A DNA stretch of 64,000 nucleotides. It comes from Tindallia sp. MSAO_Bac2. GTDB lineage: Bacteria; Bacillota; Clostridia; Peptostreptococcales; Tindalliaceae. Shown in pieces: positions 1-64,000 of this stretch. Every line of letters begins with the position of its first letter. Positions within the stretch are counted from its first letter, which is position 1. Position numbers and translations under genes: made by a program. The notes below the pieces were generated by a model. The model was given only the letters and a program-made list of their open reading frames with translations. It was not told the DNA's origin and did no database searches. The stretch lies in contig QYZZ01000019.1 in the NCBI GenBank assembly GCA_003838145.1, positions 1 to 64,000 of the forward strand. The letters run 5' to 3'.

Positions 1-637
1 ATTGCAACGCATCTTCTCCGTTGTTAAACATACTTACTTCAGCACCCGTATGGCCGAGAGAGTCTGAGATGATTTTCGAAAGAAAAGGAGAGTCTTCTGC
101 GACGATTATTTGTTTACCGGCTAGCTTTTCTTTATTTACTTCCTTTAGTTTCTCCATTCCCTGGTTGTATTCGTTTCCACTCAGAGAAACAACTATTTTC
201 TCAAAGTCCACAGAAAGGATGATTTTATCGTCTTTCTTAATCACCCCTGTCACTAAACTGGAATTGGAATAAAGCTCACTCGGCGTTTCCACATCCTTCC
301 AGGATAGCCGGCTAATTCCCATTACCTTATCGATCTCAAAGGCAAATCCTTTCTCATTAAAAAAAGCAACAATGACCTGTCTGTCTGCTTCTTCAAATTC
401 GAACTCTTCACCAAGCACTCTGCTTAAATTAATGACAGGTAATATGTTGCCCCTATGGTTGACAATGCCCTTGACATGGTCGTGAGAATTGGGTACTTTC
501 GTTGTTTTTAACTGAGTTTCGATGCTCTGTATTTTAGCAACGTTGATGGCAAATAAACCTTTTCCAACCTTGAATGTGGCTATTTCCAATTCATTGGTCC
601 CGGATTCTAATAGTATTCCTTTTTTTTCTTTTGTCAT
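1..637 (-). CDS. cheV: CheV-type chemotaxis protein (CheW domain followed by start of a receiver domain), partial, runs off left edge
   Basis: Reverse-strand reading from ATG at 637: MTKEKKGILLESGTNELEIATFKVGKGLFAINVAKIQSIE...VPNSHDHVKGIVNHRGNILPVINLSRVLGE (CheW-like), then KQIIVAEDSPFLSKIISDSL (receiver start). Not in the supplied ORF track because it has no stop in the window. Confidence 0.85.
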   Translation of the reverse strand, partial: MTKEKKGILLESGTNELEIATFKVGKGLFAINVAKIQSIETQLKTTKVPNSHDHVKGIVNHRGNILPVINLSRVLGEEFEFEEADRQVIVAFFNEKGFAFEIDKVMGISRLSWKDVETPSELYSNSSLVTGVIKKDDKIILSVDFEKIVVSLSGNEYNQGMEKLKEVNKEKLAGKQIIVAEDSPFLSKIISDSLGHTGAEVSMFNNGEDALQ

Positions 638-782
638 GAATGGACCTCCTTTTTTGTGATGAAAAAGCAGCGCTGAATTTTAATCATCCTTTCTAACAGG
701 AAGTTGAGGCAACAGGTAAAGTACTGCGCTTAGACATTTAATGGTTAAAGATTATCATTAAATAACAGAATATTCAACAAGA

Positions 783-826
783 ACTTCAGAAACACTTCAG
801 AAACACTTCGGAAATACTTTAGAAAG
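783..826. repeat. Four imperfect 11-bp tandem repeats (ACTTCAGAAAC, ACTTCAGAAAC, ACTTCGGAAAT, ACTTTAGAAAG)
   Basis: Read directly; lies between divergent cheV and the hybrid kinase gene. Confidence 0.8.
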
Positions 827-999
827 AGAATTTTTTGATATTTTACAACTTCAAATCGTATTTATGGTAAAATCAGAATATCAATCTGGATCAACAGGCT
901 TTTTTCCCGGCATAAAAAATTCGGGCATTGGTATGGCCATCACTCGGAACTGGTGGAAAGAGAATAAGTCATCAACTGACATGGAAAAGGAGAAAACCA

Positions 1000-3465
1000 A
1001 TGAAGAAGATGCGGATCAAAAGAAAATCAACGAAACATCAGCCTCGGATTCCGAATAATATGGAATACTTTCTGTCCTCAATGCTGAATGCTGTTCAGGA
1101 TGGTATAACAGTAAAGGATACAAACCATGTCATCCTGATGCAAAACGAAACTTCCTGCAGTATGAACCAAAACAGAAGTTCGGTAGGCCAGTATTGCTAC
1201 ATGGCTTTCTATGGACGACAGGAACCTTGCGTTAAATGCCATATCCGTGAAGCCAGAAAAACCGGCCAGTTGGTCAAAAAGAAAGAGCTCTTTCACTCAG
1301 AAGGTCCGGAAAGGAAGATTTTTGAAATTTATGCATATCCCCTTCACAATGAAAAAGGAGAAATAGCTGGTACTGTGGAATACCTGCGGGATATTACGGA
1401 ACATATGCAAAGACAAAAACAAATGGAAGCCATCAATGCCATAGGCTTACTGGCAAACGCATCCCTGGATCTGGATACAGTGCTCAGCACCATTCTCAAG
1501 AACACTACCGACCTGGTTGGTGCTTCTGCAGGAATGGTGTTTATTAAAAACCCTTCCACTGGGTTTTTTGAATGGGGAGCTTCTCTTGGTTTGTCCCAAG
1601 AACTTGTGGAATCTCTTCAAAAAGAGCCTATTCATCCCGGAGAAGGACTGACAGGAAGGATTGCCCAAAGGGGACAACTTATTTATATTCCCAAAGATTC
1701 TTCTAACGACTCCAGAGTTGCCCGGCCTGTTGGACGGCAGGAAGGGCTGAACTCCTTCCTGGGTGTACCTATTTTTGCCGGGGATGAAATAATTGGGGTA
1801 CTTAATATTCTCACCCACCCACCCCATATACTGGAGGAAAAAGCAAAGGACATCGTTTCCATTATCAGCGGTCAGATAGGTCTGGCGATCCGAAACGCAC
1901 AGCTTTATAAAGAACAACAGGAAAAAGAACGGGAATCTCATCTCTTGATTTCTCAAATGCAGTTGGGAATGGCTCATCATGAAATAATTTGTGACGAAAA
2001 AGGCACTCCGGTGGACTACCGGTTTTTAAGCATAAACGACAGCTTCGAAGAATTAACCGGACTGCGACGGGAAGACATCGTCGGTAAAACAGTACTGGAA
2101 GCATTGCCGGAAACAGAAGTATATTGGATCAAAACTTATGGAAAAGTAGCCCTTACTGGTGTTACCTCTCAGTTTGAAAACTACTCGGCGGCACTGGGTA
2201 AGTATTTTCGTGTGAACGCGTATTCGCCCCGGTGCGGTCAATTTGCCGTGATTGTGGAAGATGTGACGGAAAAGCGAAAAAATGCCTTGGAGCTAGCTCA
2301 GGCTAAGGAAGAAGCGGAAGCCGCTAATGAGGCTAAATCTCAGTTTTTAGCCAACATGAGTCATGAGCTCCGTACTCCTCTTAATGGTTTAATGGGGATG
2401 ATGCAGCTGCTCCAATCAACCGACCTTACAAAAGAGCAAAGTGAGTACATAAATATGGCTATGGACGGGTTTGCTTCCCTTACATCCGTAGTCGGGGATA
2501 TTCTGAATTACACCAGCCTGGAAAAAACAGAAAAGGTGGTAATGGAAGAGTCTTTTCAGCTGGAAAAATTGCTTGGTGAAGTTGTAAGACTCCATCAGAT
2601 TACCAGCGTTCAAAAAGGAATTTTCCTGACGATGCGTAAGGAAAAGAACTTACCAGAATATTTGATTGGAGATCAATTCAAGCTTAAGCAGATTTTAGGA
2701 AACCTGGTGGGAAATGCAGTAAAATTCACCGAAAAGGGATATGTCCACCTTCTGGCGAAAAAAGCGGAAGAAGAAATCAAAGATGGACGTCTGCAAATCC
2801 AGTTTCAGGTTAAAGACACCGGCATTGGTATTCCTCCGGATAAGATAGACTATATTTTCCAGCAGTTTACCCAGGTAGACGAATCTCATACACGTTCTCA
2901 TGGAGGTCTTGGTCTGGGTCTGGCAACGGCGCAGGAGCAGGCTGCTATGATGGGAGGCTGGATTTCTGCTGACAGCACCCCGGGTCAGGGAAGCACCTTC
3001 ACCCTGACATGTGAGGTGGGCATTATGGAGAAAGAGCACATTCCTGAAATACTTGATTCAGAGGATGTTATTTACCTGAAAATCCCTGAGCTAGAAAACA
3101 AAAGAATATTAGTGGTGGATGATGACTATGCCAACCGGTTTGTGGCTCAGCATCATCTGGAAAAGATGGGTTACCAGGTTGAAGTAGCGGAACAAGGCCA
3201 GGAAGCATTGGAAAAAACGATGCAAAAACCTTTTCACTTAATCATGATGGATTGTCAGATGCCGGTTATGGATGGCTACGAAGCCACCGAGAAGATTCGG
3301 GAAATGGAAAAGGAAACGGGCCGGCAAACTCCCATTGTTGCCATGACGGCCAAGGTCCTGTCGGGAGACCGGGAAAAATGCCTGGAAGCCGGAATGAATG
3401 GTTTTTTAGCCAAGCCTTTCGACAAAAAAACCCTTCAGGAAACCGTGCTATCTTTTTTCAGATAG
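1000..3465 (+). CDS. Hybrid sensor histidine kinase (PAS-GAF-PAS-HisKA-HATPase-REC)
   Basis: Motifs [18 protein letters not shown] (H box), [28 protein letters not shown]-terminal [14 protein letters not shown]...[15 protein letters not shown]...AMTAK. Start chosen at ATG 1000 after AAAGGAG; ORF opens at 928. Confidence 0.9.
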
Positions 3466-3545
3466 GGAATATTTAATGTGCAACTCATATATCAGGAGTG
3501 GAGCGGCCAAAATTCTAATTTTCCACAAAAATACTTATTTTCCTC

Positions 3546-3574
3546 TTGACAAAGGTCGCATGACCCTTTATGAT
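3546..3574 (+). promoter_or_regulatory. Sigma70-type promoter TTGACA-N17-TATGAT upstream of tetR
   Basis: TTGACA 3546-3551, 17-bp spacer, TATGAT 3569-3574. Confidence 0.75.
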
Positions 3575-3583
3575 GAAAGTAAC

Positions 3584-3600
3584 ATACCGACGGTCGGTAT
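3584..3600. promoter_or_regulatory. Perfect palindromic TetR-family operator ATACCGACGGTCGGTAT (copy 1)
   Basis: 17-bp perfect palindrome just downstream of the -10 box; identical copy at 4345-4361. Confidence 0.85.
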
Positions 3601-3621
3601 CCTGTCGAGGAGGTAACAAAA

Positions 3622-4311
3622 ATGACCCACCCTGTAGATCCACAGGAACGAAAAAAAGAATTTATGGAAACTGCCCTGAAGTTATTTAACGAAAAGGGAT
3701 ACGAAAAAACCACCATTAATGACATCATCAAAGCCATGGGTGTTTCAAAAGGTGCATTTTATCACTACTTCGCATCCAAAGAAGATGTGATAGAACAAAT
3801 CTCCGATAATTATGCCCAGCGGGTACTGGGTATGACCAGCCAGCTGGCAGATCGAAAAGACATGAAGGCCGTAGAAAAAATCAACCAGCTTTTTCAGACA
3901 ATTCAGGGGTACAAACGAAGCTCCAGTCAAAAACGAAGTCAAATAAAGCAAATCTTCCAGGATGAGCAAAACCTGAAACTGGAACGAAAAATACTAAATA
4001 AACTGCGAAAGCAAATGGCGGTTTCTCTGGAAAAGATGATCCAGCAAGGGGTAGAGAACAAGGAATTTCGGCAAGTAAACCCCAGGGAGATGACTGAGTT
4101 TCTGCAGTATACCATACAGGGCCTTAACGGTTCCTGTGAAAATCTATATTATGAATATATGACTCAGGAATCACCGGATCATGAAACCTTTCGAAGGCTT
4201 CTGGAGGAAAAACTTCAGTTCTACGAAGAGATTCTGGCCCAAATTTTTCAGGTACCACCCGGGACCATCCAACTGAAAGATGCTTATCTGAACCGCTATC
4301 TGGAGCGCTGA
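3622..4311 (+). CDS. TetR/AcrR-family transcriptional regulator
   Basis: N-terminal HTH: KKEFMETALKLFNEKGYEKTTINDIIKAMGVSKGAFYHYFASKEDVIEQI. Confidence 0.92.
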   Translation: MTHPVDPQERKKEFMETALKLFNEKGYEKTTINDIIKAMGVSKGAFYHYFASKEDVIEQISDNYAQRVLGMTSQLADRKDMKAVEKINQLFQTIQGYKRSSSQKRSQIKQIFQDEQNLKLERKILNKLRKQMAVSLEKMIQQGVENKEFRQVNPREMTEFLQYTIQGLNGSCENLYYEYMTQESPDHETFRRLLEEKLQFYEEILAQIFQVPPGTIQLKDAYLNRYLER

Positions 4312-4333
4312 CTACGCTCCACTCCATTTTTTT
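4303..4333 (+). terminator. Putative intrinsic terminator after tetR
   Basis: GGAGCG ctgacta CGCTCC hairpin followed shortly by ATTTTTTTT. Confidence 0.5.
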
Positions 4334-4344
4334 TAAATATATAC

Positions 4345-4361
4345 ATACCGACGGTCGGTAT
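4345..4361. promoter_or_regulatory. Perfect palindromic TetR-family operator ATACCGACGGTCGGTAT (copy 2)
   Basis: Identical to 3584-3600; upstream of the PEP-utilising enzyme gene. Confidence 0.85.
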
Positions 4362-4451
4362 CTAAGGTGAATCAGATTCTCAATACATAATTTTTTATTC
4401 AAATATAACCTAACCCTTATAATCTAACCCGCTAAAAAGGGTAAAAGAACC

Positions 4452-7082
4452 ATGAACAAGGAGGAAAAAGAAATGAAAAACCTGTATGTAAAAAACCTGA
4501 ACCAAATCCGTAAAGAAGACATTGCCACCGTAGGAGGCAAAGGAGCTAACCTGGGAGAAATGCTGAGCGCCGGCCTTCCGGTTCCTGGCGGCTTTGTATT
4601 GCTGACCAGCGCCTATAAGCAGTTTGTCAAAACCAACAGCCTTGAGCAAAAGATTACCCGACTGTTGCAGGAACTTGACACCAACAGCACCATGACCCTG
4701 GAGACGGCTGCCAGCATGATCGAAGAATGGTTTCTTGCCGGTGAAATACCTTCAGAAGTGATCCAAGAAGTGGAAGACATCTATCGCTCTCAGGGAGAAC
4801 CGGTAACAGCGGTCCGATCTTCTGCCACCGCCGAAGACCTTCCCGGCATGTCTTTTGCCGGCCAGTATTCCACTTTCCTCAATGTGCAGGGCCTGGAATC
4901 TCTCCTAAAAGCTATTAAAGAATGCTGGGCTTCTCTATGGAACAGCCGGGCTCTTTCCTATCGGATGAAGCAGGGCGTTTCCAACGACGGATTGGCCCAT
5001 GGGGTAGTGGTTCAGCATCTGATACCCTCAGAAAAATCCGGAATCCTTTTCACTGCCAATCCGGTAAACGGCCGCCGAGACCAAATGCTTCTCAACAGCT
5101 CCTGGGGTTTGGGCGAAGCCATTGTTGGCGGGGAAGTCACCCCGGATCAGTGGGTAGTGCAAAAATCGGATGGTTCCTTTGTGGAAGCCACCACCGCCGT
5201 TAAAGAAGTGATGACGGTTCGTCGGGAACATGGCATCGAACTGGTGCCGGTAGCTGAAGATCTGAAAGAAACGGTTACTTTGAACAAAGAAGAAGTGGAC
5301 ATCCTTCGACAACTGTGCCTGAAGGCAGAAGCATATTTTGGAAGCCCGCAGGATCTGGAGTGGGCTTATGCAGACGGCACTTTTTACCTGGTTCAGTCGC
5401 GGCCCATTACTTCCCTGTTCCACCAGCCGGAAACCAAACCTGGCCGGGAGGGGCTGCGGGTCTTCATGAATATGAACCTATATTCACAGGCTATGAAAGA
5501 GCCTTTTACGCCTATGGGAGCTCAGGTTGTTGAGGACATGGTTCGGGATATCATACGCCGTATGGGCAAAAAAGATCCAAGAGATCCGGAAACCCTCTGG
5601 TTCCTGCAAAACCTGAATGGAAGGTTTTTTATCGATATGACTGAAATGCTGCGCAATCCGAAAACCTGGCGTAAGTTCGATAGCAATCCGGCGGATAAGG
5701 ATCCGGTGACTTCCCTGGCAATGTTACAGTTGCTGGAACGGGAAAGAGAAGAGATAACCAGCCTGAAAGGCGCAAACTTTTTCAAGGCTTTGAATCGGCG
5801 CACCCTTGCCTACGGACTGGGCGCTCTTAAGAAAATAAAGGTTGGGAAAAAATCCGCCGCTGCCGGTCGGGAAGCAGCCGTCGCCTACGGAGAAGATATG
5901 GTGAAAGATCTTTACCTCAAGGCGGAAAATTTAAAAAGCCTGGAGGAACGGATTCTATTCATCGAAACCAGCGCAGCAGATTTATTTCTCAAAGGGTTTG
6001 AGGTAGTCTTTTTCGTATCTGCTTCTTCCAACTATTTGAAAAAAGCTAAAAAGCTGATGGAAACCTGCATGACAGATCTGTCAGACCTGCATCTGGTAGA
6101 AAAAGCAGTGCCTCACAGCGTGACAACGGAAATGGGGATGGCCATCCTGAAAATGGCCCGGGATCTTGATGCACAGGGTCGACGGGCGGATTTGAACAGC
6201 CCGGAGCTGGCGGATTTCCTGAAAACCTACGGTCACCGAAACAGCATCGAATTGGATGTGGGGATTCCAACCTGGAAAGAAGAGCCAGCCTACGTGGTGG
6301 ATTTGATTAATACCTACATTGACAGCAAAACCTACGACGAAGGAATAAGACGTTTTGAAAAATCCCGGGAAGAAGCAGAGGCAGCAGTTCATCGGATTCG
6401 TCAGGCTATGGAAAGAGCGGGAGAGAAGAAGAAAGCCCAAAAAGTCTATAGGCTTCTTACGGATTTTCGGGCCATGTTTGGCATCCGGGAGCTGCCTAAA
6501 TTTTATCTGCGCCATGGGCTGACCCTTTACCGGAACGTGATTATGGATATGGGCAAAGAATTGGCGAAAGAAGGGCGCCTAAAGAATCCGGAAGATGTGT
6601 TCTTCATTACTTTCCCGGATATTCGCTCCCATAAGGACCTCGAGGCAGTAGCCGCGAAAAACAGGGAATCCTACAACCTGGAAATGAATCGGATGGCGCC
6701 CCGTGTGCTTACCAGCACCGGTGAAAGCATCCACGCTCCCGTCATGAAGGCAGGAGAAAATGCGCTAATGGGCATCCCGGTTTCACCGGGTGTTACAGAA
6801 GGTCGGGTTCGGGTCCTTTATCATCCGGAAGAAGGCCAGTCTCTGGAAGTGGGAGATATTTTGGTCACTACCGGCACTAACCCTTCCTGGACGCCTCTAT
6901 TCATGAAACTGGGAGGATTGATAATGGAAACCGGTGGACCTATTTCTCACGGTTCCGTGGTAGCCCGTGAATACGGTTTGCCGGCGGTGGCAGGCGTTGT
7001 CAATGCCACCCGGCAGCTGAAGGATGGCCAGCGGGTCCGCATTAACGGTGAAACCGGCAGCGTGGAGCTGCTGGGTGTTTAA
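4452..7082 (+). CDS. PEP-synthase / rifampicin-phosphotransferase-like PEP-utilising enzyme
   Basis: N-terminal ATP-grasp GGKGANLGEMLSAGLPVPGGFVLL, AVRSSATAEDLPGMSFAGQY; C-terminal phosphohistidine domain METGGPISHGSVVAREYGLPAVAG; central YGHRNSIELDVGIPTWKEEP resembles the Rph GHR..E.D...P.W segment; length ~870 aa. Confidence 0.8.
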   Translation: MNKEEKEMKNLYVKNLNQIRKEDIATVGGKGANLGEMLSAGLPVPGGFVLLTSAYKQFVKTNSLEQKITRLLQELDTNSTMTLETAASMIEEWFLAGEIPSEVIQEVEDIYRSQGEPVTAVRSSATAEDLPGMSFAGQYSTFLNVQGLESLLKAIKECWASLWNSRALSYRMKQGVSNDGLAHGVVVQHLIPSEKSGILFTANPVNGRRDQMLLNSSWGLGEAIVGGEVTPDQWVVQKSDGSFVEATTAVKEVMTVRREHGIELVPVAEDLKETVTLNKEEVDILRQLCLKAEAYFGSPQDLEWAYADGTFYLVQSRPITSLFHQPETKPGREGLRVFMNMNLYSQAMKEPFTPMGAQVVEDMVRDIIRRMGKKDPRDPETLWFLQNLNGRFFIDMTEMLRNPKTWRKFDSNPADKDPVTSLAMLQLLEREREEITSLKGANFFKALNRRTLAYGLGALKKIKVGKKSAAAGREAAVAYGEDMVKDLYLKAENLKSLEERILFIETSAADLFLKGFEVVFFVSASSNYLKKAKKLMETCMTDLSDLHLVEKAVPHSVTTEMGMAILKMARDLDAQGRRADLNSPELADFLKTYGHRNSIELDVGIPTWKEEPAYVVDLINTYIDSKTYDEGIRRFEKSREEAEAAVHRIRQAMERAGEKKKAQKVYRLLTDFRAMFGIRELPKFYLRHGLTLYRNVIMDMGKELAKEGRLKNPEDVFFITFPDIRSHKDLEAVAAKNRESYNLEMNRMAPRVLTSTGESIHAPVMKAGENALMGIPVSPGVTEGRVRVLYHPEEGQSLEVGDILVTTGTNPSWTPLFMKLGGLIMETGGPISHGSVVAREYGLPAVAGVVNATRQLKDGQRVRINGETGSVELLGV

Positions 7083-7094
7083 GGAGGAAGAATC

Positions 7095-8276
7095 ATGAAA
7101 AAACAACCCTTAGGGATTCTTTACGCCGGTATAGCTCTGGCTATGGTAGGCTACGGAATTGCTATGCCCCTCTTTCCTTTTTACATCGAAGCCTTTGGCG
7201 GCAGGGGGCTTCATCTGGGACTTCTGGTTGCTTCCTACGGCCTGATGCAGCTTCTCTTTGCTCCGGTGTGGGGGGCGCTGTCAGACACCTACGGTCGTAA
7301 ACCCTTTCTCCTGCTGGGTATGGCGGGTCTAAGCCTTGGAATGATTTTGATGGGATTGGCTTCCCGTCTCTGGATGCTTTACGCGGCTCAGATTATGGCA
7401 GGCGCCCTCTCCTGTGCTACTTACCCGGCGGCCATGGCTATGGTCAGCGATCTTTACTCCAATGAACAGCGAAGCGCCGCCATGGGTCGGGTGGGGGCTG
7501 CCGCTGGTCTGGGAGTCATTCTGGGTCCGGGCCTTGGCGGGATTACGGCCTTCCACTCCCTGTCCGCTCCATTTTTTATCGCCGGCGGATTCTGTCTGCT
7601 GACGTTTCTGCTGATGTTTCTGGTACTGGAAGAGTCCCTGGAACCGGCACAACGGAAAACCAGCTCTCAGACAACGATTTTTCCATCACCTGCAACATTT
7701 CTCCGCTCCATGACAGGACCGCTGGGCTTCGGATTCTTGGCTGCCTTCTCCATTAATTTTGGAAAATCAGGTTTTACCAGCGTGTACGGTCTATTTTCAC
7801 TGGAAAAGTTTGGCTATGGCCCTCAGGAAGTGGGATTGATCCTCATGCTCATGAGCGTAATGTATGCCTTAGCCCAGGGAGTGCTGGTGGCGCCCCTGAT
7901 TAAGAAATGGGGAGAAACCACCCTGATCCGAATGATCTTCCCCTGCGTGTCCCTGGGATTTGTTCTGATTCTGCTTGCCAATAATACTTTGACACTGGTG
8001 CTGTCCATCAGCTTTTTCATGCTGGCCATGGCCCTGCTGAAGCCAACGACCCTATCTTACCTGTCCCGGAGGACAGCGGGCAGTCAGGGAGCTGCCATGG
8101 GTATGGCAGAATCCTTTATGAGCATGGGGCGGATTGTGGGTCCTTTATGGGCCGGTCTCATCTTCGATATTAATCTTCACCTGCCTTATCTCAGCGGTGC
8201 GATTTTCTTTGCGGTACTTTGCCTCATGAGTCTTCGTCAGGTACGGGCCCGAAACTCTTATCTGGCTTCCGAGTGA
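7095..8276 (+). CDS. MFS transporter, drug-efflux type
   Basis: Hydrophobic 12-TM pattern, APVWGALSDTYGRKPFLLLGM motif; 12 bp after the preceding gene with its own AAGGAGGAAGA RBS. Confidence 0.85.
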   Translation: MKKQPLGILYAGIALAMVGYGIAMPLFPFYIEAFGGRGLHLGLLVASYGLMQLLFAPVWGALSDTYGRKPFLLLGMAGLSLGMILMGLASRLWMLYAAQIMAGALSCATYPAAMAMVSDLYSNEQRSAAMGRVGAAAGLGVILGPGLGGITAFHSLSAPFFIAGGFCLLTFLLMFLVLEESLEPAQRKTSSQTTIFPSPATFLRSMTGPLGFGFLAAFSINFGKSGFTSVYGLFSLEKFGYGPQEVGLILMLMSVMYALAQGVLVAPLIKKWGETTLIRMIFPCVSLGFVLILLANNTLTLVLSISFFMLAMALLKPTTLSYLSRRTAGSQGAAMGMAESFMSMGRIVGPLWAGLIFDINLHLPYLSGAIFFAVLCLMSLRQVRARNSYLASE

Positions 8277-8284
8277 ATAATATC

Positions 8285-8308
8285 TTTGTCCTTAAAACGA
8301 AGGACAAA
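8285..8308. terminator. Hairpin TTTGTCCTT/AAGGACAAA downstream of MFS gene
   Basis: 9-bp perfect stem; no clear U-tract. Confidence 0.4.
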
Positions 8309-8411
8309 TGTTTACCTTCTTCTATTATGAATAATCTGATAGAATATAGCTTGTGTCAGACAGGCAGAAACATAAACCTGCATTAATACATAATTGGATG
8401 GAGGGAAAACA

Positions 8412-9215
8412 TTGAAAATAGGCATAATTGGTGGCGGAGCTGGGGGATGTTCAATACTAAAGGCCCTCAACAAAATGGAAGAAGTCGAAATTACCGGCAT
8501 TTCTGATATTGACCCTGAAGCACCGGGCATGCAGATGGCAAAAGAGAATCAATTGTTTTACACTACGGAGATCAGTGAACTTTTTAAAAAGGAATCTGAT
8601 ATTATCATCGAAGCTACCGGGGTAGCGCAAGTGAAAAAAATAGTGGAAGAGCTTAACACTGACAATGTGGTGATCATGGACAGTGAAGCAGCTAAGTTGA
8701 TGATGCTGCTGGTTGAAAATGAAGAACAACTTTTGGAGAAGATTAACAGACAGATGGGTGAGGTTAATGAAGTGCGTGTGATGACCCAGGAAAGTATTGA
8801 TGAAATGAATGGCAGCATTCAACAGACTGCCGCCATGAGTGAAACCCTGAGCGATTTTGCCAATAAAACCATTCAAATGGTTCAGGAGACGGATGAAACG
8901 CTAAGGACAATGTCGCAAATAACCAAACAAACCAATATTCTGGGATTGAATGCTTCCATTGAAGCCACCCGGGCTGGAAAGCATGGTGGCGGTTTTGCTG
9001 TGGTAGCCAAAGAGGTGCAAAAATTGGCGGGGAATAGCGAAGCCTTCGCAAAGCAAATTAGTGGAAGCCTTGGGACCATCAAAGATGAAGTTAATCAGGT
9101 TTTCCGTCAAATACAGATTCTTAAGGAAGCCACCAATGAACAGTTGGAAACCGGAAACCGTCTTCAGGAAGTAGTGAGGCGATTAAGCCAAAACATAGTA
9201 GAAATGGAAGGCTGA
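8412..9215 (+). CDS. Soluble methyl-accepting chemotaxis-type signalling protein with N-terminal Rossmann/oxidoreductase-like domain
   Basis: [39 protein letters not shown]...DIIIEATG, then MCP tip [34 protein letters not shown]; start TTG 8412 preferred (GGAGGG upstream), ORF track starts at 8394. Confidence 0.82.
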
Positions 9216-9217
9216 TT

Positions 9218-10483
9218 TCAACGATCCAGTTCCTGGGTAATTTTTAAGGTGTCCGGATGTTGTTGAAGCAAGTCCAGCACCTCAATGAGCTTGGTAATAT
9301 ATTCCCTGACGGAAAAATCAGCGTTGGAAGTCGCTTTTTTCAGCTCGAAAAGCGTCCAATTCCGGATAGACTCATTGCTGGTATCAGGGGTAAAATCAAA
9401 GGCTTTTTCGTAAATAGCTATTACCCGATCTGTCAGATGCTGAAGACCCTCTTTTTTAAACGGATTCAGCGTGATGACCGGCTGGCGCATATCCTGCGCT
9501 TCTCCGGGAACACGTACTCGTTCAATGGAGCGCCCAAGTCGCTGATTTAACGCCTCATGGGTGACAATGCCCCTTTCTGAATCGTCAAACAGCTCGGGAG
9601 TGCCGGCAAAGACAAAAAGGCAATGAGGCAATTTGCCACCATAGGACTGGTCGATGAGATAGCGCAAATTATCATAGGAAACCTGACGCAGGTCTGAGCG
9701 TTCATGCATTATATATTCCAGTTCATCCACCAGAATCACCAGTCCTTTATAGCCCAGCAGATAAACCAATCGGCTAAAGGCTCGAAGAAAATCCACGGCG
9801 TTGTGCTTGTCAATATGGCCGATGACATCAAACTGAGACTTTAATCTGCTGGGAACATTTTTTTCTCCTGTGAGCCAGGATACAATTGCCTGAGAAAGTT
9901 CTTTGTTCTGGTTGATGCGAGCTCTTATGTAAGCTGTGAAAGCCCGGGCAAAAGTGCTGTTGTAATGATTCAGCTCATGCATCAGCATCACGATCTCGTT
10001 GGATACTTTTTCGTGATTGCTTTCTTTCCGTTTTTGAGTAATCCAAAGATCAAAAATATTCTCAAAGCTGCTATGCATGCCTTCTATCCGTTTAATAGAC
10101 AGATGATGCATAATGCTGTAGTAAATGCTTTCAAAATTATAAAACCGGGTATGATGTCCAGCCTGAATATCGGAAGTGATAAAACCGTTCTTCAGAGCTT
10201 GCTGCTTAAAAGACTTCAGCATAAAAGACTTTCCGCTGCCGTAAGGCCCCCTTAAAAATTTCACAAAGCTTTCATTTCGTTTCATACCATTCAGACAGCG
10301 GTAGAATTCTTCCGTTACAGCTCCCCGTCCAACAGATAAATATGAAAGATCCTGATCCGGAACAACTCCGTTTTTAAGTGCGTGGATATGCTGCTGGCAC
10401 TGTTCTGTTGATAGCTTCATCCTTTGCTCATCCCCATTCTGCCTATTGATAATATATTCAGAATACCACTCAGATCGATTCAT
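9218..10483 (-). CDS. BrxD/DUF2791-like P-loop ATPase
   Basis: Walker A FLRGPYGSGKSFMLKSF, Walker B GLVILVDELEYIMHERSDLR; GKLPHCLFVFAGTPELFDDSERGI typical of the family. Confidence 0.7.
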   Translation of the reverse strand: MNRSEWYSEYIINRQNGDEQRMKLSTEQCQQHIHALKNGVVPDQDLSYLSVGRGAVTEEFYRCLNGMKRNESFVKFLRGPYGSGKSFMLKSFKQQALKNGFITSDIQAGHHTRFYNFESIYYSIMHHLSIKRIEGMHSSFENIFDLWITQKRKESNHEKVSNEIVMLMHELNHYNSTFARAFTAYIRARINQNKELSQAIVSWLTGEKNVPSRLKSQFDVIGHIDKHNAVDFLRAFSRLVYLLGYKGLVILVDELEYIMHERSDLRQVSYDNLRYLIDQSYGGKLPHCLFVFAGTPELFDDSERGIVTHEALNQRLGRSIERVRVPGEAQDMRQPVITLNPFKKEGLQHLTDRVIAIYEKAFDFTPDTSNESIRNWTLFELKKATSNADFSVREYITKLIEVLDLLQQHPDTLKITQELDR

Positions 10484-10566
10484 TTCAACTGCTCATCTTA
10501 TATGTTTTTTAAAGCGAATTCAGGGTATTTGTTCCAACCTACAAAGTTAGATGATAGGAGGCGTTC

Positions 10567-11616
10567 ATGGTGACGCTAATTATATGGCTTGGAATCATAT
10601 TATGTTTATCTCAGTCCGCCATGTTGTCGGGGCTTAATCTTGCTTTTTTCAGTGTCAGTAAATTAAAGCTGGAACTGGAAGCGGAAAAAGGGAACAGAAA
10701 CGCTCAAAAAGTAATGGAACTTCGAAAAGATGCTAACTTTTTGCTTGTAACAATCCTTTGGGCAAATGTAGCTGTGAACGTTCTGCTGGCCCTGTTGTCA
10801 GGATCTGTCCTGACTGGAGTGGCAGCGTTTTTGTTCTCTACAGTGGTTATCACTATCATAGGGGAGATCATACCCCAGGCATATTTCTCCCGCCATGCTA
10901 TTCTGGTGGCGTCCAGGTTAGCTCCAATCCTTAGAGGATATCAGCTATTACTATATCCGGTGGCTAAGCCAACAGCTCTGCTATTGGATTACTGGCTGGG
11001 AGAGGAAGCCATCGCCTATTATCGGGAGCGGGATCTTCGGGAACTAATAAAATTACATATGAAATCCTCTGAAACTGAAATCGACAGGTCCGAAGGAAAA
11101 GGAGCCCTAAACTTTCTGGCGTTGGATGATCTGCCGATGAAGGCTGAAGGCGAACCCATAGATCCTTTAAGTATTTTGAAACTGCCCTTTAAAAATGGGA
11201 AACCAGTCTTTCCGGACGAAGATGATGCGGCGGAAATGGAACAGTGGGTTCAAGCCGTACTGGCATCCGGGAAAAAATGGGTGATTCTGACGGATGAAAC
11301 AGAACAGCCGCAACTCGTAATGAACGCAGACAAATATCTTCGGGAGGTAACCCTCAGACCGGAAATGGCTAATCCACTTCGTCATTGTCACCGGCCAATT
11401 TTGGTGCAGGATGACGACACACCCTTGGGTCAGGTCATGCCGCGGTTTCGTGTGAAAGCTGAACATAGTGAAGATGACGTTATTGACGAAGATATTATTC
11501 TTTTATGGGGAGAGCACAAAAAGATCATTACCGGATCAGACTTGCTGGGAAGACTGATGAGAGGAATTGTACAGACGACTAGGGGAAATACCGGGAAATT
11601 CAATAATGGCGGATAA
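10567..11616 (+). CDS. CNNM/DUF21-type (CorC/HlyC-like) membrane protein
   Basis: N-terminal CNNM-like TM region SGLNLAFFSVSKLKLELEAEKGNRNAQKVMELRKDANFLLVTILWANVAVNVLLALL. Confidence 0.7.
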   Translation: MVTLIIWLGIILCLSQSAMLSGLNLAFFSVSKLKLELEAEKGNRNAQKVMELRKDANFLLVTILWANVAVNVLLALLSGSVLTGVAAFLFSTVVITIIGEIIPQAYFSRHAILVASRLAPILRGYQLLLYPVAKPTALLLDYWLGEEAIAYYRERDLRELIKLHMKSSETEIDRSEGKGALNFLALDDLPMKAEGEPIDPLSILKLPFKNGKPVFPDEDDAAEMEQWVQAVLASGKKWVILTDETEQPQLVMNADKYLREVTLRPEMANPLRHCHRPILVQDDDTPLGQVMPRFRVKAEHSEDDVIDEDIILLWGEHKKIITGSDLLGRLMRGIVQTTRGNTGKFNNGG

Positions 11617-11619
11617 TAG

Positions 11620-12561
11620 TTAAAAAGGTTCCCTTTTAACTTGCTTTTCTTTTGCCTTGATTAGTGCCACCATGACTTTGTTGTATGGAGTCGAAACACC
11701 GACTTCTTTTCCTTTTTTAATAATTGCTCCGTTAATATAATCAACTTCGGTTCTTCTTCCTTTAATAAGATCCTGAAGCATCGAAGATTTGTTATCTCCC
11801 GTCGCTTCTGCAATCGATTTAACATGTTCCAGGGGGTTTTGGCAGGTAAGTTGTATTTTTGCCTGAGATGAAACATTTCCAGCTTCCGCCACCAGGTATT
11901 TCATTAGCATCTGAGTTTCTTCCATTTCAAGCAGCTTCCCGTTTTCGATGTTCAAAAGTGCTGTCAATGCATTAATGCCAACATTTACCATCAGCTTGTC
12001 CCATAAAAGCGTTTGGATATTGTCATTTATTTCTACTTCGATTCCTGCTTTTGCAAATTTTTCTGCCAGCCATCTTTCTCTTGTCCTGTTTTGGCCATCG
12101 ATACGCCCCATGACTGTTTTCCCTTTTCCGGCATGAATGATTTGCCCGGGTTGCTTAACGTTGGCACCGTGAGAAGTAGTCCCTCCCATAATCTGCTCAG
12201 AGGGGATGTATTGTTGCAGAATTTCCACATTGCCCACCCCATTTTGCAACGTGAGGATGCGAGTTTGTTCATTCACCAGATGCAAACAACTTTCGATAGC
12301 TTCGGCAGTTTGATAGGATTTGACAAAAACAATGATTAAATCTTTCATTTCTTTGAGTAGACGGGGATCTGCAATAGCTGGAATAAATATGTTATGGTGC
12401 TTATTTCCATCAATGATGGTCAAACCGTTCCTGTTAATTTCATCCACGTGTTGCTGCCAGATGTCAACCAGCTCAACTGAATAGCCGGCGTTTGCCAGAT
12501 AATAGCCATAAAGAGAACCCATCGCACCAGCGCCGATAATAGCAACTTTCAATTTATTCAT
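11620..12561 (-). CDS. panE: 2-dehydropantoate 2-reductase (ketopantoate reductase/ApbA family)
   Basis: MNKLKVAIIGAGAMGSLYGYYLANAGYSVELVD...LTLQNGVGNVE...GGTTSHGA...LWDKLMVNVGINALTALL; real start ATG at 12561. Confidence 0.85.
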   Translation of the reverse strand: MNKLKVAIIGAGAMGSLYGYYLANAGYSVELVDIWQQHVDEINRNGLTIIDGNKHHNIFIPAIADPRLLKEMKDLIIVFVKSYQTAEAIESCLHLVNEQTRILTLQNGVGNVEILQQYIPSEQIMGGTTSHGANVKQPGQIIHAGKGKTVMGRIDGQNRTRERWLAEKFAKAGIEVEINDNIQTLLWDKLMVNVGINALTALLNIENGKLLEMEETQMLMKYLVAEAGNVSSQAKIQLTCQNPLEHVKSIAEATGDNKSSMLQDLIKGRRTEVDYINGAIIKKGKEVGVSTPYNKVMVALIKAKEKQVKREPF

Positions 12562-12579
12562 TCCTTTCTTCAATGTTAT

Positions 12580-12604
12580 GACCGCGGGGACAGTCCCCGT
12601 GGTC
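12580..12604. repeat. Dispersed inverted repeat GACCGCGGGGACaGTCCCCGTGGTC
   Basis: 12-bp arms with one G:U mismatch; shares the GGGGACtGTCCCC core with 20865-20890 and 24134-24146. Confidence 0.7.
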
Positions 12605-13256
12605 ACTTTGCGTTTGTCGCAAGCCGCTGGATAGCTTCCTGCAGGCGAATGCCATTTGGACAAATGCATTTTTGGCAGTCTATACATTCCTGAAGGCCTA
12701 TATCTTTTGCCTGTTCAGTTCGGTTCATCTCATCTCGTGGATCCAGGTGCAGCTGGCACAGCTTAACCAAGGCGTATGGTCCTGCAAATTCTGCGGAATC
12801 AGGGCTGATTTTGTGACAGGAAGCATTGCAGCACAAACATTCCAGACAATGCATCAGATTCATGTGCAGAGAATCCTCGTCAATGGGTCCAAGGGGATCT
12901 GTATCCTGTCCGATGACGAAGAGGCGTAGATGATGCAGGCTGTTCATGTATGTGGATCTGTCTACTGTTAGCCCTCTGAGAGGAATAAGGGATTCTAATG
13001 GAGCAACCTGCTCCACATTTTCCAGCATTACCTTACAGGCAAGCCTTGGCTTTCCGTTAGCCATTACAGCGCAAAGACCACAGCGGTTATAGCGGCATCC
13101 GTAGCGAAAAGTGATGTCCGGGTCCAGATGGTTGTAAATATATTCCAGTGCGTCCAGCAGTGTGGTGCCTGGAGGGCTGGGAACCTGATACTCGCGGGTC
13201 TCATAAGTCCGGGATGTAGGTAGATAATGTGTGACATTGACTTTTCTATGGTTCAT
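12603..13256 (-). CDS. Succinate dehydrogenase/fumarate reductase iron-sulfur subunit-like protein
   Basis: YGCRYNRCGLCAVMANGKPRLAC (2Fe-2S), CLECLCCNASC and CIDCQKCICPNGI (further FeS motifs); ATG at 13256 overlaps upstream stop (ATGA). Confidence 0.85.
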   Translation of the reverse strand: MNHRKVNVTHYLPTSRTYETREYQVPSPPGTTLLDALEYIYNHLDPDITFRYGCRYNRCGLCAVMANGKPRLACKVMLENVEQVAPLESLIPLRGLTVDRSTYMNSLHHLRLFVIGQDTDPLGPIDEDSLHMNLMHCLECLCCNASCHKISPDSAEFAGPYALVKLCQLHLDPRDEMNRTEQAKDIGLQECIDCQKCICPNGIRLQEAIQRLATNAK

Positions 13257-14917
13257 TTTGGAACCTCCCTTAACAGATGGGCCAACTTGCCATTTGAATC
13301 TTTCCAAAGAAGTGTATTCTTTTCCCAGTTTGCGCCTCCCTTTTCAGGAAAATCTGAACGAATATGGGCACCTCGGGATTCTTCCCGCAGCAAAGCAGCA
13401 TTCAGTACCAATTCAGCAGCTTCCAGCATGAAATGCAGTTCTATAGCATCCCGCAAAGCTGAATTATAAACCTTTTCATTGGAGATGCGTAAATCCTGTG
13501 CCTCTTTTTTCAGCTCCTTAACAGCTTTTAATGCTTTAAACAATCCTTCCCGGCTGCGCATCAGACCCGCATGTTGCCACATCAGTTTCTGCAACCTTTG
13601 ACAAAGAAGAACGGGCCGGTTTTTTCCGTCGGAGTCTATCAGGGGTGACTGTCTTTTTTCGAGGTTAGTTTTCTGCCGGACTTGATTTCTTTTCGCATAG
13701 GAAGCGGCTGCCTGGCCGGCCCGAAGCCCAAACACCAGAATTTCTGTCAGCGCAACAGAACCAAGCCGGTTTCCACCATTGACACCACCCATTACTTCGC
13801 CGGCAGCAAAGAGATTGGGGATGTGAGAAGTGGTGTTATTATCAACGTGAACGCCTCCCATAAAGAAGTGAACTGTTGGCAGCACGCTCCAGGGCTCTTC
13901 CCAGTTGTATGCTTTCTTTCCATAGGCCGTCAGGACGGTGGCGGTGATTCCTGTTGCCATGATCTGATCCCGGTGTTGTGAACCTTTGGGATGATAGAGA
14001 TTTGGCTCCATGTCCAGTAAGAGACCTCCATCCCGGGTTGTCCGACCCTCCTGAATGGGAGAAGCCATGGCGCGTACCACTTCTGCCCGGCCCAGCCGGT
14101 TCATGCCTTCTTCCAGCACCACGTTCCCCTGGCCGTCCAAAACACGCCCTGCCGGACCGGTGACAAAAGGCTCGCCGCAGATGAGACCACGATAGGCAGA
14201 TGGATGAGTAATGCCAAAGGGAATGGCCTGAATTTGCTCCATATCCATCAGCTTTGCGCCGGCATGGTAAGCCAGGACATACCCATCGCCACAGGAGCCC
14301 CGGTTATTGGTGGTTTGCGGGTAGAACAGCCAGCCTCCTCCACCTGTAGCTAAAACAACTGCGGAGGCAGCAAGTTCGTATTCAAGTGAAGTGGCAAGGT
14401 CCAACACCCGAACTCCGTACACTCTGTCCTTTTCCTTCAGGATGGAAAGCGCAGCGGTGTCTTCGATTCGATGGATATTGTATTTTTCCGTGGCTGACCG
14501 CAGCGCTTGCCCCATGCCAATTCCGCTTCCTGAACTGCGCAGAGTACGGGGATGAGTATGGCCTCCGGCCCTGGAGATCACATCACCGGAAAGCTGACCA
14601 TCCTTGTTTCGGATAAAGGTATGGCCAAATTTTTCCAGAAAAGCCATTGCTTTCCGGCTGTCATCCACCAGAGTTTCCACCAGTTGACGGTTGGACAGTC
14701 CTTCACCGGATTTCATAATATCTTCAATAAAATGCTGGCGGGAGTCTTGGTCTATATCCGCACAGGCCGCCATTCCCACAGACATTCGTGTATTTCCGTA
14801 GCCTACAGGTTCCTTGCAAAGGATGGCTGTACGTGCTCCTGCCTCGGCAGCTGCAGCAGCGGCCATAACTCCGGCACCACCACCGCCAATGACGATTACA
14901 TCATAAACGTTATCCAT
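13253..14917 (-). CDS. FAD-binding fumarate reductase/succinate dehydrogenase flavoprotein-like subunit
   Basis: YDVIVIGGGGAGVMAAAAAAEAGARTAILCKE; ATGGGGWLFYPQTTNNRGSCGDGYVLAYHAGAKLMDME; HFFMGGVHVDNNTTSHIPNLFAAGEVMGGVNGGNRLGSVALTE. Confidence 0.88.
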   Translation of the reverse strand: MDNVYDVIVIGGGGAGVMAAAAAAEAGARTAILCKEPVGYGNTRMSVGMAACADIDQDSRQHFIEDIMKSGEGLSNRQLVETLVDDSRKAMAFLEKFGHTFIRNKDGQLSGDVISRAGGHTHPRTLRSSGSGIGMGQALRSATEKYNIHRIEDTAALSILKEKDRVYGVRVLDLATSLEYELAASAVVLATGGGGWLFYPQTTNNRGSCGDGYVLAYHAGAKLMDMEQIQAIPFGITHPSAYRGLICGEPFVTGPAGRVLDGQGNVVLEEGMNRLGRAEVVRAMASPIQEGRTTRDGGLLLDMEPNLYHPKGSQHRDQIMATGITATVLTAYGKKAYNWEEPWSVLPTVHFFMGGVHVDNNTTSHIPNLFAAGEVMGGVNGGNRLGSVALTEILVFGLRAGQAAASYAKRNQVRQKTNLEKRQSPLIDSDGKNRPVLLCQRLQKLMWQHAGLMRSREGLFKALKAVKELKKEAQDLRISNEKVYNSALRDAIELHFMLEAAELVLNAALLREESRGAHIRSDFPEKGGANWEKNTLLWKDSNGKLAHLLREVPK

Positions 14918-15152
14918 ATCAACGGCTCCTTAAGTTTGTATTTATCCGTCATTATAGTCGTGATGAATATAACTGTCAAGAAGAGCAGTGCAAGGGCAGT
15001 GCAGCCATAACACTAATTGATAAAAATCCGGTTGAATTAATGGTTAAACCGTGTCAGAATTAAGTATATCAGGAACTGAGTACAAGAAAATGTTGCTGTC
15101 TGCTAAAGAACAGTAAGAAGGCAAAAATAATGGACAGATAAGGATGTGGACG

Positions 15153-15950
15153 ATGAAGTACAGAATGATAGTATCTGATGTGGATGGAACCTTGTTTGAA
15201 TCCGGCAATAAGTTGAATGATTCTACCATTGAACTGGTGGAGATGTACCAAAAATCAGGTGGTATTTTCACACTGGCGACGGGGCGCATGAAAAAAGCCA
15301 TCGATCCGTTTATTGAGCAGCTTAAAATAAGGGCTCCGGTTATTGTATATAATGGAGCACAGTTGGCAAACCCTCATAATCAGCAATTAATACAAGGGTT
15401 TACAGTGGAACGGGAATTGGCGCAGTTGGTCGTCAAAAAGCTGGATGGATTCCGGATTGATCCGATTATTCATGTGAATCAGCAACCATTCGTTTTGAAA
15501 ATAACGGATGCCATTAAAGAACACACAATAAAAGACGGGATTCAGTGTCAGGTGACTAATGAGGTGGAATCGCTGCTTCTGAATGCGCCCACAAAATTTT
15601 TGCTGATCGGTGATCCGGAAGAACTTCTAAGGTATCTGAAGGTACTGGAAGAAAGCTGGCAACAATCATTTCATTATGTGTTTTCTGACTGGAATTATCT
15701 GGAAATACTGCCTCAGAATGCCTCTAAAGGAAATGCGCTGAAGCTGCTTTCTCAGCATATGGAGATTCCGACGGAACAGATCGCTGTGGTGGGTGACGAG
15801 AGAAATGATATAACTATGGTAAAGGAAGCAGGCTTTGGCGCAGCGGTAGCCAACGCCAACGAAGCGCTAAAAAGTCAGGCTGACTATATTACTGCCGGAG
15901 CCTACCACTACGGCCTGGAAGAGGTTATTAAAAAAGTTATGCAGGGCTAA
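15153..15950 (+). CDS. HAD-superfamily (Cof-type) phosphatase
   Basis: MIVSDVDGTLFESGNKLND; AVVGDERNDITMVKEAGFGAAVANANEALK. Confidence 0.88.
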   Translation: MKYRMIVSDVDGTLFESGNKLNDSTIELVEMYQKSGGIFTLATGRMKKAIDPFIEQLKIRAPVIVYNGAQLANPHNQQLIQGFTVERELAQLVVKKLDGFRIDPIIHVNQQPFVLKITDAIKEHTIKDGIQCQVTNEVESLLLNAPTKFLLIGDPEELLRYLKVLEESWQQSFHYVFSDWNYLEILPQNASKGNALKLLSQHMEIPTEQIAVVGDERNDITMVKEAGFGAAVANANEALKSQADYITAGAYHYGLEEVIKKVMQG

Positions 15951-16051
15951 TGAAAGAACCCATCTCTGCGGTTTATTGTTTAAGTCAACTATCCAAAAGG
16001 GTATTATTGGTGTTAAGTGATGGTATAATCAGTCAAACAAGGAGGATATTT

Positions 16052-16558
16052 ATGGAACTCAAAGAAGCTATTAAGCTGAGACGAAGTGCACGTACATTTG
16101 AAACCAAACCTGTGGAACGGGAAAAAGTGGAAGAAATACTAAGAGCCGCCATGCAGGCACCATCAGCCCACAACCAGCAGCCCTGGGAATTTCTGGTGGT
16201 GGAGGATGCTAATAAAATTAAGGAACTTTCTCAGCTACACCAGTACACTGCTCCGTTGGCTGGAGCGCCTGTAGCCATTGTGGTGTTGATGAACCGGAAA
16301 AGGCTGAAAGTGGAAGCCTTTTGGCAGCAGGATATATCAGCAGCGGTACAGAATATGATGCTGCAGGCAGTGGATTTAGGTCTGGGCACCCTTTGGATGG
16401 GTGTGGCTCCGAAGGAAGAATACATGACCAAGGTAAAGGAAATGTGCCAGTTGCCGGAGGAAGTAGAAGCCTTTGGATTGTTTGCGGTGGGGTATACTGA
16501 AAAAAACCGGTTTAAGGACCGGTTTGATGAATCCAGAATACACTGGGGATCCTATTGA
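16052..16558 (+). CDS. Nitroreductase-family protein
   Basis: MELKEAIKLRRSARTFETKPVEREKVEEILRAAMQAPSAHNQQPWEFLVVED; GGAGG RBS ahead of ATG 16052. Confidence 0.88.
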   Translation: MELKEAIKLRRSARTFETKPVEREKVEEILRAAMQAPSAHNQQPWEFLVVEDANKIKELSQLHQYTAPLAGAPVAIVVLMNRKRLKVEAFWQQDISAAVQNMMLQAVDLGLGTLWMGVAPKEEYMTKVKEMCQLPEEVEAFGLFAVGYTEKNRFKDRFDESRIHWGSY

Positions 16559-16592
16559 ATTTATTTCTTTATAAATTGACTTTTAACGTTTG

Positions 16593-16620
16593 AGGTCTGT
16601 CTACTTTTGCCAGACCTTTT
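16593..16620 (+). terminator. Intrinsic terminator AGGTCTG...CAGACCT + T-tract
   Basis: 7-bp stem followed by TTTTTT. Confidence 0.6.
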
Positions 16621-16669
16621 TTATAAAATACATTCGCGGGATAATAACCAATCAGGGAGGAATCTATTG

Positions 16670-17155
16670 ATGGAACCATACCATATGACAAGGAAAGAAC
16701 GGCAAATCCATGATCTTCAGACTCAAAAAGACATATTGAAAAATGGAAAGTTCACCACGCTGGGCCTTTGCAGAAATAATGAACCTTATGTGGTGACCCT
16801 CAGTTACGGCTATGATGAAACGGATCATGCTCTCTATTTTCATGCCGCCAACAAAGGTTTGAAGCTGGATTTTATCCGAGAGAATCAGGAGGTTTGCGGC
16901 ACCATTATTGAAGACCTGGGCTACCTGAAGGATGAGTGTGCCCACGCTTACCGATCACTGGTATACAGAGGAAAAATATCCATTTTAAAAGATTTAAAGG
17001 AAAAGAAAGAAGCGATGGAAGTTCTGTTTCATCACTTGGAAGAAGATCCGGATCCCATCCGGGACCGCACCTTAAAAAATGATGCTGCCTATAACCGGGT
17101 GACTATGATTAAAATTGAAATTCAGCAGATGTCCGGAAAAGAAGGCTATGATTAA
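16670..17155 (+). CDS. Pyridoxamine 5'-phosphate oxidase-family (FMN-binding) protein
   Basis: MTRKERQIHDLQTQKDILKNGKFTTLGLCRNNEPYVVTLSYGYDETDHALYFHAANKGLKLDFI. Confidence 0.8.
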   Translation: MEPYHMTRKERQIHDLQTQKDILKNGKFTTLGLCRNNEPYVVTLSYGYDETDHALYFHAANKGLKLDFIRENQEVCGTIIEDLGYLKDECAHAYRSLVYRGKISILKDLKEKKEAMEVLFHHLEEDPDPIRDRTLKNDAAYNRVTMIKIEIQQMSGKEGYD

Positions 17156-17234
17156 TCAAGGATAAGATGATTTTGGGGCAAAATATTTAGAAAATTCAAA
17201 AATAATCATGGTAAACTAATTTATCACATGGTAC

Positions 17235-17269
17235 AATAGATTATTCGCTGGCTAAAATAATCATCTATT
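17235..17269. promoter_or_regulatory. Imperfect inverted repeat AATAGAT...ATCTATT upstream of cphB
   Basis: 7-bp arms, AT-rich, adjoining a TACAAT -10-like box. Confidence 0.3.
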
Positions 17270-17295
17270 ACAACAAATTATCCTGGAGGGAAAAC

Positions 17296-18192
17296 ATGAA
17301 TAATCACTCGGAACCCACGCATAACAGTCGCACTATACCAAGAGGTCTGCTGGTCGCCATTGGTGGAAATGAAGACAAGAAACATGACCAGCAGATTCTT
17401 TCCACCATACCAGCATTAATAAATAAACAGAAAAAAATCATTGAAATCATCACAACAGCCACTCAGCATCCAGAAGAAGCCGGAAAGGAGTATTGCAAGG
17501 TTTTCACTCAGAATGGGGATCATGTTATCGGATTAATGCACATAACAACGCGGGAACAGGCAGCAGACGATACTTTTGTCGAGCGAATCAATGCGGCAGA
17601 TGTTATATTTTTTACCGGTGGAGATCAGTTGCGTATTACCAGTGTTTTGGGTGGGTCCCTCATTGAAAAAGAAATAATCAGGAAGTATCAGGAGGAATTT
17701 TGTATTATTGCCGGAACCAGCGCCGGTGCCAGTGCCATGTCTAAAACCATGATATGTGGGGGGGACAGTAGTGAAGCGCTGAAGAAAGGTACGATCAATG
17801 TTTCTACGGGTATCGGACTGATTGACAATGCCATTATTGACACACATTTTGTCGAGCGTGGTCGGTTTAGTCGGTTGATGCAGATTGTCAGTATGAATCC
17901 AAGCAATATTGGAATTGGTCTGGGAGAAGATTCTGGCATTGTCATCGAAGGAGGCTGTATCATTAAAGCCATAGGCAGTGGAATCACTGTGATTCTGGAC
18001 GGAAAACACCTTAAATACACTAACGTTGCCAATATCAGTTCGGATGAAGCCATCGCCATTGAAAACATTGTGCTTCACACCATTGTGAATGGCTATGGGT
18101 ATGACCTGTGTGAAAAAAAATACCTGAAACCGGAGGACCTTAAAGAAATGAACCCGGTTGGAAGCGAGGATAATGATCATGAAAATCATTGA
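17296..18192 (+). CDS. cphB: Cyanophycinase
   Basis: GLLVAIGGNEDKK...VIFFTGGDQLRI...IIAGTSAGASAMSKTMICGG (Ser nucleophile GTSAGA)...DTHFVERGRFSRL. Confidence 0.92.
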   Translation: MNNHSEPTHNSRTIPRGLLVAIGGNEDKKHDQQILSTIPALINKQKKIIEIITTATQHPEEAGKEYCKVFTQNGDHVIGLMHITTREQAADDTFVERINAADVIFFTGGDQLRITSVLGGSLIEKEIIRKYQEEFCIIAGTSAGASAMSKTMICGGDSSEALKKGTINVSTGIGLIDNAIIDTHFVERGRFSRLMQIVSMNPSNIGIGLGEDSGIVIEGGCIIKAIGSGITVILDGKHLKYTNVANISSDEAIAIENIVLHTIVNGYGYDLCEKKYLKPEDLKEMNPVGSEDNDHENH

Positions 18193-20797
18193 AATGAGAG
18201 CCATCAGAGGGCCAAACTACTACAGCAGGCATCCGGTTATTTTTATGCGCTTAGACCTTGGGGAACTGGAAGAAAAACCAACGGACCTGGTTCCCGGATT
18301 CAAAGATAACCTGGAAAAGATGATTCCAAGTATGCAGGAACATAAATGTTCTCCAGGTGTGGTAGGTGGTTTTTTTCAACGATTGGTTCGAGGTACCTGG
18401 GCCGGTCATGTGGTTGAACATGTGGCACTAGAGCTGCAGTGTCTGGCCGGGCACGAAGTTGCCTTTGGAAAAACCTTTGATACCAATGATACTGGAATCT
18501 ACAATCTGGTTTACCGGTATATAGATGAAAATATGGGTTTAAGAGCGGGTGAAATGGCAGTAAAGATTGTTGAGAAGCTTTTTGAAGGAGTTATTTCTGA
18601 TATACAACCGATGGTTATTGAACTTAAAAAAGTTGCAGAAACCAGCTTGTTGGGCCCTTCCACCCAATCTATCGTTGATGAAGCAGGCCGACGGGGAATT
18701 TCTCATATCCGCCTCAATGAAAACAGTTACGTACAGCTTGGACAGGGGCTCCATCAAAGAAGAATACAGGCAACCATGATGGACAATACTTCTGCCCTGG
18801 GCGTTGAGATTGCAGACGATAAAGAAAACACCAAAGAACTTCTGGCCTCTCTGGGAATTCCGGTGCCGGAAGGAAAGTCTGTACAGAATACGGATGAATT
18901 GTTTCGAGCTGCAGAAGATATTGGGTACCCTTTGGTAGTGAAACCCCTGATCGGGAATCATGGACGTGGCATTACCATCAATATTACCAATGCAGAAGAA
19001 TTGATGATTGCTTATCAGATGGCTGGCAAAATATGTGATACCTGCCTGGTGGAAAAATATCTGGGAGGGTTTGATTTTCGGATTTTGGTCATAGATGGGA
19101 AATTTGTAGCTGCCGCTCTCCGGGAACCTGCCTTTGTCATCGGAAACGGAAAAGACAGCATCCGACAGCTCATAGATGAAATTAACCGGGATCCTCAGCG
19201 AGGTATCGGTCATGAAAAAAGCCTGACTAAAATTACTGTTGACTACATGACAGAACGTTTAATGACAATTCAAAATCTTACGCTGGAAAGCATTCTTGCT
19301 GAAGGCGAAAAAGTGTATATTAAATCTACGGCAAATCTCAGTGCCGGAGGAACAGCACTGGACGTAACGGATAAAGTTCACCCTCTGAATCAACTGATGG
19401 CAGAACGAATTTCCCGAATCGTAGACTTAAATGTTATTGGAATTGATATTATCGCTGATTCCCTGGAAGAGCCTCTGCAAAGTGGTTCTTCCGGTGTGGT
19501 GGAAGTTAATGCGGCACCGGGATTCAGAATGCATCTTAATCCAACTAAAGGAACACCAAGAAATATCGCTGCCAATGTTGTTGATATGTTGTTTCCTCCT
19601 GGATCAAAGCATGCAATTCCCATTATTGCCGTTACCGGTACTAATGGAAAAACAACAACTACCAGGCTGATTTCTCATATTTTGGGCTTGAACGGCAATA
19701 CCGTAGGAATGACATCAACGGATGCAGTTATCATCGATAATATTCCTATCCTCAAAGGCGATTACAGTGGTCCGGAAGGTGCCCGAAAAGTCATGATGGA
19801 TTCCACCATTAGCCATGCTGTGCTGGAAGTCGCCAGAGGAGGTATTCTTCGGAGGGGACTTGGGTTTAAGGAAAGTGATGTCGGTGTTTTTCTCAATGTT
19901 TCTTCCGATCATTTAGGAGAAGGAGGCATTGATACTTTGGAGGAGCTTACTCGTCTGAAATCAACGGTTACGGAAACGGTGAAACCGTCTGGTCATGCTG
20001 TTTTCAATGCCGATGACCCAAGAGTTCTTTCCTGTATGGAAAAAACAAAAGCAAATCCAATATTATTCTCGAAAGATCCGGAAAATCCGGCACTGAAAAC
20101 AAACTTTGAGAAAGGGAATATGAACGTTACCATTGAAGACGGCAATGTGGTTCTTCGGAAGAAAGGTTGGGCATCGATCCTTGCGAGTGTTGTTGAAATT
20201 CCCATCACCTTCGATGGAAATGCCAGCTTTAATATTGAGAACGTCATGGCGGCTACAGCTGCAACAGCAGCATTGGGGCTGAATGAAAAACAGATAAGAG
20301 CAGGACTGGTAAGCTTCAGTCCGTCTATTGGTCAGTCTCCGGGTAGAATGAATGTCATTGATATGGACGGTTTTAAGGTTGTTATTGATTATGGGCACAA
20401 TATTGGTGCTATCAAGGCAACCGGTGACTTTATCAGAGGTTTAATGCCCGGCAGAAAAATCCGGATGGCCTCCGGTGTTGGGAATCGACGGGGTGATGAT
20501 ATTTTGGAATTTGGAACTGCGCTTTCAGAATACTACGATCACATCGTTCTTTGTGATGCTGATCCAAGAGAAAGAAGTGCTGGTGAAACGGCACGAATTG
20601 TTAAACAGGGCCTGTTGAAGGGCGGCTTTAAGGAAGATATGATTACCCTGGTAATTGACGAGAAAGAAGCTACAAGAGTATCTCTGGAAATGGCGAAAAT
20701 GGGAGACCTGGTGGTGCTGCAGGCCGATGACATTAATCAGGTAATAAAAGACGTACTGGATTATAAAAAAAGCAGGAAAGATAAAACCAATCGTTAG
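18173..20797 (+). CDS. cphA: Cyanophycin synthetase
   Basis: IRGPNYYSRHPVIFMRLDLG...LVVKPLIGNHGRGITINI (ATP-grasp)...IIAVTGTNGKTTTTRLISHIL (Mur-ligase-like P-loop)...DYGHNIGAIKA; start overlaps cphB end. Confidence 0.93.
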   Translation: MIMKIIEMRAIRGPNYYSRHPVIFMRLDLGELEEKPTDLVPGFKDNLEKMIPSMQEHKCSPGVVGGFFQRLVRGTWAGHVVEHVALELQCLAGHEVAFGKTFDTNDTGIYNLVYRYIDENMGLRAGEMAVKIVEKLFEGVISDIQPMVIELKKVAETSLLGPSTQSIVDEAGRRGISHIRLNENSYVQLGQGLHQRRIQATMMDNTSALGVEIADDKENTKELLASLGIPVPEGKSVQNTDELFRAAEDIGYPLVVKPLIGNHGRGITINITNAEELMIAYQMAGKICDTCLVEKYLGGFDFRILVIDGKFVAAALREPAFVIGNGKDSIRQLIDEINRDPQRGIGHEKSLTKITVDYMTERLMTIQNLTLESILAEGEKVYIKSTANLSAGGTALDVTDKVHPLNQLMAERISRIVDLNVIGIDIIADSLEEPLQSGSSGVVEVNAAPGFRMHLNPTKGTPRNIAANVVDMLFPPGSKHAIPIIAVTGTNGKTTTTRLISHILGLNGNTVGMTSTDAVIIDNIPILKGDYSGPEGARKVMMDSTISHAVLEVARGGILRRGLGFKESDVGVFLNVSSDHLGEGGIDTLEELTRLKSTVTETVKPSGHAVFNADDPRVLSCMEKTKANPILFSKDPENPALKTNFEKGNMNVTIEDGNVVLRKKGWASILASVVEIPITFDGNASFNIENVMAATAATAALGLNEKQIRAGLVSFSPSIGQSPGRMNVIDMDGFKVVIDYGHNIGAIKATGDFIRGLMPGRKIRMASGVGNRRGDDILEFGTALSEYYDHIVLCDADPRERSAGETARIVKQGLLKGGFKEDMITLVIDEKEATRVSLEMAKMGDLVVLQADDINQVIKDVLDYKKSRKDKTNR

Positions 20798-20864
20798 TTA
20801 ACATCTTATCATATGGCTATGATTTTCAACTATTGGATACCCTTCAAGAATCTTTATTGATTAT

Positions 20865-20890
20865 GGGGACTGTTAAGAAGAACAGTCCCC
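20865..20890. terminator. Bidirectional terminator-like hairpin GGGGACTGTTaagaagAACAGTCCCC
   Basis: 10-bp perfect arms between convergent cphA and ProXp genes; member of the GGGGACTGT repeat group. Confidence 0.6.
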
Positions 20891-20933
20891 GCATTTTTGA
20901 GACAACAGATTTATACTGTTAAGAGGTGCAAAA

Positions 20934-21482
20934 CTATAATGAAACAATTTGGGGCGGATGACCGATATGAGGGAGAAACTCAGAAAGTAGATCTTCTGTT
21001 TTCATTTTTAAATGGCTGGTGTTGGCTCCGGGATTGCAGGCAAAAAATTCATTGTTGGCCACTTCCTGGTCAATAACCAGTTGGACAGCACCTGCATTAT
21101 CATTAATCAGTCCCATTATGGTAGCCGCCCCCGGTGTAACGCCAAGGTGCTTCTCCATTAGCTCTGACGAGGCGAAGGAAAGTCGCGGAACCTCCATTAC
21201 CTTGGAAAACGCCTTAGCATCAAAGGATTTCTCTGCCGGTAATACAAGCAGATAGAAAGATGTCTTTTGGCGATTGCATAGCAGGATACTTTTCCTTATC
21301 TCGGCGCCAAGAATTTTACTTATTTCCACACACTCTTCCATGGAAGAAACCGAATCGTTGTCCACCCAGTGGTAAGGGATCTCCAGTTCATGTAAAATAT
21401 CATGAACTTTATGTTCCAGAGCCGTCCGTTGGTCTTCCGGTTTTCCTGTCCTGATTTCGCTGATGTGAAGCATAACATTCAC
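20934..21482 (-). CDS. YbaK/ProXp-type aminoacyl-tRNA deacylase family protein
   Basis: HKVHDILHELEIPYHWVDNDSVSSMEECVEISKILGAEIRKSILLCNRQKTSFYLLVLPAEKSFDAK...LGVTPGAATIMGLINDN. Confidence 0.83.
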   Translation of the reverse strand: MNVMLHISEIRTGKPEDQRTALEHKVHDILHELEIPYHWVDNDSVSSMEECVEISKILGAEIRKSILLCNRQKTSFYLLVLPAEKSFDAKAFSKVMEVPRLSFASSELMEKHLGVTPGAATIMGLINDNAGAVQLVIDQEVANNEFFACNPGANTSHLKMKTEDLLSEFLPHIGHPPQIVSL

Positions 21483-21531
21483 TCCTTTTTATGTTTTGAA
21501 AAAACCCAAGGGGACTGTCTGTGCGGTTTAA

Positions 21532-22509
21532 TTACCAGCTGATATCAGTGCCCAGCCCTTTTTCTTCTGCACTCCGATAGATATTTGTAGCAACGACCAG
21601 GTCAAAAAGACTCATGCCAACAGACTTATAAAATCTGGTACTTCCTAAAGCTTCACCATTGCCATCCTTTATATCCTGCAGATAACCCGCCATATACCGC
21701 ACCTGATGCTCTTTGAGGGCTCCGGACTTTAATGGTTGTGCCAGATCTCCGGTTTCTTCGCAGGCATAGGGCAGTTCTGTGTAAACGGTATCAGCTGCCT
21801 GCCAGACAGCTTCCGGGATTTCCCTCATATCCGGTCGCCAGGAGCCCACGGCAACGATGCATTTTCCCTGAAAAAGATCTGGATCATTCGGAAGAACCGG
21901 TTCTTTGGAAGTTGTCGCAGTAATAATAATATCACTATTTAGGGCAGTTTCCCGGGCACTGGAACAAATAACACACTTTAAAGAGGGATTGCCAGTCTCT
22001 AACCGGATCTTCTCGATATAGGATGTCAGATCTTTTTTTGACGCATTATACAAATAAACCGTCTTGATATTCCTTTCGGAGCAAGCGTATTTGACCTGAT
22101 ACAATCCCTGGACACCACAACCGATCAGGCCAATACTCTGACTGTCCTGATATGCCAGATGCCTCACAGCGTGACCGCCAACAGCACCGGTTCGCATGGC
22201 AGTGAGGAGCTGACCATCCATAAGTGCAACGGGAGTCCCGTCTTCCCGACTATTCAGAATCATTAATCCATCGATAAGCGGTTTTCCTCTCTCCGGATTC
22301 TGGGGGATCAGAGAAAGCACTTTTGTTCCAATACTTCCGGAAGTGATACAAGGCATATAAAGCATCGTATCTTCCTGATGCTTAACTGCCAGTCGTTCCG
22401 GCATGGTGAAATTCCTTTCGGCATAAACGAAAAATGCCTCTTCAATGGAATCGATCATCCCTTTATCAGTGATCGATTTTTTCATGTCGTTTGCATTGAT
22501 TATTTTCAT
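21532..22509 (-). CDS. Ornithine cyclodeaminase / mu-crystallin family protein
   Basis: PLIDGLMILNSREDGTPVALMDGQLLTAMRTGAVGGHAVRHLAYQDSQSIGLIGCGVQGLYQV. Confidence 0.88.
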   Translation of the reverse strand: MKIINANDMKKSITDKGMIDSIEEAFFVYAERNFTMPERLAVKHQEDTMLYMPCITSGSIGTKVLSLIPQNPERGKPLIDGLMILNSREDGTPVALMDGQLLTAMRTGAVGGHAVRHLAYQDSQSIGLIGCGVQGLYQVKYACSERNIKTVYLYNASKKDLTSYIEKIRLETGNPSLKCVICSSARETALNSDIIITATTSKEPVLPNDPDLFQGKCIVAVGSWRPDMREIPEAVWQAADTVYTELPYACEETGDLAQPLKSGALKEHQVRYMAGYLQDIKDGNGEALGSTRFYKSVGMSLFDLVVATNIYRSAEEKGLGTDISW

Positions 22510-22700
22510 TTCTATCAGCTCCTGTTAAGTATATACAGATATAAATTGATTAATAATTCACCCGATCACATTATATCATGAATGAAAGGCTGAACAAATG
22601 GATTACTGGGGAATTGATTGTATCAAAGAATTATCAATAGGGTGAACAATGAAACTCAAAGGCGGAAAACTTGCATTAAAAATAAATTATGACGCAGGAC

Positions 22701-22728
22701 TTGCATTTATTTCTGGGAATGTTATAAT
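22701..22728 (+). promoter_or_regulatory. Promoter TTGCAT-N16-TATAAT upstream of KamA-family gene
   Basis: Near-consensus boxes read directly. Confidence 0.55.
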
Positions 22729-22788
22729 GTTACCATGATTTAGCTGTTAAGAAAATAACGTCCCGGAAGGGATAAGGTTATCGAAAGG

Positions 22789-24072
22789 GTGTTTTTAATG
22801 GATCGAGGTTGTTTAAAGCTGGAAAACAGCAAACGTGAAGTTTCTCTTGAAAGAGCTCAGGAGTTAAAAAGCAGAATCGACGAATTTTTAAAGGTTAGGG
22901 ATGAAATTCCAAAGGGCCTTGAAATGAAAGATACAATCCGACAGCGCAAGGAAAAAATCAAGGAAGTGCTTGGCGCTACGGAAGAACAGTGGAAAGACTA
23001 CAGGTGGCAGACAGAAAATCGTGTTTCAGATGTAGAAATACTCGGAAAAATTCTCAATCTGACAGATATGGAGAAAAAGGAAATTAAAGAAGTTGGAAAG
23101 AAGTTTCGATGGGCCGTTTCTCCCTATTACCTTAGCTTGATGGACCCGGATGACCGATTTGATCCGGTGCGTCTGATGGCCATTCCTGTTCATAGTGAGC
23201 TGGAAGATCCATGTCATGATTTTGACCCTATGGGAGAAGAATTCACAAATCCGGCAGGCAGCATTACCCGTCGCTACCCGGACAGACTGATCATTAATGT
23301 GACAAATGAATGCGCTATGTATTGCAGGCACTGCCAGCGAAGAAGAAATATCGGGGAAGAAGACGTTCCAAGAAGCAGAAGTGCTATTCAGGAATCCATT
23401 GATTACATTAAGGAATGCCCGGAAATCAGAGATGTTTTAGTAACGGGAGGCGATTCTCTGTGCCTGACAGACGAAACACTGGAATGGATTCTGAAGCAGC
23501 TTAAAGAAATTCCTCATGTTGAATATATTCGCTTAGGCAGCCGAACGCTGGTAACCATGCCCCAGCGAATTACCGACGAATTTTGTGCAATGATTGAAAA
23601 ATATCACCCTATATACATCAACACCCATTTTAATCATCCGGCGGAAATAAGCGAAGAAGCAAAGGAAGCTTGTGAGAAACTGGCAAAGTCAGGGGTGCCT
23701 CTTGGCAACCAGGCAGTACTGCTAAATGGTGTTAACAATGATAAATATGTGATGCGTGTGCTGAATCACGAACTGCTTAAGTGCCGAGTGAGACCATACT
23801 ACATTTTCCATGCGAAGCATGTGGCGGGAACTACTCACTTCAATACTTCCATTGATGATGGTCTGGAAATCATGGAGTACCTGCGCGGCTACACTTCAGG
23901 GATGGCCATTCCGACATTTATCCTTAATGCGCCTAAAGGCCAGGGGAAAACACCGTTGTTCCCTGACTACCTGGTGTCACGAGGTAAAGACTACATCACC
24001 ATCCGCACCTGGGAAGGTAAGGTAATGGAATATGAAAATCATGAAACAAGAGATATTCGTGAATTAATATAA
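22789..24072 (+). CDS. KamA-family radical SAM aminomutase (lysine/glutamate 2,3-aminomutase-like)
   Basis: NVTNECAMYCRHCQRRRNIGEED (CxxxCxxC), DVLVTGGDSL, YIRLGSRTLVTMPQRIT, INTHFNHPAEIS. Confidence 0.85.
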   Translation: MFLMDRGCLKLENSKREVSLERAQELKSRIDEFLKVRDEIPKGLEMKDTIRQRKEKIKEVLGATEEQWKDYRWQTENRVSDVEILGKILNLTDMEKKEIKEVGKKFRWAVSPYYLSLMDPDDRFDPVRLMAIPVHSELEDPCHDFDPMGEEFTNPAGSITRRYPDRLIINVTNECAMYCRHCQRRRNIGEEDVPRSRSAIQESIDYIKECPEIRDVLVTGGDSLCLTDETLEWILKQLKEIPHVEYIRLGSRTLVTMPQRITDEFCAMIEKYHPIYINTHFNHPAEISEEAKEACEKLAKSGVPLGNQAVLLNGVNNDKYVMRVLNHELLKCRVRPYYIFHAKHVAGTTHFNTSIDDGLEIMEYLRGYTSGMAIPTFILNAPKGQGKTPLFPDYLVSRGKDYITIRTWEGKVMEYENHETRDIRELI

Positions 24073-24088
24073 AGAAATATGAGCTGAA

Positions 24089-24123
24089 GAAAAGCCCCTG
24101 ATCCCTTGGATCAGGGGCTTTTC
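24089..24123 (+). terminator. Strong intrinsic terminator GAAAAGCCCCTGATCC ctt GGATCAGGGGCTTTTC
   Basis: 16-bp perfect stem, 3-nt loop, T run in 3' arm. Confidence 0.88.
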
Positions 24124-24133
24124 AAATTACCAG

Positions 24134-24146
24134 GGGGACTGTCCCC
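24134..24146. repeat. GGGGACtGTCCCC inverted repeat (dispersed family)
   Basis: Same core as 12580-12604; followed by GCGG. Confidence 0.65.
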
Positions 24147-24251
24147 GCGGTTTGCAGTTTATACGGTTTTCGTTAATGATTGTCTCTTATATGGGTATCA
24201 GTATTGTGTTAGATCAAATGACAAACCCTCATTTGGAAAGGGAGGCAGAAA

Positions 24252-25550
24252 ATGGAACAAAGCAATAACCTCAAACAAGCAAAGCACCTGGTTGTTATAT
24301 CCCTGGATGCTTTTTCAGAGGACAACTGGGGAGAAGCTAAAAAACTGCCGAATTTCTCCCGTCTCATCGAAAATGGAGCCTTCAGCAATCAGCTTAAAAG
24401 CGTTTTTCCCACGCATACTTATGTAGCCCATACGACGATTGTTACAGGCGTTTATCCCGAAAAACACGGAATCCATCACAACAACCAGTTTCAGCCCTTT
24501 GTTCCGGAGAAAGAGCAAACCTGGCACTGGCATCAGAGGGATATAAAGGTGCCCACTATTTATGACCTGGCCCGACAAAAAGGCTTAAAAACGGCAGCGC
24601 TTCTCTGGCCGGTTTCTGGAAAATCCTCCATTCATTACAACCTTCCGGAAGTGGCGGCCATAAAGAATGAAAACCAAGCGCTGAAAGTCATCAAAAACGG
24701 CTCTCCTTTATTTGTTGCAGGCCTGGAATTAAGACTGGGAAAGAAAAGAAAAGGGATAAAGCAGCCTTATCTGGATGATTACATAACCCTGTGCGCAATG
24801 GATACCATCAGAAGAAAAAAGCCTAACCTGCTGCTTCTCCATTTGTTAGACCTGGACAGTGCAAAACATAACCATGGAACAAGCAGCGAAGAAGTAAGAG
24901 AAGCTCTTGACAGAACGGATCGAAGGATAGGGGAAATTTTTCAAAGTGTTAAGGAAGCTAATATAATGGACAGCACCGCATTCTTCGTTGTTGGAGATCA
25001 CGGACAGTTTGATATCCATTATGCTGTTCATATCAATAACCTTTTAAGGGATCGGGGATTAATCTGCGAGGAAAAAGGGGAAAGAAAGTGGCGGGCTTAC
25101 CTGCAAAGTGCCGGCGGCAGTGCTTATCTTCACCTAAGAGACGATGATCCTGAAGCCGAAGAAATTGCACTAAGTTGTCTCCGGGAAGCAATGAAGGAAG
25201 AAAAATACGGTATAGAGCATATCTATAATCGTCGGGAACTGGACAATCTGCAGGCTGTCAGGCACATAAAATATGCGATTGAAGCTAAAAAGGGTTATAT
25301 TTTCAAGGATACGCTGACAGAATTCACCGTCGATAACTATCTGGCGAAGGGGATAAAAAATGGCAACCACGGCTACTCTCCCAATAAAAGCAATTACAGA
25401 TGCAATTTTATTGCCTCTGGCTGCAATATAAAGGGAAATCTTCCATTAGGCTCATTAGAAATGGTAGATATTGCCCCTACCATGGCCCGGGTGTTAGGTC
25501 TGGATTTTTATCCCAGGGATGGCAGGGTGCTGGAGGAAATGATGAAATAG
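24252..25550 (+). CDS. Alkaline phosphatase superfamily / nucleotide pyrophosphatase-phosphodiesterase-like protein
   Basis: LVVISLDAFSEDNW...FPTHTYVAHTTIVTGVYPEKHGIHHNN...FVVGDHGQFD. Confidence 0.82.
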   Translation: MEQSNNLKQAKHLVVISLDAFSEDNWGEAKKLPNFSRLIENGAFSNQLKSVFPTHTYVAHTTIVTGVYPEKHGIHHNNQFQPFVPEKEQTWHWHQRDIKVPTIYDLARQKGLKTAALLWPVSGKSSIHYNLPEVAAIKNENQALKVIKNGSPLFVAGLELRLGKKRKGIKQPYLDDYITLCAMDTIRRKKPNLLLLHLLDLDSAKHNHGTSSEEVREALDRTDRRIGEIFQSVKEANIMDSTAFFVVGDHGQFDIHYAVHINNLLRDRGLICEEKGERKWRAYLQSAGGSAYLHLRDDDPEAEEIALSCLREAMKEEKYGIEHIYNRRELDNLQAVRHIKYAIEAKKGYIFKDTLTEFTVDNYLAKGIKNGNHGYSPNKSNYRCNFIASGCNIKGNLPLGSLEMVDIAPTMARVLGLDFYPRDGRVLEEMMK

Positions 25551-25594
25551 AGGAAATGTTGAAGTGAAAGTTACCCTAACAGGAGGAGCCTCTT

Positions 25595-26833
25595 ATGAAT
25601 GAGAAAAAGAAATGCGGTGGTGAAACCGCTGACTTCTCATACGCAAAAATATGGTGGATTGGCTTTGGTTTCCTTGGTGTGCAGTTGGCTTTTACTACCT
25701 ACAATGCATTCCTTCCACTGATGTATCGGGAATTCTTCAACTCCAGGGCTCTGGTGGGACTGCTTATGGGAACGGATAATCTTATTGGATTGCTCTTAAT
25801 TCCCATTATCGGTGCCTGGTCTGACCGTATTAATTCGCCCTGGGGACGAAGGCTGCCATTTATTATCGTAGCAATCCCTATTGCGGCACTGACCCATTTT
25901 GCAATTCCCCTGGTGGCGTCCGTATTGTTCCTGTTGATTATTACGGAAATCATTTTTACGGCAGCCATGCATTCCTACCGTGGGCCGGTTATATCACTGA
26001 TGCCCGACCACACCCCTCCGAAAAAACGCTCCGTTGCCAACGGTATTATCAACCTGATGGGCGGTTTTGGAACCTTAATAAGCTTTGGTATCTTATCCTT
26101 GCTTTACGATATAGATCCCCGGCTGACCTTTGGAATTGGAAGCCTGGTGCTTTTGCTGAGCCTTGCCGTTGTATGGTGCAAAGTTGATAAACATCCACCC
26201 TATGTGGATAATTCTCCAAGATCGTCCACCAACCCTATTAAAGAGGCGGTAGATGGCATACGGAACCTCTTGAAGCCAGGATACACGGGCCAGTTTTTAA
26301 TTCTGATGTCCATGCTCATTTATTTTATTGGCTATGCGGGACTAAATGCAATGTTTCCCATTTATGGAGTGGAGACCCTGGGGCTTACCGAAGGAAGAGC
26401 TAATTTTATCCTGACTTCTTTTGCGGCTTCTTTTTTGGTTTTTGCTGTTCTGGCTGGTTTTGTCGGAACAAAAATCGGTAAAATACCTGCTATGCTGTGG
26501 GGTCTTATTATGGTACCGGTGCTATTTCTCATAGCAGTTCCGGTGAGGGAGCCATGGATTATCAGTGGAATATTTGTCCTGGGTGGTCTGGGATGGGCGT
26601 TAATTAACGTCCAGGCCATGCCGCTCATTGCGGACTTTGGCGGCAGGGATAAAGTCGGTTTCTATATTGGCCTGTATTACGTGTTTACGATGATTGGACA
26701 AATGATGGGGCCCTTTGCTCTGGGTCTTTCCATGGATTTGATCGGAAATCAGGGTATGTTTATCGCTGGAGCTGCATTTTTCTTTTTAGCTTTCATAATG
26801 TTGTGGACCGGTAAGAAGAAATTGACGGACTGA
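25595..26833 (+). CDS. MFS transporter (GPH/SLC45-like)
   Basis: GTDNLIGLLLIPIIGAWSDRINSPWGRRLPFIIVAIP and multiple TM segments. Confidence 0.82.
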   Translation: MNEKKKCGGETADFSYAKIWWIGFGFLGVQLAFTTYNAFLPLMYREFFNSRALVGLLMGTDNLIGLLLIPIIGAWSDRINSPWGRRLPFIIVAIPIAALTHFAIPLVASVLFLLIITEIIFTAAMHSYRGPVISLMPDHTPPKKRSVANGIINLMGGFGTLISFGILSLLYDIDPRLTFGIGSLVLLLSLAVVWCKVDKHPPYVDNSPRSSTNPIKEAVDGIRNLLKPGYTGQFLILMSMLIYFIGYAGLNAMFPIYGVETLGLTEGRANFILTSFAASFLVFAVLAGFVGTKIGKIPAMLWGLIMVPVLFLIAVPVREPWIISGIFVLGGLGWALINVQAMPLIADFGGRDKVGFYIGLYYVFTMIGQMMGPFALGLSMDLIGNQGMFIAGAAFFFLAFIMLWTGKKKLTD

Positions 26834-26993
26834 AGAGGACCAAAGTAGCCGTTAGTGCATTTAGGGAAGTATCATTTGCAAAAAAATGAAAGAAAATGCA
26901 CATAGGCGGACAAAAAATGACAATTATTTCACTACTTTTTTGCTATTAAATGATAAAATACAGATATCATATTAAACTGAGGGAGTGTTTTTG

Positions 26994-27485
26994 TTGAATC
27001 CGATGATTAAAAAATTTATCGACCAGAAATTCATGACCCAAGAACAGGCGGAATACATTGAAGCGGCTATTATGAGAAAAGAGTCTATTGTTGTATCCGG
27101 CCACCGTTCGGCGGGTATCAGACCTTTTTTGGCTGCGTTGATGGCAGTAGCAAAAAAGAACTTCACCAGTGTTCAGATTAAAGGCTTTGAAGATCTGGAA
27201 AAAGAAGCAGAATTTTTTCTGATCCCCGGTATTGACGGAATTGACTTTGAAAAACTGGTTGGAGATGCCATTGGAATTGAAGGAACAGCATTTATTTCGC
27301 TGAAAGAACCGGAGCACCCGGTATCCCTGATGAAAGTACTGAAAATGAATTACAAGTCAGGAAAGGCTATCGGCAAAAAAATTCACACCTTGGAATGCAA
27401 CAAAGCTAATGATGTTCCGTACATCGACAAGATCACGGAAATGATGCTGAATGAAAAAGGCAAAATAGAAAAGAAGGATCTGTAA
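26994..27485 (+). CDS. Uncharacterised protein resembling a secretion-ATPase (CpaF-like) fold with degenerate P-loop
   Basis: ESIVVSGHRSAGIRPFLAALMAVAKK in place of GxxxxGK[ST]; TTG start after GAGGGAG. Confidence 0.5.
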   Translation: MNPMIKKFIDQKFMTQEQAEYIEAAIMRKESIVVSGHRSAGIRPFLAALMAVAKKNFTSVQIKGFEDLEKEAEFFLIPGIDGIDFEKLVGDAIGIEGTAFISLKEPEHPVSLMKVLKMNYKSGKAIGKKIHTLECNKANDVPYIDKITEMMLNEKGKIEKKDL

Positions 27486-27542
27486 TTTTTTTCAGAATAA
27501 AAACGATTAAAATGTGTTTAAAAGACTAATATAGGGTATATG

Positions 27543-27580
27543 ATCGATAGAGTTTAATGATAGCTCTATCGATTTTCTTT
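27543..27580 (+). terminator. Intrinsic terminator ATCGATAGAG...CTCTATCGAT TTTCTTT
   Basis: 10-bp perfect stem followed by T-rich tract. Confidence 0.75.
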
Positions 27581-27596
27581 ATAGGAGGTGGAATTC

Positions 27597-28316
27597 TTGC
27601 CAGAAGAATTTAAGCCGGGTTGCCAACGACCGCCGGTACATAAGAAAAAAGAAAGTGTCGCACCAGAGACTCAAGCAGTTGTAGAAAAACCAAAGGAGGA
27701 TATGTCAATGATCAAAGTAGGAAAACCAGCCCCCGCTTTTACGGCGCCAGCCTATCATCAGGGGAAATTTGTTAACATCGATCTGGAAGAGTATAAAGGA
27801 AAATGGGTGTTGCTGTGCTTCTATCCAGGAGACTTTACCTTCGTCTGAGCGACTGAAATTTCAGCAGTTGCTGAAAAACATGATGAATTGAAAGAACTGG
27901 GAGTAGAAGTGCTGTCCTGCAGTGTTGATAGCGTGTTTGTTCATAAAATGTGGAATGATCACGAAATTTCCAAAATGGTAAACAAAAACGTACCATTCCC
28001 GATGCTTTCGGATGGTGGCGGTGAAATTGGAAAAATGTATGGTATTTACGACGAAGAAGGCGGCGTAGAAACCCGTGGACGCTTCATCATTGATCCGGAT
28101 GGTAATGTACAGGGATTTGAAGTGCTGACACCGCCGGTAGGTAGAAATATCGCCGAAACGATTCGACAGATTCAGGCCTTCCAGCTTGTCCGTGAATCTG
28201 AAGGCACTAAAGCAACTCCTGCAGGGTGGAAACCAGGTAAACAGGTATTGGAGCCAGGTCCTGATTTGGTTGGAAAAGTTTGGGATGTATGGAAAGTAGA
28301 AGAAGCATTTAAATAA
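27597..28316 (+). CDS. Selenocysteine-containing peroxiredoxin (AhpC/PRX-type), Sec encoded by in-frame TGA 27846-27848
   Basis: Reading through TGA: CFYPGDFTFV-U-ATEISAVAEKHDELKELGVEVLSCSVDSVF; U sits at the peroxidatic Cys position of FTFVCPTE. The two listed ORFs (27588..27848, 27888..28316) are one gene. ATG 27702 is an alternative start. Confidence 0.88.
27859..27876 (+). promoter_or_regulatory. Candidate bacterial SECIS hairpin TTTCAGCA gt TGCTGAAA
   Basis: Perfect inverted repeat starting 10 nt after the TGA; apical loop ~18-20 nt from UGA. Confidence 0.72.
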
Positions 28317-28330
28317 AATTTACTCAGGTT

Positions 28331-28356
28331 AAGCCCCGCTATCGGCGGGGCTTTTT
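28331..28356 (+). terminator. Intrinsic terminator AAGCCCCGC...GCGGGGCTTTTT
   Basis: 9-bp GC-rich stem with T-tract. Confidence 0.85.
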
Positions 28357-28424
28357 GCGTAGGAAGAAAAAATGATTTATAATGAAAGAAAATTCAAATA
28401 AAAAATCGACGGGAGATGATGAAT

Positions 28425-29195
28425 ATGCTGGGTGCCATTGCAGGCGATATGATCGGATCCATTTATGAACGCCACAATATTAAAACAACCCGATTTCCAC
28501 TTTGGAAAAAAGAGTCTACCTTTACAGACGATTCAGTGCTGACCATTGCCACGGCAGACTGTCTTATGAATAAAGGTGACTTTGCTCATTACTATCGAAG
28601 GTATTACAGCCGGTACCCACGTGCCGGCTATGGTGGCGGATTTATTCAATGGGCAGAGAATTACGGGGCACCGGCGTATAACAGCTGGGGGAACGGATCG
28701 GCTATGCGGGTCAGTCCGGTGGCCTGGTGGGGTCAGACAGAGACGGAAGTACTGGAGAGTGCAAAAAAATCTGCCCAGGTCTCCCATAATCACCCGGAAG
28801 GGATAAAAGGGGCTCAGGCAGTGGCATTGGCTGCGTATATGGCCAGGAAAAATGCCGGCAAAGAAGAAATACTCAAACGAGTCGCAATGGATTTTAATTA
28901 CAACCTGACAGAAGGTATTGATGAAATCCGGAAGTGGTATGCCTTTGATGTTTCCTGCCAGGGATCCGTTCCACAGGCAATACGTGCTTTTTATGAAAGT
29001 GACAGCTTTGAAAATGCCATCCGTCTGGCTATTTCCATTGGAGGCGACAGCGATACCATTGCCTGCATGACCGGTGCCATTGCAGAAGCATACTATGGCA
29101 GCGTGCCGCCATCCATTTGCCATGAAATTGAAACCCGTCTGCCGGTAGAACTCTTAAAGGTAGTAAATGCGTTTTACCGGGAATTACAACCCTGA
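28425..29195 (+). CDS. ADP-ribosylglycohydrolase family protein
   Basis: MLGAIAGDMIGSIYE...FTDDSVLTIATAD...GNGSAMRVSPVAW...SHNHPEGIKGAQAVALA...ISIGGDSDTIACMTGAIAEAYYG. Confidence 0.9.
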   Translation: MLGAIAGDMIGSIYERHNIKTTRFPLWKKESTFTDDSVLTIATADCLMNKGDFAHYYRRYYSRYPRAGYGGGFIQWAENYGAPAYNSWGNGSAMRVSPVAWWGQTETEVLESAKKSAQVSHNHPEGIKGAQAVALAAYMARKNAGKEEILKRVAMDFNYNLTEGIDEIRKWYAFDVSCQGSVPQAIRAFYESDSFENAIRLAISIGGDSDTIACMTGAIAEAYYGSVPPSICHEIETRLPVELLKVVNAFYRELQP

Positions 29196-29262
29196 AGAGC
29201 AATTAAGAATTTAAAATTAAGAATTATGAATTAAAAAGCTCCCGATCCTGAATTCTTAATTA

Positions 29263-29360
29263 GGGCACAAGAATAATAATGTGGATAATTAGAAATAAGC
29301 GGTTGCAAATTATTTGAAGGTCGTCATGTTTTATCTTTTTGATTGTGAGCTCTTGTGCCC
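29263..29360. mobile_element. Candidate MITE-like element with 10-bp terminal inverted repeats GGGCACAAGA/TCTTGTGCCC
   Basis: 98-bp non-coding unit with perfect terminal inverted repeats, embedded in AATTAAGAATT-type repeats. Confidence 0.45.
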
Positions 29361-29409
29361 ATAGAACATTTGAACTTAATTATCAATTATCAACTCTCAA
29401 TTTTTAATT

Positions 29410-29436
29410 AAACAAAGACGCATAGCGTCTTTGTTT
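29410..29436 (-). terminator. Hairpin AAACAAAGACGC ata GCGTCTTTGTTT at 3' end of sucD
   Basis: 12-bp perfect stem overlapping the sucD stop region. Confidence 0.6.
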
Positions 29437-30301
29437 ACAATGCTTTATTCAGTAATGGTACAATTTCAGAAATTCGACGGGCAACATGAATGCCACAGCT
29501 TTCCATTTCGGCTATTTTTGTTTCGGCTGTTCCGCCGGATCCTGATACAATAGCGCCGGCGTGACCCATTCGCTTTCCGGGAGGTGCGGTAATGCCGCCA
29601 ATAAAGCCGATTATCGGTTTGGTCATGTTTTCCTGAGCCCATCGTGCCGCGGTTTCTTCTGCGTCACCGCCGATCTCACCAATCATAATGACGGCATCCG
29701 TATTTTCGTCCCTCTCAAAGGACTCCAGCACATCAACGAAACTGGTTCCGCTGATGGGGTCACCACCAATACCTACCGCCGTTGACTGGCCATGACCGGA
29801 AGTGGTAAGGGCGTGAACTGCTTCGTATGTTAATGTGCCTGAACGGGATACAACACCTATGCGTCCGGACTGGTGGATATGACCCGGCATAATACCAATT
29901 TTGCAGTTATCCGGCGTAATGATGCCCGGACAGTTTGGTCCGATCAGGCGAACCGGACGGGACTTGAGATAATGATGTACGGTAATCATGTCCTGTACAG
30001 GAATATGCTCGGTAATACAGACAATCAGATTAATACCGGCGTCAGCAGCCTCGATAATGGCATCGGCTGCAAAAGGCGCCGGAACATAAATGACTGAAGC
30101 GTCAGCATCAGTGGCGTCCACCGCTTTTTGAACAGATCCGTAAACCGGAACTCCTTCCACTTCTTCACCGTCTTTTCCCGGGGTTACCCCACCAACGATT
30201 TTTGTGCCATAGTCCAGCATCTGACGTGTATGCAATCTGGCGGCAGAACCGGTGATGCCTTGTACCAGAACCTTAGTCTCTTCATTAACCCATATACTCA
30301 T
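29435..30301 (-). CDS. sucD: Succinyl-CoA synthetase alpha subunit (ADP-forming acyl-CoA synthetase type)
   Basis: [63 protein letters not shown]. Confidence 0.93.
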
Positions 30302-31482
30302 TAAACAGTCCCTCCTTCAGAAGACATTTCGACGATTTTAGCAGCACCTTCATCCAGACTTGGTGCCGTAGCGATATTAAGTCCAGAGTTTTTAAGAATA
30401 TCAGCGCCTTCCTGAGCCCGATTGCCTTCCAGCCGGACAACAATGGGAACCTCAATTTGCTGGTCGCCTGCAGCCTGAACAATTCCATTGGCAATGGTAT
30501 CACATTGCATAATCCCACCAAAAATATTGATGAAAATACCGTTGACGGTTTCATCGGAAAGAATAATACGAAGGGCTTCTGTTACTTTTTCCACGGTAGC
30601 GCTTCCACCAACGTCCAGAAAATTAGCCGGTTCTCCGCCTTCGCCATATATGGCATCCATGGTTGCCATTGCCAGTCCGGCTCCGTTTACCAGGCATCCG
30701 ATTTTTCCATCCAGTGCAACATAAGCAAGATCATGCTTTGCCGCCTGAACTTCTCTGGGATCATCTTCCGAGGTATCCTTTAAGGAATGAATAGCAGGCT
30801 GTCGGTAAAGTGCGTTATCGTCGAAACCCATTTTAGCATCCAAAGCAACAACTTCCTGATCTGCCGTTAAAACCAGCGGGTTGATTTCCAGCATGTCACA
30901 GTCCATGGCCACAAAGGCTTTGTAAAAACTCTTTAAAGAAGCAACCATAGACTTTTGAGCTTTCTTAGGAATTTCCAGGGCTTCAATAACCTGTCGGACC
31001 TGATAGTCCCGCAGTTCTGCCAGAGGGTCGATGGATATGGTCAGAATAGCTTCCGGATTTTCTTCCGCCACCTCTTCGATCTCCATGCCGCCTTCTTTAG
31101 ATGCGATGAGGGAAACACAGCTGTTTTTCCGATCCACCACCAGGCTTAGATAATACTCTTCAGCGATCTGACATCCTTCTTCCAGATATACTTTCTTTAC
31201 GGTAACACCTTCTTCGCCGGTTTGAGGTGTTATCAGCTGCATACCAAGCATGTCCTTGCAGATTTCAACGGCTTCCTCACGGCTTTTAGCCAATTTAACC
31301 CCGCCGGATTTTCCGCGTCCACCGGCATAGACCTGGGCTTTCACCACAATTACGTCAGTGCTGATTTTCTCCGCCTTTTCAGCGGCCTCAGAAGCATTTT
31401 CAACCAATACTCCACCCAGCACATTTACGCCATAGGGCTTTAGTAATTCTTTCGCTTGATACTCATGTACATTCATGGACAC
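30301..31482 (-). CDS. sucC: Succinyl-CoA synthetase beta subunit
   Basis: [68 protein letters not shown]. Confidence 0.93.
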
Positions 31483-31541
31483 ATCTCCTTTTATCAGTTG
31501 TAGTTTCCGGGTAATTATATTTTATTGCTTATATATATTGC

Positions 31542-32669
31542 CTACAAGTGAACAGAAAACAAAAAGTTGGTTAGCAAGGTCAGGCTAAGGAGTGCAAAAG
31601 GGTAAGTGGCTCCATACCCAACTACCACATCATCACTTTGGAAAGAGTCCATGGCGGCTGCAAGGCCTGGAGTGCTGGTCATTCCGCCACATACACTGCC
31701 GGTAAGCAGCGATGGATCCAACTTAAAGACATATTTTCCGAAAATATGGCCGACTGTTAAACTGATTCCTGCCGCCAAAATACCGGCAACTAAAATTAAT
31801 AGTCCGGAATCTGCAATGGCCTGAATTGCCGCATACCCGTTACCAAGTCCAACCACAGCCAGAAAAATATGCAAGGATAATTCCTGAATGGTGCTAAGAG
31901 CCTTATCGCTGAACTGACAATTTGGAATATAGCTGCCGCAGAGCAATGTACTGATCAGGACACCACCGGTGCTTCCCAGAGAAAAAGCTCCGACAAAAGG
32001 CAACGGAATCTGAAGAGACCCTAAAGCCATGCCGGCAAGAATGACAAACATCAGCTTTCCAATGCTAAAGCTTTCAGGTGATTCTTCTGTATTTTCCTCA
32101 TTACTTTTGTGAACGGAAGCGATACTTGCTGAGTCATTTCCCATAAGACGCGCGTAGAGAATTACAGCAACAATACCCGGGATATAGGCGATAGAGTAAC
32201 CCAGCCCTACAATGGACTCCGGATTTGGATCCAAACCGCCAGACAGTTCCAGAGCGGCTCCGAGTCCGGGGGAACTGGTCATGGCGCCTACATAGGCTCC
32301 AATAAGTGCATAGGCTTCGGAAGAGAAAAATCGAATCATACCATAGCTGACCAAGGCTCCGGTAATAGTAATGATGCTTCCGAGAAACAGAAAAGTGACA
32401 CCGTGCTGCTTAATGATGGAACGGATATGTCGGGATGCTTTAAGACCTACAGCTGCAATAAAACCTATTAATGCCGCCTGGAAAAGCTCGTTGGGCATCT
32501 GGATAGCGTTGCCAGACAAGGCAGTATAAAAGTAGCTGATTCCAAGTCCGCTAAACAAGGTGGCCGAGCTGCCCAGGCCAAAATTCCGAATCTCCAGTTT
32601 TCCAATAAGCGTACCTGAACCGATGCAAAGAATAATTAGTGCCAGCGGGTTGTTCAATAATTGCTCCAT
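31542..32669 (-). CDS. AspT/YidE-like (Asp-Al_Ex) membrane transporter
   Basis: Internally repeated TSSPGLGAALE and TSTPGLAAAMDSFQSDD motifs, ~11 TM segments. Confidence 0.65.
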   Translation of the reverse strand: MEQLLNNPLALIILCIGSGTLIGKLEIRNFGLGSSATLFSGLGISYFYTALSGNAIQMPNELFQAALIGFIAAVGLKASRHIRSIIKQHGVTFLFLGSIITITGALVSYGMIRFFSSEAYALIGAYVGAMTSSPGLGAALELSGGLDPNPESIVGLGYSIAYIPGIVAVILYARLMGNDSASIASVHKSNEENTEESPESFSIGKLMFVILAGMALGSLQIPLPFVGAFSLGSTGGVLISTLLCGSYIPNCQFSDKALSTIQELSLHIFLAVVGLGNGYAAIQAIADSGLLILVAGILAAGISLTVGHIFGKYVFKLDPSLLTGSVCGGMTSTPGLAAAMDSFQSDDVVVGYGATYPFALLSLTLLTNFLFSVHL

Positions 32670-32944
32670 AATAGTTAGAAAAACTCCTTCCAGAACAGAT
32701 ATTTTTTAGACCGCACAAAATGGCTGTTCAGTGCAGTCGCAGATATAATTTCAGGGATTACTTTATCACCAGAAAGCAGGAAGGTCAAGGTGGAATGCAA
32801 GAAAAATTGCGTTAAAAAAATAACTAGACGGATATATGTCAAAAAATACACAATGACCGGGCACCCTTCTTTTTGATATAATGAAAGGAACTACATCGAA
32901 AGAGTGGAAAAACTGACCCAGTACTGGAGAGAGGAGATTCAAAA

Positions 32945-35872
32945 ATGCCGACGGTGGAAGCTGTTTTACTAAAAACACCCTCTATTATACTGGATGGAGA
33001 AGTGGTGAGACTCCCCTATCGAAAAGCCGAGGCTGCTTTTTACTACTTGCTGGTTAATGGAAAAGCGTCCCGTTCGGAAATGATGCATTTGCTGTGGGGG
33101 GACTTTCCGGAAGAAACAGCCCGGAAAAACTTGCGCAACGCTCTTTATAAAATCCGAAAAACCATGGGAGAAGAGATCCTCCTTACGCCCAACCAAAAGG
33201 AAGTAGCCCTTAATCCTGACTGGAAATGGTATACAGATCTTAAAGGTTTTCTGTCGGAGGAAAAAGACTCATGGACATATTATGGACAGATATTTTTGCA
33301 GGGATTTTCGGTAAAAGACGCGGAAGAATTTGAATCCTGGATGATGGAAAAACGACAGGAGTATGAAGACCTCTACCTGAGGAAGCTCCATCAGGGAATA
33401 AGACAGGCGGAGGAAAAAGAAGACCCGGAGCAGATACTGGAAATGGGAAAGGCCCTGATCCGTCAGGATGAATTTGATGAGGAAGCCAGAAGAAAAGTAA
33501 TGGAAGCTTATGCTCAAAATGGCCAGTACCATAAGGCGATTCAGGAGTATGAAGAAACAGTCCGGATTTTAAAGGAAGAACTGGGAATTCAGCCAGAAGC
33601 CCGTACTAAAGCACTTTATGAAAAAGTATTTCGGCAGCGTCAACCGGAAGAGTCTGTGGAAAGCAAAAAAGGAAAACAGACGCTCTTCGGGAGAGGAAAG
33701 GAATGGCATCGGCTTCAGGATCAACTGAAATACTTTCAGCGGCAAAAAACACCGAAACTGGTGATGGTTTGCGGTGAAGCGGGAATTGGCAAGACGTTGC
33801 TTGTGCAATCCTTTGTGGAAAACGAGATAGCTTCAGACATGGAGATTCTGGAAGCCAACTGCTACAAGCAGGAAGAAAACTTTGTCTTAAAACCCTGGCA
33901 GCCTGTATTTTCTCAGCTGATGACACTGATCGAAACACATTGCATTGACCTGCCGGAAGCCTGGGTATATCAGATATCAAAACAGTTTCCCATATTCGAA
34001 TCCCTGCTGTCCGGCAAGTACGGTCTTATGCAGGAAGGCGTTCTGGAAGAAAACCAGCGATTAAACCTGATTGAAGCAGTGGTGGGAACCCTGAAAAAAA
34101 TTGCAGCGAAGAAAAAACTGGTATTTATTTTTGAAGACTTACACTGGATGGATTCTGTCAGTCTCCAGATGCTCCAGCGAATTCTCCAGGAAAAAACACT
34201 ACCGGTGCTATTTTTAACAACCCTGCGGGATGGATATGAAGATCGGATGGCAGCATTAACCACAATGACCGGGCGAAAAGGTGCCTTGATGAGAATAGCG
34301 CTGAGTCGCTTCAGTCTTGAGGAAACCCTTCAATGGCTGCGGCAGGAAGCCGGTCATGAAACGCTGGATGAAAAAATGGGAAAACAGATTTACGAAGAAA
34401 CCCGGGGAAATCCGTTTTTTGTGTCAGAATACCTTAACGCACTGCAGACCCATGGAAGCACCGAAAAACTGTCAGTGAAGGCGCAAAACATTCTGCAAAG
34501 CCGCCTGCAGGAAATGCCGGAAGAAACAAGAAAACTGCTGGAGCTTTTATCTCTCTTCTTTCACCGTGTTTCCGTGAGTCGGTTGGCATCCATCAGCAGC
34601 GCTGATGATGTGGAAGTGGCAGAAATGCTGGAACAACTAGTGGAGCGTGGAATTCTGAGGGAAGTGATTGAAGAAAATAAAACCAGCGTAGAATTTGTTC
34701 ACCAGAAATTCCGCGAATACGTATATGAGCAACAATCACAGTCTAAAAGACGCCTATTGCATCAGCGAGTTGGAATACAGCTGGAAGAACAGCTCCGGGG
34801 AAATACAGGAGATGTACTGAGGTACACAGACCTGATACATCATTTTAAGCAGGGAGATGATTACCCTCGTGCCCTGAAATATATCATGAAGTACCTGAAC
34901 AGCTACCTGGATTATTATCATGAATTATTTCCCAGTGCGATCCACCTTAGGAACCTCCCCAGGCAATCTGTTTTTCTCAGCCGGGAAGAGACTATGGTTT
35001 ACTTCGATGAAGTGGAATCAATTATGAAAAACATGGCTGCTGAAGATTTGCAGGAGGAAGAGGTGCGCTTCTGGCATCTGTCTTTTCTTCATTTAAAAGG
35101 GCGTTTGCTGATAAGGGAAGGGGAATACCAACAGGGAGTAGAGACAACGGAAGAAATGATCCGGCTGGCGCTGGAAGCAGAAAGCTGGGACCATGCTATC
35201 AGTGGTTATCAGCAGCTTGTTTACTATGGTATTCAGACACAGCAGCCGGAAGTGATGATTTCCAACATTGATAAGGCAGTACATCTGGCGGAAAAACACC
35301 ATTATCCGGAACGGATTCCGCTGTTTCTGAGATTGAAAGGCCTTTACCTGATGATGAGTCAGTGCTTCGACGAAGCAGAAACTGTTTTGGATGAAGCCAT
35401 TGAAGCAGTATCAGAAATGAAAACCAAAAACCGGCAACACGTGATTCATGTGGCGGCCTGCCGTTACTACAAAGGTGAAATTCATCGTAACAGAAAAGAA
35501 TTTGATCTGGCAATCCAACAATATCAGCAGGCAGTAGACAGCTGTTCTCAAAAAGATCTTCGGCACCATTCCATTGCCGTTTTTTATACAGGTATGGGGC
35601 TGGCCAGTTATCAAATGGGACAGCTTCAGGAGGCGGAAGGCTACCTGGAAAAAGCCCTGGATTATTTCAGGGAATACGAAATATTCTGGAGACGATCTAT
35701 TGCCAATCTATATATGGCACTGATCCAGGTGGAGAAAGGAAAAAGAAAACATGCCTGTCAATTCTTAAAGGACGCAGAAGCCTATGCCCATATGATCAAA
35801 AATCCATATGAATTAAGCGTCTTAAAAAGAGTCAAAGAAGAAATAAAAATGAAAACGTCTTCATCGCATTGA
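32945..35872 (+). CDS. BTAD/SARP-like transcriptional regulator with AAA ATPase and TPR region
   Basis: N-terminal winged HTH and BTAD (EEARRKVMEAYAQNGQYHKAIQEYEETVRILKEELGIQPEARTKALYEKV), Walker A VCGEAGIGKTLLVQSF, Walker B LVFIFEDLHWMD, C-terminal TPRs. Confidence 0.85.
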   Translation: MPTVEAVLLKTPSIILDGEVVRLPYRKAEAAFYYLLVNGKASRSEMMHLLWGDFPEETARKNLRNALYKIRKTMGEEILLTPNQKEVALNPDWKWYTDLKGFLSEEKDSWTYYGQIFLQGFSVKDAEEFESWMMEKRQEYEDLYLRKLHQGIRQAEEKEDPEQILEMGKALIRQDEFDEEARRKVMEAYAQNGQYHKAIQEYEETVRILKEELGIQPEARTKALYEKVFRQRQPEESVESKKGKQTLFGRGKEWHRLQDQLKYFQRQKTPKLVMVCGEAGIGKTLLVQSFVENEIASDMEILEANCYKQEENFVLKPWQPVFSQLMTLIETHCIDLPEAWVYQISKQFPIFESLLSGKYGLMQEGVLEENQRLNLIEAVVGTLKKIAAKKKLVFIFEDLHWMDSVSLQMLQRILQEKTLPVLFLTTLRDGYEDRMAALTTMTGRKGALMRIALSRFSLEETLQWLRQEAGHETLDEKMGKQIYEETRGNPFFVSEYLNALQTHGSTEKLSVKAQNILQSRLQEMPEETRKLLELLSLFFHRVSVSRLASISSADDVEVAEMLEQLVERGILREVIEENKTSVEFVHQKFREYVYEQQSQSKRRLLHQRVGIQLEEQLRGNTGDVLRYTDLIHHFKQGDDYPRALKYIMKYLNSYLDYYHELFPSAIHLRNLPRQSVFLSREETMVYFDEVESIMKNMAAEDLQEEEVRFWHLSFLHLKGRLLIREGEYQQGVETTEEMIRLALEAESWDHAISGYQQLVYYGIQTQQPEVMISNIDKAVHLAEKHHYPERIPLFLRLKGLYLMMSQCFDEAETVLDEAIEAVSEMKTKNRQHVIHVAACRYYKGEIHRNRKEFDLAIQQYQQAVDSCSQKDLRHHSIAVFYTGMGLASYQMGQLQEAEGYLEKALDYFREYEIFWRRSIANLYMALIQVEKGKRKHACQFLKDAEAYAHMIKNPYELSVLKRVKEEIKMKTSSSH

Positions 35873-35890
35873 CGATTTGAAGACGTTTTT
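35852..35890 (+). terminator. Intrinsic terminator AAAACGTCTTCA...TGAAGACGTTTTTTT overlapping the 3' end of the BTAD regulator
   Basis: 12-bp perfect stem and T-tract; 5' arm encodes the last codons. Confidence 0.85.
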
Positions 35891-35969
35891 TTGATAAAGT
35901 ATAGATAGATAATAATCAAGACGAGTCGATAGATGGCCGGAACCGGTCGGTATCAGAGGAGGTAGAGGA

Positions 35970-37493
35970 ATGAAAGAAATCAGAATTGACGGAAACAGCC
36001 TTACTATTGAAGATGTTGTTGAAGTCTCCAGGAAGAAAACCCCTGTTGCACTTACGGAAGCATCAGTCGAGAAGATTCATCGGTCCCGCAAAATTGTTGA
36101 CGATTTTGTGGACGAAGAAAAAGTGATTTATGGCATCACCACCGGATTTGGTAAATTCAGCGATGTTGTTATATCCAAAGATGAAGCAAAACAACTGCAG
36201 AAAAATTTAATTATGAGCCATGCCTGCGGTGTTGGCAAACCACTTCCTGAAGAAACATCCAGAGCAGTAATGTTGTTGAGAGCCAATGCACTGGCCAAAG
36301 GCTTTTCTGGTGTTCGGCTGCAAACCATTCAAACCCTGCTGGATATGCTGAATAAAGGAGTTCATCCCATGATTCCGGAAAAAGGATCTTTGGGAGCCAG
36401 TGGCGATTTGGCGCCTCTTTCTCATATGGTATTGGTGATGATGGGAATGGGAGAAGCCTTTTATGAAGGTCGTCGTATGAGTGGCGAAGAGGCAATGACA
36501 AAAGCCGGCATCAATCCCATTGAACTTACGTCCAAAGAAGGACTTGGCCTAATTAATGGAACACAGATCATGACGGCGGTTGGGACATTATGTTTCTACG
36601 ACGCCATGATGCTGATGAAAAGCGCTGATATTGCCGGTGCCATGACACTGGAGGCACTGCGCGGGATAATAGATGCCTTTGACCTCCGACTTCATCAGGT
36701 TCGTCCTCATGCCGGTCAGATCCACAGTGCATCCAATATGCTTAAACTGACAGAAGATAGTCAGCGTACAACCCGCCAGGGTGAAATCCGTGTCCAGGAT
36801 GCGTATACATTACGCTGCATACCACAGGTTCATGGAGCTTCCAGAGATGCTCTGGAGCATATAAAAGGTAAGATTGAAATTGAAATTAATTCTGTAACGG
36901 ATAATCCGATTGTTTTTGCAGACGAAAAAGAAGCCATTTCTGGCGGGAACTTCCATGGTCAGCCCATGGCATTGGCCTTTGACTATTTAGCCATAGCCAT
37001 TGCAGAGCTGGCAAACATTTCTGAGCGGCGAATCGAAAGATTGGTAAATCCTCAGCTGAGCGAGTTGCCGGCATTTCTGACAAAAAAAGGCGGGCTGAAC
37101 TCCGGACTGATGATAGCCCAGTATTCAGCGGCGGCCCTGGTATCTGAAAACAAAGTGCTGGCTCATCCCGCCAGTGTTGATTCCATCCCATCATCAGCAA
37201 ACCAGGAAGACCATGTCAGCATGGGAACCATCGGTGCCAGAAAAGCCCAAAGCATTCTGTCTAATGCCCAAAGCGTTATCGGCATCGAACTGATGGCGGC
37301 GGCACAGGCTATGGATCTGGACAAAGAAGGAAACCCGGGAAGAGGAACCGGGGCTGCTTATCAGAGTCTGAGACAGCATCTGAAACCCCTGGAAGATGAC
37401 AGAGTGTTGTATGACGACATTCAGCTCTGCACCTCTATGGTGGCAACCGGACAAATTGTAAAAGCAGTTGAAAAAGAAGTGGGCGAGCTGTAA
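35970..37493 (+). CDS. hutH: Histidine ammonia-lyase
   Basis: MIO motif GSLGASGDLAPLSHMVL; YGITTGFGKFSDVVI; CIPQVHGASRDALEH. Confidence 0.95.
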   Translation: MKEIRIDGNSLTIEDVVEVSRKKTPVALTEASVEKIHRSRKIVDDFVDEEKVIYGITTGFGKFSDVVISKDEAKQLQKNLIMSHACGVGKPLPEETSRAVMLLRANALAKGFSGVRLQTIQTLLDMLNKGVHPMIPEKGSLGASGDLAPLSHMVLVMMGMGEAFYEGRRMSGEEAMTKAGINPIELTSKEGLGLINGTQIMTAVGTLCFYDAMMLMKSADIAGAMTLEALRGIIDAFDLRLHQVRPHAGQIHSASNMLKLTEDSQRTTRQGEIRVQDAYTLRCIPQVHGASRDALEHIKGKIEIEINSVTDNPIVFADEKEAISGGNFHGQPMALAFDYLAIAIAELANISERRIERLVNPQLSELPAFLTKKGGLNSGLMIAQYSAAALVSENKVLAHPASVDSIPSSANQEDHVSMGTIGARKAQSILSNAQSVIGIELMAAAQAMDLDKEGNPGRGTGAAYQSLRQHLKPLEDDRVLYDDIQLCTSMVATGQIVKAVEKEVGEL

Positions 37494-37644
37494 AATAATA
37501 TCACAAGACTCTCTGTGGAGAAATATTGCCGATGGCTTGAGATGGTGCTGTCTTGAGCCTCGGATTATATATCGGTTGATCCTTCGGGCTCAACTGTATC
37601 AAATAATTTAAAAATTAACAATGTTAGAAAAGGAGGATGAAAGC

Positions 37645-38958
37645 ATGTTGACAAATCCGGTATTATTATCTGTAATTATCATGATTGTTCTATGTCTGCT
37701 AAAGCTTAATGTTCTGCTATCTCTGATTGTAGCAGCTCTGGCCGGAGGTGTTTTGGCAGGAATGCCCCTGGGAGAAACCATGGGCGTGCTTATTGGCGGC
37801 ATGGGTGGAAATTCCAGTACGGCACTCAGCTATATCCTGTTGGGAACCCTGGCGGCAACTCTGCACAAAACAGGAATTGCGACGGTGCTGGCAAAGAAAA
37901 TTGTTGAATGGGTTAAAGGAAAAGGAATTGTTTTGGTACTGATTATTGCAGCCGTAGCCTGTTTATCTCAGAACCTGATTCCGGTTCATATTGCCTTTAT
38001 TCCAATCCTTATTCCGCCTCTGGTAAAGGTAATGAACAAACTCAAGATTGACCGTCGTGCCGTAGCTTCTGCCCTGACTTTCGGTCTAAAGGCACCTTAT
38101 GTGGCATTGCCGGTGGGATATGGATGGATATTTCACGGCCTTATCAGTGACAACATGTCAGAAAACGGTATGGAAATAGCACAGGGTTCTGTCTGGCATG
38201 TAATGTGGATCCCTGGTGTTGCTATGCTTATAGGCCTTTTGATTGCTGTCTTTATCACTTATCGAAAAGAACGGGAATACAAGGATATCGAGCCGGAAAA
38301 GCTTGATACTCCACAGGAAGAAGAAACCGAAGTGAAAATGACAGGAAAGCATTGGGTTGCCCTGGCTGGTGCCCTGTCTGCCCTGGCAATTCAGGTAAGT
38401 CCCCTTGGCTCCCTTCATATTGGTGCTTTGGTGGGTATGGCCATTATGCTTGTTGGCGGAGCTATCAAATGGAAAGATCTGGATGAAATGCTTCATAGTG
38501 GAATTGGCATGATGGGCTTTATCGCCTTTGTAATGCTGGTGGCAGCCGGTTACGGATCCGTTATTCGTGAAACAGGCGGTGTGGATCAGCTGGTAGAATC
38601 AGCAGAAGCCATGCTGGCGGGAAGCCAGTTTGTAGCTGCAACTGTCATGATCATCATTGGGTTATTCATTACAATGGGTATTGGAACCTCCTTTGGAACC
38701 ATTCCCATCATAGCAGCTATTTATGTTCCTATGGCAACAGCCCTGGGCTTCAGTCCGCAGGCTACTATTTTGTTGATCGGTACAGCGGCAGCACTCGGTG
38801 ATGCAGGATCACCGGCATCTGACAGTACCCTTGGGCCGACAGCTGGTCTGGACATTGACGGACAGCACGATCACATCTGGGACACCTGTGTACCTACTTT
38901 CCTTCACTATAATATTCCAATTGTTATCTTTGGAATTATTGGAGCCGTTATACTGTAA
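37645..38958 (+). CDS. Na+/H+ antiporter-family (YuiF-like) transporter, probable histidine/amino-acid permease
   Basis: ~11 TM segments; LGDAGSPASDSTLGPTAGLD motif; embedded in hut cluster. Confidence 0.75.
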   Translation: MLTNPVLLSVIIMIVLCLLKLNVLLSLIVAALAGGVLAGMPLGETMGVLIGGMGGNSSTALSYILLGTLAATLHKTGIATVLAKKIVEWVKGKGIVLVLIIAAVACLSQNLIPVHIAFIPILIPPLVKVMNKLKIDRRAVASALTFGLKAPYVALPVGYGWIFHGLISDNMSENGMEIAQGSVWHVMWIPGVAMLIGLLIAVFITYRKEREYKDIEPEKLDTPQEEETEVKMTGKHWVALAGALSALAIQVSPLGSLHIGALVGMAIMLVGGAIKWKDLDEMLHSGIGMMGFIAFVMLVAAGYGSVIRETGGVDQLVESAEAMLAGSQFVAATVMIIIGLFITMGIGTSFGTIPIIAAIYVPMATALGFSPQATILLIGTAAALGDAGSPASDSTLGPTAGLDIDGQHDHIWDTCVPTFLHYNIPIVIFGIIGAVIL

Positions 38959-39002
38959 AACAGCCAGAAAATAGAAAAAATATTAGCTTTGTCTTTGGTC
39001 TG

Positions 39003-39034
39003 GGCGGGTAGCTTATTAGCTGCCTGCCTTGTTT
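39003..39034 (+). terminator. Hairpin GGCGGGTAGCTtaTTAGCTGCCTGCC + TTGTTTT
   Basis: Stem with G:U pairs followed by T-rich tract. Confidence 0.55.
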
Positions 39035-39093
39035 TGTATTATAATTATAATATAAGTGGGGTTTTCTTAGTTTCGTGAGAAGGAGTGTTACAG

Positions 39094-39927
39094 ATGAAAC
39101 TGAAATTTTATAAATGCAGTCCGGCGGAAAATATGACGGTGCTGGTGTGGGATCCGGTGGAAAGAGAGCAGTATGCTGAAGTAGCGAATGAGATTATGGA
39201 GGAAAGGCACCTGCATGCCGAACAGGTGGGATTTGTGACACCGCCAGTCCGAAAAAGCGCTGAAATTGCTGCCCGGCTGGAAATGATGGGCGGTGAATTC
39301 TGTGCCAATGCAACGCTTTCTTTGGCAACAGTAATTAGTTTTAGAGAAGATATTCAGGAAAAGTCTGAAGGTCGAAAAAAATTAAAGCTGGAAAGCAGCG
39401 GAGTGAAAGATGCGATGACTTGCTTTGTGGATAAAGGAGAATCACCTTATTCCCGGCGGGTAAGCCTTCAAATTGGGTTACCACAAGCCGTTTCGGATGT
39501 TCAGATTGTATCAGAAGAAAAAAGCGTAGCAGGAATGTTGGTGGAACTGCCGGGAATCGCCCACCTAATTGTGGACAGAGGAAATGTGGAAAATCCGGAA
39601 AGCTTTTTTGAAGATGCTCTAAAACAACTGGAAGAAAAGAAATTTGACGCACTGGGAATCATGTTTTTTGATGAAAGAAAAATGCATCTTGAACCATTAG
39701 TATGGGTACGGGCCACCAACAGCCTTTTCTGGGAAAAAGGCTGCGGATCCGGAACGGCAGCCCTTGGCATTGCAAAAGCTTCTAAAGAAAAGGAATCTGT
39801 TGATCTAAATATTAATCAGCCTGGTGGAGTTTTGGGTATATCCGTCAAATGGCAGGGCAAAGCTGTAAAAGAAGCATGGCTTTCCGGTGATGTTAAAATT
39901 GTGGCAGAAGGGTTTACTTATTTATAA
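39094..39927 (+). CDS. DapF-fold epimerase related to CntK/histidine racemases
   Basis: KFYKCSPAENMTVLVWD...AEQVGFVTPP...MGGEFCANATLSLA and GCGSGTAALGIA (two catalytic Cys motifs). Confidence 0.78.
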   Translation: MKLKFYKCSPAENMTVLVWDPVEREQYAEVANEIMEERHLHAEQVGFVTPPVRKSAEIAARLEMMGGEFCANATLSLATVISFREDIQEKSEGRKKLKLESSGVKDAMTCFVDKGESPYSRRVSLQIGLPQAVSDVQIVSEEKSVAGMLVELPGIAHLIVDRGNVENPESFFEDALKQLEEKKFDALGIMFFDERKMHLEPLVWVRATNSLFWEKGCGSGTAALGIAKASKEKESVDLNINQPGGVLGISVKWQGKAVKEAWLSGDVKIVAEGFTYL

Positions 39928-40032
39928 AAAAAGGATTTGACCTTCGACACTTTATTGACGGCTCCTGGATATAATGAAGACAAATAATGATATAAATATG
40001 TGATAGTTTAGTTGATGAAGGGAGCGAATAAT

Positions 40033-42057
40033 ATGCTTGATAGAAAAGAAATTGGAAATGCAATGACAATTAAACTGGAAGGTCCGTTGCCAGAGCCAAA
40101 AGCCTTTGAGGCGGGGATTCGCCGTGCGCCGGACAGAGGTTTTAAGTTGACGCCTGCACAGACAGAAGTAGCACTGAAAAATGCACTCCGTTATATTCCG
40201 GAAGAACATCACGAAGAAATGGCGCCGGAGTTTTTGGAGGAACTGGTAACGATGGGTCGGATTTATGGATACCGCTTCAGACCGGAAGGAAATATTAAAG
40301 CAAAACCGATCAATGAATATAAAGGCCGCTGCATTGAAGGAAAAGCCTTTCAGTTGATGATGGACAACAATCTGGATTTTGATGTGGCTCTCTATCCCTA
40401 TGAGCTGGTAACTTATGGTGAAACCGGGAAAGTATGCCAAAACTGGATGCAATATCTTTTAATCCAGAAATACCTGCAGGAAATGACTCAGGATCAAACC
40501 CTGGTGGTTTCCTCCGGACATCCGGTGGGGCTGTTTAAATCCAAGCCTGACAGTCCACGGGTGCTGATCACCAACTCCCTGATGGTTGGCATGTTTGATA
40601 ATGCCAAGGATCAGGATATTGCGGAGCAGATGGGTGTGGCCAATTATGGCCAGATGACGGCAGGCGGATGGATGTACATCGGTCCTCAGGGAATTGTCCA
40701 TGGAACCTTCAATACGCTATTAAATGCAGCCAGACTTAAGATGGGTCTTGCTGACGACCAGGATCTGGCAGGAGTTCTTTTTGTATCCTCCGGCCTTGGC
40801 GGTATGAGTGGTGCTCAGCCAAAAGCCGTTGAAATTGCTAATGGAGTGGGAATCGTTGCAGAAGTGGATGAATCAAGAATTAAAACCCGCCATGATCAGG
40901 GATGGGTACAAAAAGTCAGCGCCGATCTGGAAGAGGTATACCGCTGGGCAAAAGAAGCGCAACAGGAGAAAAAACCATTATCTATTGCCTATCATGGAAA
41001 CGTGGTGGATTTACTGGCCTACGCTGTTGATAATGATATTAAAATTGATCTTCTTTCTGATCAGACATCCTGCCATGTTGCCTATGAAGGCGGGTACTGC
41101 CCGCAGGGTATGAGCTTTGAAGAAAGAACTCATATGCTGAAAAACGACAGAAACACGTTTATTCAGCGGGTAGACGAAACATTGAGAACTCATTTTGAGT
41201 TGATTCAGAAGCTGGTGGATAAAGGCACCTACTTCTTTGATTACGGTAACGCATTCCTGAAAGCTGTCTTTGATGCAGGAGTAAAAGAAGTTTCTCTTAA
41301 CGGAGTGGACGAAAAAGACGGATTTATCTTCCCGTCTTACGTGGAAGACATCCTTGGACCGGAGCTGTTCGACTACGGATATGGACCTTTCCGATGGGTG
41401 TGCCTCAGCGGGGATCCGGAAGATCTTAGAAAAACCGATGCTGCGGCCATGGAATGCATCGATCCGGATCGAAGAGGACAAGACCGGGACAACTACGTTT
41501 GGATTCGGGATGCGGAGGAAAACAAAATGGTGGTGGGAAGCCAGGCGAGAATCCTGTATCAGGACGCCTATGGTCGAACCAACATAGCACTTCGATTCAA
41601 TGAAATGGTACGCCGTGGCGAAATCGGACCGGTGATGCTGGGCCGCGACCACCATGATGTCAGCGGAACGGATTCTCCTTTCAGAGAAACCTCCAACATC
41701 AAGGACGGAAGCAACGTTATGGCAGATATGGCAACTCAGTGCTTTGCCGGGAATGCGGCCCGTGGTATGAGCCTGGTGGCTCTGCATAATGGTGGCGGTG
41801 TTGGCATCGGAAAATCCATTAACGGTGGATTTGGAATGGTGCTGGATGGCAGTCGAAGAGCCGACAGAATCTTAGAAACCGCCATGCTTTGGGATGTTAT
41901 GGGCGGTGTGGCCAGACGCGCCTGGGCCACTAACGAAAACGCACTCACCACCAGCATGGAATACAATGAACTGAACAAAGGACAAGACCACATCACGCTG
42001 CCATATCTGGCGGATGATGAACTGGTGAAAAAACTGGTAGCTGAAAAAGTTAAGTGA
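40033..42057 (+). CDS. hutU: Urocanate hydratase
   Basis: YGQMTAGGWMYIGPQGIVHGTFNTLLNAAR; SGLGGMSGAQPKA; LGRDHHDVSGTDSPFRETSNIKDGSN; GGGVGIGKSINGGFGMVLDG. Confidence 0.96.
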   Translation: MLDRKEIGNAMTIKLEGPLPEPKAFEAGIRRAPDRGFKLTPAQTEVALKNALRYIPEEHHEEMAPEFLEELVTMGRIYGYRFRPEGNIKAKPINEYKGRCIEGKAFQLMMDNNLDFDVALYPYELVTYGETGKVCQNWMQYLLIQKYLQEMTQDQTLVVSSGHPVGLFKSKPDSPRVLITNSLMVGMFDNAKDQDIAEQMGVANYGQMTAGGWMYIGPQGIVHGTFNTLLNAARLKMGLADDQDLAGVLFVSSGLGGMSGAQPKAVEIANGVGIVAEVDESRIKTRHDQGWVQKVSADLEEVYRWAKEAQQEKKPLSIAYHGNVVDLLAYAVDNDIKIDLLSDQTSCHVAYEGGYCPQGMSFEERTHMLKNDRNTFIQRVDETLRTHFELIQKLVDKGTYFFDYGNAFLKAVFDAGVKEVSLNGVDEKDGFIFPSYVEDILGPELFDYGYGPFRWVCLSGDPEDLRKTDAAAMECIDPDRRGQDRDNYVWIRDAEENKMVVGSQARILYQDAYGRTNIALRFNEMVRRGEIGPVMLGRDHHDVSGTDSPFRETSNIKDGSNVMADMATQCFAGNAARGMSLVALHNGGGVGIGKSINGGFGMVLDGSRRADRILETAMLWDVMGGVARRAWATNENALTTSMEYNELNKGQDHITLPYLADDELVKKLVAEKVK

Positions 42058-42071
42058 TTTTGTCAATAGCG

Positions 42072-42111
42072 AAGTCTTCACGATATGGAGTGATCTGCAT
42101 CGTGAGGACTT
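42072..42111 (+). other. Intercistronic hairpin AAGTCTTCACGAT...ATCGTGAGGACTT between hutU and hutI
   Basis: 13-bp stem with one G:U, no T-tract. Confidence 0.55.
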
Positions 42112-42117
42112 CTGACT

Positions 42118-42162
42118 GTGAATTTTTAATTCATAATTCAAAATTCATAATTCTTAATTGAA
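42118..42162. repeat. AT-rich AATTCATAATTCAAAATTCATAATTCTTAATT repeat (reverse-orientation relative of 29206-29236)
   Basis: Shared AATTAAGAATTATGAATT core on the opposite strand. Confidence 0.5.
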
Positions 42163-42180
42163 GTCAATGGAGGTGTGTCA

Positions 42181-43455
42181 ATGAAAAGTGGGAACATGAT
42201 AATAAAAAATATTAGTCAGCTGGTGACCTGCAGTGGCAGAACCGCTAAAAAAGGTAAAGAAATGCAGGAGCTTCATGTCATAGAAGATGGAGCATTGATT
42301 ATTGAAGATGGGATCATCCAATCTGTTGGAAAAGCAGAAGATATGCTGAGAAGCATTGATGAAAACAAGTATGATGTTATCGATGCTGGAGGAAATGCTG
42401 TATTGCCGGGATTTGTAGATTCTCATACTCACTTTGTTTTTGGTGGATATAGAGCAGAAGAGTTTACCTGGAGACTTCGCGGTGATGACTACATGGACAT
42501 TATGAACCGGGGCGGCGGTATTATCAGTACGGTGAAAGCCACCCGGGAGGAATCGGAAGAAGAACTGTATGAAAACGGATACCAACGTCTTACCTCCATG
42601 CTTTCCTTTGGGGTTACCACTGCAGAAGGAAAAAGCGGCTATGGCCTTAACAAAGAAACAGAGATAAAACAGCTGGAAGTGATGAAAGAAATAAATGAAA
42701 AACATCCTGTAGATGTGATCAGCACCTTTATGGAAGCGCATGCTGTGCCGGAAGAATATAAAGGCAAAGAAGATGAAATGATTGAGAACATTATCAAAGG
42801 AAGCCTTCCGGAAATAAAAGAAAGAAATCTGGCTGAGTTCTGCGACATTTTTACAGAAAAAAATGTCTTTACCATCGAGCAGTCCAGGAGGCTGTTAACG
42901 GCCGCGGCTGATTTGGGCTTCAAGCTGAAAATGCATGCGGATGAAATTGTACCTCTGGGCGGTGCTGAACTGGCTGCAGAAGTGGGAGCTGTTTCAGCCG
43001 ACCATTTGTTGCAGGCATCAGATGCCGGTATTGCAGCCATGGCTGAAAAGAATGTGGTTGCTACATTGTTGCCGGGAACAGCCTTTAGTTTAAAAGAATC
43101 CTATGCCAGAGCAAGAGATATGATTAAGGCTAATTGCGCCGTGGCCCTGGCCTCAGACTTTAACCCCGGAAGCTGCCATACAGAATCTATTCCGCTGATC
43201 ATCGCGCTGGCCACCCTATACATGGGCATGACTCCGGAAGAAACCATTACAGCACTGACGATTAATGGAGCGGCTGCCGTTGACCGGGCGGACAGTATCG
43301 GAAGTCTTGATCCCGGGAAAAAAGCGGACGTGATAATTCTTAGAGATCCATCCTATCATTTTCTTGCTTATCATATAGGTGTGAATTCCGTTGAACGTGT
43401 TATAAAAGATGGTATACTGGTAATGGATAACCGTCACGAACTATTGGGAAGATGA
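42181..43455 (+). CDS. hutI: Imidazolonepropionase
   Basis: GNAVLPGFVDSHTHFVFGGYRAEEFTWRLRGDDYMDIMNRGGGIISTVKATR; ALASDFNPGSCHTESIPLI. Confidence 0.95.
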   Translation: MKSGNMIIKNISQLVTCSGRTAKKGKEMQELHVIEDGALIIEDGIIQSVGKAEDMLRSIDENKYDVIDAGGNAVLPGFVDSHTHFVFGGYRAEEFTWRLRGDDYMDIMNRGGGIISTVKATREESEEELYENGYQRLTSMLSFGVTTAEGKSGYGLNKETEIKQLEVMKEINEKHPVDVISTFMEAHAVPEEYKGKEDEMIENIIKGSLPEIKERNLAEFCDIFTEKNVFTIEQSRRLLTAAADLGFKLKMHADEIVPLGGAELAAEVGAVSADHLLQASDAGIAAMAEKNVVATLLPGTAFSLKESYARARDMIKANCAVALASDFNPGSCHTESIPLIIALATLYMGMTPEETITALTINGAAAVDRADSIGSLDPGKKADVIILRDPSYHFLAYHIGVNSVERVIKDGILVMDNRHELLGR

Positions 43456-43532
43456 TAAAGGAAGCACTGGAATATAAGTATTACGCTGACTTCATCGCTT
43501 CTTATAATATTTGATTAGAGGGGGATATTAAC

Positions 43533-44438
43533 ATGAGTGAAAAAAAACAAATTGTGCAGTGTGTTCCAAACTTCAGTGAAGGTCGTAACCAGGAAGTGAT
43601 TGAAAAAATTGCGGATGCCTTCCGTAACACGCCGGATGTAAAGCTGCTGGATTACAGCAGTGATGAAGATCATAACCGCTGCGTTATTACAGCTCTTGGT
43701 GAGGCTCAGGCAATGAAAGAAGCGGTGGTGAAAGCTGCCGGAACCGCTTATGAACTGATTGATATGACTAAACATGAAGGGCAACATCCACGAATGGGAG
43801 CTGCTGATGTGATTCCATTTGTTCCGATCAAAGATATAACCATGGAGGAAACCGTGGCTTTGGCAGAAAATGTGGCAGAAGAAATTGCCGAAAAATATGG
43901 ACAGCCAATCTTTCTTTATGAAAAAGCGGCTAAAAGCCCTGGACGCGAAAATCTGGCCAAGGTTCGAAAAGGTCAGTATGAAGCCATGGCTGAGAAAATT
44001 AAAGACCCGGAATGGAAACCGGACTTTGGCCCGACAGAAATGCCTCCACAAACTGGTGTAACAGCTGTTGGAGCGCGAATGCCTCTGGTGGCGTACAACA
44101 TTAACCTGGATTCTTCAAATCCGGAAATTGCTGATAAGATTGCCAAAAATGTCCGGCATATCAGTGGAGGGCTTCGTTACTGCAAAGGTATGGGAGTTGA
44201 GTTGAAGGACAGAGGAATTGTGCAGGTTTCCATGAACATGACGGATTATACCAAAACAGCGCTATACCGGGTGTTTGAACTGGTGAAAATTGAAGCGCAG
44301 CGTTACGGCGTAAACGTGGTGGGAAGCGAAATTGTAGGTGCTGTTCCCATGGAAGCACTGATCGATTCGGCTGCATACTACCTGCAGCTGGAAGACTTTA
44401 CCATGGATCAGGTGCTGGAAACCTCATTAATGGAGTAA
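43533..44438 (+). CDS. ftcD: Glutamate formiminotransferase
   Basis: QCVPNFSEGRNQEVIEKIADAF; DEDHNRCVITALGE; HEGQHPRMGAADVIPFVP. Confidence 0.94.
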   Translation: MSEKKQIVQCVPNFSEGRNQEVIEKIADAFRNTPDVKLLDYSSDEDHNRCVITALGEAQAMKEAVVKAAGTAYELIDMTKHEGQHPRMGAADVIPFVPIKDITMEETVALAENVAEEIAEKYGQPIFLYEKAAKSPGRENLAKVRKGQYEAMAEKIKDPEWKPDFGPTEMPPQTGVTAVGARMPLVAYNINLDSSNPEIADKIAKNVRHISGGLRYCKGMGVELKDRGIVQVSMNMTDYTKTALYRVFELVKIEAQRYGVNVVGSEIVGAVPMEALIDSAAYYLQLEDFTMDQVLETSLME

Positions 44439-44461
44439 ACAACAACAAAGGACAGGAAGGG

Positions 44462-45091
44462 ATGAAAAACATGCTGGCAGATAAAAGCGTAAAAGCATTT
44501 TTGCAGGAAACCGCATCAGATGCACCGGTCCCTGGCGGCGGGAGTATTGCGGCGATGAGTGGTGCTACCTCCGCTGCATTGACAGCGATGGTGGCCAATC
44601 TGACAATTGGGAAAAAGAAGTATGAGACGGTGGAAGAAAGTATGAAAGGTATACATCAGCGGGTTACCCAGTCTCAAAACCAGTTGATTGAATTGATAGA
44701 TGAAGATGCCGAATCTTTTAATGGTGTGATGGCATGCTTTAAGATGCCCAAGGAAACAGATGAGGAAAAAGCCGAAAGAAAAGAAGCGATTCAGCAGGCA
44801 ACCAAGATAGCGGCTCAGGTTCCCCTTAAAATAGCAGAAACTGTAATGGGCTTGATGGATGATATCGAAACAGTGGTAAAATCCGGTAACAGCAATGCAG
44901 TGACGGATGGTGCAGTAGCAGCAATGATGGCTCGTACTGCCGTACTGTCGGCTCTTTACAACGTGAAAATCAACCTGGGCGGCATTAAAGACGAAGCTTA
45001 TGTGGAAGAAATGACACAAAAGGTTAAGGAACTGGAAGAAGTTGCTCAGACTCGTGAAAAAGCAATACTGGAACAGGTTAAACTGGATTAA
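44462..45091 (+). CDS. fchA: Formiminotetrahydrofolate cyclodeaminase
   Basis: SDAPVPGGGSIAAMSGATSAALTAMVANLTIGKKKY; DDIETVVKSGNSNAVTDGAVAAMMARTAV. Confidence 0.92.
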   Translation: MKNMLADKSVKAFLQETASDAPVPGGGSIAAMSGATSAALTAMVANLTIGKKKYETVEESMKGIHQRVTQSQNQLIELIDEDAESFNGVMACFKMPKETDEEKAERKEAIQQATKIAAQVPLKIAETVMGLMDDIETVVKSGNSNAVTDGAVAAMMARTAVLSALYNVKINLGGIKDEAYVEEMTQKVKELEEVAQTREKAILEQVKLD

Positions 45092-45097
45092 TAACAA

Positions 45098-45143
45098 ACA
45101 TATCCCTGCCTCTTTGTAGTAATACAAACGGGCAGGGATGTTT
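45098..45143 (+). terminator. Intrinsic terminator ACATATCCCTGCC...GGCAGGGATGTTTT
   Basis: Bulged GC-rich stem with TTTT; end of hut cluster. Confidence 0.7.
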
Positions 45144-45205
45144 TCGTTTGGGGGATTACAGCTAAGGGTAGTAATCATATGGACGAAAGAATAAGGAGGG
45201 TTACC

Positions 45206-45748
45206 ATGAGACTGATGAAAGAAAATTCTGCAGCGGTTATTATTGATATGCAGGAAAAGTTAACGCCGCATGTTCAGGAGCACAAAGAACTGGTTGAGCG
45301 GATGAAGATTTTAATCAAAGGACTAAAAGCTTTGGGGGTACCTATACTCGTTACAGAGCAATACCGAAAAGGGCTTGGTGCTACCATACCGGAAATTGAT
45401 GAAGTGCTGGATGGGAACAAGCCACTTGAAAAGATGGCATTTAGCTGTTGTGATGATGATGAATTTCAAAAAAATCTTGAGCAGACAGGAAGAAAACAGG
45501 TGATTGTAGCAGGTATTGAAACCCATGTCTGTGTGTTGCAAACAGTTATTGATTTAATGGAAAAAGGTTTCCAGCCGGTAATTATTGAAGACTGCCTGTC
45601 TTCCCGTAAAATAGCAGATAAGCAAATTGCAGTTAAACGAATGATCCAGGAAGGGGCAAGGGTTGCCAGCTGCGAATCCATATTATTTGAACTTTGCAGA
45701 TATGCAGGAACGGATACGTTTAAAAAGATCTCCAAGCTGGTTAAATAA
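45206..45748 (+). CDS. Isochorismatase-family cysteine hydrolase
   Basis: SAAVIIDMQEKLTPHV...VIVAGIETHVCVLQTVIDLMEKGFQPVIIEDCLSSR. Confidence 0.88.
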   Translation: MRLMKENSAAVIIDMQEKLTPHVQEHKELVERMKILIKGLKALGVPILVTEQYRKGLGATIPEIDEVLDGNKPLEKMAFSCCDDDEFQKNLEQTGRKQVIVAGIETHVCVLQTVIDLMEKGFQPVIIEDCLSSRKIADKQIAVKRMIQEGARVASCESILFELCRYAGTDTFKKISKLVK

Positions 45749-45767
45749 ATAACGGATTTAATGCAGC

Positions 45768-45796
45768 TTGACAAATAAAAAGCAGCATGCTACTAT
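45768..45796 (+). promoter_or_regulatory. Sigma70-type promoter TTGACA-N17-TACTAT
   Basis: TTGACA 45768-45773, TACTAT 45791-45796. Confidence 0.7.
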
Positions 45797-45830
45797 TTTA
45801 TAAATTGAAGAAATTGTTTGTAAATTACGC

Positions 45831-45865
45831 AAAATGGTGCTAGGGGATAAATGAGCACCATTTTT
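45831..45865 (+). terminator. Terminator/attenuator-like hairpin AAAATGGTGCT...AGCACCATTTTT in the leader of the gntR-etf cluster
   Basis: 11-bp perfect stem, T-tract, between the promoter and gntR. Confidence 0.65.
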
Positions 45866-45875
45866 ATCAGGGTAA

Positions 45876-45888
45876 GTGGCCTGACCAC
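45876..45888. promoter_or_regulatory. Candidate FadR/GntR-type operator GTGGcctgaCCAC
   Basis: Short inverted repeat immediately upstream of gntR. Confidence 0.4.
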
Positions 45889-45951
45889 CTGATGACCTGA
45901 TGAAAAACCTTGATGGAACTAGTCTTTATATATAAGGAAGTTGGTGAGTTA

Positions 45952-46680
45952 TTGTTCGAACAGGTGAAAACGAAAAGGGTATATCAGCAAATTGTGGATC
46001 AAATTAAAGGCTTGCTTAAAAAAGGTGAGTTAAAGCCAGGGGACAAACTGAATTCAGAGCGTGAACTGGCGGAAACCCTGGGAGTCAGCAGAGCGTCTGT
46101 ACGTGAGGCATTAGCGGCGATGGAACACCTGGGCATCCTGGAAACCAGACAGGGTGAAGGTACATTTATTGCCGACCATTACCAAAAACCACTGATCGAA
46201 CCCTTTCTCATTATGACTCTGATGGATCCGGAAGCAAATATGGAGTTGCTGGAAGTCAGAAAAATACTGGAGGTACAGGCAGTGGAACTGGCAACACTTC
46301 GCTGTGACGAAGAAGATCTGGAAAAGCTGGAAACGTATATTGAACTGATGGAAAAAGATCTGGGAAGAAATATTTTGGGAGAAGAAAATGATGCAAGCTT
46401 TCACTTTTGCATTGCTGAAGCAACTAAAAACAGAGCCTTGATCCGCATTATGCATACTATCTCTGATTCTTTGGAGCAAAGCATGCGCAGGGGCCGTTAT
46501 CGCCTGTTTGCAAAAAGAGGAAACGCAGAAAAACTCTATGACCAGCATCTGAAAATATTTGAAGGCATCAGGAGTCGTGACCCGGAAAAAGCCAAAGAAG
46601 CTATGCTCAGTCATCTTAGCTTTGTTGTTGAGGAACTGAAATCGATGGAAAGTTCTAATGATGTACAAGATAAAGGATAA
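45952..46680 (+). CDS. FadR-subfamily GntR transcriptional regulator
   Basis: VYQQIVDQIKGLLKKGELKPGDKLNSERELAETLGVSRASVREALAAMEHLGILETRQGEGTFI; start TTG 45952 preferred, ORF opens at 45910. Confidence 0.9.
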   Translation: MFEQVKTKRVYQQIVDQIKGLLKKGELKPGDKLNSERELAETLGVSRASVREALAAMEHLGILETRQGEGTFIADHYQKPLIEPFLIMTLMDPEANMELLEVRKILEVQAVELATLRCDEEDLEKLETYIELMEKDLGRNILGEENDASFHFCIAEATKNRALIRIMHTISDSLEQSMRRGRYRLFAKRGNAEKLYDQHLKIFEGIRSRDPEKAKEAMLSHLSFVVEELKSMESSNDVQDKG

Positions 46681-46698
46681 GGATAAGGAGGGTTTTAT

Positions 46699-47496
46699 TT
46701 GAACATTGTCATTCCCATTAAACAAGTACCCGAAACAAGTGATGTGAAGATGGACAAGGAAAAGGGAACGATGATTCGCGACGGCGTACAGACAGTTATC
46801 AATCCGTTGGATCTTTATGCGCTGGAAGCGGGTATTGAGTTGAAGGAAAAATTCGGAGGAAAGATAACGGTTATTACCATGGGACCGCCGTCTGCTGTAA
46901 AAGCATTAAAAGAGGCAGTGTCAATGGGCTGTGATGACGCGATCCTGCTGTCGGACAAACAATTTGCAGGATCGGATACCTGGGCAACATCTTATACACT
47001 GGCAGAAGCCATCAAAGAGATCAAAGACTATGATCTTGTCGTCGCTGGTGAAAGAGCAACAGATGGTGATACGGGCCAGGTGGGACCAGGAATTGCAGCC
47101 TGGCTGGATCTTCCTCTGGCAACCTATGTCAGCAGCATTGAGTCAGTTGAAGATAACAGCATTGTAGTAGAGCGCCTTGTGGAGGAAGGTTATCAAAAGC
47201 TTAAACTTCCCCTCCCATCCTTGCTGACAGTAGTAAAAGAAATCAGTAACCCAAGGCTGCCAACCCTCCGTGGTAAAAAGCGGGCACGAGCAACGGAAGT
47301 ACCGGTTTATACCGCAGAATCCATGGATCTGGATTCTGATTCACTTGGCCTGAACGGATCACCCACTAAGGTTGTAAAAATAGACTTCCCGAAAGTAACC
47401 AGAGGAGGCGTGAAAGTGGCAGCCGATGGAGAAAGTGGTGCCGGAGAGGCCGTTGACAGACTGATTGATTTCCTCAAAGAAAAAGAACTGATATAA
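46699..47496 (+). CDS. etfB: Electron transfer flavoprotein beta subunit
   Basis: MNIVIPIKQVPETSDVKMDKEKGTMIRDGVQTVINPLDLYALEAGIELKE; VVAGERATDGDTGQVGPGIAAWL. Confidence 0.93.
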   Translation: MNIVIPIKQVPETSDVKMDKEKGTMIRDGVQTVINPLDLYALEAGIELKEKFGGKITVITMGPPSAVKALKEAVSMGCDDAILLSDKQFAGSDTWATSYTLAEAIKEIKDYDLVVAGERATDGDTGQVGPGIAAWLDLPLATYVSSIESVEDNSIVVERLVEEGYQKLKLPLPSLLTVVKEISNPRLPTLRGKKRARATEVPVYTAESMDLDSDSLGLNGSPTKVVKIDFPKVTRGGVKVAADGESGAGEAVDRLIDFLKEKELI

Positions 47497-47518
47497 AACC
47501 ATGGCGGGAGGTAGTGAT

Positions 47519-48523
47519 ATGAAAGAACTATGGACGATAGCAGAACAAAAGAACGGAAAACTGAAGAGCGTATCCTTTGAACTGTTAAGCAGAGGGCGGA
47601 AGCTGGCAGAGGATTTGGATGCACAGTTATGTTCAGTTTTAATAGCTGGAAAAATTACGGATGAAACACTGCAGGAACTGATTTATCGTGGGGCGGACCG
47701 TGTATATGTGGTAGAAGATGAGCGGCTGGAGGATTTTGTGGCAGAGACACACAGTAATGTACTGGCAGACCTGATTGAATCTTATCAACCACATACTATT
47801 TTGGCTGCAGCCACTTCCAGTGGACGAACCATGATGCCATATGTAGCTATTAAAGTTAATACCGGCCTTACGGCAGACTGTACTGAACTGGCCATCGAGG
47901 AAGAAACACAGCATTTATTGCAAACACGGCCGGCTATTGGTGGGAATATCATGGCAACCATCAAAACACCGGATCACTCTCCACAAATGGCAACGGTCAG
48001 ACCAAAGTCAAGCCGTCCTTTGCCGGCTGATTCTGAAAGAACGGGAGAGATAATCAGGTTGGACCTGAAGGAAGCATTAATAGATTCAAGGGTTCAGGTG
48101 TTGGGAATCCGCAAGGATGAGGAGAACTTTACAAATATTGAAGAGGCGGATATTGTGGTGAGCGGCGGTAAAGGTATGCGAAAGGAAGAAAACTTTGCAA
48201 TGCTCCGGCAGCTGGCCGATCATTTTGACGCAGTGATTGGTGCCAGCCGGGATGCGGTGGACCGGGGATGGATTTCCTATCCGCATCAGGTAGGACTCAG
48301 TGGAAAAACGGTATCGCCAAAACTTTATATTTGTGCAGGCGTATCCGGTTCAATTCAGCACCTGGCTGGTATTAAAACCGCCGAATATATTGTTGCCATT
48401 AATAATGACCCGGATGCCAATATTTTCCAGGTGGCAGATTTCGGAATTGTTGGAGACTTATTTGAAATAATTCCGGAGCTGAATAAAAAGCTGGAAAAGG
48501 TGAAAAAGGGGGATTCAAATTGA
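47519..48523 (+). CDS. etfA: Electron transfer flavoprotein alpha subunit
   Basis: ATSSGRTMMPYVAIKVNTGLTADCTEL; VVSGGKGM; YPHQVGLSGKTVSPKLYICAGVSGSIQHLAGIKTAEYIVAINNDPDANIFQVADFGIVGD. Confidence 0.94.
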   Translation: MKELWTIAEQKNGKLKSVSFELLSRGRKLAEDLDAQLCSVLIAGKITDETLQELIYRGADRVYVVEDERLEDFVAETHSNVLADLIESYQPHTILAAATSSGRTMMPYVAIKVNTGLTADCTELAIEEETQHLLQTRPAIGGNIMATIKTPDHSPQMATVRPKSSRPLPADSERTGEIIRLDLKEALIDSRVQVLGIRKDEENFTNIEEADIVVSGGKGMRKEENFAMLRQLADHFDAVIGASRDAVDRGWISYPHQVGLSGKTVSPKLYICAGVSGSIQHLAGIKTAEYIVAINNDPDANIFQVADFGIVGDLFEIIPELNKKLEKVKKGDSN

Positions 48524-49944
48524 AATATAATCCAGTCACTAAAGAAATAAAAGACCAGTTAATTGCAATCCTTGGAGAAAAAAATGTTTTTGCTGACGAA
48601 GAGAAAATGGAAGCCTATTCTCACGATGAAACGGATGCCAATGTATATGGCCATATGCCGGAGGTGGTCATTACACCCACCACACCTGAGCAAATAGCAG
48701 AAGTAGTGAAACTTGCCAACAGGGAACTGATTCCCGTAACCCCCAGGGGTGCCGGAAGTGGACTGTCCGGCGGGGCTATCCCGGTGTATGGCGGTATTCT
48801 GGTTTCTGTTGAAAAAATGAATAAAGTAGTGGAGCTGGATTATGCGAATATGCTGTTTGTAGCTGAGTCCGGCATCATAACCAACGAAGTAAACGAGCTG
48901 GTTAAAGAAAAAGGTCTTTTCTTTGCCGGATACCCCATGAGTCTGGAAACCTGCTATTTGGGCGGTAATATTGCAGAGAATGCCGGTGGAGGCAAGGCTA
49001 TCAAATATGGTGTGACCGGCAGGCATATTATGGGGGTCGAACTGGTGACGCCCACAGGGGAAATAGTGGAGCTGGGTGGAAAACTGGCAAAGGACGTTAC
49101 GGGTTATGACCTGAAGCAATTGATCGTTGGTTCTGAAGGAACCCTTGGAATTGTTACCAAGGCAACGGTGAAACTGACTGGTCTTCCGACGGCCAAATCC
49201 AATTTACTGGTATTGTTTAAAACACCCAAGGATGCTATTGACGTAGTGCCGGAAATCATGGCCGGTGGATTGATACCCACAGGCATTGAATTTATGGACC
49301 AGCTATCCGTCAGAACTTCCTGCGAATACCTGAATGAAACTCTGCCGTATCAGGACTGCGGCGCTATGCTGCTGATCGAAATGGACGGAACGGAGCAGGA
49401 TCAGGTGGAGCTGGATGCAGAGAAAATCGGCGATATGTGTATGGAGCATGGAGCTATTGAAGTATATGTTGCAGATAACTACACAACTCAGGAAAGAATA
49501 TGGAGTGTCCGTCGAAACATTGCTGAGGCATTTAAGGTAAGTAGTCCGGTACAGGTTATAGAAGATATAGTGGTGCCGATATCAGCTATCCCGGACCTGA
49601 TTCCTGAGTTGGAAAAAATTTCGAAAAAGTACGATGTACAGGTTCCCTGCTATGGTCATGCCGGAGATGGAAATATCCACGCTCATCTGGTGAAAAACCC
49701 AAACTCAACCATGGAGCACTGGCTGGAAATTGAACCAAAAGCCCTTCGGGAGCTATATGCAGCAACGGATAAGCTGGGTGGAAAAATCAGTGGAGAGCAC
49801 GGTATCGGACTGAAACGAAAATCCTACATGAAAGAACTGATTAACCCAGCGGAACTGGAGCTGATGAAAGCCATTAAAAAAGCCTGGGATCCGAATAACA
49901 TCATGAATCCGGGAAAAATATTCGACATGGAGGATGATCAGTAA
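48520..49944 (+). CDS. FAD-linked GlcD/D-lactate-dehydrogenase-type oxidoreductase
   Basis: YSHDETDANVYGHMPEVVITPTTPEQIAEVVKLANRELIPVTPRGAGSGLSGGAIP; CYGHAGDGNIHAHLVKNP; GKISGEHGIGLKRK. Confidence 0.92.
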   Translation: MKYNPVTKEIKDQLIAILGEKNVFADEEKMEAYSHDETDANVYGHMPEVVITPTTPEQIAEVVKLANRELIPVTPRGAGSGLSGGAIPVYGGILVSVEKMNKVVELDYANMLFVAESGIITNEVNELVKEKGLFFAGYPMSLETCYLGGNIAENAGGGKAIKYGVTGRHIMGVELVTPTGEIVELGGKLAKDVTGYDLKQLIVGSEGTLGIVTKATVKLTGLPTAKSNLLVLFKTPKDAIDVVPEIMAGGLIPTGIEFMDQLSVRTSCEYLNETLPYQDCGAMLLIEMDGTEQDQVELDAEKIGDMCMEHGAIEVYVADNYTTQERIWSVRRNIAEAFKVSSPVQVIEDIVVPISAIPDLIPELEKISKKYDVQVPCYGHAGDGNIHAHLVKNPNSTMEHWLEIEPKALRELYAATDKLGGKISGEHGIGLKRKSYMKELINPAELELMKAIKKAWDPNNIMNPGKIFDMEDDQ

Positions 49945-49985
49945 CAGCGGGTTTAAAACCGGGAGATGCAGGAAGGAGGATTGCC

Positions 49986-51272
49986 TTGCCAAATATCCGA
50001 ATACCGTATGCAAAAACCTTTGTTGAAGTGGATGTACCCGTCGAAAACTTGCGGGGTGTACTGGAGTCAAAAGCCCACCACTTCAAAGCGGAAAAGTCTG
50101 AAGAAGAACTGGTAAAAAAAGCAATGATGTCTCCGGTTGGATCCTCCCGGTTAAAAAACATGGCTGATGGGAAACAAAATATCGTTATCATTACTTCGGA
50201 CCACACCAGACCGGTTCCCAGCAAAATCACCATGCCGATTCTTTTGGAAGAAATACGATCCGGAAACCCGGAAGCATCCATTACGATATTGATTGCAACC
50301 GGATTCCACCGGGCTACAACCGAAGAAGAGCTGTTAAACCGTTTTGGTGAAAGGATTTATCATAATGAAAAAATAGTTGTTCATGACTGTCAAAACGAAG
50401 ATGAACTAACTTACATGGGAAAACTTCCGTCAGGCGGAGATTTAACCCTTAACCGAAGAGCCGTTGAAGCTGATTTACTGATATCCGAGGGATTTATCGA
50501 ACCCCACTTTTTTGCCGGTTTTTCCGGAGGAAGAAAAAGCGTGCTTCCGGGTATAGCCGGACACAAGACGGTTCTAGCAAACCACTGTGCAGAATTTATC
50601 GCCAGTCCCAATGCAAGAACCGGCGTTTTGAAAGACAATCCAATGCATAAGGATATGTTATATGCCGCTGAAAAGGCGAATTTGAGCTGTATTCTTAACG
50701 TAGTGATCAACAGTGAAAAAGAAATTATCGAAGCATTTGCAGGTCATCCTGTTGAGGCGCATGAAAAAGGGTGCCGTCTTGTGGAAGAAATGGCAATGGT
50801 AAAACCGGTTCCAGCGGATATTCTTATTACATCCAATGGCGGCTACCCGCTGGATCAAAATATTTATCAAACAGTAAAAGGGATGACAGCGGCAGAAGCC
50901 TCGGCCAAACCGGGAGCTGTTATTATTATTGTTTCAGCCTGCAATGATGGCCACGGGGGAGAGAGCTTTTATAAGACTTTCCTGGAGGCAAAAAGCCCTG
51001 GTGAGGTAATGGAGAGCATTTTGGGAAGAGAAATGGAATCTACCCTTCCGGATCAGTGGGAATCCCAGATTTTAGCCAGAATACTGATGAAGCACGAAAT
51101 AATCCTGGTGACGGACCAGTGTGATGAAAATCTGATCACCAACATGCACATGAAACATGCTGCTTCTCTGGATGAAGCACTGAAAATGGCCTTTAGCATG
51201 AAAGGAAAGAATGCGGGCGTAACAGTTATACCGGATGGTGTTGGTGTAATTGTTAAGCTGGAAGAACTCTAA
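49986..51272 (+). CDS. LarA-family (nickel-pincer) 2-hydroxyacid racemase/epimerase homologue 1
   Basis: ITSDHTRPVPS; ATGFHRATTEEE; HFFAGFSGGRKSVLPGIAGHKTVLANHCAEF. Confidence 0.9.
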   Translation: MPNIRIPYAKTFVEVDVPVENLRGVLESKAHHFKAEKSEEELVKKAMMSPVGSSRLKNMADGKQNIVIITSDHTRPVPSKITMPILLEEIRSGNPEASITILIATGFHRATTEEELLNRFGERIYHNEKIVVHDCQNEDELTYMGKLPSGGDLTLNRRAVEADLLISEGFIEPHFFAGFSGGRKSVLPGIAGHKTVLANHCAEFIASPNARTGVLKDNPMHKDMLYAAEKANLSCILNVVINSEKEIIEAFAGHPVEAHEKGCRLVEEMAMVKPVPADILITSNGGYPLDQNIYQTVKGMTAAEASAKPGAVIIIVSACNDGHGGESFYKTFLEAKSPGEVMESILGREMESTLPDQWESQILARILMKHEIILVTDQCDENLITNMHMKHAASLDEALKMAFSMKGKNAGVTVIPDGVGVIVKLEEL

Positions 51273-51416
51273 ATATCGAAGGCTGTGGGAGTGAATATCG
51301 TTCGACATTACCGAACTGCGTTCTGATTTTTATTTACAGAATTATCAAAATATGATAGTATTAAAGTCAAAGTAAAAACGGTTGGCAGTGACCTGATAAC
51401 TTTGCCGGAGGTACTT

Positions 51417-52205
51417 ATGAGTAAGACGGGAAGGGTTCAATCCATTGAACGTGCAGTTAAGATTCTGAACTGTTTCTCAGAGAGCCACACAGAATTAAGG
51501 CTCTCTGAAATTGCAGGTATGCTTGGTTTGAATAAAAGCACGGTACATGGAATTCTTCACACATTGAAGTATCATGGAATGGTGAGTCAAAACACCGAAA
51601 ACCACAAATACAGGCTGGGGCTTCGCCTGATGGAACTGGGGAGCAGAGCCGCAAATTCCATCGATATAATTGAACTGGCCAGACCCGGAATTCGGGAACT
51701 TTGCCGTCTTACGGAGGAAACGGTTCATCTTGGGACATTGGACGGGCATGAGATGGTTTATGTGGATAAAGTGGAATCCATTCAATCCATGAGAATTGCT
51801 TCTTCTGTCGGTGCCAGGAAGCCTGCATACAGCACCGGTATGGGGAAGGCAATCATGGCTTACCTTAGCCCTGAAGAGTTAAAACGTGCAGTTCCCAAAA
51901 AAATGAAGCCTCTGACTTCTGCCACTATTGTAAGTATGGAAGCATTGGTCAGGGAACTGGAGCAAACAAAAACAAGAGGATATGCCATTGATAATGAAGA
52001 AAACTGCATCGGTTTAAAATGTGTGGCAGCACCAATATTTGATCATGAAGGAAAAGTGCGCTACTCCATAAGTGTTTCAGGTCCGGCCATACGAATGACT
52101 AACAAAAAGATGAACTACATTATTGAGCAGGTAAATCGGACGTGCAGGAGTATTTCGGGAAAAATAGGATATGAGGAGTGTGATGCCGATGGGGATTCGT
52201 ATTAA
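51417..52205 (+). CDS. IclR-family transcriptional regulator
   Basis: GRVQSIERAVKILNCFSESHTELRLSEIAGMLGLNKSTVHGILHTLKYHGMV; AYSTGMGKAIMAYL. Confidence 0.92.
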   Translation: MSKTGRVQSIERAVKILNCFSESHTELRLSEIAGMLGLNKSTVHGILHTLKYHGMVSQNTENHKYRLGLRLMELGSRAANSIDIIELARPGIRELCRLTEETVHLGTLDGHEMVYVDKVESIQSMRIASSVGARKPAYSTGMGKAIMAYLSPEELKRAVPKKMKPLTSATIVSMEALVRELEQTKTRGYAIDNEENCIGLKCVAAPIFDHEGKVRYSISVSGPAIRMTNKKMNYIIEQVNRTCRSISGKIGYEECDADGDSY

Positions 52206-53454
52206 GGAACTTCCGGAGATGTATCGTATCCGTCAGCACTTTGATATTACTGAAGTGAAGGACGTAAGTGATGAAATTGCAGCTGGGTTTGAAAAACATA
52301 AAGACCGGATCAGTCCAGGAGCTAAAATAGGCATAGCCGTCGGGAGCAGGGGAATTTACCAGTTGCAGAATCTGGTAAAGGCCGTGGTGGAAGAAGTGAA
52401 GAAATATGACGGAATTCCGTACATCATACCTGCTATGGGAAGCCATGGTGGGGCGACGGCGGAAGGCCAGAAAGAATACCTTGCCGGATATGGCATCACT
52501 GAGCAGTCGGTAGGAGCTCCGGTTATCAGCAATATGGAGGTAGAACAGCTGGGGATAGTGGAGCCGGACGGAATGCCGGTGTATTTTGATAAAGAGGCAC
52601 TGGCAATGGATGGACTAATTATGCTTAACCGCATAAAGGCGCACACGGATTTTCACGACGTGACAGAAAGTGGTCTCCTGAAGCAAATGGCCATAGGTTT
52701 TGGAAACCATATCGGTGCCATGGCCATTCATGAATACGGAATCTATGGGCTTGCCAAACTGATTCCAAAAGCAGCGGCAATCATTATGGAAAAAACTCCT
52801 GTTTTGCTGGGAGTTGCAGTTATCGAAAATGCAGAAGACACAACAGCTAAAGTGGAGGTAATACCACGGGAACTGATCGAAGAACGTGAAAAGGAGCTGA
52901 TAGTGGAGGCGAAAGCAATGATGCCGTCATTGCCTTTTGATGAAGCCGATGTTCTGGTGGTGCAGGAAATGGGAAAAGACATCAGTGGTGTCGGGCTGGA
53001 TTCAAATATCACTGGACGGATTCTGGTAAGGGGAGAAGATGACTCGGCGGGTCCTTCCATTTATCGGATTGTATGCCTTGATTTAACGGATGAAAGCCAT
53101 CACAATGGATTGGGAGTTGGTCTGGCAGATGTCATTACCCAAAGACTTTTCGATAAACTGGACTTGGACACTACTTACGCAAACGTTATAACTTCCGGAT
53201 TTTTGGAAAGAGGTTTTATCCCTGTTATCCAGAAAACCGATAAAGAGGCTATTTTGACTGCGCTGTCCTGCTGCAATCGGAAAGTCACCATGGATGATGC
53301 CAGAGTAGCGTTCATTAAAAACACATTGGACATCAAAGAATTACTTGTATCCAGAGCGATGCTGGAAGAAGTTAAGACGTTAAACCATGTTGAAGTGTTA
53401 GGGAAAGAAATTTTATCTTTTGATTCTGAGCATAATCTGGAATTGAAGATATAG
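52183..53454 (+). CDS. Divergent LarA N-terminal-like (DUF2088-like) protein
   Basis: KIGIAVGSRGIYQLQNLVKAVVEEVKKYDGIPYIIPAMGSHGGATAEGQ; KAHTDFHDVTESGLLKQMAIGFGNHIGAMAIHEYG; no GGRKS motif. Confidence 0.7.
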   Translation: MPMGIRIKELPEMYRIRQHFDITEVKDVSDEIAAGFEKHKDRISPGAKIGIAVGSRGIYQLQNLVKAVVEEVKKYDGIPYIIPAMGSHGGATAEGQKEYLAGYGITEQSVGAPVISNMEVEQLGIVEPDGMPVYFDKEALAMDGLIMLNRIKAHTDFHDVTESGLLKQMAIGFGNHIGAMAIHEYGIYGLAKLIPKAAAIIMEKTPVLLGVAVIENAEDTTAKVEVIPRELIEEREKELIVEAKAMMPSLPFDEADVLVVQEMGKDISGVGLDSNITGRILVRGEDDSAGPSIYRIVCLDLTDESHHNGLGVGLADVITQRLFDKLDLDTTYANVITSGFLERGFIPVIQKTDKEAILTALSCCNRKVTMDDARVAFIKNTLDIKELLVSRAMLEEVKTLNHVEVLGKEILSFDSEHNLELKI

Positions 53455-53648
53455 CAGAAGCGAAGCAGTGGACAGGCTATTTCCTTGACGATGATCAAAC
53501 ACAAGAGTAATATGAATCTATGTTTATTTAAAACTGAATTGAAGTATTTGTTTTGGAGTGGAGGTGGTATGGAAAAAGAGAGTTGGGGAGAAGCAGAGTT
53601 GGAACTTGTGATCATTTAATTTCAGTCAAGAAAAAAGGAGGAGTTTGT

Positions 53649-54701
53649 GTGAGTAAGAAGACTTTAAAAGTGTTGTCGCTACTTTTGGTTATGGTATTTG
53701 CTTTAGTTACGGTAACGGGCTGTGGCGGCGGTAATGGAAATGGTGAACCTGCTCCTGCCCCTGAAAATGGAGAACCGGAAGCTGCCGGTGAAGGCGAGAT
53801 TGTTTTAAGAGCAGCCACATCCGTAGACATGAGCCACCCTTACAACCAGGGAATGATTGCTTATGGTGAAATGCTGGAAGAAAGAACCAATGGCAAATTT
53901 AGCATCGAGGTATATCCGGATGCTCAGCTGGGGTCAGAACGAGAAATCATTGAAGGGATCCAAATGGGAACCATCGACGTAACCGTGGTATCCACAGCAC
54001 CCCTGGCTGGTTTCTCCGACGCCTTTCTGGTAACAGACCTGCCCTTCATCTTCGAAGATAAACCACATGCGTATCGCGTATTGGATGGAGAAATCGGACA
54101 AAGTATTTTTGATCAGTTGGAAGGAACGGGCATTGTCGGTCTGGCCTTCTGGGAAAATGGCTTTAGAAACATCACCAACTCCCAAAGACCTATTGAAGTT
54201 CCGGAAGATGTTCAAGGTCTGAAAATCAGAACGATGGAAAACCAGATCCACATGGATTCTTTCCGAGAGGTTGGAGCAGATCCGACACCTATGGCCTTTG
54301 GTGAACTGTTTACTGCGCTGCAACAGGGAACCGTTGATGGACAGGAAAACCCGCTGCCAATCATTGCAACTTCCAGATTTTACGAAGTGCAGGATCACCT
54401 GGCCCTGACAGGCCACTTCTATGCACCGGCTCCACTGCTTATCAGCGGTGCGCTATGGGATAGCCTGACAGATGAGGAAAAAACAATTTTCCAGGAAGCT
54501 GCCAATGATGCAACAGATATTCAACGAGGCATGATCCAGGAAATGGACGACCGACTGGTAGAAGAACTTGAAGCAGAAGGTATGCAGATTACCCGACCTG
54601 ATGTTGGACCCTGGCAGGAAGCCATGGCTCCAGTATACGAACAATGGGAAGATACCATTGGAGCAGAACTGATCCAACAAATTCAGGAAATGGGCAACTA
54701 A
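53649..54701 (+). CDS. dctP: TRAP transporter substrate-binding protein (DctP family)
   Basis: Lipoprotein signal VFALVTVTGCGG; AATSVDMSHPYNQGMIAYGEMLEERTNGKFSIEVYPDAQLGSEREIIEGIQMGTIDVTVVS; GTG start after AAGGAGG. Confidence 0.92.
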   Translation: MSKKTLKVLSLLLVMVFALVTVTGCGGGNGNGEPAPAPENGEPEAAGEGEIVLRAATSVDMSHPYNQGMIAYGEMLEERTNGKFSIEVYPDAQLGSEREIIEGIQMGTIDVTVVSTAPLAGFSDAFLVTDLPFIFEDKPHAYRVLDGEIGQSIFDQLEGTGIVGLAFWENGFRNITNSQRPIEVPEDVQGLKIRTMENQIHMDSFREVGADPTPMAFGELFTALQQGTVDGQENPLPIIATSRFYEVQDHLALTGHFYAPAPLLISGALWDSLTDEEKTIFQEAANDATDIQRGMIQEMDDRLVEELEAEGMQITRPDVGPWQEAMAPVYEQWEDTIGAELIQQIQEMGN

Positions 54702-54721
54702 GCCTTCGTGCATAAAAAGTA

Positions 54722-54759
54722 TAATGGTTGAGCAGGACCAGTGTCCTGCTCAACCATTA
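54722..54759. other. 17-bp perfect hairpin TAATGGTTGAGCAGGAC cagt GTCCTGCTCAACCATTA between dctP and dctQ
   Basis: Perfect stem, 4-nt loop, no T-tract. Confidence 0.85.
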
Positions 54760-54837
54760 CTTCCATCGAGCCATAGCTCATAAGAACCCTGTTAAAGAGA
54801 AGGGCAACTGATAAAGGCAAACATAAGGAGGAAAACT

Positions 54838-55329
54838 ATGGAAGGCAAAAAGCAATCTGTTTTTTTTCGCTTTCTGGATCGATTTGAAGATACATCCGTC
54901 ACCATCCTTTACGCTGTAATGGTGGTTGTCATCTTTCTGCAAGTCTTTTTTCGATTTGTCGTAAGATCATCCCTGCCCTGGTCAGAAGAACTGGCCCGAT
55001 ACGTCATGGCCTACGCCATCTTTATCGGCGCTTCCATTGCAGCCAAAGAAGGAGCCCACATAGGCATTTTAGCCATCGTCAACAAATTTCCCAAATCCGC
55101 AGAGAAATACACCAAAACCTTTGCCATGCTGGTGTCCTTTATTTTCTCCATTATTCTGATTTATTTGGCATTTCTTATCGTACAATTTCTGATGAACACC
55201 GGCCAAAAATCGCCAGCCATGAGGATTCCCATCTGGGTCGCCTATTTATCCGTTCCACTCGGAGCTGTCCTGATGAGCATCCGATTCATGCAGGCAGCCG
55301 TCATCCAGTTTACAGAAAGGAGGGAATAG
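54838..55329 (+). CDS. dctQ: TRAP transporter small permease (DctQ)
   Basis: LQVFFRFVVRSSLPWSEELARYVMAYAIFIGASIAAKEGAHIGI. Confidence 0.92.
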   Translation: MEGKKQSVFFRFLDRFEDTSVTILYAVMVVVIFLQVFFRFVVRSSLPWSEELARYVMAYAIFIGASIAAKEGAHIGILAIVNKFPKSAEKYTKTFAMLVSFIFSIILIYLAFLIVQFLMNTGQKSPAMRIPIWVAYLSVPLGAVLMSIRFMQAAVIQFTERRE

Positions 55330-55332
55330 GCA

Positions 55333-56613
55333 ATGATATCCCTGTTACTCTTTGGTGGATTTACCCTGTTAGTCATTGCCAGCGTTCCCATCGCCGTCAG
55401 CCTCGGCCTGTCCACCATTATCGCCATCCACATCACCGAAGCCGTAGCCTTGCAGGTAGTAGCCCAACGAATGTTTACCGCCGTAGATAACTTTGCCCTT
55501 ATGGCCGTACCCTTCTTTATGATCGCAGGAGCCGTAATGGAACGGGGAGGCATCTCCAAAAGACTCATTGGCTTTGCCAATTCGTTGGTAGGCAGCCTGT
55601 TTGGCGGCTTTGCCCTGGTAACCATCCTGGCATCCATGTTCTTTGCAGCCATATCCGGCTCATCTCCGGCCACCGTAGCCGCCATCGGCGCCATCATGAT
55701 TCCTGCCATGGTAAAGAATGGATACCAGGAAGAATTTGCCACCGCCACCCAGGCCAGTGCCGGGTATATAGGCGTTATTATCCCACCCAGCATACCGATG
55801 ATCACTTACGGCGTAGTCACCGGAACCTCCATCGGAGCCCTGTTCATGGCCGGCTTTATCCCCGGCATGCTCATCGGGCTTTCCCTGGCCATCGTCGCCG
55901 TTGTCACTGCCAAAAAGCGAAACTACCGGGGAGAAGTGAAGAAAGCCTCCCTGCAGGAAATAGGCGCCGCCTTTAAAGACGCCATCTGGGCACTCCTGAT
56001 GCCCATTATCATCCTGGGAGGCATCTATGGCGGCATCTTTACCCCCACAGAAGCCGCCAACATCGCCGTCGTATACGGCCTTCTGATCGGCTTTTTTGTA
56101 TACAAAGAGCTGAACCTGAAAGACATCCCCAAAATACTGAGAGGAGCCGCCATCAGCAGCTCATTGGTATTTATGATCATTGCCACCGCCTCAGCCTTTG
56201 GACTCATCCTCACCAGAGAACAGATACCAACCCAGGTTGCACAGTTTTTGCTGCAAATCACCGAAAATCCGATCCTGATGCTGATGATCCTTAATGTGAT
56301 GCTGTTGATCGTAGGTACCTTTATGGAAACCAACGCCGCCATCATCATCCTGGCCCCGATTCTCTATCCGGCCATCAGTGCCCTTGGTATCGATCCGGTA
56401 CATTTTGGGATTATCATGGTGGTTAACCTGGCCATCGGAATGATTACACCACCCCTGGGCGTGAACCTGTTTGTAGCCGCCAGTATGAGGAAAATGCAAA
56501 TTGAAAAACTGATCAACGCCAACTGGTGGTACCTGTTTGCATCGGTTGTAGCACTGTTGATTATTACCTACTTCCCCATGATCAGCCTATGGCTGCCCAG
56601 TGTGCTGAATTGA
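55333..56613 (+). CDS. dctM: TRAP transporter large permease (DctM)
   Basis: NFALMAVPFFMIAGAVMERGGISKRLIGFANSLVGSLFGGFALVTILASMFFAAISGSSPATVAAIG; IGMITPPLGVNLFVA. Confidence 0.94.
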   Translation: MISLLLFGGFTLLVIASVPIAVSLGLSTIIAIHITEAVALQVVAQRMFTAVDNFALMAVPFFMIAGAVMERGGISKRLIGFANSLVGSLFGGFALVTILASMFFAAISGSSPATVAAIGAIMIPAMVKNGYQEEFATATQASAGYIGVIIPPSIPMITYGVVTGTSIGALFMAGFIPGMLIGLSLAIVAVVTAKKRNYRGEVKKASLQEIGAAFKDAIWALLMPIIILGGIYGGIFTPTEAANIAVVYGLLIGFFVYKELNLKDIPKILRGAAISSSLVFMIIATASAFGLILTREQIPTQVAQFLLQITENPILMLMILNVMLLIVGTFMETNAAIIILAPILYPAISALGIDPVHFGIIMVVNLAIGMITPPLGVNLFVAASMRKMQIEKLINANWWYLFASVVALLIITYFPMISLWLPSVLN

Positions 56614-56668
56614 TTTTTAAGTTTTGAATATGCGTAAAGCTTGGAGACTGACGAAGGAGGCGCGTAAG

Positions 56669-57964
56669 GTGTCGAAAAGAAAGTTTGAACTAAAATATGG
56701 AAAAGGAATCGTGTCTGTTCAAGTTCCGGAAGATCAGCTTTTATATGAAATTATGGGACAGGAGTATCCGGCACTTTCCAACCTGAAAGAGGACTATCTG
56801 CACAGTCTGAATCATCCCATTGATGCCCCTCCATTAAAAGAAATAGTCAAAAAAGGCGATACGGTAGCTATAACGGTAAGCGATATAACCAGAGGATGGC
56901 AGAAAAACTATCTTACGTTACCGATTTTAATTGACTACCTTAACGAAGTGGGTGTGCCGGATGATAATATTACAATATTGATAGCTGTAGGAGGTCATCG
57001 TCCTAATACGGAAAAAGAGTTTGTAGAGCTGTGCAGCCAGGAAGTTTATGATCGGGTTCGAATTCTGAATCATGATGCCTGGGACGAAGAAAACATGGTG
57101 TACCAAGGTAAAACCAGCCGGGGAACAGAGGTTGCGGTTAATCGGATTGTGGCCGAAGCAGATAAAGTGATCCTGACCGGTGGCATTATCTATCACTACA
57201 TGGTTGGCTATGGAGGCGGCAGAAAAAGCATCATTCCCGGAGTGGCATCCATCAAAACCATCCAGCAAAACCATCTCTGGGCGATGGGCAGAGAAGTGGG
57301 CAGTGGATCTAATCCCAACTCAGCCTCAAAATTTACCAGGGGAAATGAATGTCACGAAGATATGATGGAAGTGGCAGCCTTCATAAAACCTGACTTTATT
57401 ATTAATTCGGTCCCCAACGCAGACGGTGAACTGGCAGGTATTTTTGCAGGGAACTGGGTTTCGGCGTGGCTTCACGGTACGGAACTGGTAAATAAAATCT
57501 ATGGTGTAGATGTGGAAGAAAAGGCTGACATAGTCATAGCTTCAGCTGGTGGCTATCCAAAAGATATTAATCTTTATCAGACGGGAAAAACCATGGATAA
57601 TGCCTACCACGCCATGAAAAAAGGCGGGGTATCCATCATTCTGTCCGAATGTGAAGATATTATGGAGCCCCTGGAGTTTACTAAGTGGTTTGATTACGAA
57701 AACACTTATGAGATGGAAAAAGCGTTGCGAGAGAACTTTACCATACCCGGATGGGTTGCCTTCAAAGAGGTGGAATGCAGCGATTATGGTACTTTTATTA
57801 TTTTGACAAAGCAGGAAAATGCTGAATTTGCCAAAAAAGCGAAACTGATTCCTGCCACTACCATGGAAGAAGCCATGGAAATCGCTTATAAAAAGTGCGG
57901 AGTTCAGCGTCCTAAAATAACAGTAATGCCACAGGGGGCCAATACGTTCCCTGTTAAAAAATAA
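56669..57964 (+). CDS. LarA-family (nickel-pincer) 2-hydroxyacid racemase/epimerase homologue 2
   Basis: ITVSDITRGWQ; AVGGHRPNTEKEF; GYGGGRKSIIPGVASIKTIQQNHLWAMG; GTG start after AAGGAGG. Confidence 0.88.
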   Translation: MSKRKFELKYGKGIVSVQVPEDQLLYEIMGQEYPALSNLKEDYLHSLNHPIDAPPLKEIVKKGDTVAITVSDITRGWQKNYLTLPILIDYLNEVGVPDDNITILIAVGGHRPNTEKEFVELCSQEVYDRVRILNHDAWDEENMVYQGKTSRGTEVAVNRIVAEADKVILTGGIIYHYMVGYGGGRKSIIPGVASIKTIQQNHLWAMGREVGSGSNPNSASKFTRGNECHEDMMEVAAFIKPDFIINSVPNADGELAGIFAGNWVSAWLHGTELVNKIYGVDVEEKADIVIASAGGYPKDINLYQTGKTMDNAYHAMKKGGVSIILSECEDIMEPLEFTKWFDYENTYEMEKALRENFTIPGWVAFKEVECSDYGTFIILTKQENAEFAKKAKLIPATTMEEAMEIAYKKCGVQRPKITVMPQGANTFPVKK

Positions 57965-57988
57965 AAATCAGAATTAGGAGGGTAAGGC

Positions 57989-58870
57989 ATGAGTACATGG
58001 ACCACAGCCGAAAAACAGGAAGTCAGAAAGAAAGTAACCATTCATACATTGATGAAAAAGAAAGAAAAGGGCGAAAAAATAACTTTTTTAACAGCTTATG
58101 ATTATCCCACAGCTGTTCTGGAAGACCAGGCTGGCATCGATCTTATCCTGGTAGGCGATTCGCTTGGTATGTGCGTTTATGGTTTTGACAGCACACTTCC
58201 GGTGACAATGGATATGATGGTGAATCACTCTAAGGCCGTCAGAAAAGGTGCCCCCAACAGCTTTGTCATTGGAGACATGCCTTATCTTTCATACCAGATA
58301 TCCGTTGAGCAGGCCGTAGCTAACGCCGGAAGACTAATGCAGGAGTGTGGTGTTGACGGGGTAAAACTGGAGGGCGGACTGGAAATGACAGACCGCATTG
58401 AAGCGATTACGAAAGCGGGAATTCCGGTAATGGGCCATTTGGGCCTGACGCCTCAATCCGCATCTATGTTGGGGGGGTTCAAAGCCCAGGGAAAAAGCGT
58501 GGATGCTGCTTTAAAACTGATGGAAGAAGCTAAAGCACTGGAAGAAGCCGGTTGTGTCAGCATTCTGTTGGAAGCCATTCCGGCGGAAGTGGCACAGCTC
58601 ATCACAGAGCGGGCCAATATACCGATTCTGGGAATTGGAGCAGGACCATACTGTGATGGACAGGTTCTGGTAGTGCATGATATGCTTGGTTTCTTTGGCG
58701 GTCATGTAGCAAAATTTGTGAAGCAATACACTAATATGAACGAGGTTATTGCAAAAGCGTTAACGGAATATAAAGAAGATGTTGAAGCGGGAACTTTCCC
58801 GGCGCCGGAGCATTGCTATAAAATCAGCGAAGATGAACTGGAAAAGCTGCGTAAGGCAGTTGAAAAATAA
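57989..58870 (+). CDS. panB: 3-methyl-2-oxobutanoate hydroxymethyltransferase
   Basis: KITFLTAYDYPTAVLEDQAGIDLILVGDSLGMCVYGFDSTLPVTMDMMVNHSKAV; VMGHLGLTPQSASMLGGFKAQGK; GIGAGPYCDGQVLVVHDMLG. Confidence 0.95.
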   Translation: MSTWTTAEKQEVRKKVTIHTLMKKKEKGEKITFLTAYDYPTAVLEDQAGIDLILVGDSLGMCVYGFDSTLPVTMDMMVNHSKAVRKGAPNSFVIGDMPYLSYQISVEQAVANAGRLMQECGVDGVKLEGGLEMTDRIEAITKAGIPVMGHLGLTPQSASMLGGFKAQGKSVDAALKLMEEAKALEEAGCVSILLEAIPAEVAQLITERANIPILGIGAGPYCDGQVLVVHDMLGFFGGHVAKFVKQYTNMNEVIAKALTEYKEDVEAGTFPAPEHCYKISEDELEKLRKAVEK

Positions 58871-58966
58871 TCTAAAGAAGTCGAAGGGAGGCGACAATGC
58901 TTAGCTGCTGCGCCTCTCTTTTTATTTCAGAATTTTGAACAGGTGGAAGAATCTGGAGGAAAAGGT

Positions 58967-60421
58967 ATGGACAAAAAATTATTAAAAGAAACAGATAACT
59001 ATTCAAAAAGTCTAATCGAAGAAATTGAAAAACAATATCTGAAAGCTGTCAAACTGCTGAACCGGAAGATCGTAGTCCTTGACGATGATCCTACTGGTAT
59101 ACAGACAGTGCATGGTGTCTATGTTTTCACGGGTTGGACACAGGCTATGATGGAAGATGGTTTTAGTAATCCGGAGAATATTTTTTATATCCTTACTAAT
59201 TCCCGAAGCTTTTCAAAGCAAAAAACCAAAAAGGTGCACGAAATAATAGCAAAAGAAGTGATTGTTGCATCAGAAAAATCCGGGAAGAATTATATTATCA
59301 TCAGCCGGAGCGATTCAACTTTAAGGGGTCACTATCCTCTTGAGACGGAAACCCTCAGGCGAACAATTGAATCGGCATCAGGGAAAAAATATGATGGCGA
59401 AATACTGATTCCCTTTTTTAGTGAAGGTGGCAGGATCACTGTTAACAATACACATTATCTTCTGGAAAAAGACAGGCTGATTCCGGTTTCTGAGAGTGAA
59501 TTTGCCAAAGATAAAAGCTTTGGATATAAACACGCTCATCTGGGGGAATTTGTAGAAGAAAAGACAGCGGGAGAATATAAAGCGGAAGAATGTGAATACA
59601 TATCCATAAATGATCTTCGCAGCCTGAAGGTTGATGAAATAACGCATCAACTGATGAAGGTGAAAGATTATGGGAAGATCATAGTAAATGCTGAAAACTA
59701 TTATGATATGAAAGTTTTTGTGATTGCACTGGTTAAGGCTATACTGGATGGGAAGGAGTATTTGTTCCGAAGTGCGGCATCTTTTCCCAAAACCCTAAGC
59801 GGAATTGCAGATAAACCATACCTGAAAGCGGAGGAGCTGGTGTCACCAAAGGCAAATAATGGAGGGATCATTTTAATTGGCTCGCATGTCCGGAAAACTA
59901 CAGAGCAAATGAAATGTTTATTGAATTCAGGGTTAGCGTTAACAGAGGTTGAATTCAACCAGCACCTGGTAATGGACGATGAAAAAATGGAAGTTGAGGT
60001 GAATCGGGTCAGGCAGATAGTCGATTATTCCATTAGCCAGGGACGGCATGTGGTTGTCTATACAAAGAGGGAAAGATATGATCTGGATACAGAAGATCAG
60101 GAAGAGCAGCTCCGGGTATCTGTGAAAATATCAGACGCCCTTACAGAGATTATTAAAAGACTTGAAGCGCAGCCAGGTTTTATGATTACAAAAGGTGGAA
60201 TTACCTCCAGTGATATTGGCACAAAAGCCATAGGAGTTCAAAAAGCATATGTAATGGGTCAGGCAATTCCGGGTGTTCCGGTGTGGATGACTGGAGCCGA
60301 AAGTAAATTTCCGCATATGCCCCTTATTATTTTTCCGGGCAACGTAGGTGATGAAAATGCTCTTAAAGATATCGTTGAGAGGTTAGCGGGGCAGATAGAA
60401 AATTCAACACAGGGGAAATAA
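58967..60421 (+). CDS. DUF1537 / four-carbon acid-sugar kinase family protein
   Basis: VVLDDDPTGIQTVHGVYVFTGW; FYILTNSRSFSKQ; ISRSDSTLRGHYPLET; ITKGGITSSDIGTKAIGVQKAYVMGQAIPGVPVW. Confidence 0.88.
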   Translation: MDKKLLKETDNYSKSLIEEIEKQYLKAVKLLNRKIVVLDDDPTGIQTVHGVYVFTGWTQAMMEDGFSNPENIFYILTNSRSFSKQKTKKVHEIIAKEVIVASEKSGKNYIIISRSDSTLRGHYPLETETLRRTIESASGKKYDGEILIPFFSEGGRITVNNTHYLLEKDRLIPVSESEFAKDKSFGYKHAHLGEFVEEKTAGEYKAEECEYISINDLRSLKVDEITHQLMKVKDYGKIIVNAENYYDMKVFVIALVKAILDGKEYLFRSAASFPKTLSGIADKPYLKAEELVSPKANNGGIILIGSHVRKTTEQMKCLLNSGLALTEVEFNQHLVMDDEKMEVEVNRVRQIVDYSISQGRHVVVYTKRERYDLDTEDQEEQLRVSVKISDALTEIIKRLEAQPGFMITKGGITSSDIGTKAIGVQKAYVMGQAIPGVPVWMTGAESKFPHMPLIIFPGNVGDENALKDIVERLAGQIENSTQGK

Positions 60422-60517
60422 AGATTTCGAACTGGCACACGAAAAAAACCATTGAGGATATGTGCCGGGACTCATGGCGCTGGCAACAAAATAACCCCAA
60501 TGGTTATAACGGTTAAT

Positions 60518-61603
60518 TTATTTTCCAATCTGCTTTTTAACCTCTTTCAGCGCTTCGGAATAGGGTGACTTCAACACGCCTTTTTCTGTAATGATGGCGG
60601 TAATAAGGCTTTGATCCGTCACATCAAAGGCCGGGTTATACACCTTTATGTTCTCCGGAGCCATGGGCTTTTCATACCACTTGGAAACGACTTCTTCGGA
60701 AGGACGCTGTTCAATCTCTATGTCTCCCCCGGTTGGGCAGTCGAAGTCGATGGTAGAGAGCGGGGCGCAGATATAGAAGGGAATATTGTAGTGTTTGGCC
60801 AGTATTGCCACGCCGGAAGTTCCGATTTTGTTAGCAGCATCTCCATTGGCAGCGACCCGGTCACATCCGGTAATAACAGCCTGGACCTTTCCTTCCTGCA
60901 TGACGATAGAAGCCATATTATCGCAAATCAAGGTGACGTTTACGCCAGCCTGCTGCAGCTCCCAGGTGGTTAGCCGGGCGCCCTGAAGCAAAGGGCGGGT
61001 TTCGTCGGCATACACGTTAAAATCATATCCCTGCTGCTGTCCTAAATAGAGAGGTGATAATGCGGTTCCAAAGCGTGAAGTGGCAAGAGCGCCTGCGTTG
61101 CAATGAGTCAGGATACCCCATCCTGGCTTTAGCAGAGTAAGGGCGTGTTCTCCGATAGACCGGCACACTTCTTCATCTTCTAATTGTATTTTCGTTGCCT
61201 CCAGCTTCAATTCCAGTAGAGCCTTTTCAACGGTAGTTTCCTGATGGCGCTTTAAGCAGTCCTCCATTCGGTTTAAAGCCCAGAAAAGGTTGACAGCGGT
61301 AGGTCTGGAGGAAGCAAGATATTCCTTGTTTTTCATAAATACGTCATAAAGCTGGAAATAGGTGCTGGCATGAGACCATCTTGAAGCCAAATATACCCCG
61401 TAGGCAGCTGCAATTCCTATGGCTGGTGCTCCGCGAACCCGCAGCTGATAAATAGCTTCCCATATGTCTTCGATATTCTCCAGCACAATATAGCGTGTTT
61501 CTCCTGGCAAAAGAGTCTGGTCGATAATTTCCAGAGCATCCCTGTCTTCCAGCAGTCTTATGGTGTGAAAAGCTTCCTGGTTTTCATTGAGTGGTTTAAG
61601 CAT
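60518..61603 (-). CDS. mtnA: S-methyl-5-thioribose-1-phosphate isomerase / aIF-2B-like
   Basis: YQLRVRGAPAIGIAAAYGVYLA; ILTHCNAGALATSRFGTALSPLYLGQQQGYDFNVYADETRPLLQGARLTTWELQQAGVNVTLICDNMAS; VITGCDRVAANGDAANKIGTSGVAI. Confidence 0.93.
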   Translation of the reverse strand: MLKPLNENQEAFHTIRLLEDRDALEIIDQTLLPGETRYIVLENIEDIWEAIYQLRVRGAPAIGIAAAYGVYLASRWSHASTYFQLYDVFMKNKEYLASSRPTAVNLFWALNRMEDCLKRHQETTVEKALLELKLEATKIQLEDEEVCRSIGEHALTLLKPGWGILTHCNAGALATSRFGTALSPLYLGQQQGYDFNVYADETRPLLQGARLTTWELQQAGVNVTLICDNMASIVMQEGKVQAVITGCDRVAANGDAANKIGTSGVAILAKHYNIPFYICAPLSTIDFDCPTGGDIEIEQRPSEEVVSKWYEKPMAPENIKVYNPAFDVTDQSLITAIITEKGVLKSPYSEALKEVKKQIGK

Positions 61604-61627
61604 CGGAATTTGGCACCTCCCATAGCA

Positions 61628-62308
61628 CTAATCTGATAACATAATTTTTTCCAGCTGGAAGGGCTCTACCTGCTTTCCATCCATGAAAGCCCGCATGTTG
61701 CCACCGGAAATTTCGTCAATAAGGACAATTTCGTTACCGGACTTACCAAACTCAAATTTAATATCATACAAATCCAGTCCTTTTTCTGCCAGAAGCTCCC
61801 GTACAATGGAAGCGATCCTGTGGGTAAGATTTTTTAATGTTTTGTACTCATCCCTTGACAATATATTCAGCATATCCAAAGCATCTTCTGAAATGGGTGG
61901 GTCCTGCCTGTCGTCATCTTTAAGGGTTACTTCGACAAAAGCATCCAGTGGGTGGCCTTCTTCCACATAGCCGCCATATCGCCGATAAAAACTGCCGACA
62001 GCACGATAACGACAAATTACTTCCAGGCCTTTCCCGAAGGTGGCGGCAGGTTTAACCGTCATGGTGGCTTCTTTTGGGTCGGCGTCAATGTAATGAGTCG
62101 GGATTCCCTCATCTTTCAATTTCTCGAAGAAAAACTTTGTAAGTCGCAATCCTGACTGGCCGGCTCCTTCAACGGTTAAGCCTATTTCGTTGGAACCTGG
62201 ATCGAAAACACCATCCTTTCCCGTCATATCATCCTTAAACTTCAGCAGAAACATGCCATCAGGCAGTTTATAAACGTTTTTTGTTTTGCCGGTATAAATC
62301 AATTCCAT
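61628..62308 (-). CDS. purC: Phosphoribosylaminoimidazole-succinocarboxamide synthase
   Basis: MELIYTGKTKNVYKLPDGMFLLKFKDDMTGKDGVFDPGSNEIGLTVEGAGQSGLRLTKFFFEKL; EFGKSGNEIVLIDEISGGNMR. Confidence 0.94.
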   Translation of the reverse strand: MELIYTGKTKNVYKLPDGMFLLKFKDDMTGKDGVFDPGSNEIGLTVEGAGQSGLRLTKFFFEKLKDEGIPTHYIDADPKEATMTVKPAATFGKGLEVICRYRAVGSFYRRYGGYVEEGHPLDAFVEVTLKDDDRQDPPISEDALDMLNILSRDEYKTLKNLTHRIASIVRELLAEKGLDLYDIKFEFGKSGNEIVLIDEISGGNMRAFMDGKQVEPFQLEKIMLSD

Positions 62309-62461
62309 CGTAAAACTCCTTTCCATTCTGTTTTAATTATATTATGCGCTATCACTGCAAATTTATCAATGATAAGCCTTGATTCGGGTTACTGAGTGGC
62401 TTGTCAGGCATCGGGTAACGTGTTAAGCTACAGACTGAGAATAAAAACAGGGAGGTACACA

Positions 62462-63211
62462 ATGAAACTGATATCCTGGAACGTAAATGGATTAAGAGCC
62501 TGCATTAAAAAAGGATTTATGGATTATTTTAATGAGGTTAACGCAGACATATTTTGTATTCAGGAAACAAAGCTGCAGCCCGAACAAATTGATCTGGAGC
62601 TGGAAGGTTACCAGCAGTTTTGGAATTCTGCGGAAAAGAAAGGCTATTCCGGGACTGCTGTATTTAGCAGGATCAAGCCCTTGTCAGTACAATATGGTTT
62701 AAAAATGGAAGAATACGATGGCGAAGGACGCGTAATTACCTTGGAGTACGAAAACTTTTACCTGGTTAATGTATATACCCCAAACTCTCAGCGTGAGCTG
62801 ACCAGACTTGATTTCAGGATGGAGTGGGAAGAGGTTTTCCGAGGATATTTGAAAGATCTTGAAAAATCCAAACCGGTTATTCTGTGCGGCGATTTAAACG
62901 TGGCGCATCAGGAAATTGATCTTAAAAACCCGAAAACGAATCGCCGGAATGCTGGTTTTACCGACGAAGAAAGAGGGAAAATGACCGCATTATTGAACAA
63001 TGGATTTGTTGATACATTCAGGCACTTTTACCCGGAGCTGGAAGGCGCTTATACCTGGTGGTCTTACATGAGAAAAGCCAGAGATCGGAATGCCGGGTGG
63101 AGAATTGACTATTTTATTGTATCTGAGATTTTGAAAAATGACCTGAAAAAAGCAGAAATCCATTCTGAAATAATGGGAAGCGACCACTGCCCTGTGCTTC
63201 TGGAAATTTAA
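62462..63211 (+). CDS. xth: Exodeoxyribonuclease III
   Basis: MKLISWNVNGLRACIKKGFMDYFNEVNADIFCIQETKLQPEQ; VILCGDLNVAHQEIDLKNPKTNRRNAGFTDEER; IMGSDHCPVLLEI. Confidence 0.95.
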   Translation: MKLISWNVNGLRACIKKGFMDYFNEVNADIFCIQETKLQPEQIDLELEGYQQFWNSAEKKGYSGTAVFSRIKPLSVQYGLKMEEYDGEGRVITLEYENFYLVNVYTPNSQRELTRLDFRMEWEEVFRGYLKDLEKSKPVILCGDLNVAHQEIDLKNPKTNRRNAGFTDEERGKMTALLNNGFVDTFRHFYPELEGAYTWWSYMRKARDRNAGWRIDYFIVSEILKNDLKKAEIHSEIMGSDHCPVLLEI

Positions 63212-63327
63212 GAATTTTCATTTGAAATACAAGGGGAGTTGACATTGTGAAAACTCTGCCATATAATAAAAACTGGATATGTGGTTGCAATTTGGAAAAC
63301 AAGCTGATACCGTTCAAGTAAATGAAT

Positions 63328-63506
63328 CATAAATAGAGGAGCAGTCATAGGGTAACCGGGACATACTAAGGAGGCACACCTCTGATGGTTCCGGCGAAGG
63401 CTTTGACTGCCGAAAGAGTTTTACTGGTGTGCGGTGAACTCTTGACAGTTCAGGACAGGCCTGGGTTGTTGTCATGCCAATGTTTGAGCATGGAGAGCTA
63501 TTTATG
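63328..63506 (+). ncRNA. Lysine riboswitch (L-box) aptamer
   Basis: P1 CATAAATAG (63328-63336)/CTATTTATG (63498-63506); L-box-like ATAGAGGAGC and TGGAGAGCTAT ends; GACTGCCGAAAG core; P2 base GCAGTCA/TGACTGC; P3 AAGAGTT/AACTCTT; P4 CAGG/CCTG; P5 CATGC/GCATG; L2-L3 kissing GCACACC (63374-63380)/GGTGTGC (63426-63432). Confidence 0.82.
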
Positions 63507-63539
63507 TAATGAGGCATCATTACGTAAATAGCTTTTTTT
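63496..63539 (+). terminator. Riboswitch-linked intrinsic terminator AGCTATTTATGTAATGA ggca TCATTACGTAAATAGCT + T7
   Basis: 17-bp stem with one G:U, U-tract; its 5' arm contains the 3' strand of riboswitch P1. Confidence 0.9.
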
Positions 63540-63611
63540 CATACCCATAACCATTGATGCCCGAATCCTGAATACGTTATAAAATCAGCGAAGAAGAAAG
63601 GTGGTTATTTC

Positions 63612-64000
63612 ATGAACAGTGTACCTAAGCTTAATCTTGAAAGATCCATGAAAATGTTTGAAGAGGCTAAGAATGTGTCGCCGGGCGGGCTGCTTGGTAT
63701 CCGTCGTCCTTACAACTTTGTTGAAGGAGAGTATCCAATTTTTATTGAAAGAGGATATGACGGTCATATCGTCGATGTGGATGGCAACGATTATATCGAT
63801 ATGCTTTGCGGCTACGGTCCCATCATTCTCGGTTATCGCGAACCGGAAATCAATCAGGCTGTTATCGAACAAATGGAAAAAGGCTTCTGTTTTTCTTTGG
63901 TGCAGGAGATTCAAAACACTTTGGCTAATCGCCTCGTAAAGCTGATTCCCTCAGCAGAAATGGTAGTACTTGCAAAGACTGGATCTGATGTTACCACCAT
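63612..64000 (+). CDS. Class III PLP aminotransferase (glutamate-1-semialdehyde aminotransferase-like), partial, runs off right edge
   Basis: NVSPGGLLGIRRPYNFVEGEYPIFIERGYDGHIVDVDGNDYIDMLCGYGPIILGYREPEINQAV...AEMVVLAKTGSDVTT. Confidence 0.82.
   Translation, partial: MNSVPKLNLERSMKMFEEAKNVSPGGLLGIRRPYNFVEGEYPIFIERGYDGHIVDVDGNDYIDMLCGYGPIILGYREPEINQAVIEQMEKGFCFSLVQEIQNTLANRLVKLIPSAEMVVLAKTGSDVTT

What the first reader, a model, noticed from the sequence alone, without database searches (positions are those of the whole stretch)
63328..63540. Probable lysine riboswitch with ON-type (lysine-induced) geometry ahead of a class III aminotransferase
Seen directly: a five-helix fold with P1 CATAAATAG/CTATTTATG, a 7-bp loop-loop kiss GCACACC/GGTGTGC and a GCCGAAAG core, all matching L-box architecture. 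The 3' strand of P1 (63498-63506) lies inside the 5' arm of the only visible terminator (63496-63533), with no separate antiterminator. In the classic B. subtilis lysC L-box, P1 competes with an antiterminator, so lysine turns expression OFF. Here P1 would compete with the terminator itself, so lysine should turn expression ON. That would suit a lysine catabolic or export operon led by the aminotransferase.
Basis: partly seen in the sequence, partly recalled or inferred. Interest (0 to 1): 0.82.

Follow-up and report, generated by a model that had tools for sequence, protein, structure and literature searches.

The report
Lysine-induced riboswitch before kat
A lysine-sensing RNA switch sits in front of a gene for burning lysine as food and is built to turn that gene on when lysine is plentiful, the reverse of the textbook lysine switch; lysine-ON switches of this kind were already predicted in bacteria, but not, as far as I could find, on this enzyme.

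Summary
Confirmed. Window 63326-63508 is a full-length lysine riboswitch (RF00168, 71.2 bits, gathering score 30). The 3' strand of P1 lies inside the 5' arm of the only terminator, so P1 itself is the antiterminator and ligand binding should give read-through (ON). The 'aminotransferase' is most probably Kat, 3-aminobutyryl-CoA transaminase, an enzyme tested in vitro by others (Perret 2011). Kat replaces Kal in a variant lysine fermentation. The genome also carries kamA, kamD, kamE, kdd and kce, with no detectable kal. Eight genomes (two families) share the riboswitch-kat pair; in one, the switch heads a ten-gene kat-kce-atoDA-kdd-kamABCDE operon. Of 86 lysine riboswitches in relatives, 13 have this geometry, preceding kat (8), kal (4) or a thiolase (1). 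Their aptamers form one group even with P1 left out (support 99/86). ON lysine riboswitches before kal/kce were already predicted (Rodionov 2003, cited in Barrick 2007; Mukherjee 2017), so this is a new member of a known kind. New are the kat target and the hint that one ON-switch lineage was kept while the enzyme changed. Lysine binding and switching are inferred, not shown.

The parts
63239..63267 (+). sigma-70 promoter, TTGACA (63239-63244), 17-nt spacer, TATAAT (63262-63267)
   Evidence: 12 of 12 consensus match; conserved upstream of kat in five genomes
63326..63508 (+). lysine riboswitch aptamer, RF00168
   Evidence: cmscan 71.2 bits, full length; covariation over 13 relatives
63328..63336 (+). 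P1 5' strand CATAAATAG (acts as the antiterminator strand)
   Evidence: exact complement of 63498-63506; pairing probability 0.92-0.98 before the terminator is complete
63374..63380 (+). P2 loop strand of the loop-loop kiss, GCACACC
   Evidence: complementarity kept with changed sequence in G014 (AAGAAC/GTTCTT) and mostly in G008
63409..63416 (+). conserved core GCCGAAAG
   Evidence: GCCGAA present in 85 of 86 lysine switches of the sample
63426..63432 (+). P3 loop strand of the kiss, GGTGTGC
63496..63533 (+). intrinsic terminator stem-loop; its 5' arm contains the P1 3' strand 63498-63506
   Evidence: 17 perfect pairs (21 counting the flanks), about -25 kcal/mol; U-tract 63533-63539; covariation in relatives
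63597..63604 (+). ribosome-binding site AAAGGTGG of kat, about 60 nt downstream of the terminator and outside it
63612..64000 (+). kat, 3-aminobutyryl-CoA transaminase (HemL-like class III aminotransferase); 418 aa, stop at contig position 64868, beyond the window
   Evidence: 60% identical to a Cloacimonadota Kat homologue; gene neighbourhoods; PMC3149608

Best explanation
This is a transcriptional ON lysine riboswitch for kat. Transcription starts from the consensus promoter just downstream of 63267 (inferred). The aptamer folds with P1 formed before the terminator's 3' arm is made (folding model). Without lysine, the completed terminator pulls the P1 3' strand away from P1 and transcription stops at the U-tract 63533-63539. 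With lysine bound, P1 is held, the terminator cannot close and RNA polymerase reads on into kat. Kat turns 3-aminobutyryl-CoA plus 2-oxoglutarate into acetoacetyl-CoA plus glutamate, replacing Kal in lysine fermentation. High lysine would thus switch on an enzyme needed only when lysine is being fermented. Shown here: aptamer family, geometry, conservation, gene contexts, presence of kamA/kamD/kamE/kdd/kce and no detected kal. Inferred: lysine binding, sign and size of the switch, enzyme activity of this protein.
For: Aptamer. P1 and terminator share one strand, with no other strong partner; the leftover hairpin without the P1 strand is only -3.4 kcal/mol and ends about 10 nt before the U-tract. 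Design kept in 8 kat loci of two families and 4 kal loci. Contrast inside the same genome: the second switch C64:39834-40015 has its terminator 67 nt downstream, and its counterpart in a sister genome precedes asd. Gene logic: 13 of 13 such switches precede lysine-catabolic genes or a thiolase; kat-kce-atoD-atoA-kdd-kamA-kamB-kamC-kamD-kamE behind the switch in G008. Kat identity: 60% to a Cloacimonadota homologue beside a thiolase, the arrangement reported for the tested enzyme CLOAM0809/0810; kal missing from all eight kat-switch genomes; KamA, KamD, KamE, Kdd and Kce above NCBIfam cut-offs in this genome; canonical HemL encoded elsewhere (610.8 bits).
Against: At equilibrium the full leader strongly favours the terminator (11-15 kcal/mol over P1), so lysine must act kinetically during transcription; not modelled. 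The bit score is lower than for the biosynthetic switch of the same genome, with a shortened P2 internal loop. No binding or transcription data exist for this RNA. Kat function rests on homology and context; Perret 2011 warns that a 60% homologue in NaphS2 lies in a genome without lysine-fermentation genes. In G005 P1 is short and the U-tract weak; in G018 the terminator is weaker.
Confidence: 0.88

Rival explanations
1. OFF switch as in B. subtilis lysC: lysine binding promotes termination and kat is repressed by lysine.
For: Most lysine riboswitches in the order are not of this layout: 73 of 86 do not have the overlap.
Against: There is one terminator and P1 blocks it; no separate antiterminator was found. 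The regulated gene is catabolic. The overlap is conserved over two families with compensatory changes.
Confidence: 0.04
2. The aptamer has changed ligand, for example to beta-lysine or another intermediate or analogue, and senses that instead of L-lysine.
For: Lower score and shortened P2 internal loop than the biosynthetic switches; the ON aptamers form their own branch.
Against: Core strings AGAGG..GC, GCCGAA, UGUCA and GAGnGCUA match the consensus; beta-lysine lies one step from lysine, so lysine is the natural inducer.
Confidence: 0.06
3. The aminotransferase is not Kat but another beta-aminoacyl-CoA or HemL-like transaminase, so the lysine link is indirect.
For: No NCBIfam model reaches its cut-off. 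Homologues in Desulfobacterales and relatives have no lysine genes in the flanks seen.
Against: Orthologues at 74-84% identity are in one operon with other lysine-fermentation genes; kal is absent where kat has the switch; HemL is encoded separately.
Confidence: 0.08
4. Relic riboswitch: only the terminator or leader works, with no lysine response.
For: No functional data; terminator much more stable than P1.
Against: Compensatory changes in the aptamer helices across the 13 ON switches and partly preserved loop-loop complementarity.
Confidence: 0.03

Closest known systems
Lysine-ON riboswitches before kal/kce in Clostridium sticklandii, Fusobacterium nucleatum and Thermoanaerobacter (PMC5584792 section 13; Rodionov 2003 as cited in PMC2258182)
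   Same: Same Rfam family, same predicted ON logic (binding buries part of the terminator stem), same lysine-fermentation pathway.
   Different: Here the target is kat, the transaminase that replaces kal. I found no mention of kat as a riboswitch target in the papers held (Rodionov 2003 itself could not be read).
B. subtilis lysC L-box (OFF, transcriptional)
   Same: Aptamer architecture and transcription attenuation.
   Different: There (from general knowledge) P1 competes with a separate antiterminator; here P1 is the antiterminator, and the logic is reversed.
Kat, 3-aminobutyryl-CoA aminotransferase, Candidatus Cloacimonas acidaminovorans CLOAM0809 (PMC3149608)
   Same: HemL-like class III aminotransferase at the kal position of lysine fermentation; the window protein is 60% identical to a Cloacimonadota homologue beside a thiolase gene.
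   Different: Activity of the window protein not tested; the 2011 paper does not mention riboswitches.
ON-type glycine and adenine riboswitches (PMC2258182)
   Same: Ligand binding traps a terminator strand.
   Different: Different ligand and aptamer.

Membership tests
Lysine riboswitch (RF00168) | covariance-model score above gathering threshold over the full model | tested here: met
   71.2 against 30 bits, model 1-182
Lysine riboswitch (RF00168) | P1-P5 with conserved junction and P2-P3 loop kiss | tested here: met
   all helices present, 7-bp kiss, covariation
Lysine riboswitch (RF00168) | binds L-lysine | not testable with these tools
   needs in-line probing or calorimetry
ON-type (catabolic) lysine riboswitch | P1 3' strand lies within the terminator 5' arm, no separate antiterminator | tested here: met
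ON-type (catabolic) lysine riboswitch | controls a lysine-catabolic gene | tested here: met
   kat context in relatives; pathway genes present in this genome
ON-type (catabolic) lysine riboswitch | lysine raises read-through | not testable with these tools
   needs in vitro transcription
Kat (3-aminobutyryl-CoA transaminase) | class III aminotransferase family (PF00202) close to HemL | tested here: met
Kat (3-aminobutyryl-CoA transaminase) | orthologue of the tested enzymes | tested here: inconclusive
   60% to a Cloacimonadota homologue and 59-61% to Bacteroidota homologues in lysine clusters; the tested sequences themselves were not compared
Kat (3-aminobutyryl-CoA transaminase) | lysine-fermentation genes present and kal absent | tested here: met
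Kat (3-aminobutyryl-CoA transaminase) | activity on 3-aminobutyryl-CoA | not testable with these tools
   enzyme assay needed
HemL (glutamate-1-semialdehyde aminomutase) | TIGR00713 above cut-off | tested here: not met
   274 against 527 bits; true HemL at C64:27204 scores 610.8

The most novel reading that the evidence does not exclude
Probability: 0.5. Interest if true: 0.5.

Novelty: new member of a known kind. Interest (0 to 1): 0.4.

Why it matters
It ties an often misannotated 'glutamate-1-semialdehyde aminomutase' or 'class III aminotransferase' to lysine fermentation by its own regulatory RNA, in a lineage where the activity was not known to me. It gives eight natural kat-type and four kal-type lysine-ON switches that can be tested against OFF switches in the same genomes, and a small natural case of a riboswitch staying in place while the enzyme it controls is replaced. 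Natural lysine-ON switches are also useful sensor parts.

Tried and rejected
First idea that the aminotransferase replaces Kdd (diaminohexanoate transaminase): rejected, because kdd is present in all 14 genomes of the sample with the aminotransferase, and Perret 2011 gives the 3-aminobutyryl-CoA reaction. Idea that it is HemL: rejected. Apparent in-frame TAG in kce of G000 and G001: only the normal stop codon. G039 lysC switch (L180) flagged as overlapping by my terminator rule: on inspection it has an ordinary downstream terminator after CCTATGG and is counted OFF, though its aptamer lies near the ON group in the quick tree; G047 asd (L011) hit was a weak -6.3 kcal/mol hairpin. G005 was missed by the U-run rule and added by eye. 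I first read a base change at P4 of the kat aptamers as a wobble; it is an ordinary compensatory G-C to A-U change. The outgroup named HemL in the kat tree was wrongly picked (it is HemA), so that rooting is not used. Shared-string test of the P1 5' strand and terminator 3' arm: only modest (p 0.003).

Full report
Observation. The covariance model RF00168 matches window 63326-63508 on the + strand over its full length (71.2 bits, gathering 30, E 1.3e-16) and is the only Rfam family found in the window. A perfect promoter (12 of 12) lies at 63239-63267 and is conserved in the five genomes aligned. The kat start codon is at 63612 with its ribosome-binding site at 63597-63604, outside the terminator.

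Geometry. Folding the growing transcript, P1 is in the minimum-energy structure until about 63524, is lost from 63528, and the terminator gains 3.6 kcal/mol at 63531 and 11-15 once complete. Before the terminator's 3' arm is made, 63498-63506 pairs only with 63328-63336 (probability 0.92-0.98); in the full leader the terminator has probability 0.997. What is left of the terminator without the P1 strand is a -3.4 kcal/mol hairpin about 10 nt from the U-tract. P1 is therefore the antiterminator and the only consistent logic is ON, acting kinetically. The step 'lysine stabilises P1' is inferred from the known family, not shown.

Relatives. Of 60 relatives searched, 51 have RF00168. G001, G002, G003 and G005 have the same leader before the same gene; G008, G099 and G124 (a second family) have it too. 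I classified 86 switches by whether the best downstream terminator's 5' arm covers the P1 3' strand (G005 added by eye, two false flags removed after inspection). Thirteen have the ON layout: kat in 8 genomes, kal in G014, G018, G025 and G059, a thiolase in a second switch of G059. The other 73 lie before other genes where one could be read from the first open frame, many recognisable as asd, lysC, dapA, lysA or transporters; they were not all annotated. Across the 13 ON switches the aptamer and terminator show compensatory changes, including concerted change of all three competing strands in G014 (CGTAAATAG / CTATTTACG / ACGTAAATAG). With the P1 strands left out, the 13 ON aptamers form one group against the 73 others (support 99/86, rough bootstrap, several long branches); in the quick tree kat switches are nested among kal switches (weak support).

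The gene. The 418-aa product is a class III aminotransferase nearest to HemL but far below every NCBIfam cut-off; canonical HemL is encoded at C64:27204 (610.8 bits). Homologues from many phyla lie in lysine-fermentation clusters: kce in 31, kdd in 23 and kamD in 10 of 89 loci, plus kamE, kal and atoDA. Perret et al. 2011 (PMC3149608) showed that such a HemL-like protein from Candidatus Cloacimonas is a 3-aminobutyryl-CoA:2-oxoglutarate transaminase, Kat, standing in for Kal. Cloacimonadota homologues here sit next to a thiolase as in that paper, and one is 60% identical to the window protein. The window's genome carries kamA, kamD, kamE and kdd (C124) and kce (C31, 448 against 382 bits), and kal was not found in any of the eight kat-switch genomes, while G004, G014, G018, G025 and G059 have kal. 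In G008 the switch is followed by kat-kce-atoD-atoA-kdd-kamA-kamB-kamC-kamD-kamE on one strand. In G000 kat is followed by a terminator-like site at contig 64906-64937, while the kam genes lie on another contig downstream of a sigma-54 type regulator gene.

Literature. Positive regulation of kal/kce by lysine riboswitches has been predicted (PMC5584792 section 13), and ON lysine switches that bury a terminator strand are mentioned in PMC2258182 citing Rodionov 2003; the 2003 paper was not held. Searches found no paper joining kat with a riboswitch. So the kind is known; the target and the replacement pattern appear new.

Verdict. Interest is moderate: strong comparative support, known kind.

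Noticed in passing
L036 4562-6907, L037 8863-11241, L038 3830-6166: In G002, G003 and G005 a GGDEF-EAL protein (cyclic-di-GMP phosphodiesterase-like, for L036) directly follows kat; it is absent in G000 and G001, so it may share the lysine switch in some relatives.
   Followed up: partly
contig C6 75306-78760 (L033 13306-16760), beyond the window: A second class III aminotransferase, a BKACE enzyme (283 bits to Kce, below its cut-off of 382) and a TRAP-TAXI binding protein form a likely operon for another beta-keto or beta-amino acid.
   Followed up: no
L101, L111, L112, L115, L117-L119, L123, L125-L128, L130: Kat-like genes of Desulfobacterales, Syntrophales and relatives lie after a conserved ~440-aa partner (cluster c5), without lysine genes in the flanks: probably a different acyl-CoA transaminase.
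   Followed up: no
L056, L057, L058, L062, L075: Kat and Kal occur side by side (kdd-kat-kal-kce where the flank is complete) in Dethiobacter- and Syntrophomonadaceae-type genomes, so the two are not always alternatives.
   Followed up: partly
L190 / L046 (G059 C126): A second ON-layout lysine switch precedes a thiolase followed by acyl-CoA dehydrogenase-like and electron-transfer-flavoprotein-like genes (read from the translations), apparently putting the butyrate branch under lysine control too.
   Followed up: partly
L185 10444-11865 (G000 C124): A PrdR-like sigma-54 dependent regulator gene precedes kdd and the kam genes of the window's genome, which have no lysine riboswitch: apparently two control systems for one pathway.
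   Followed up: no
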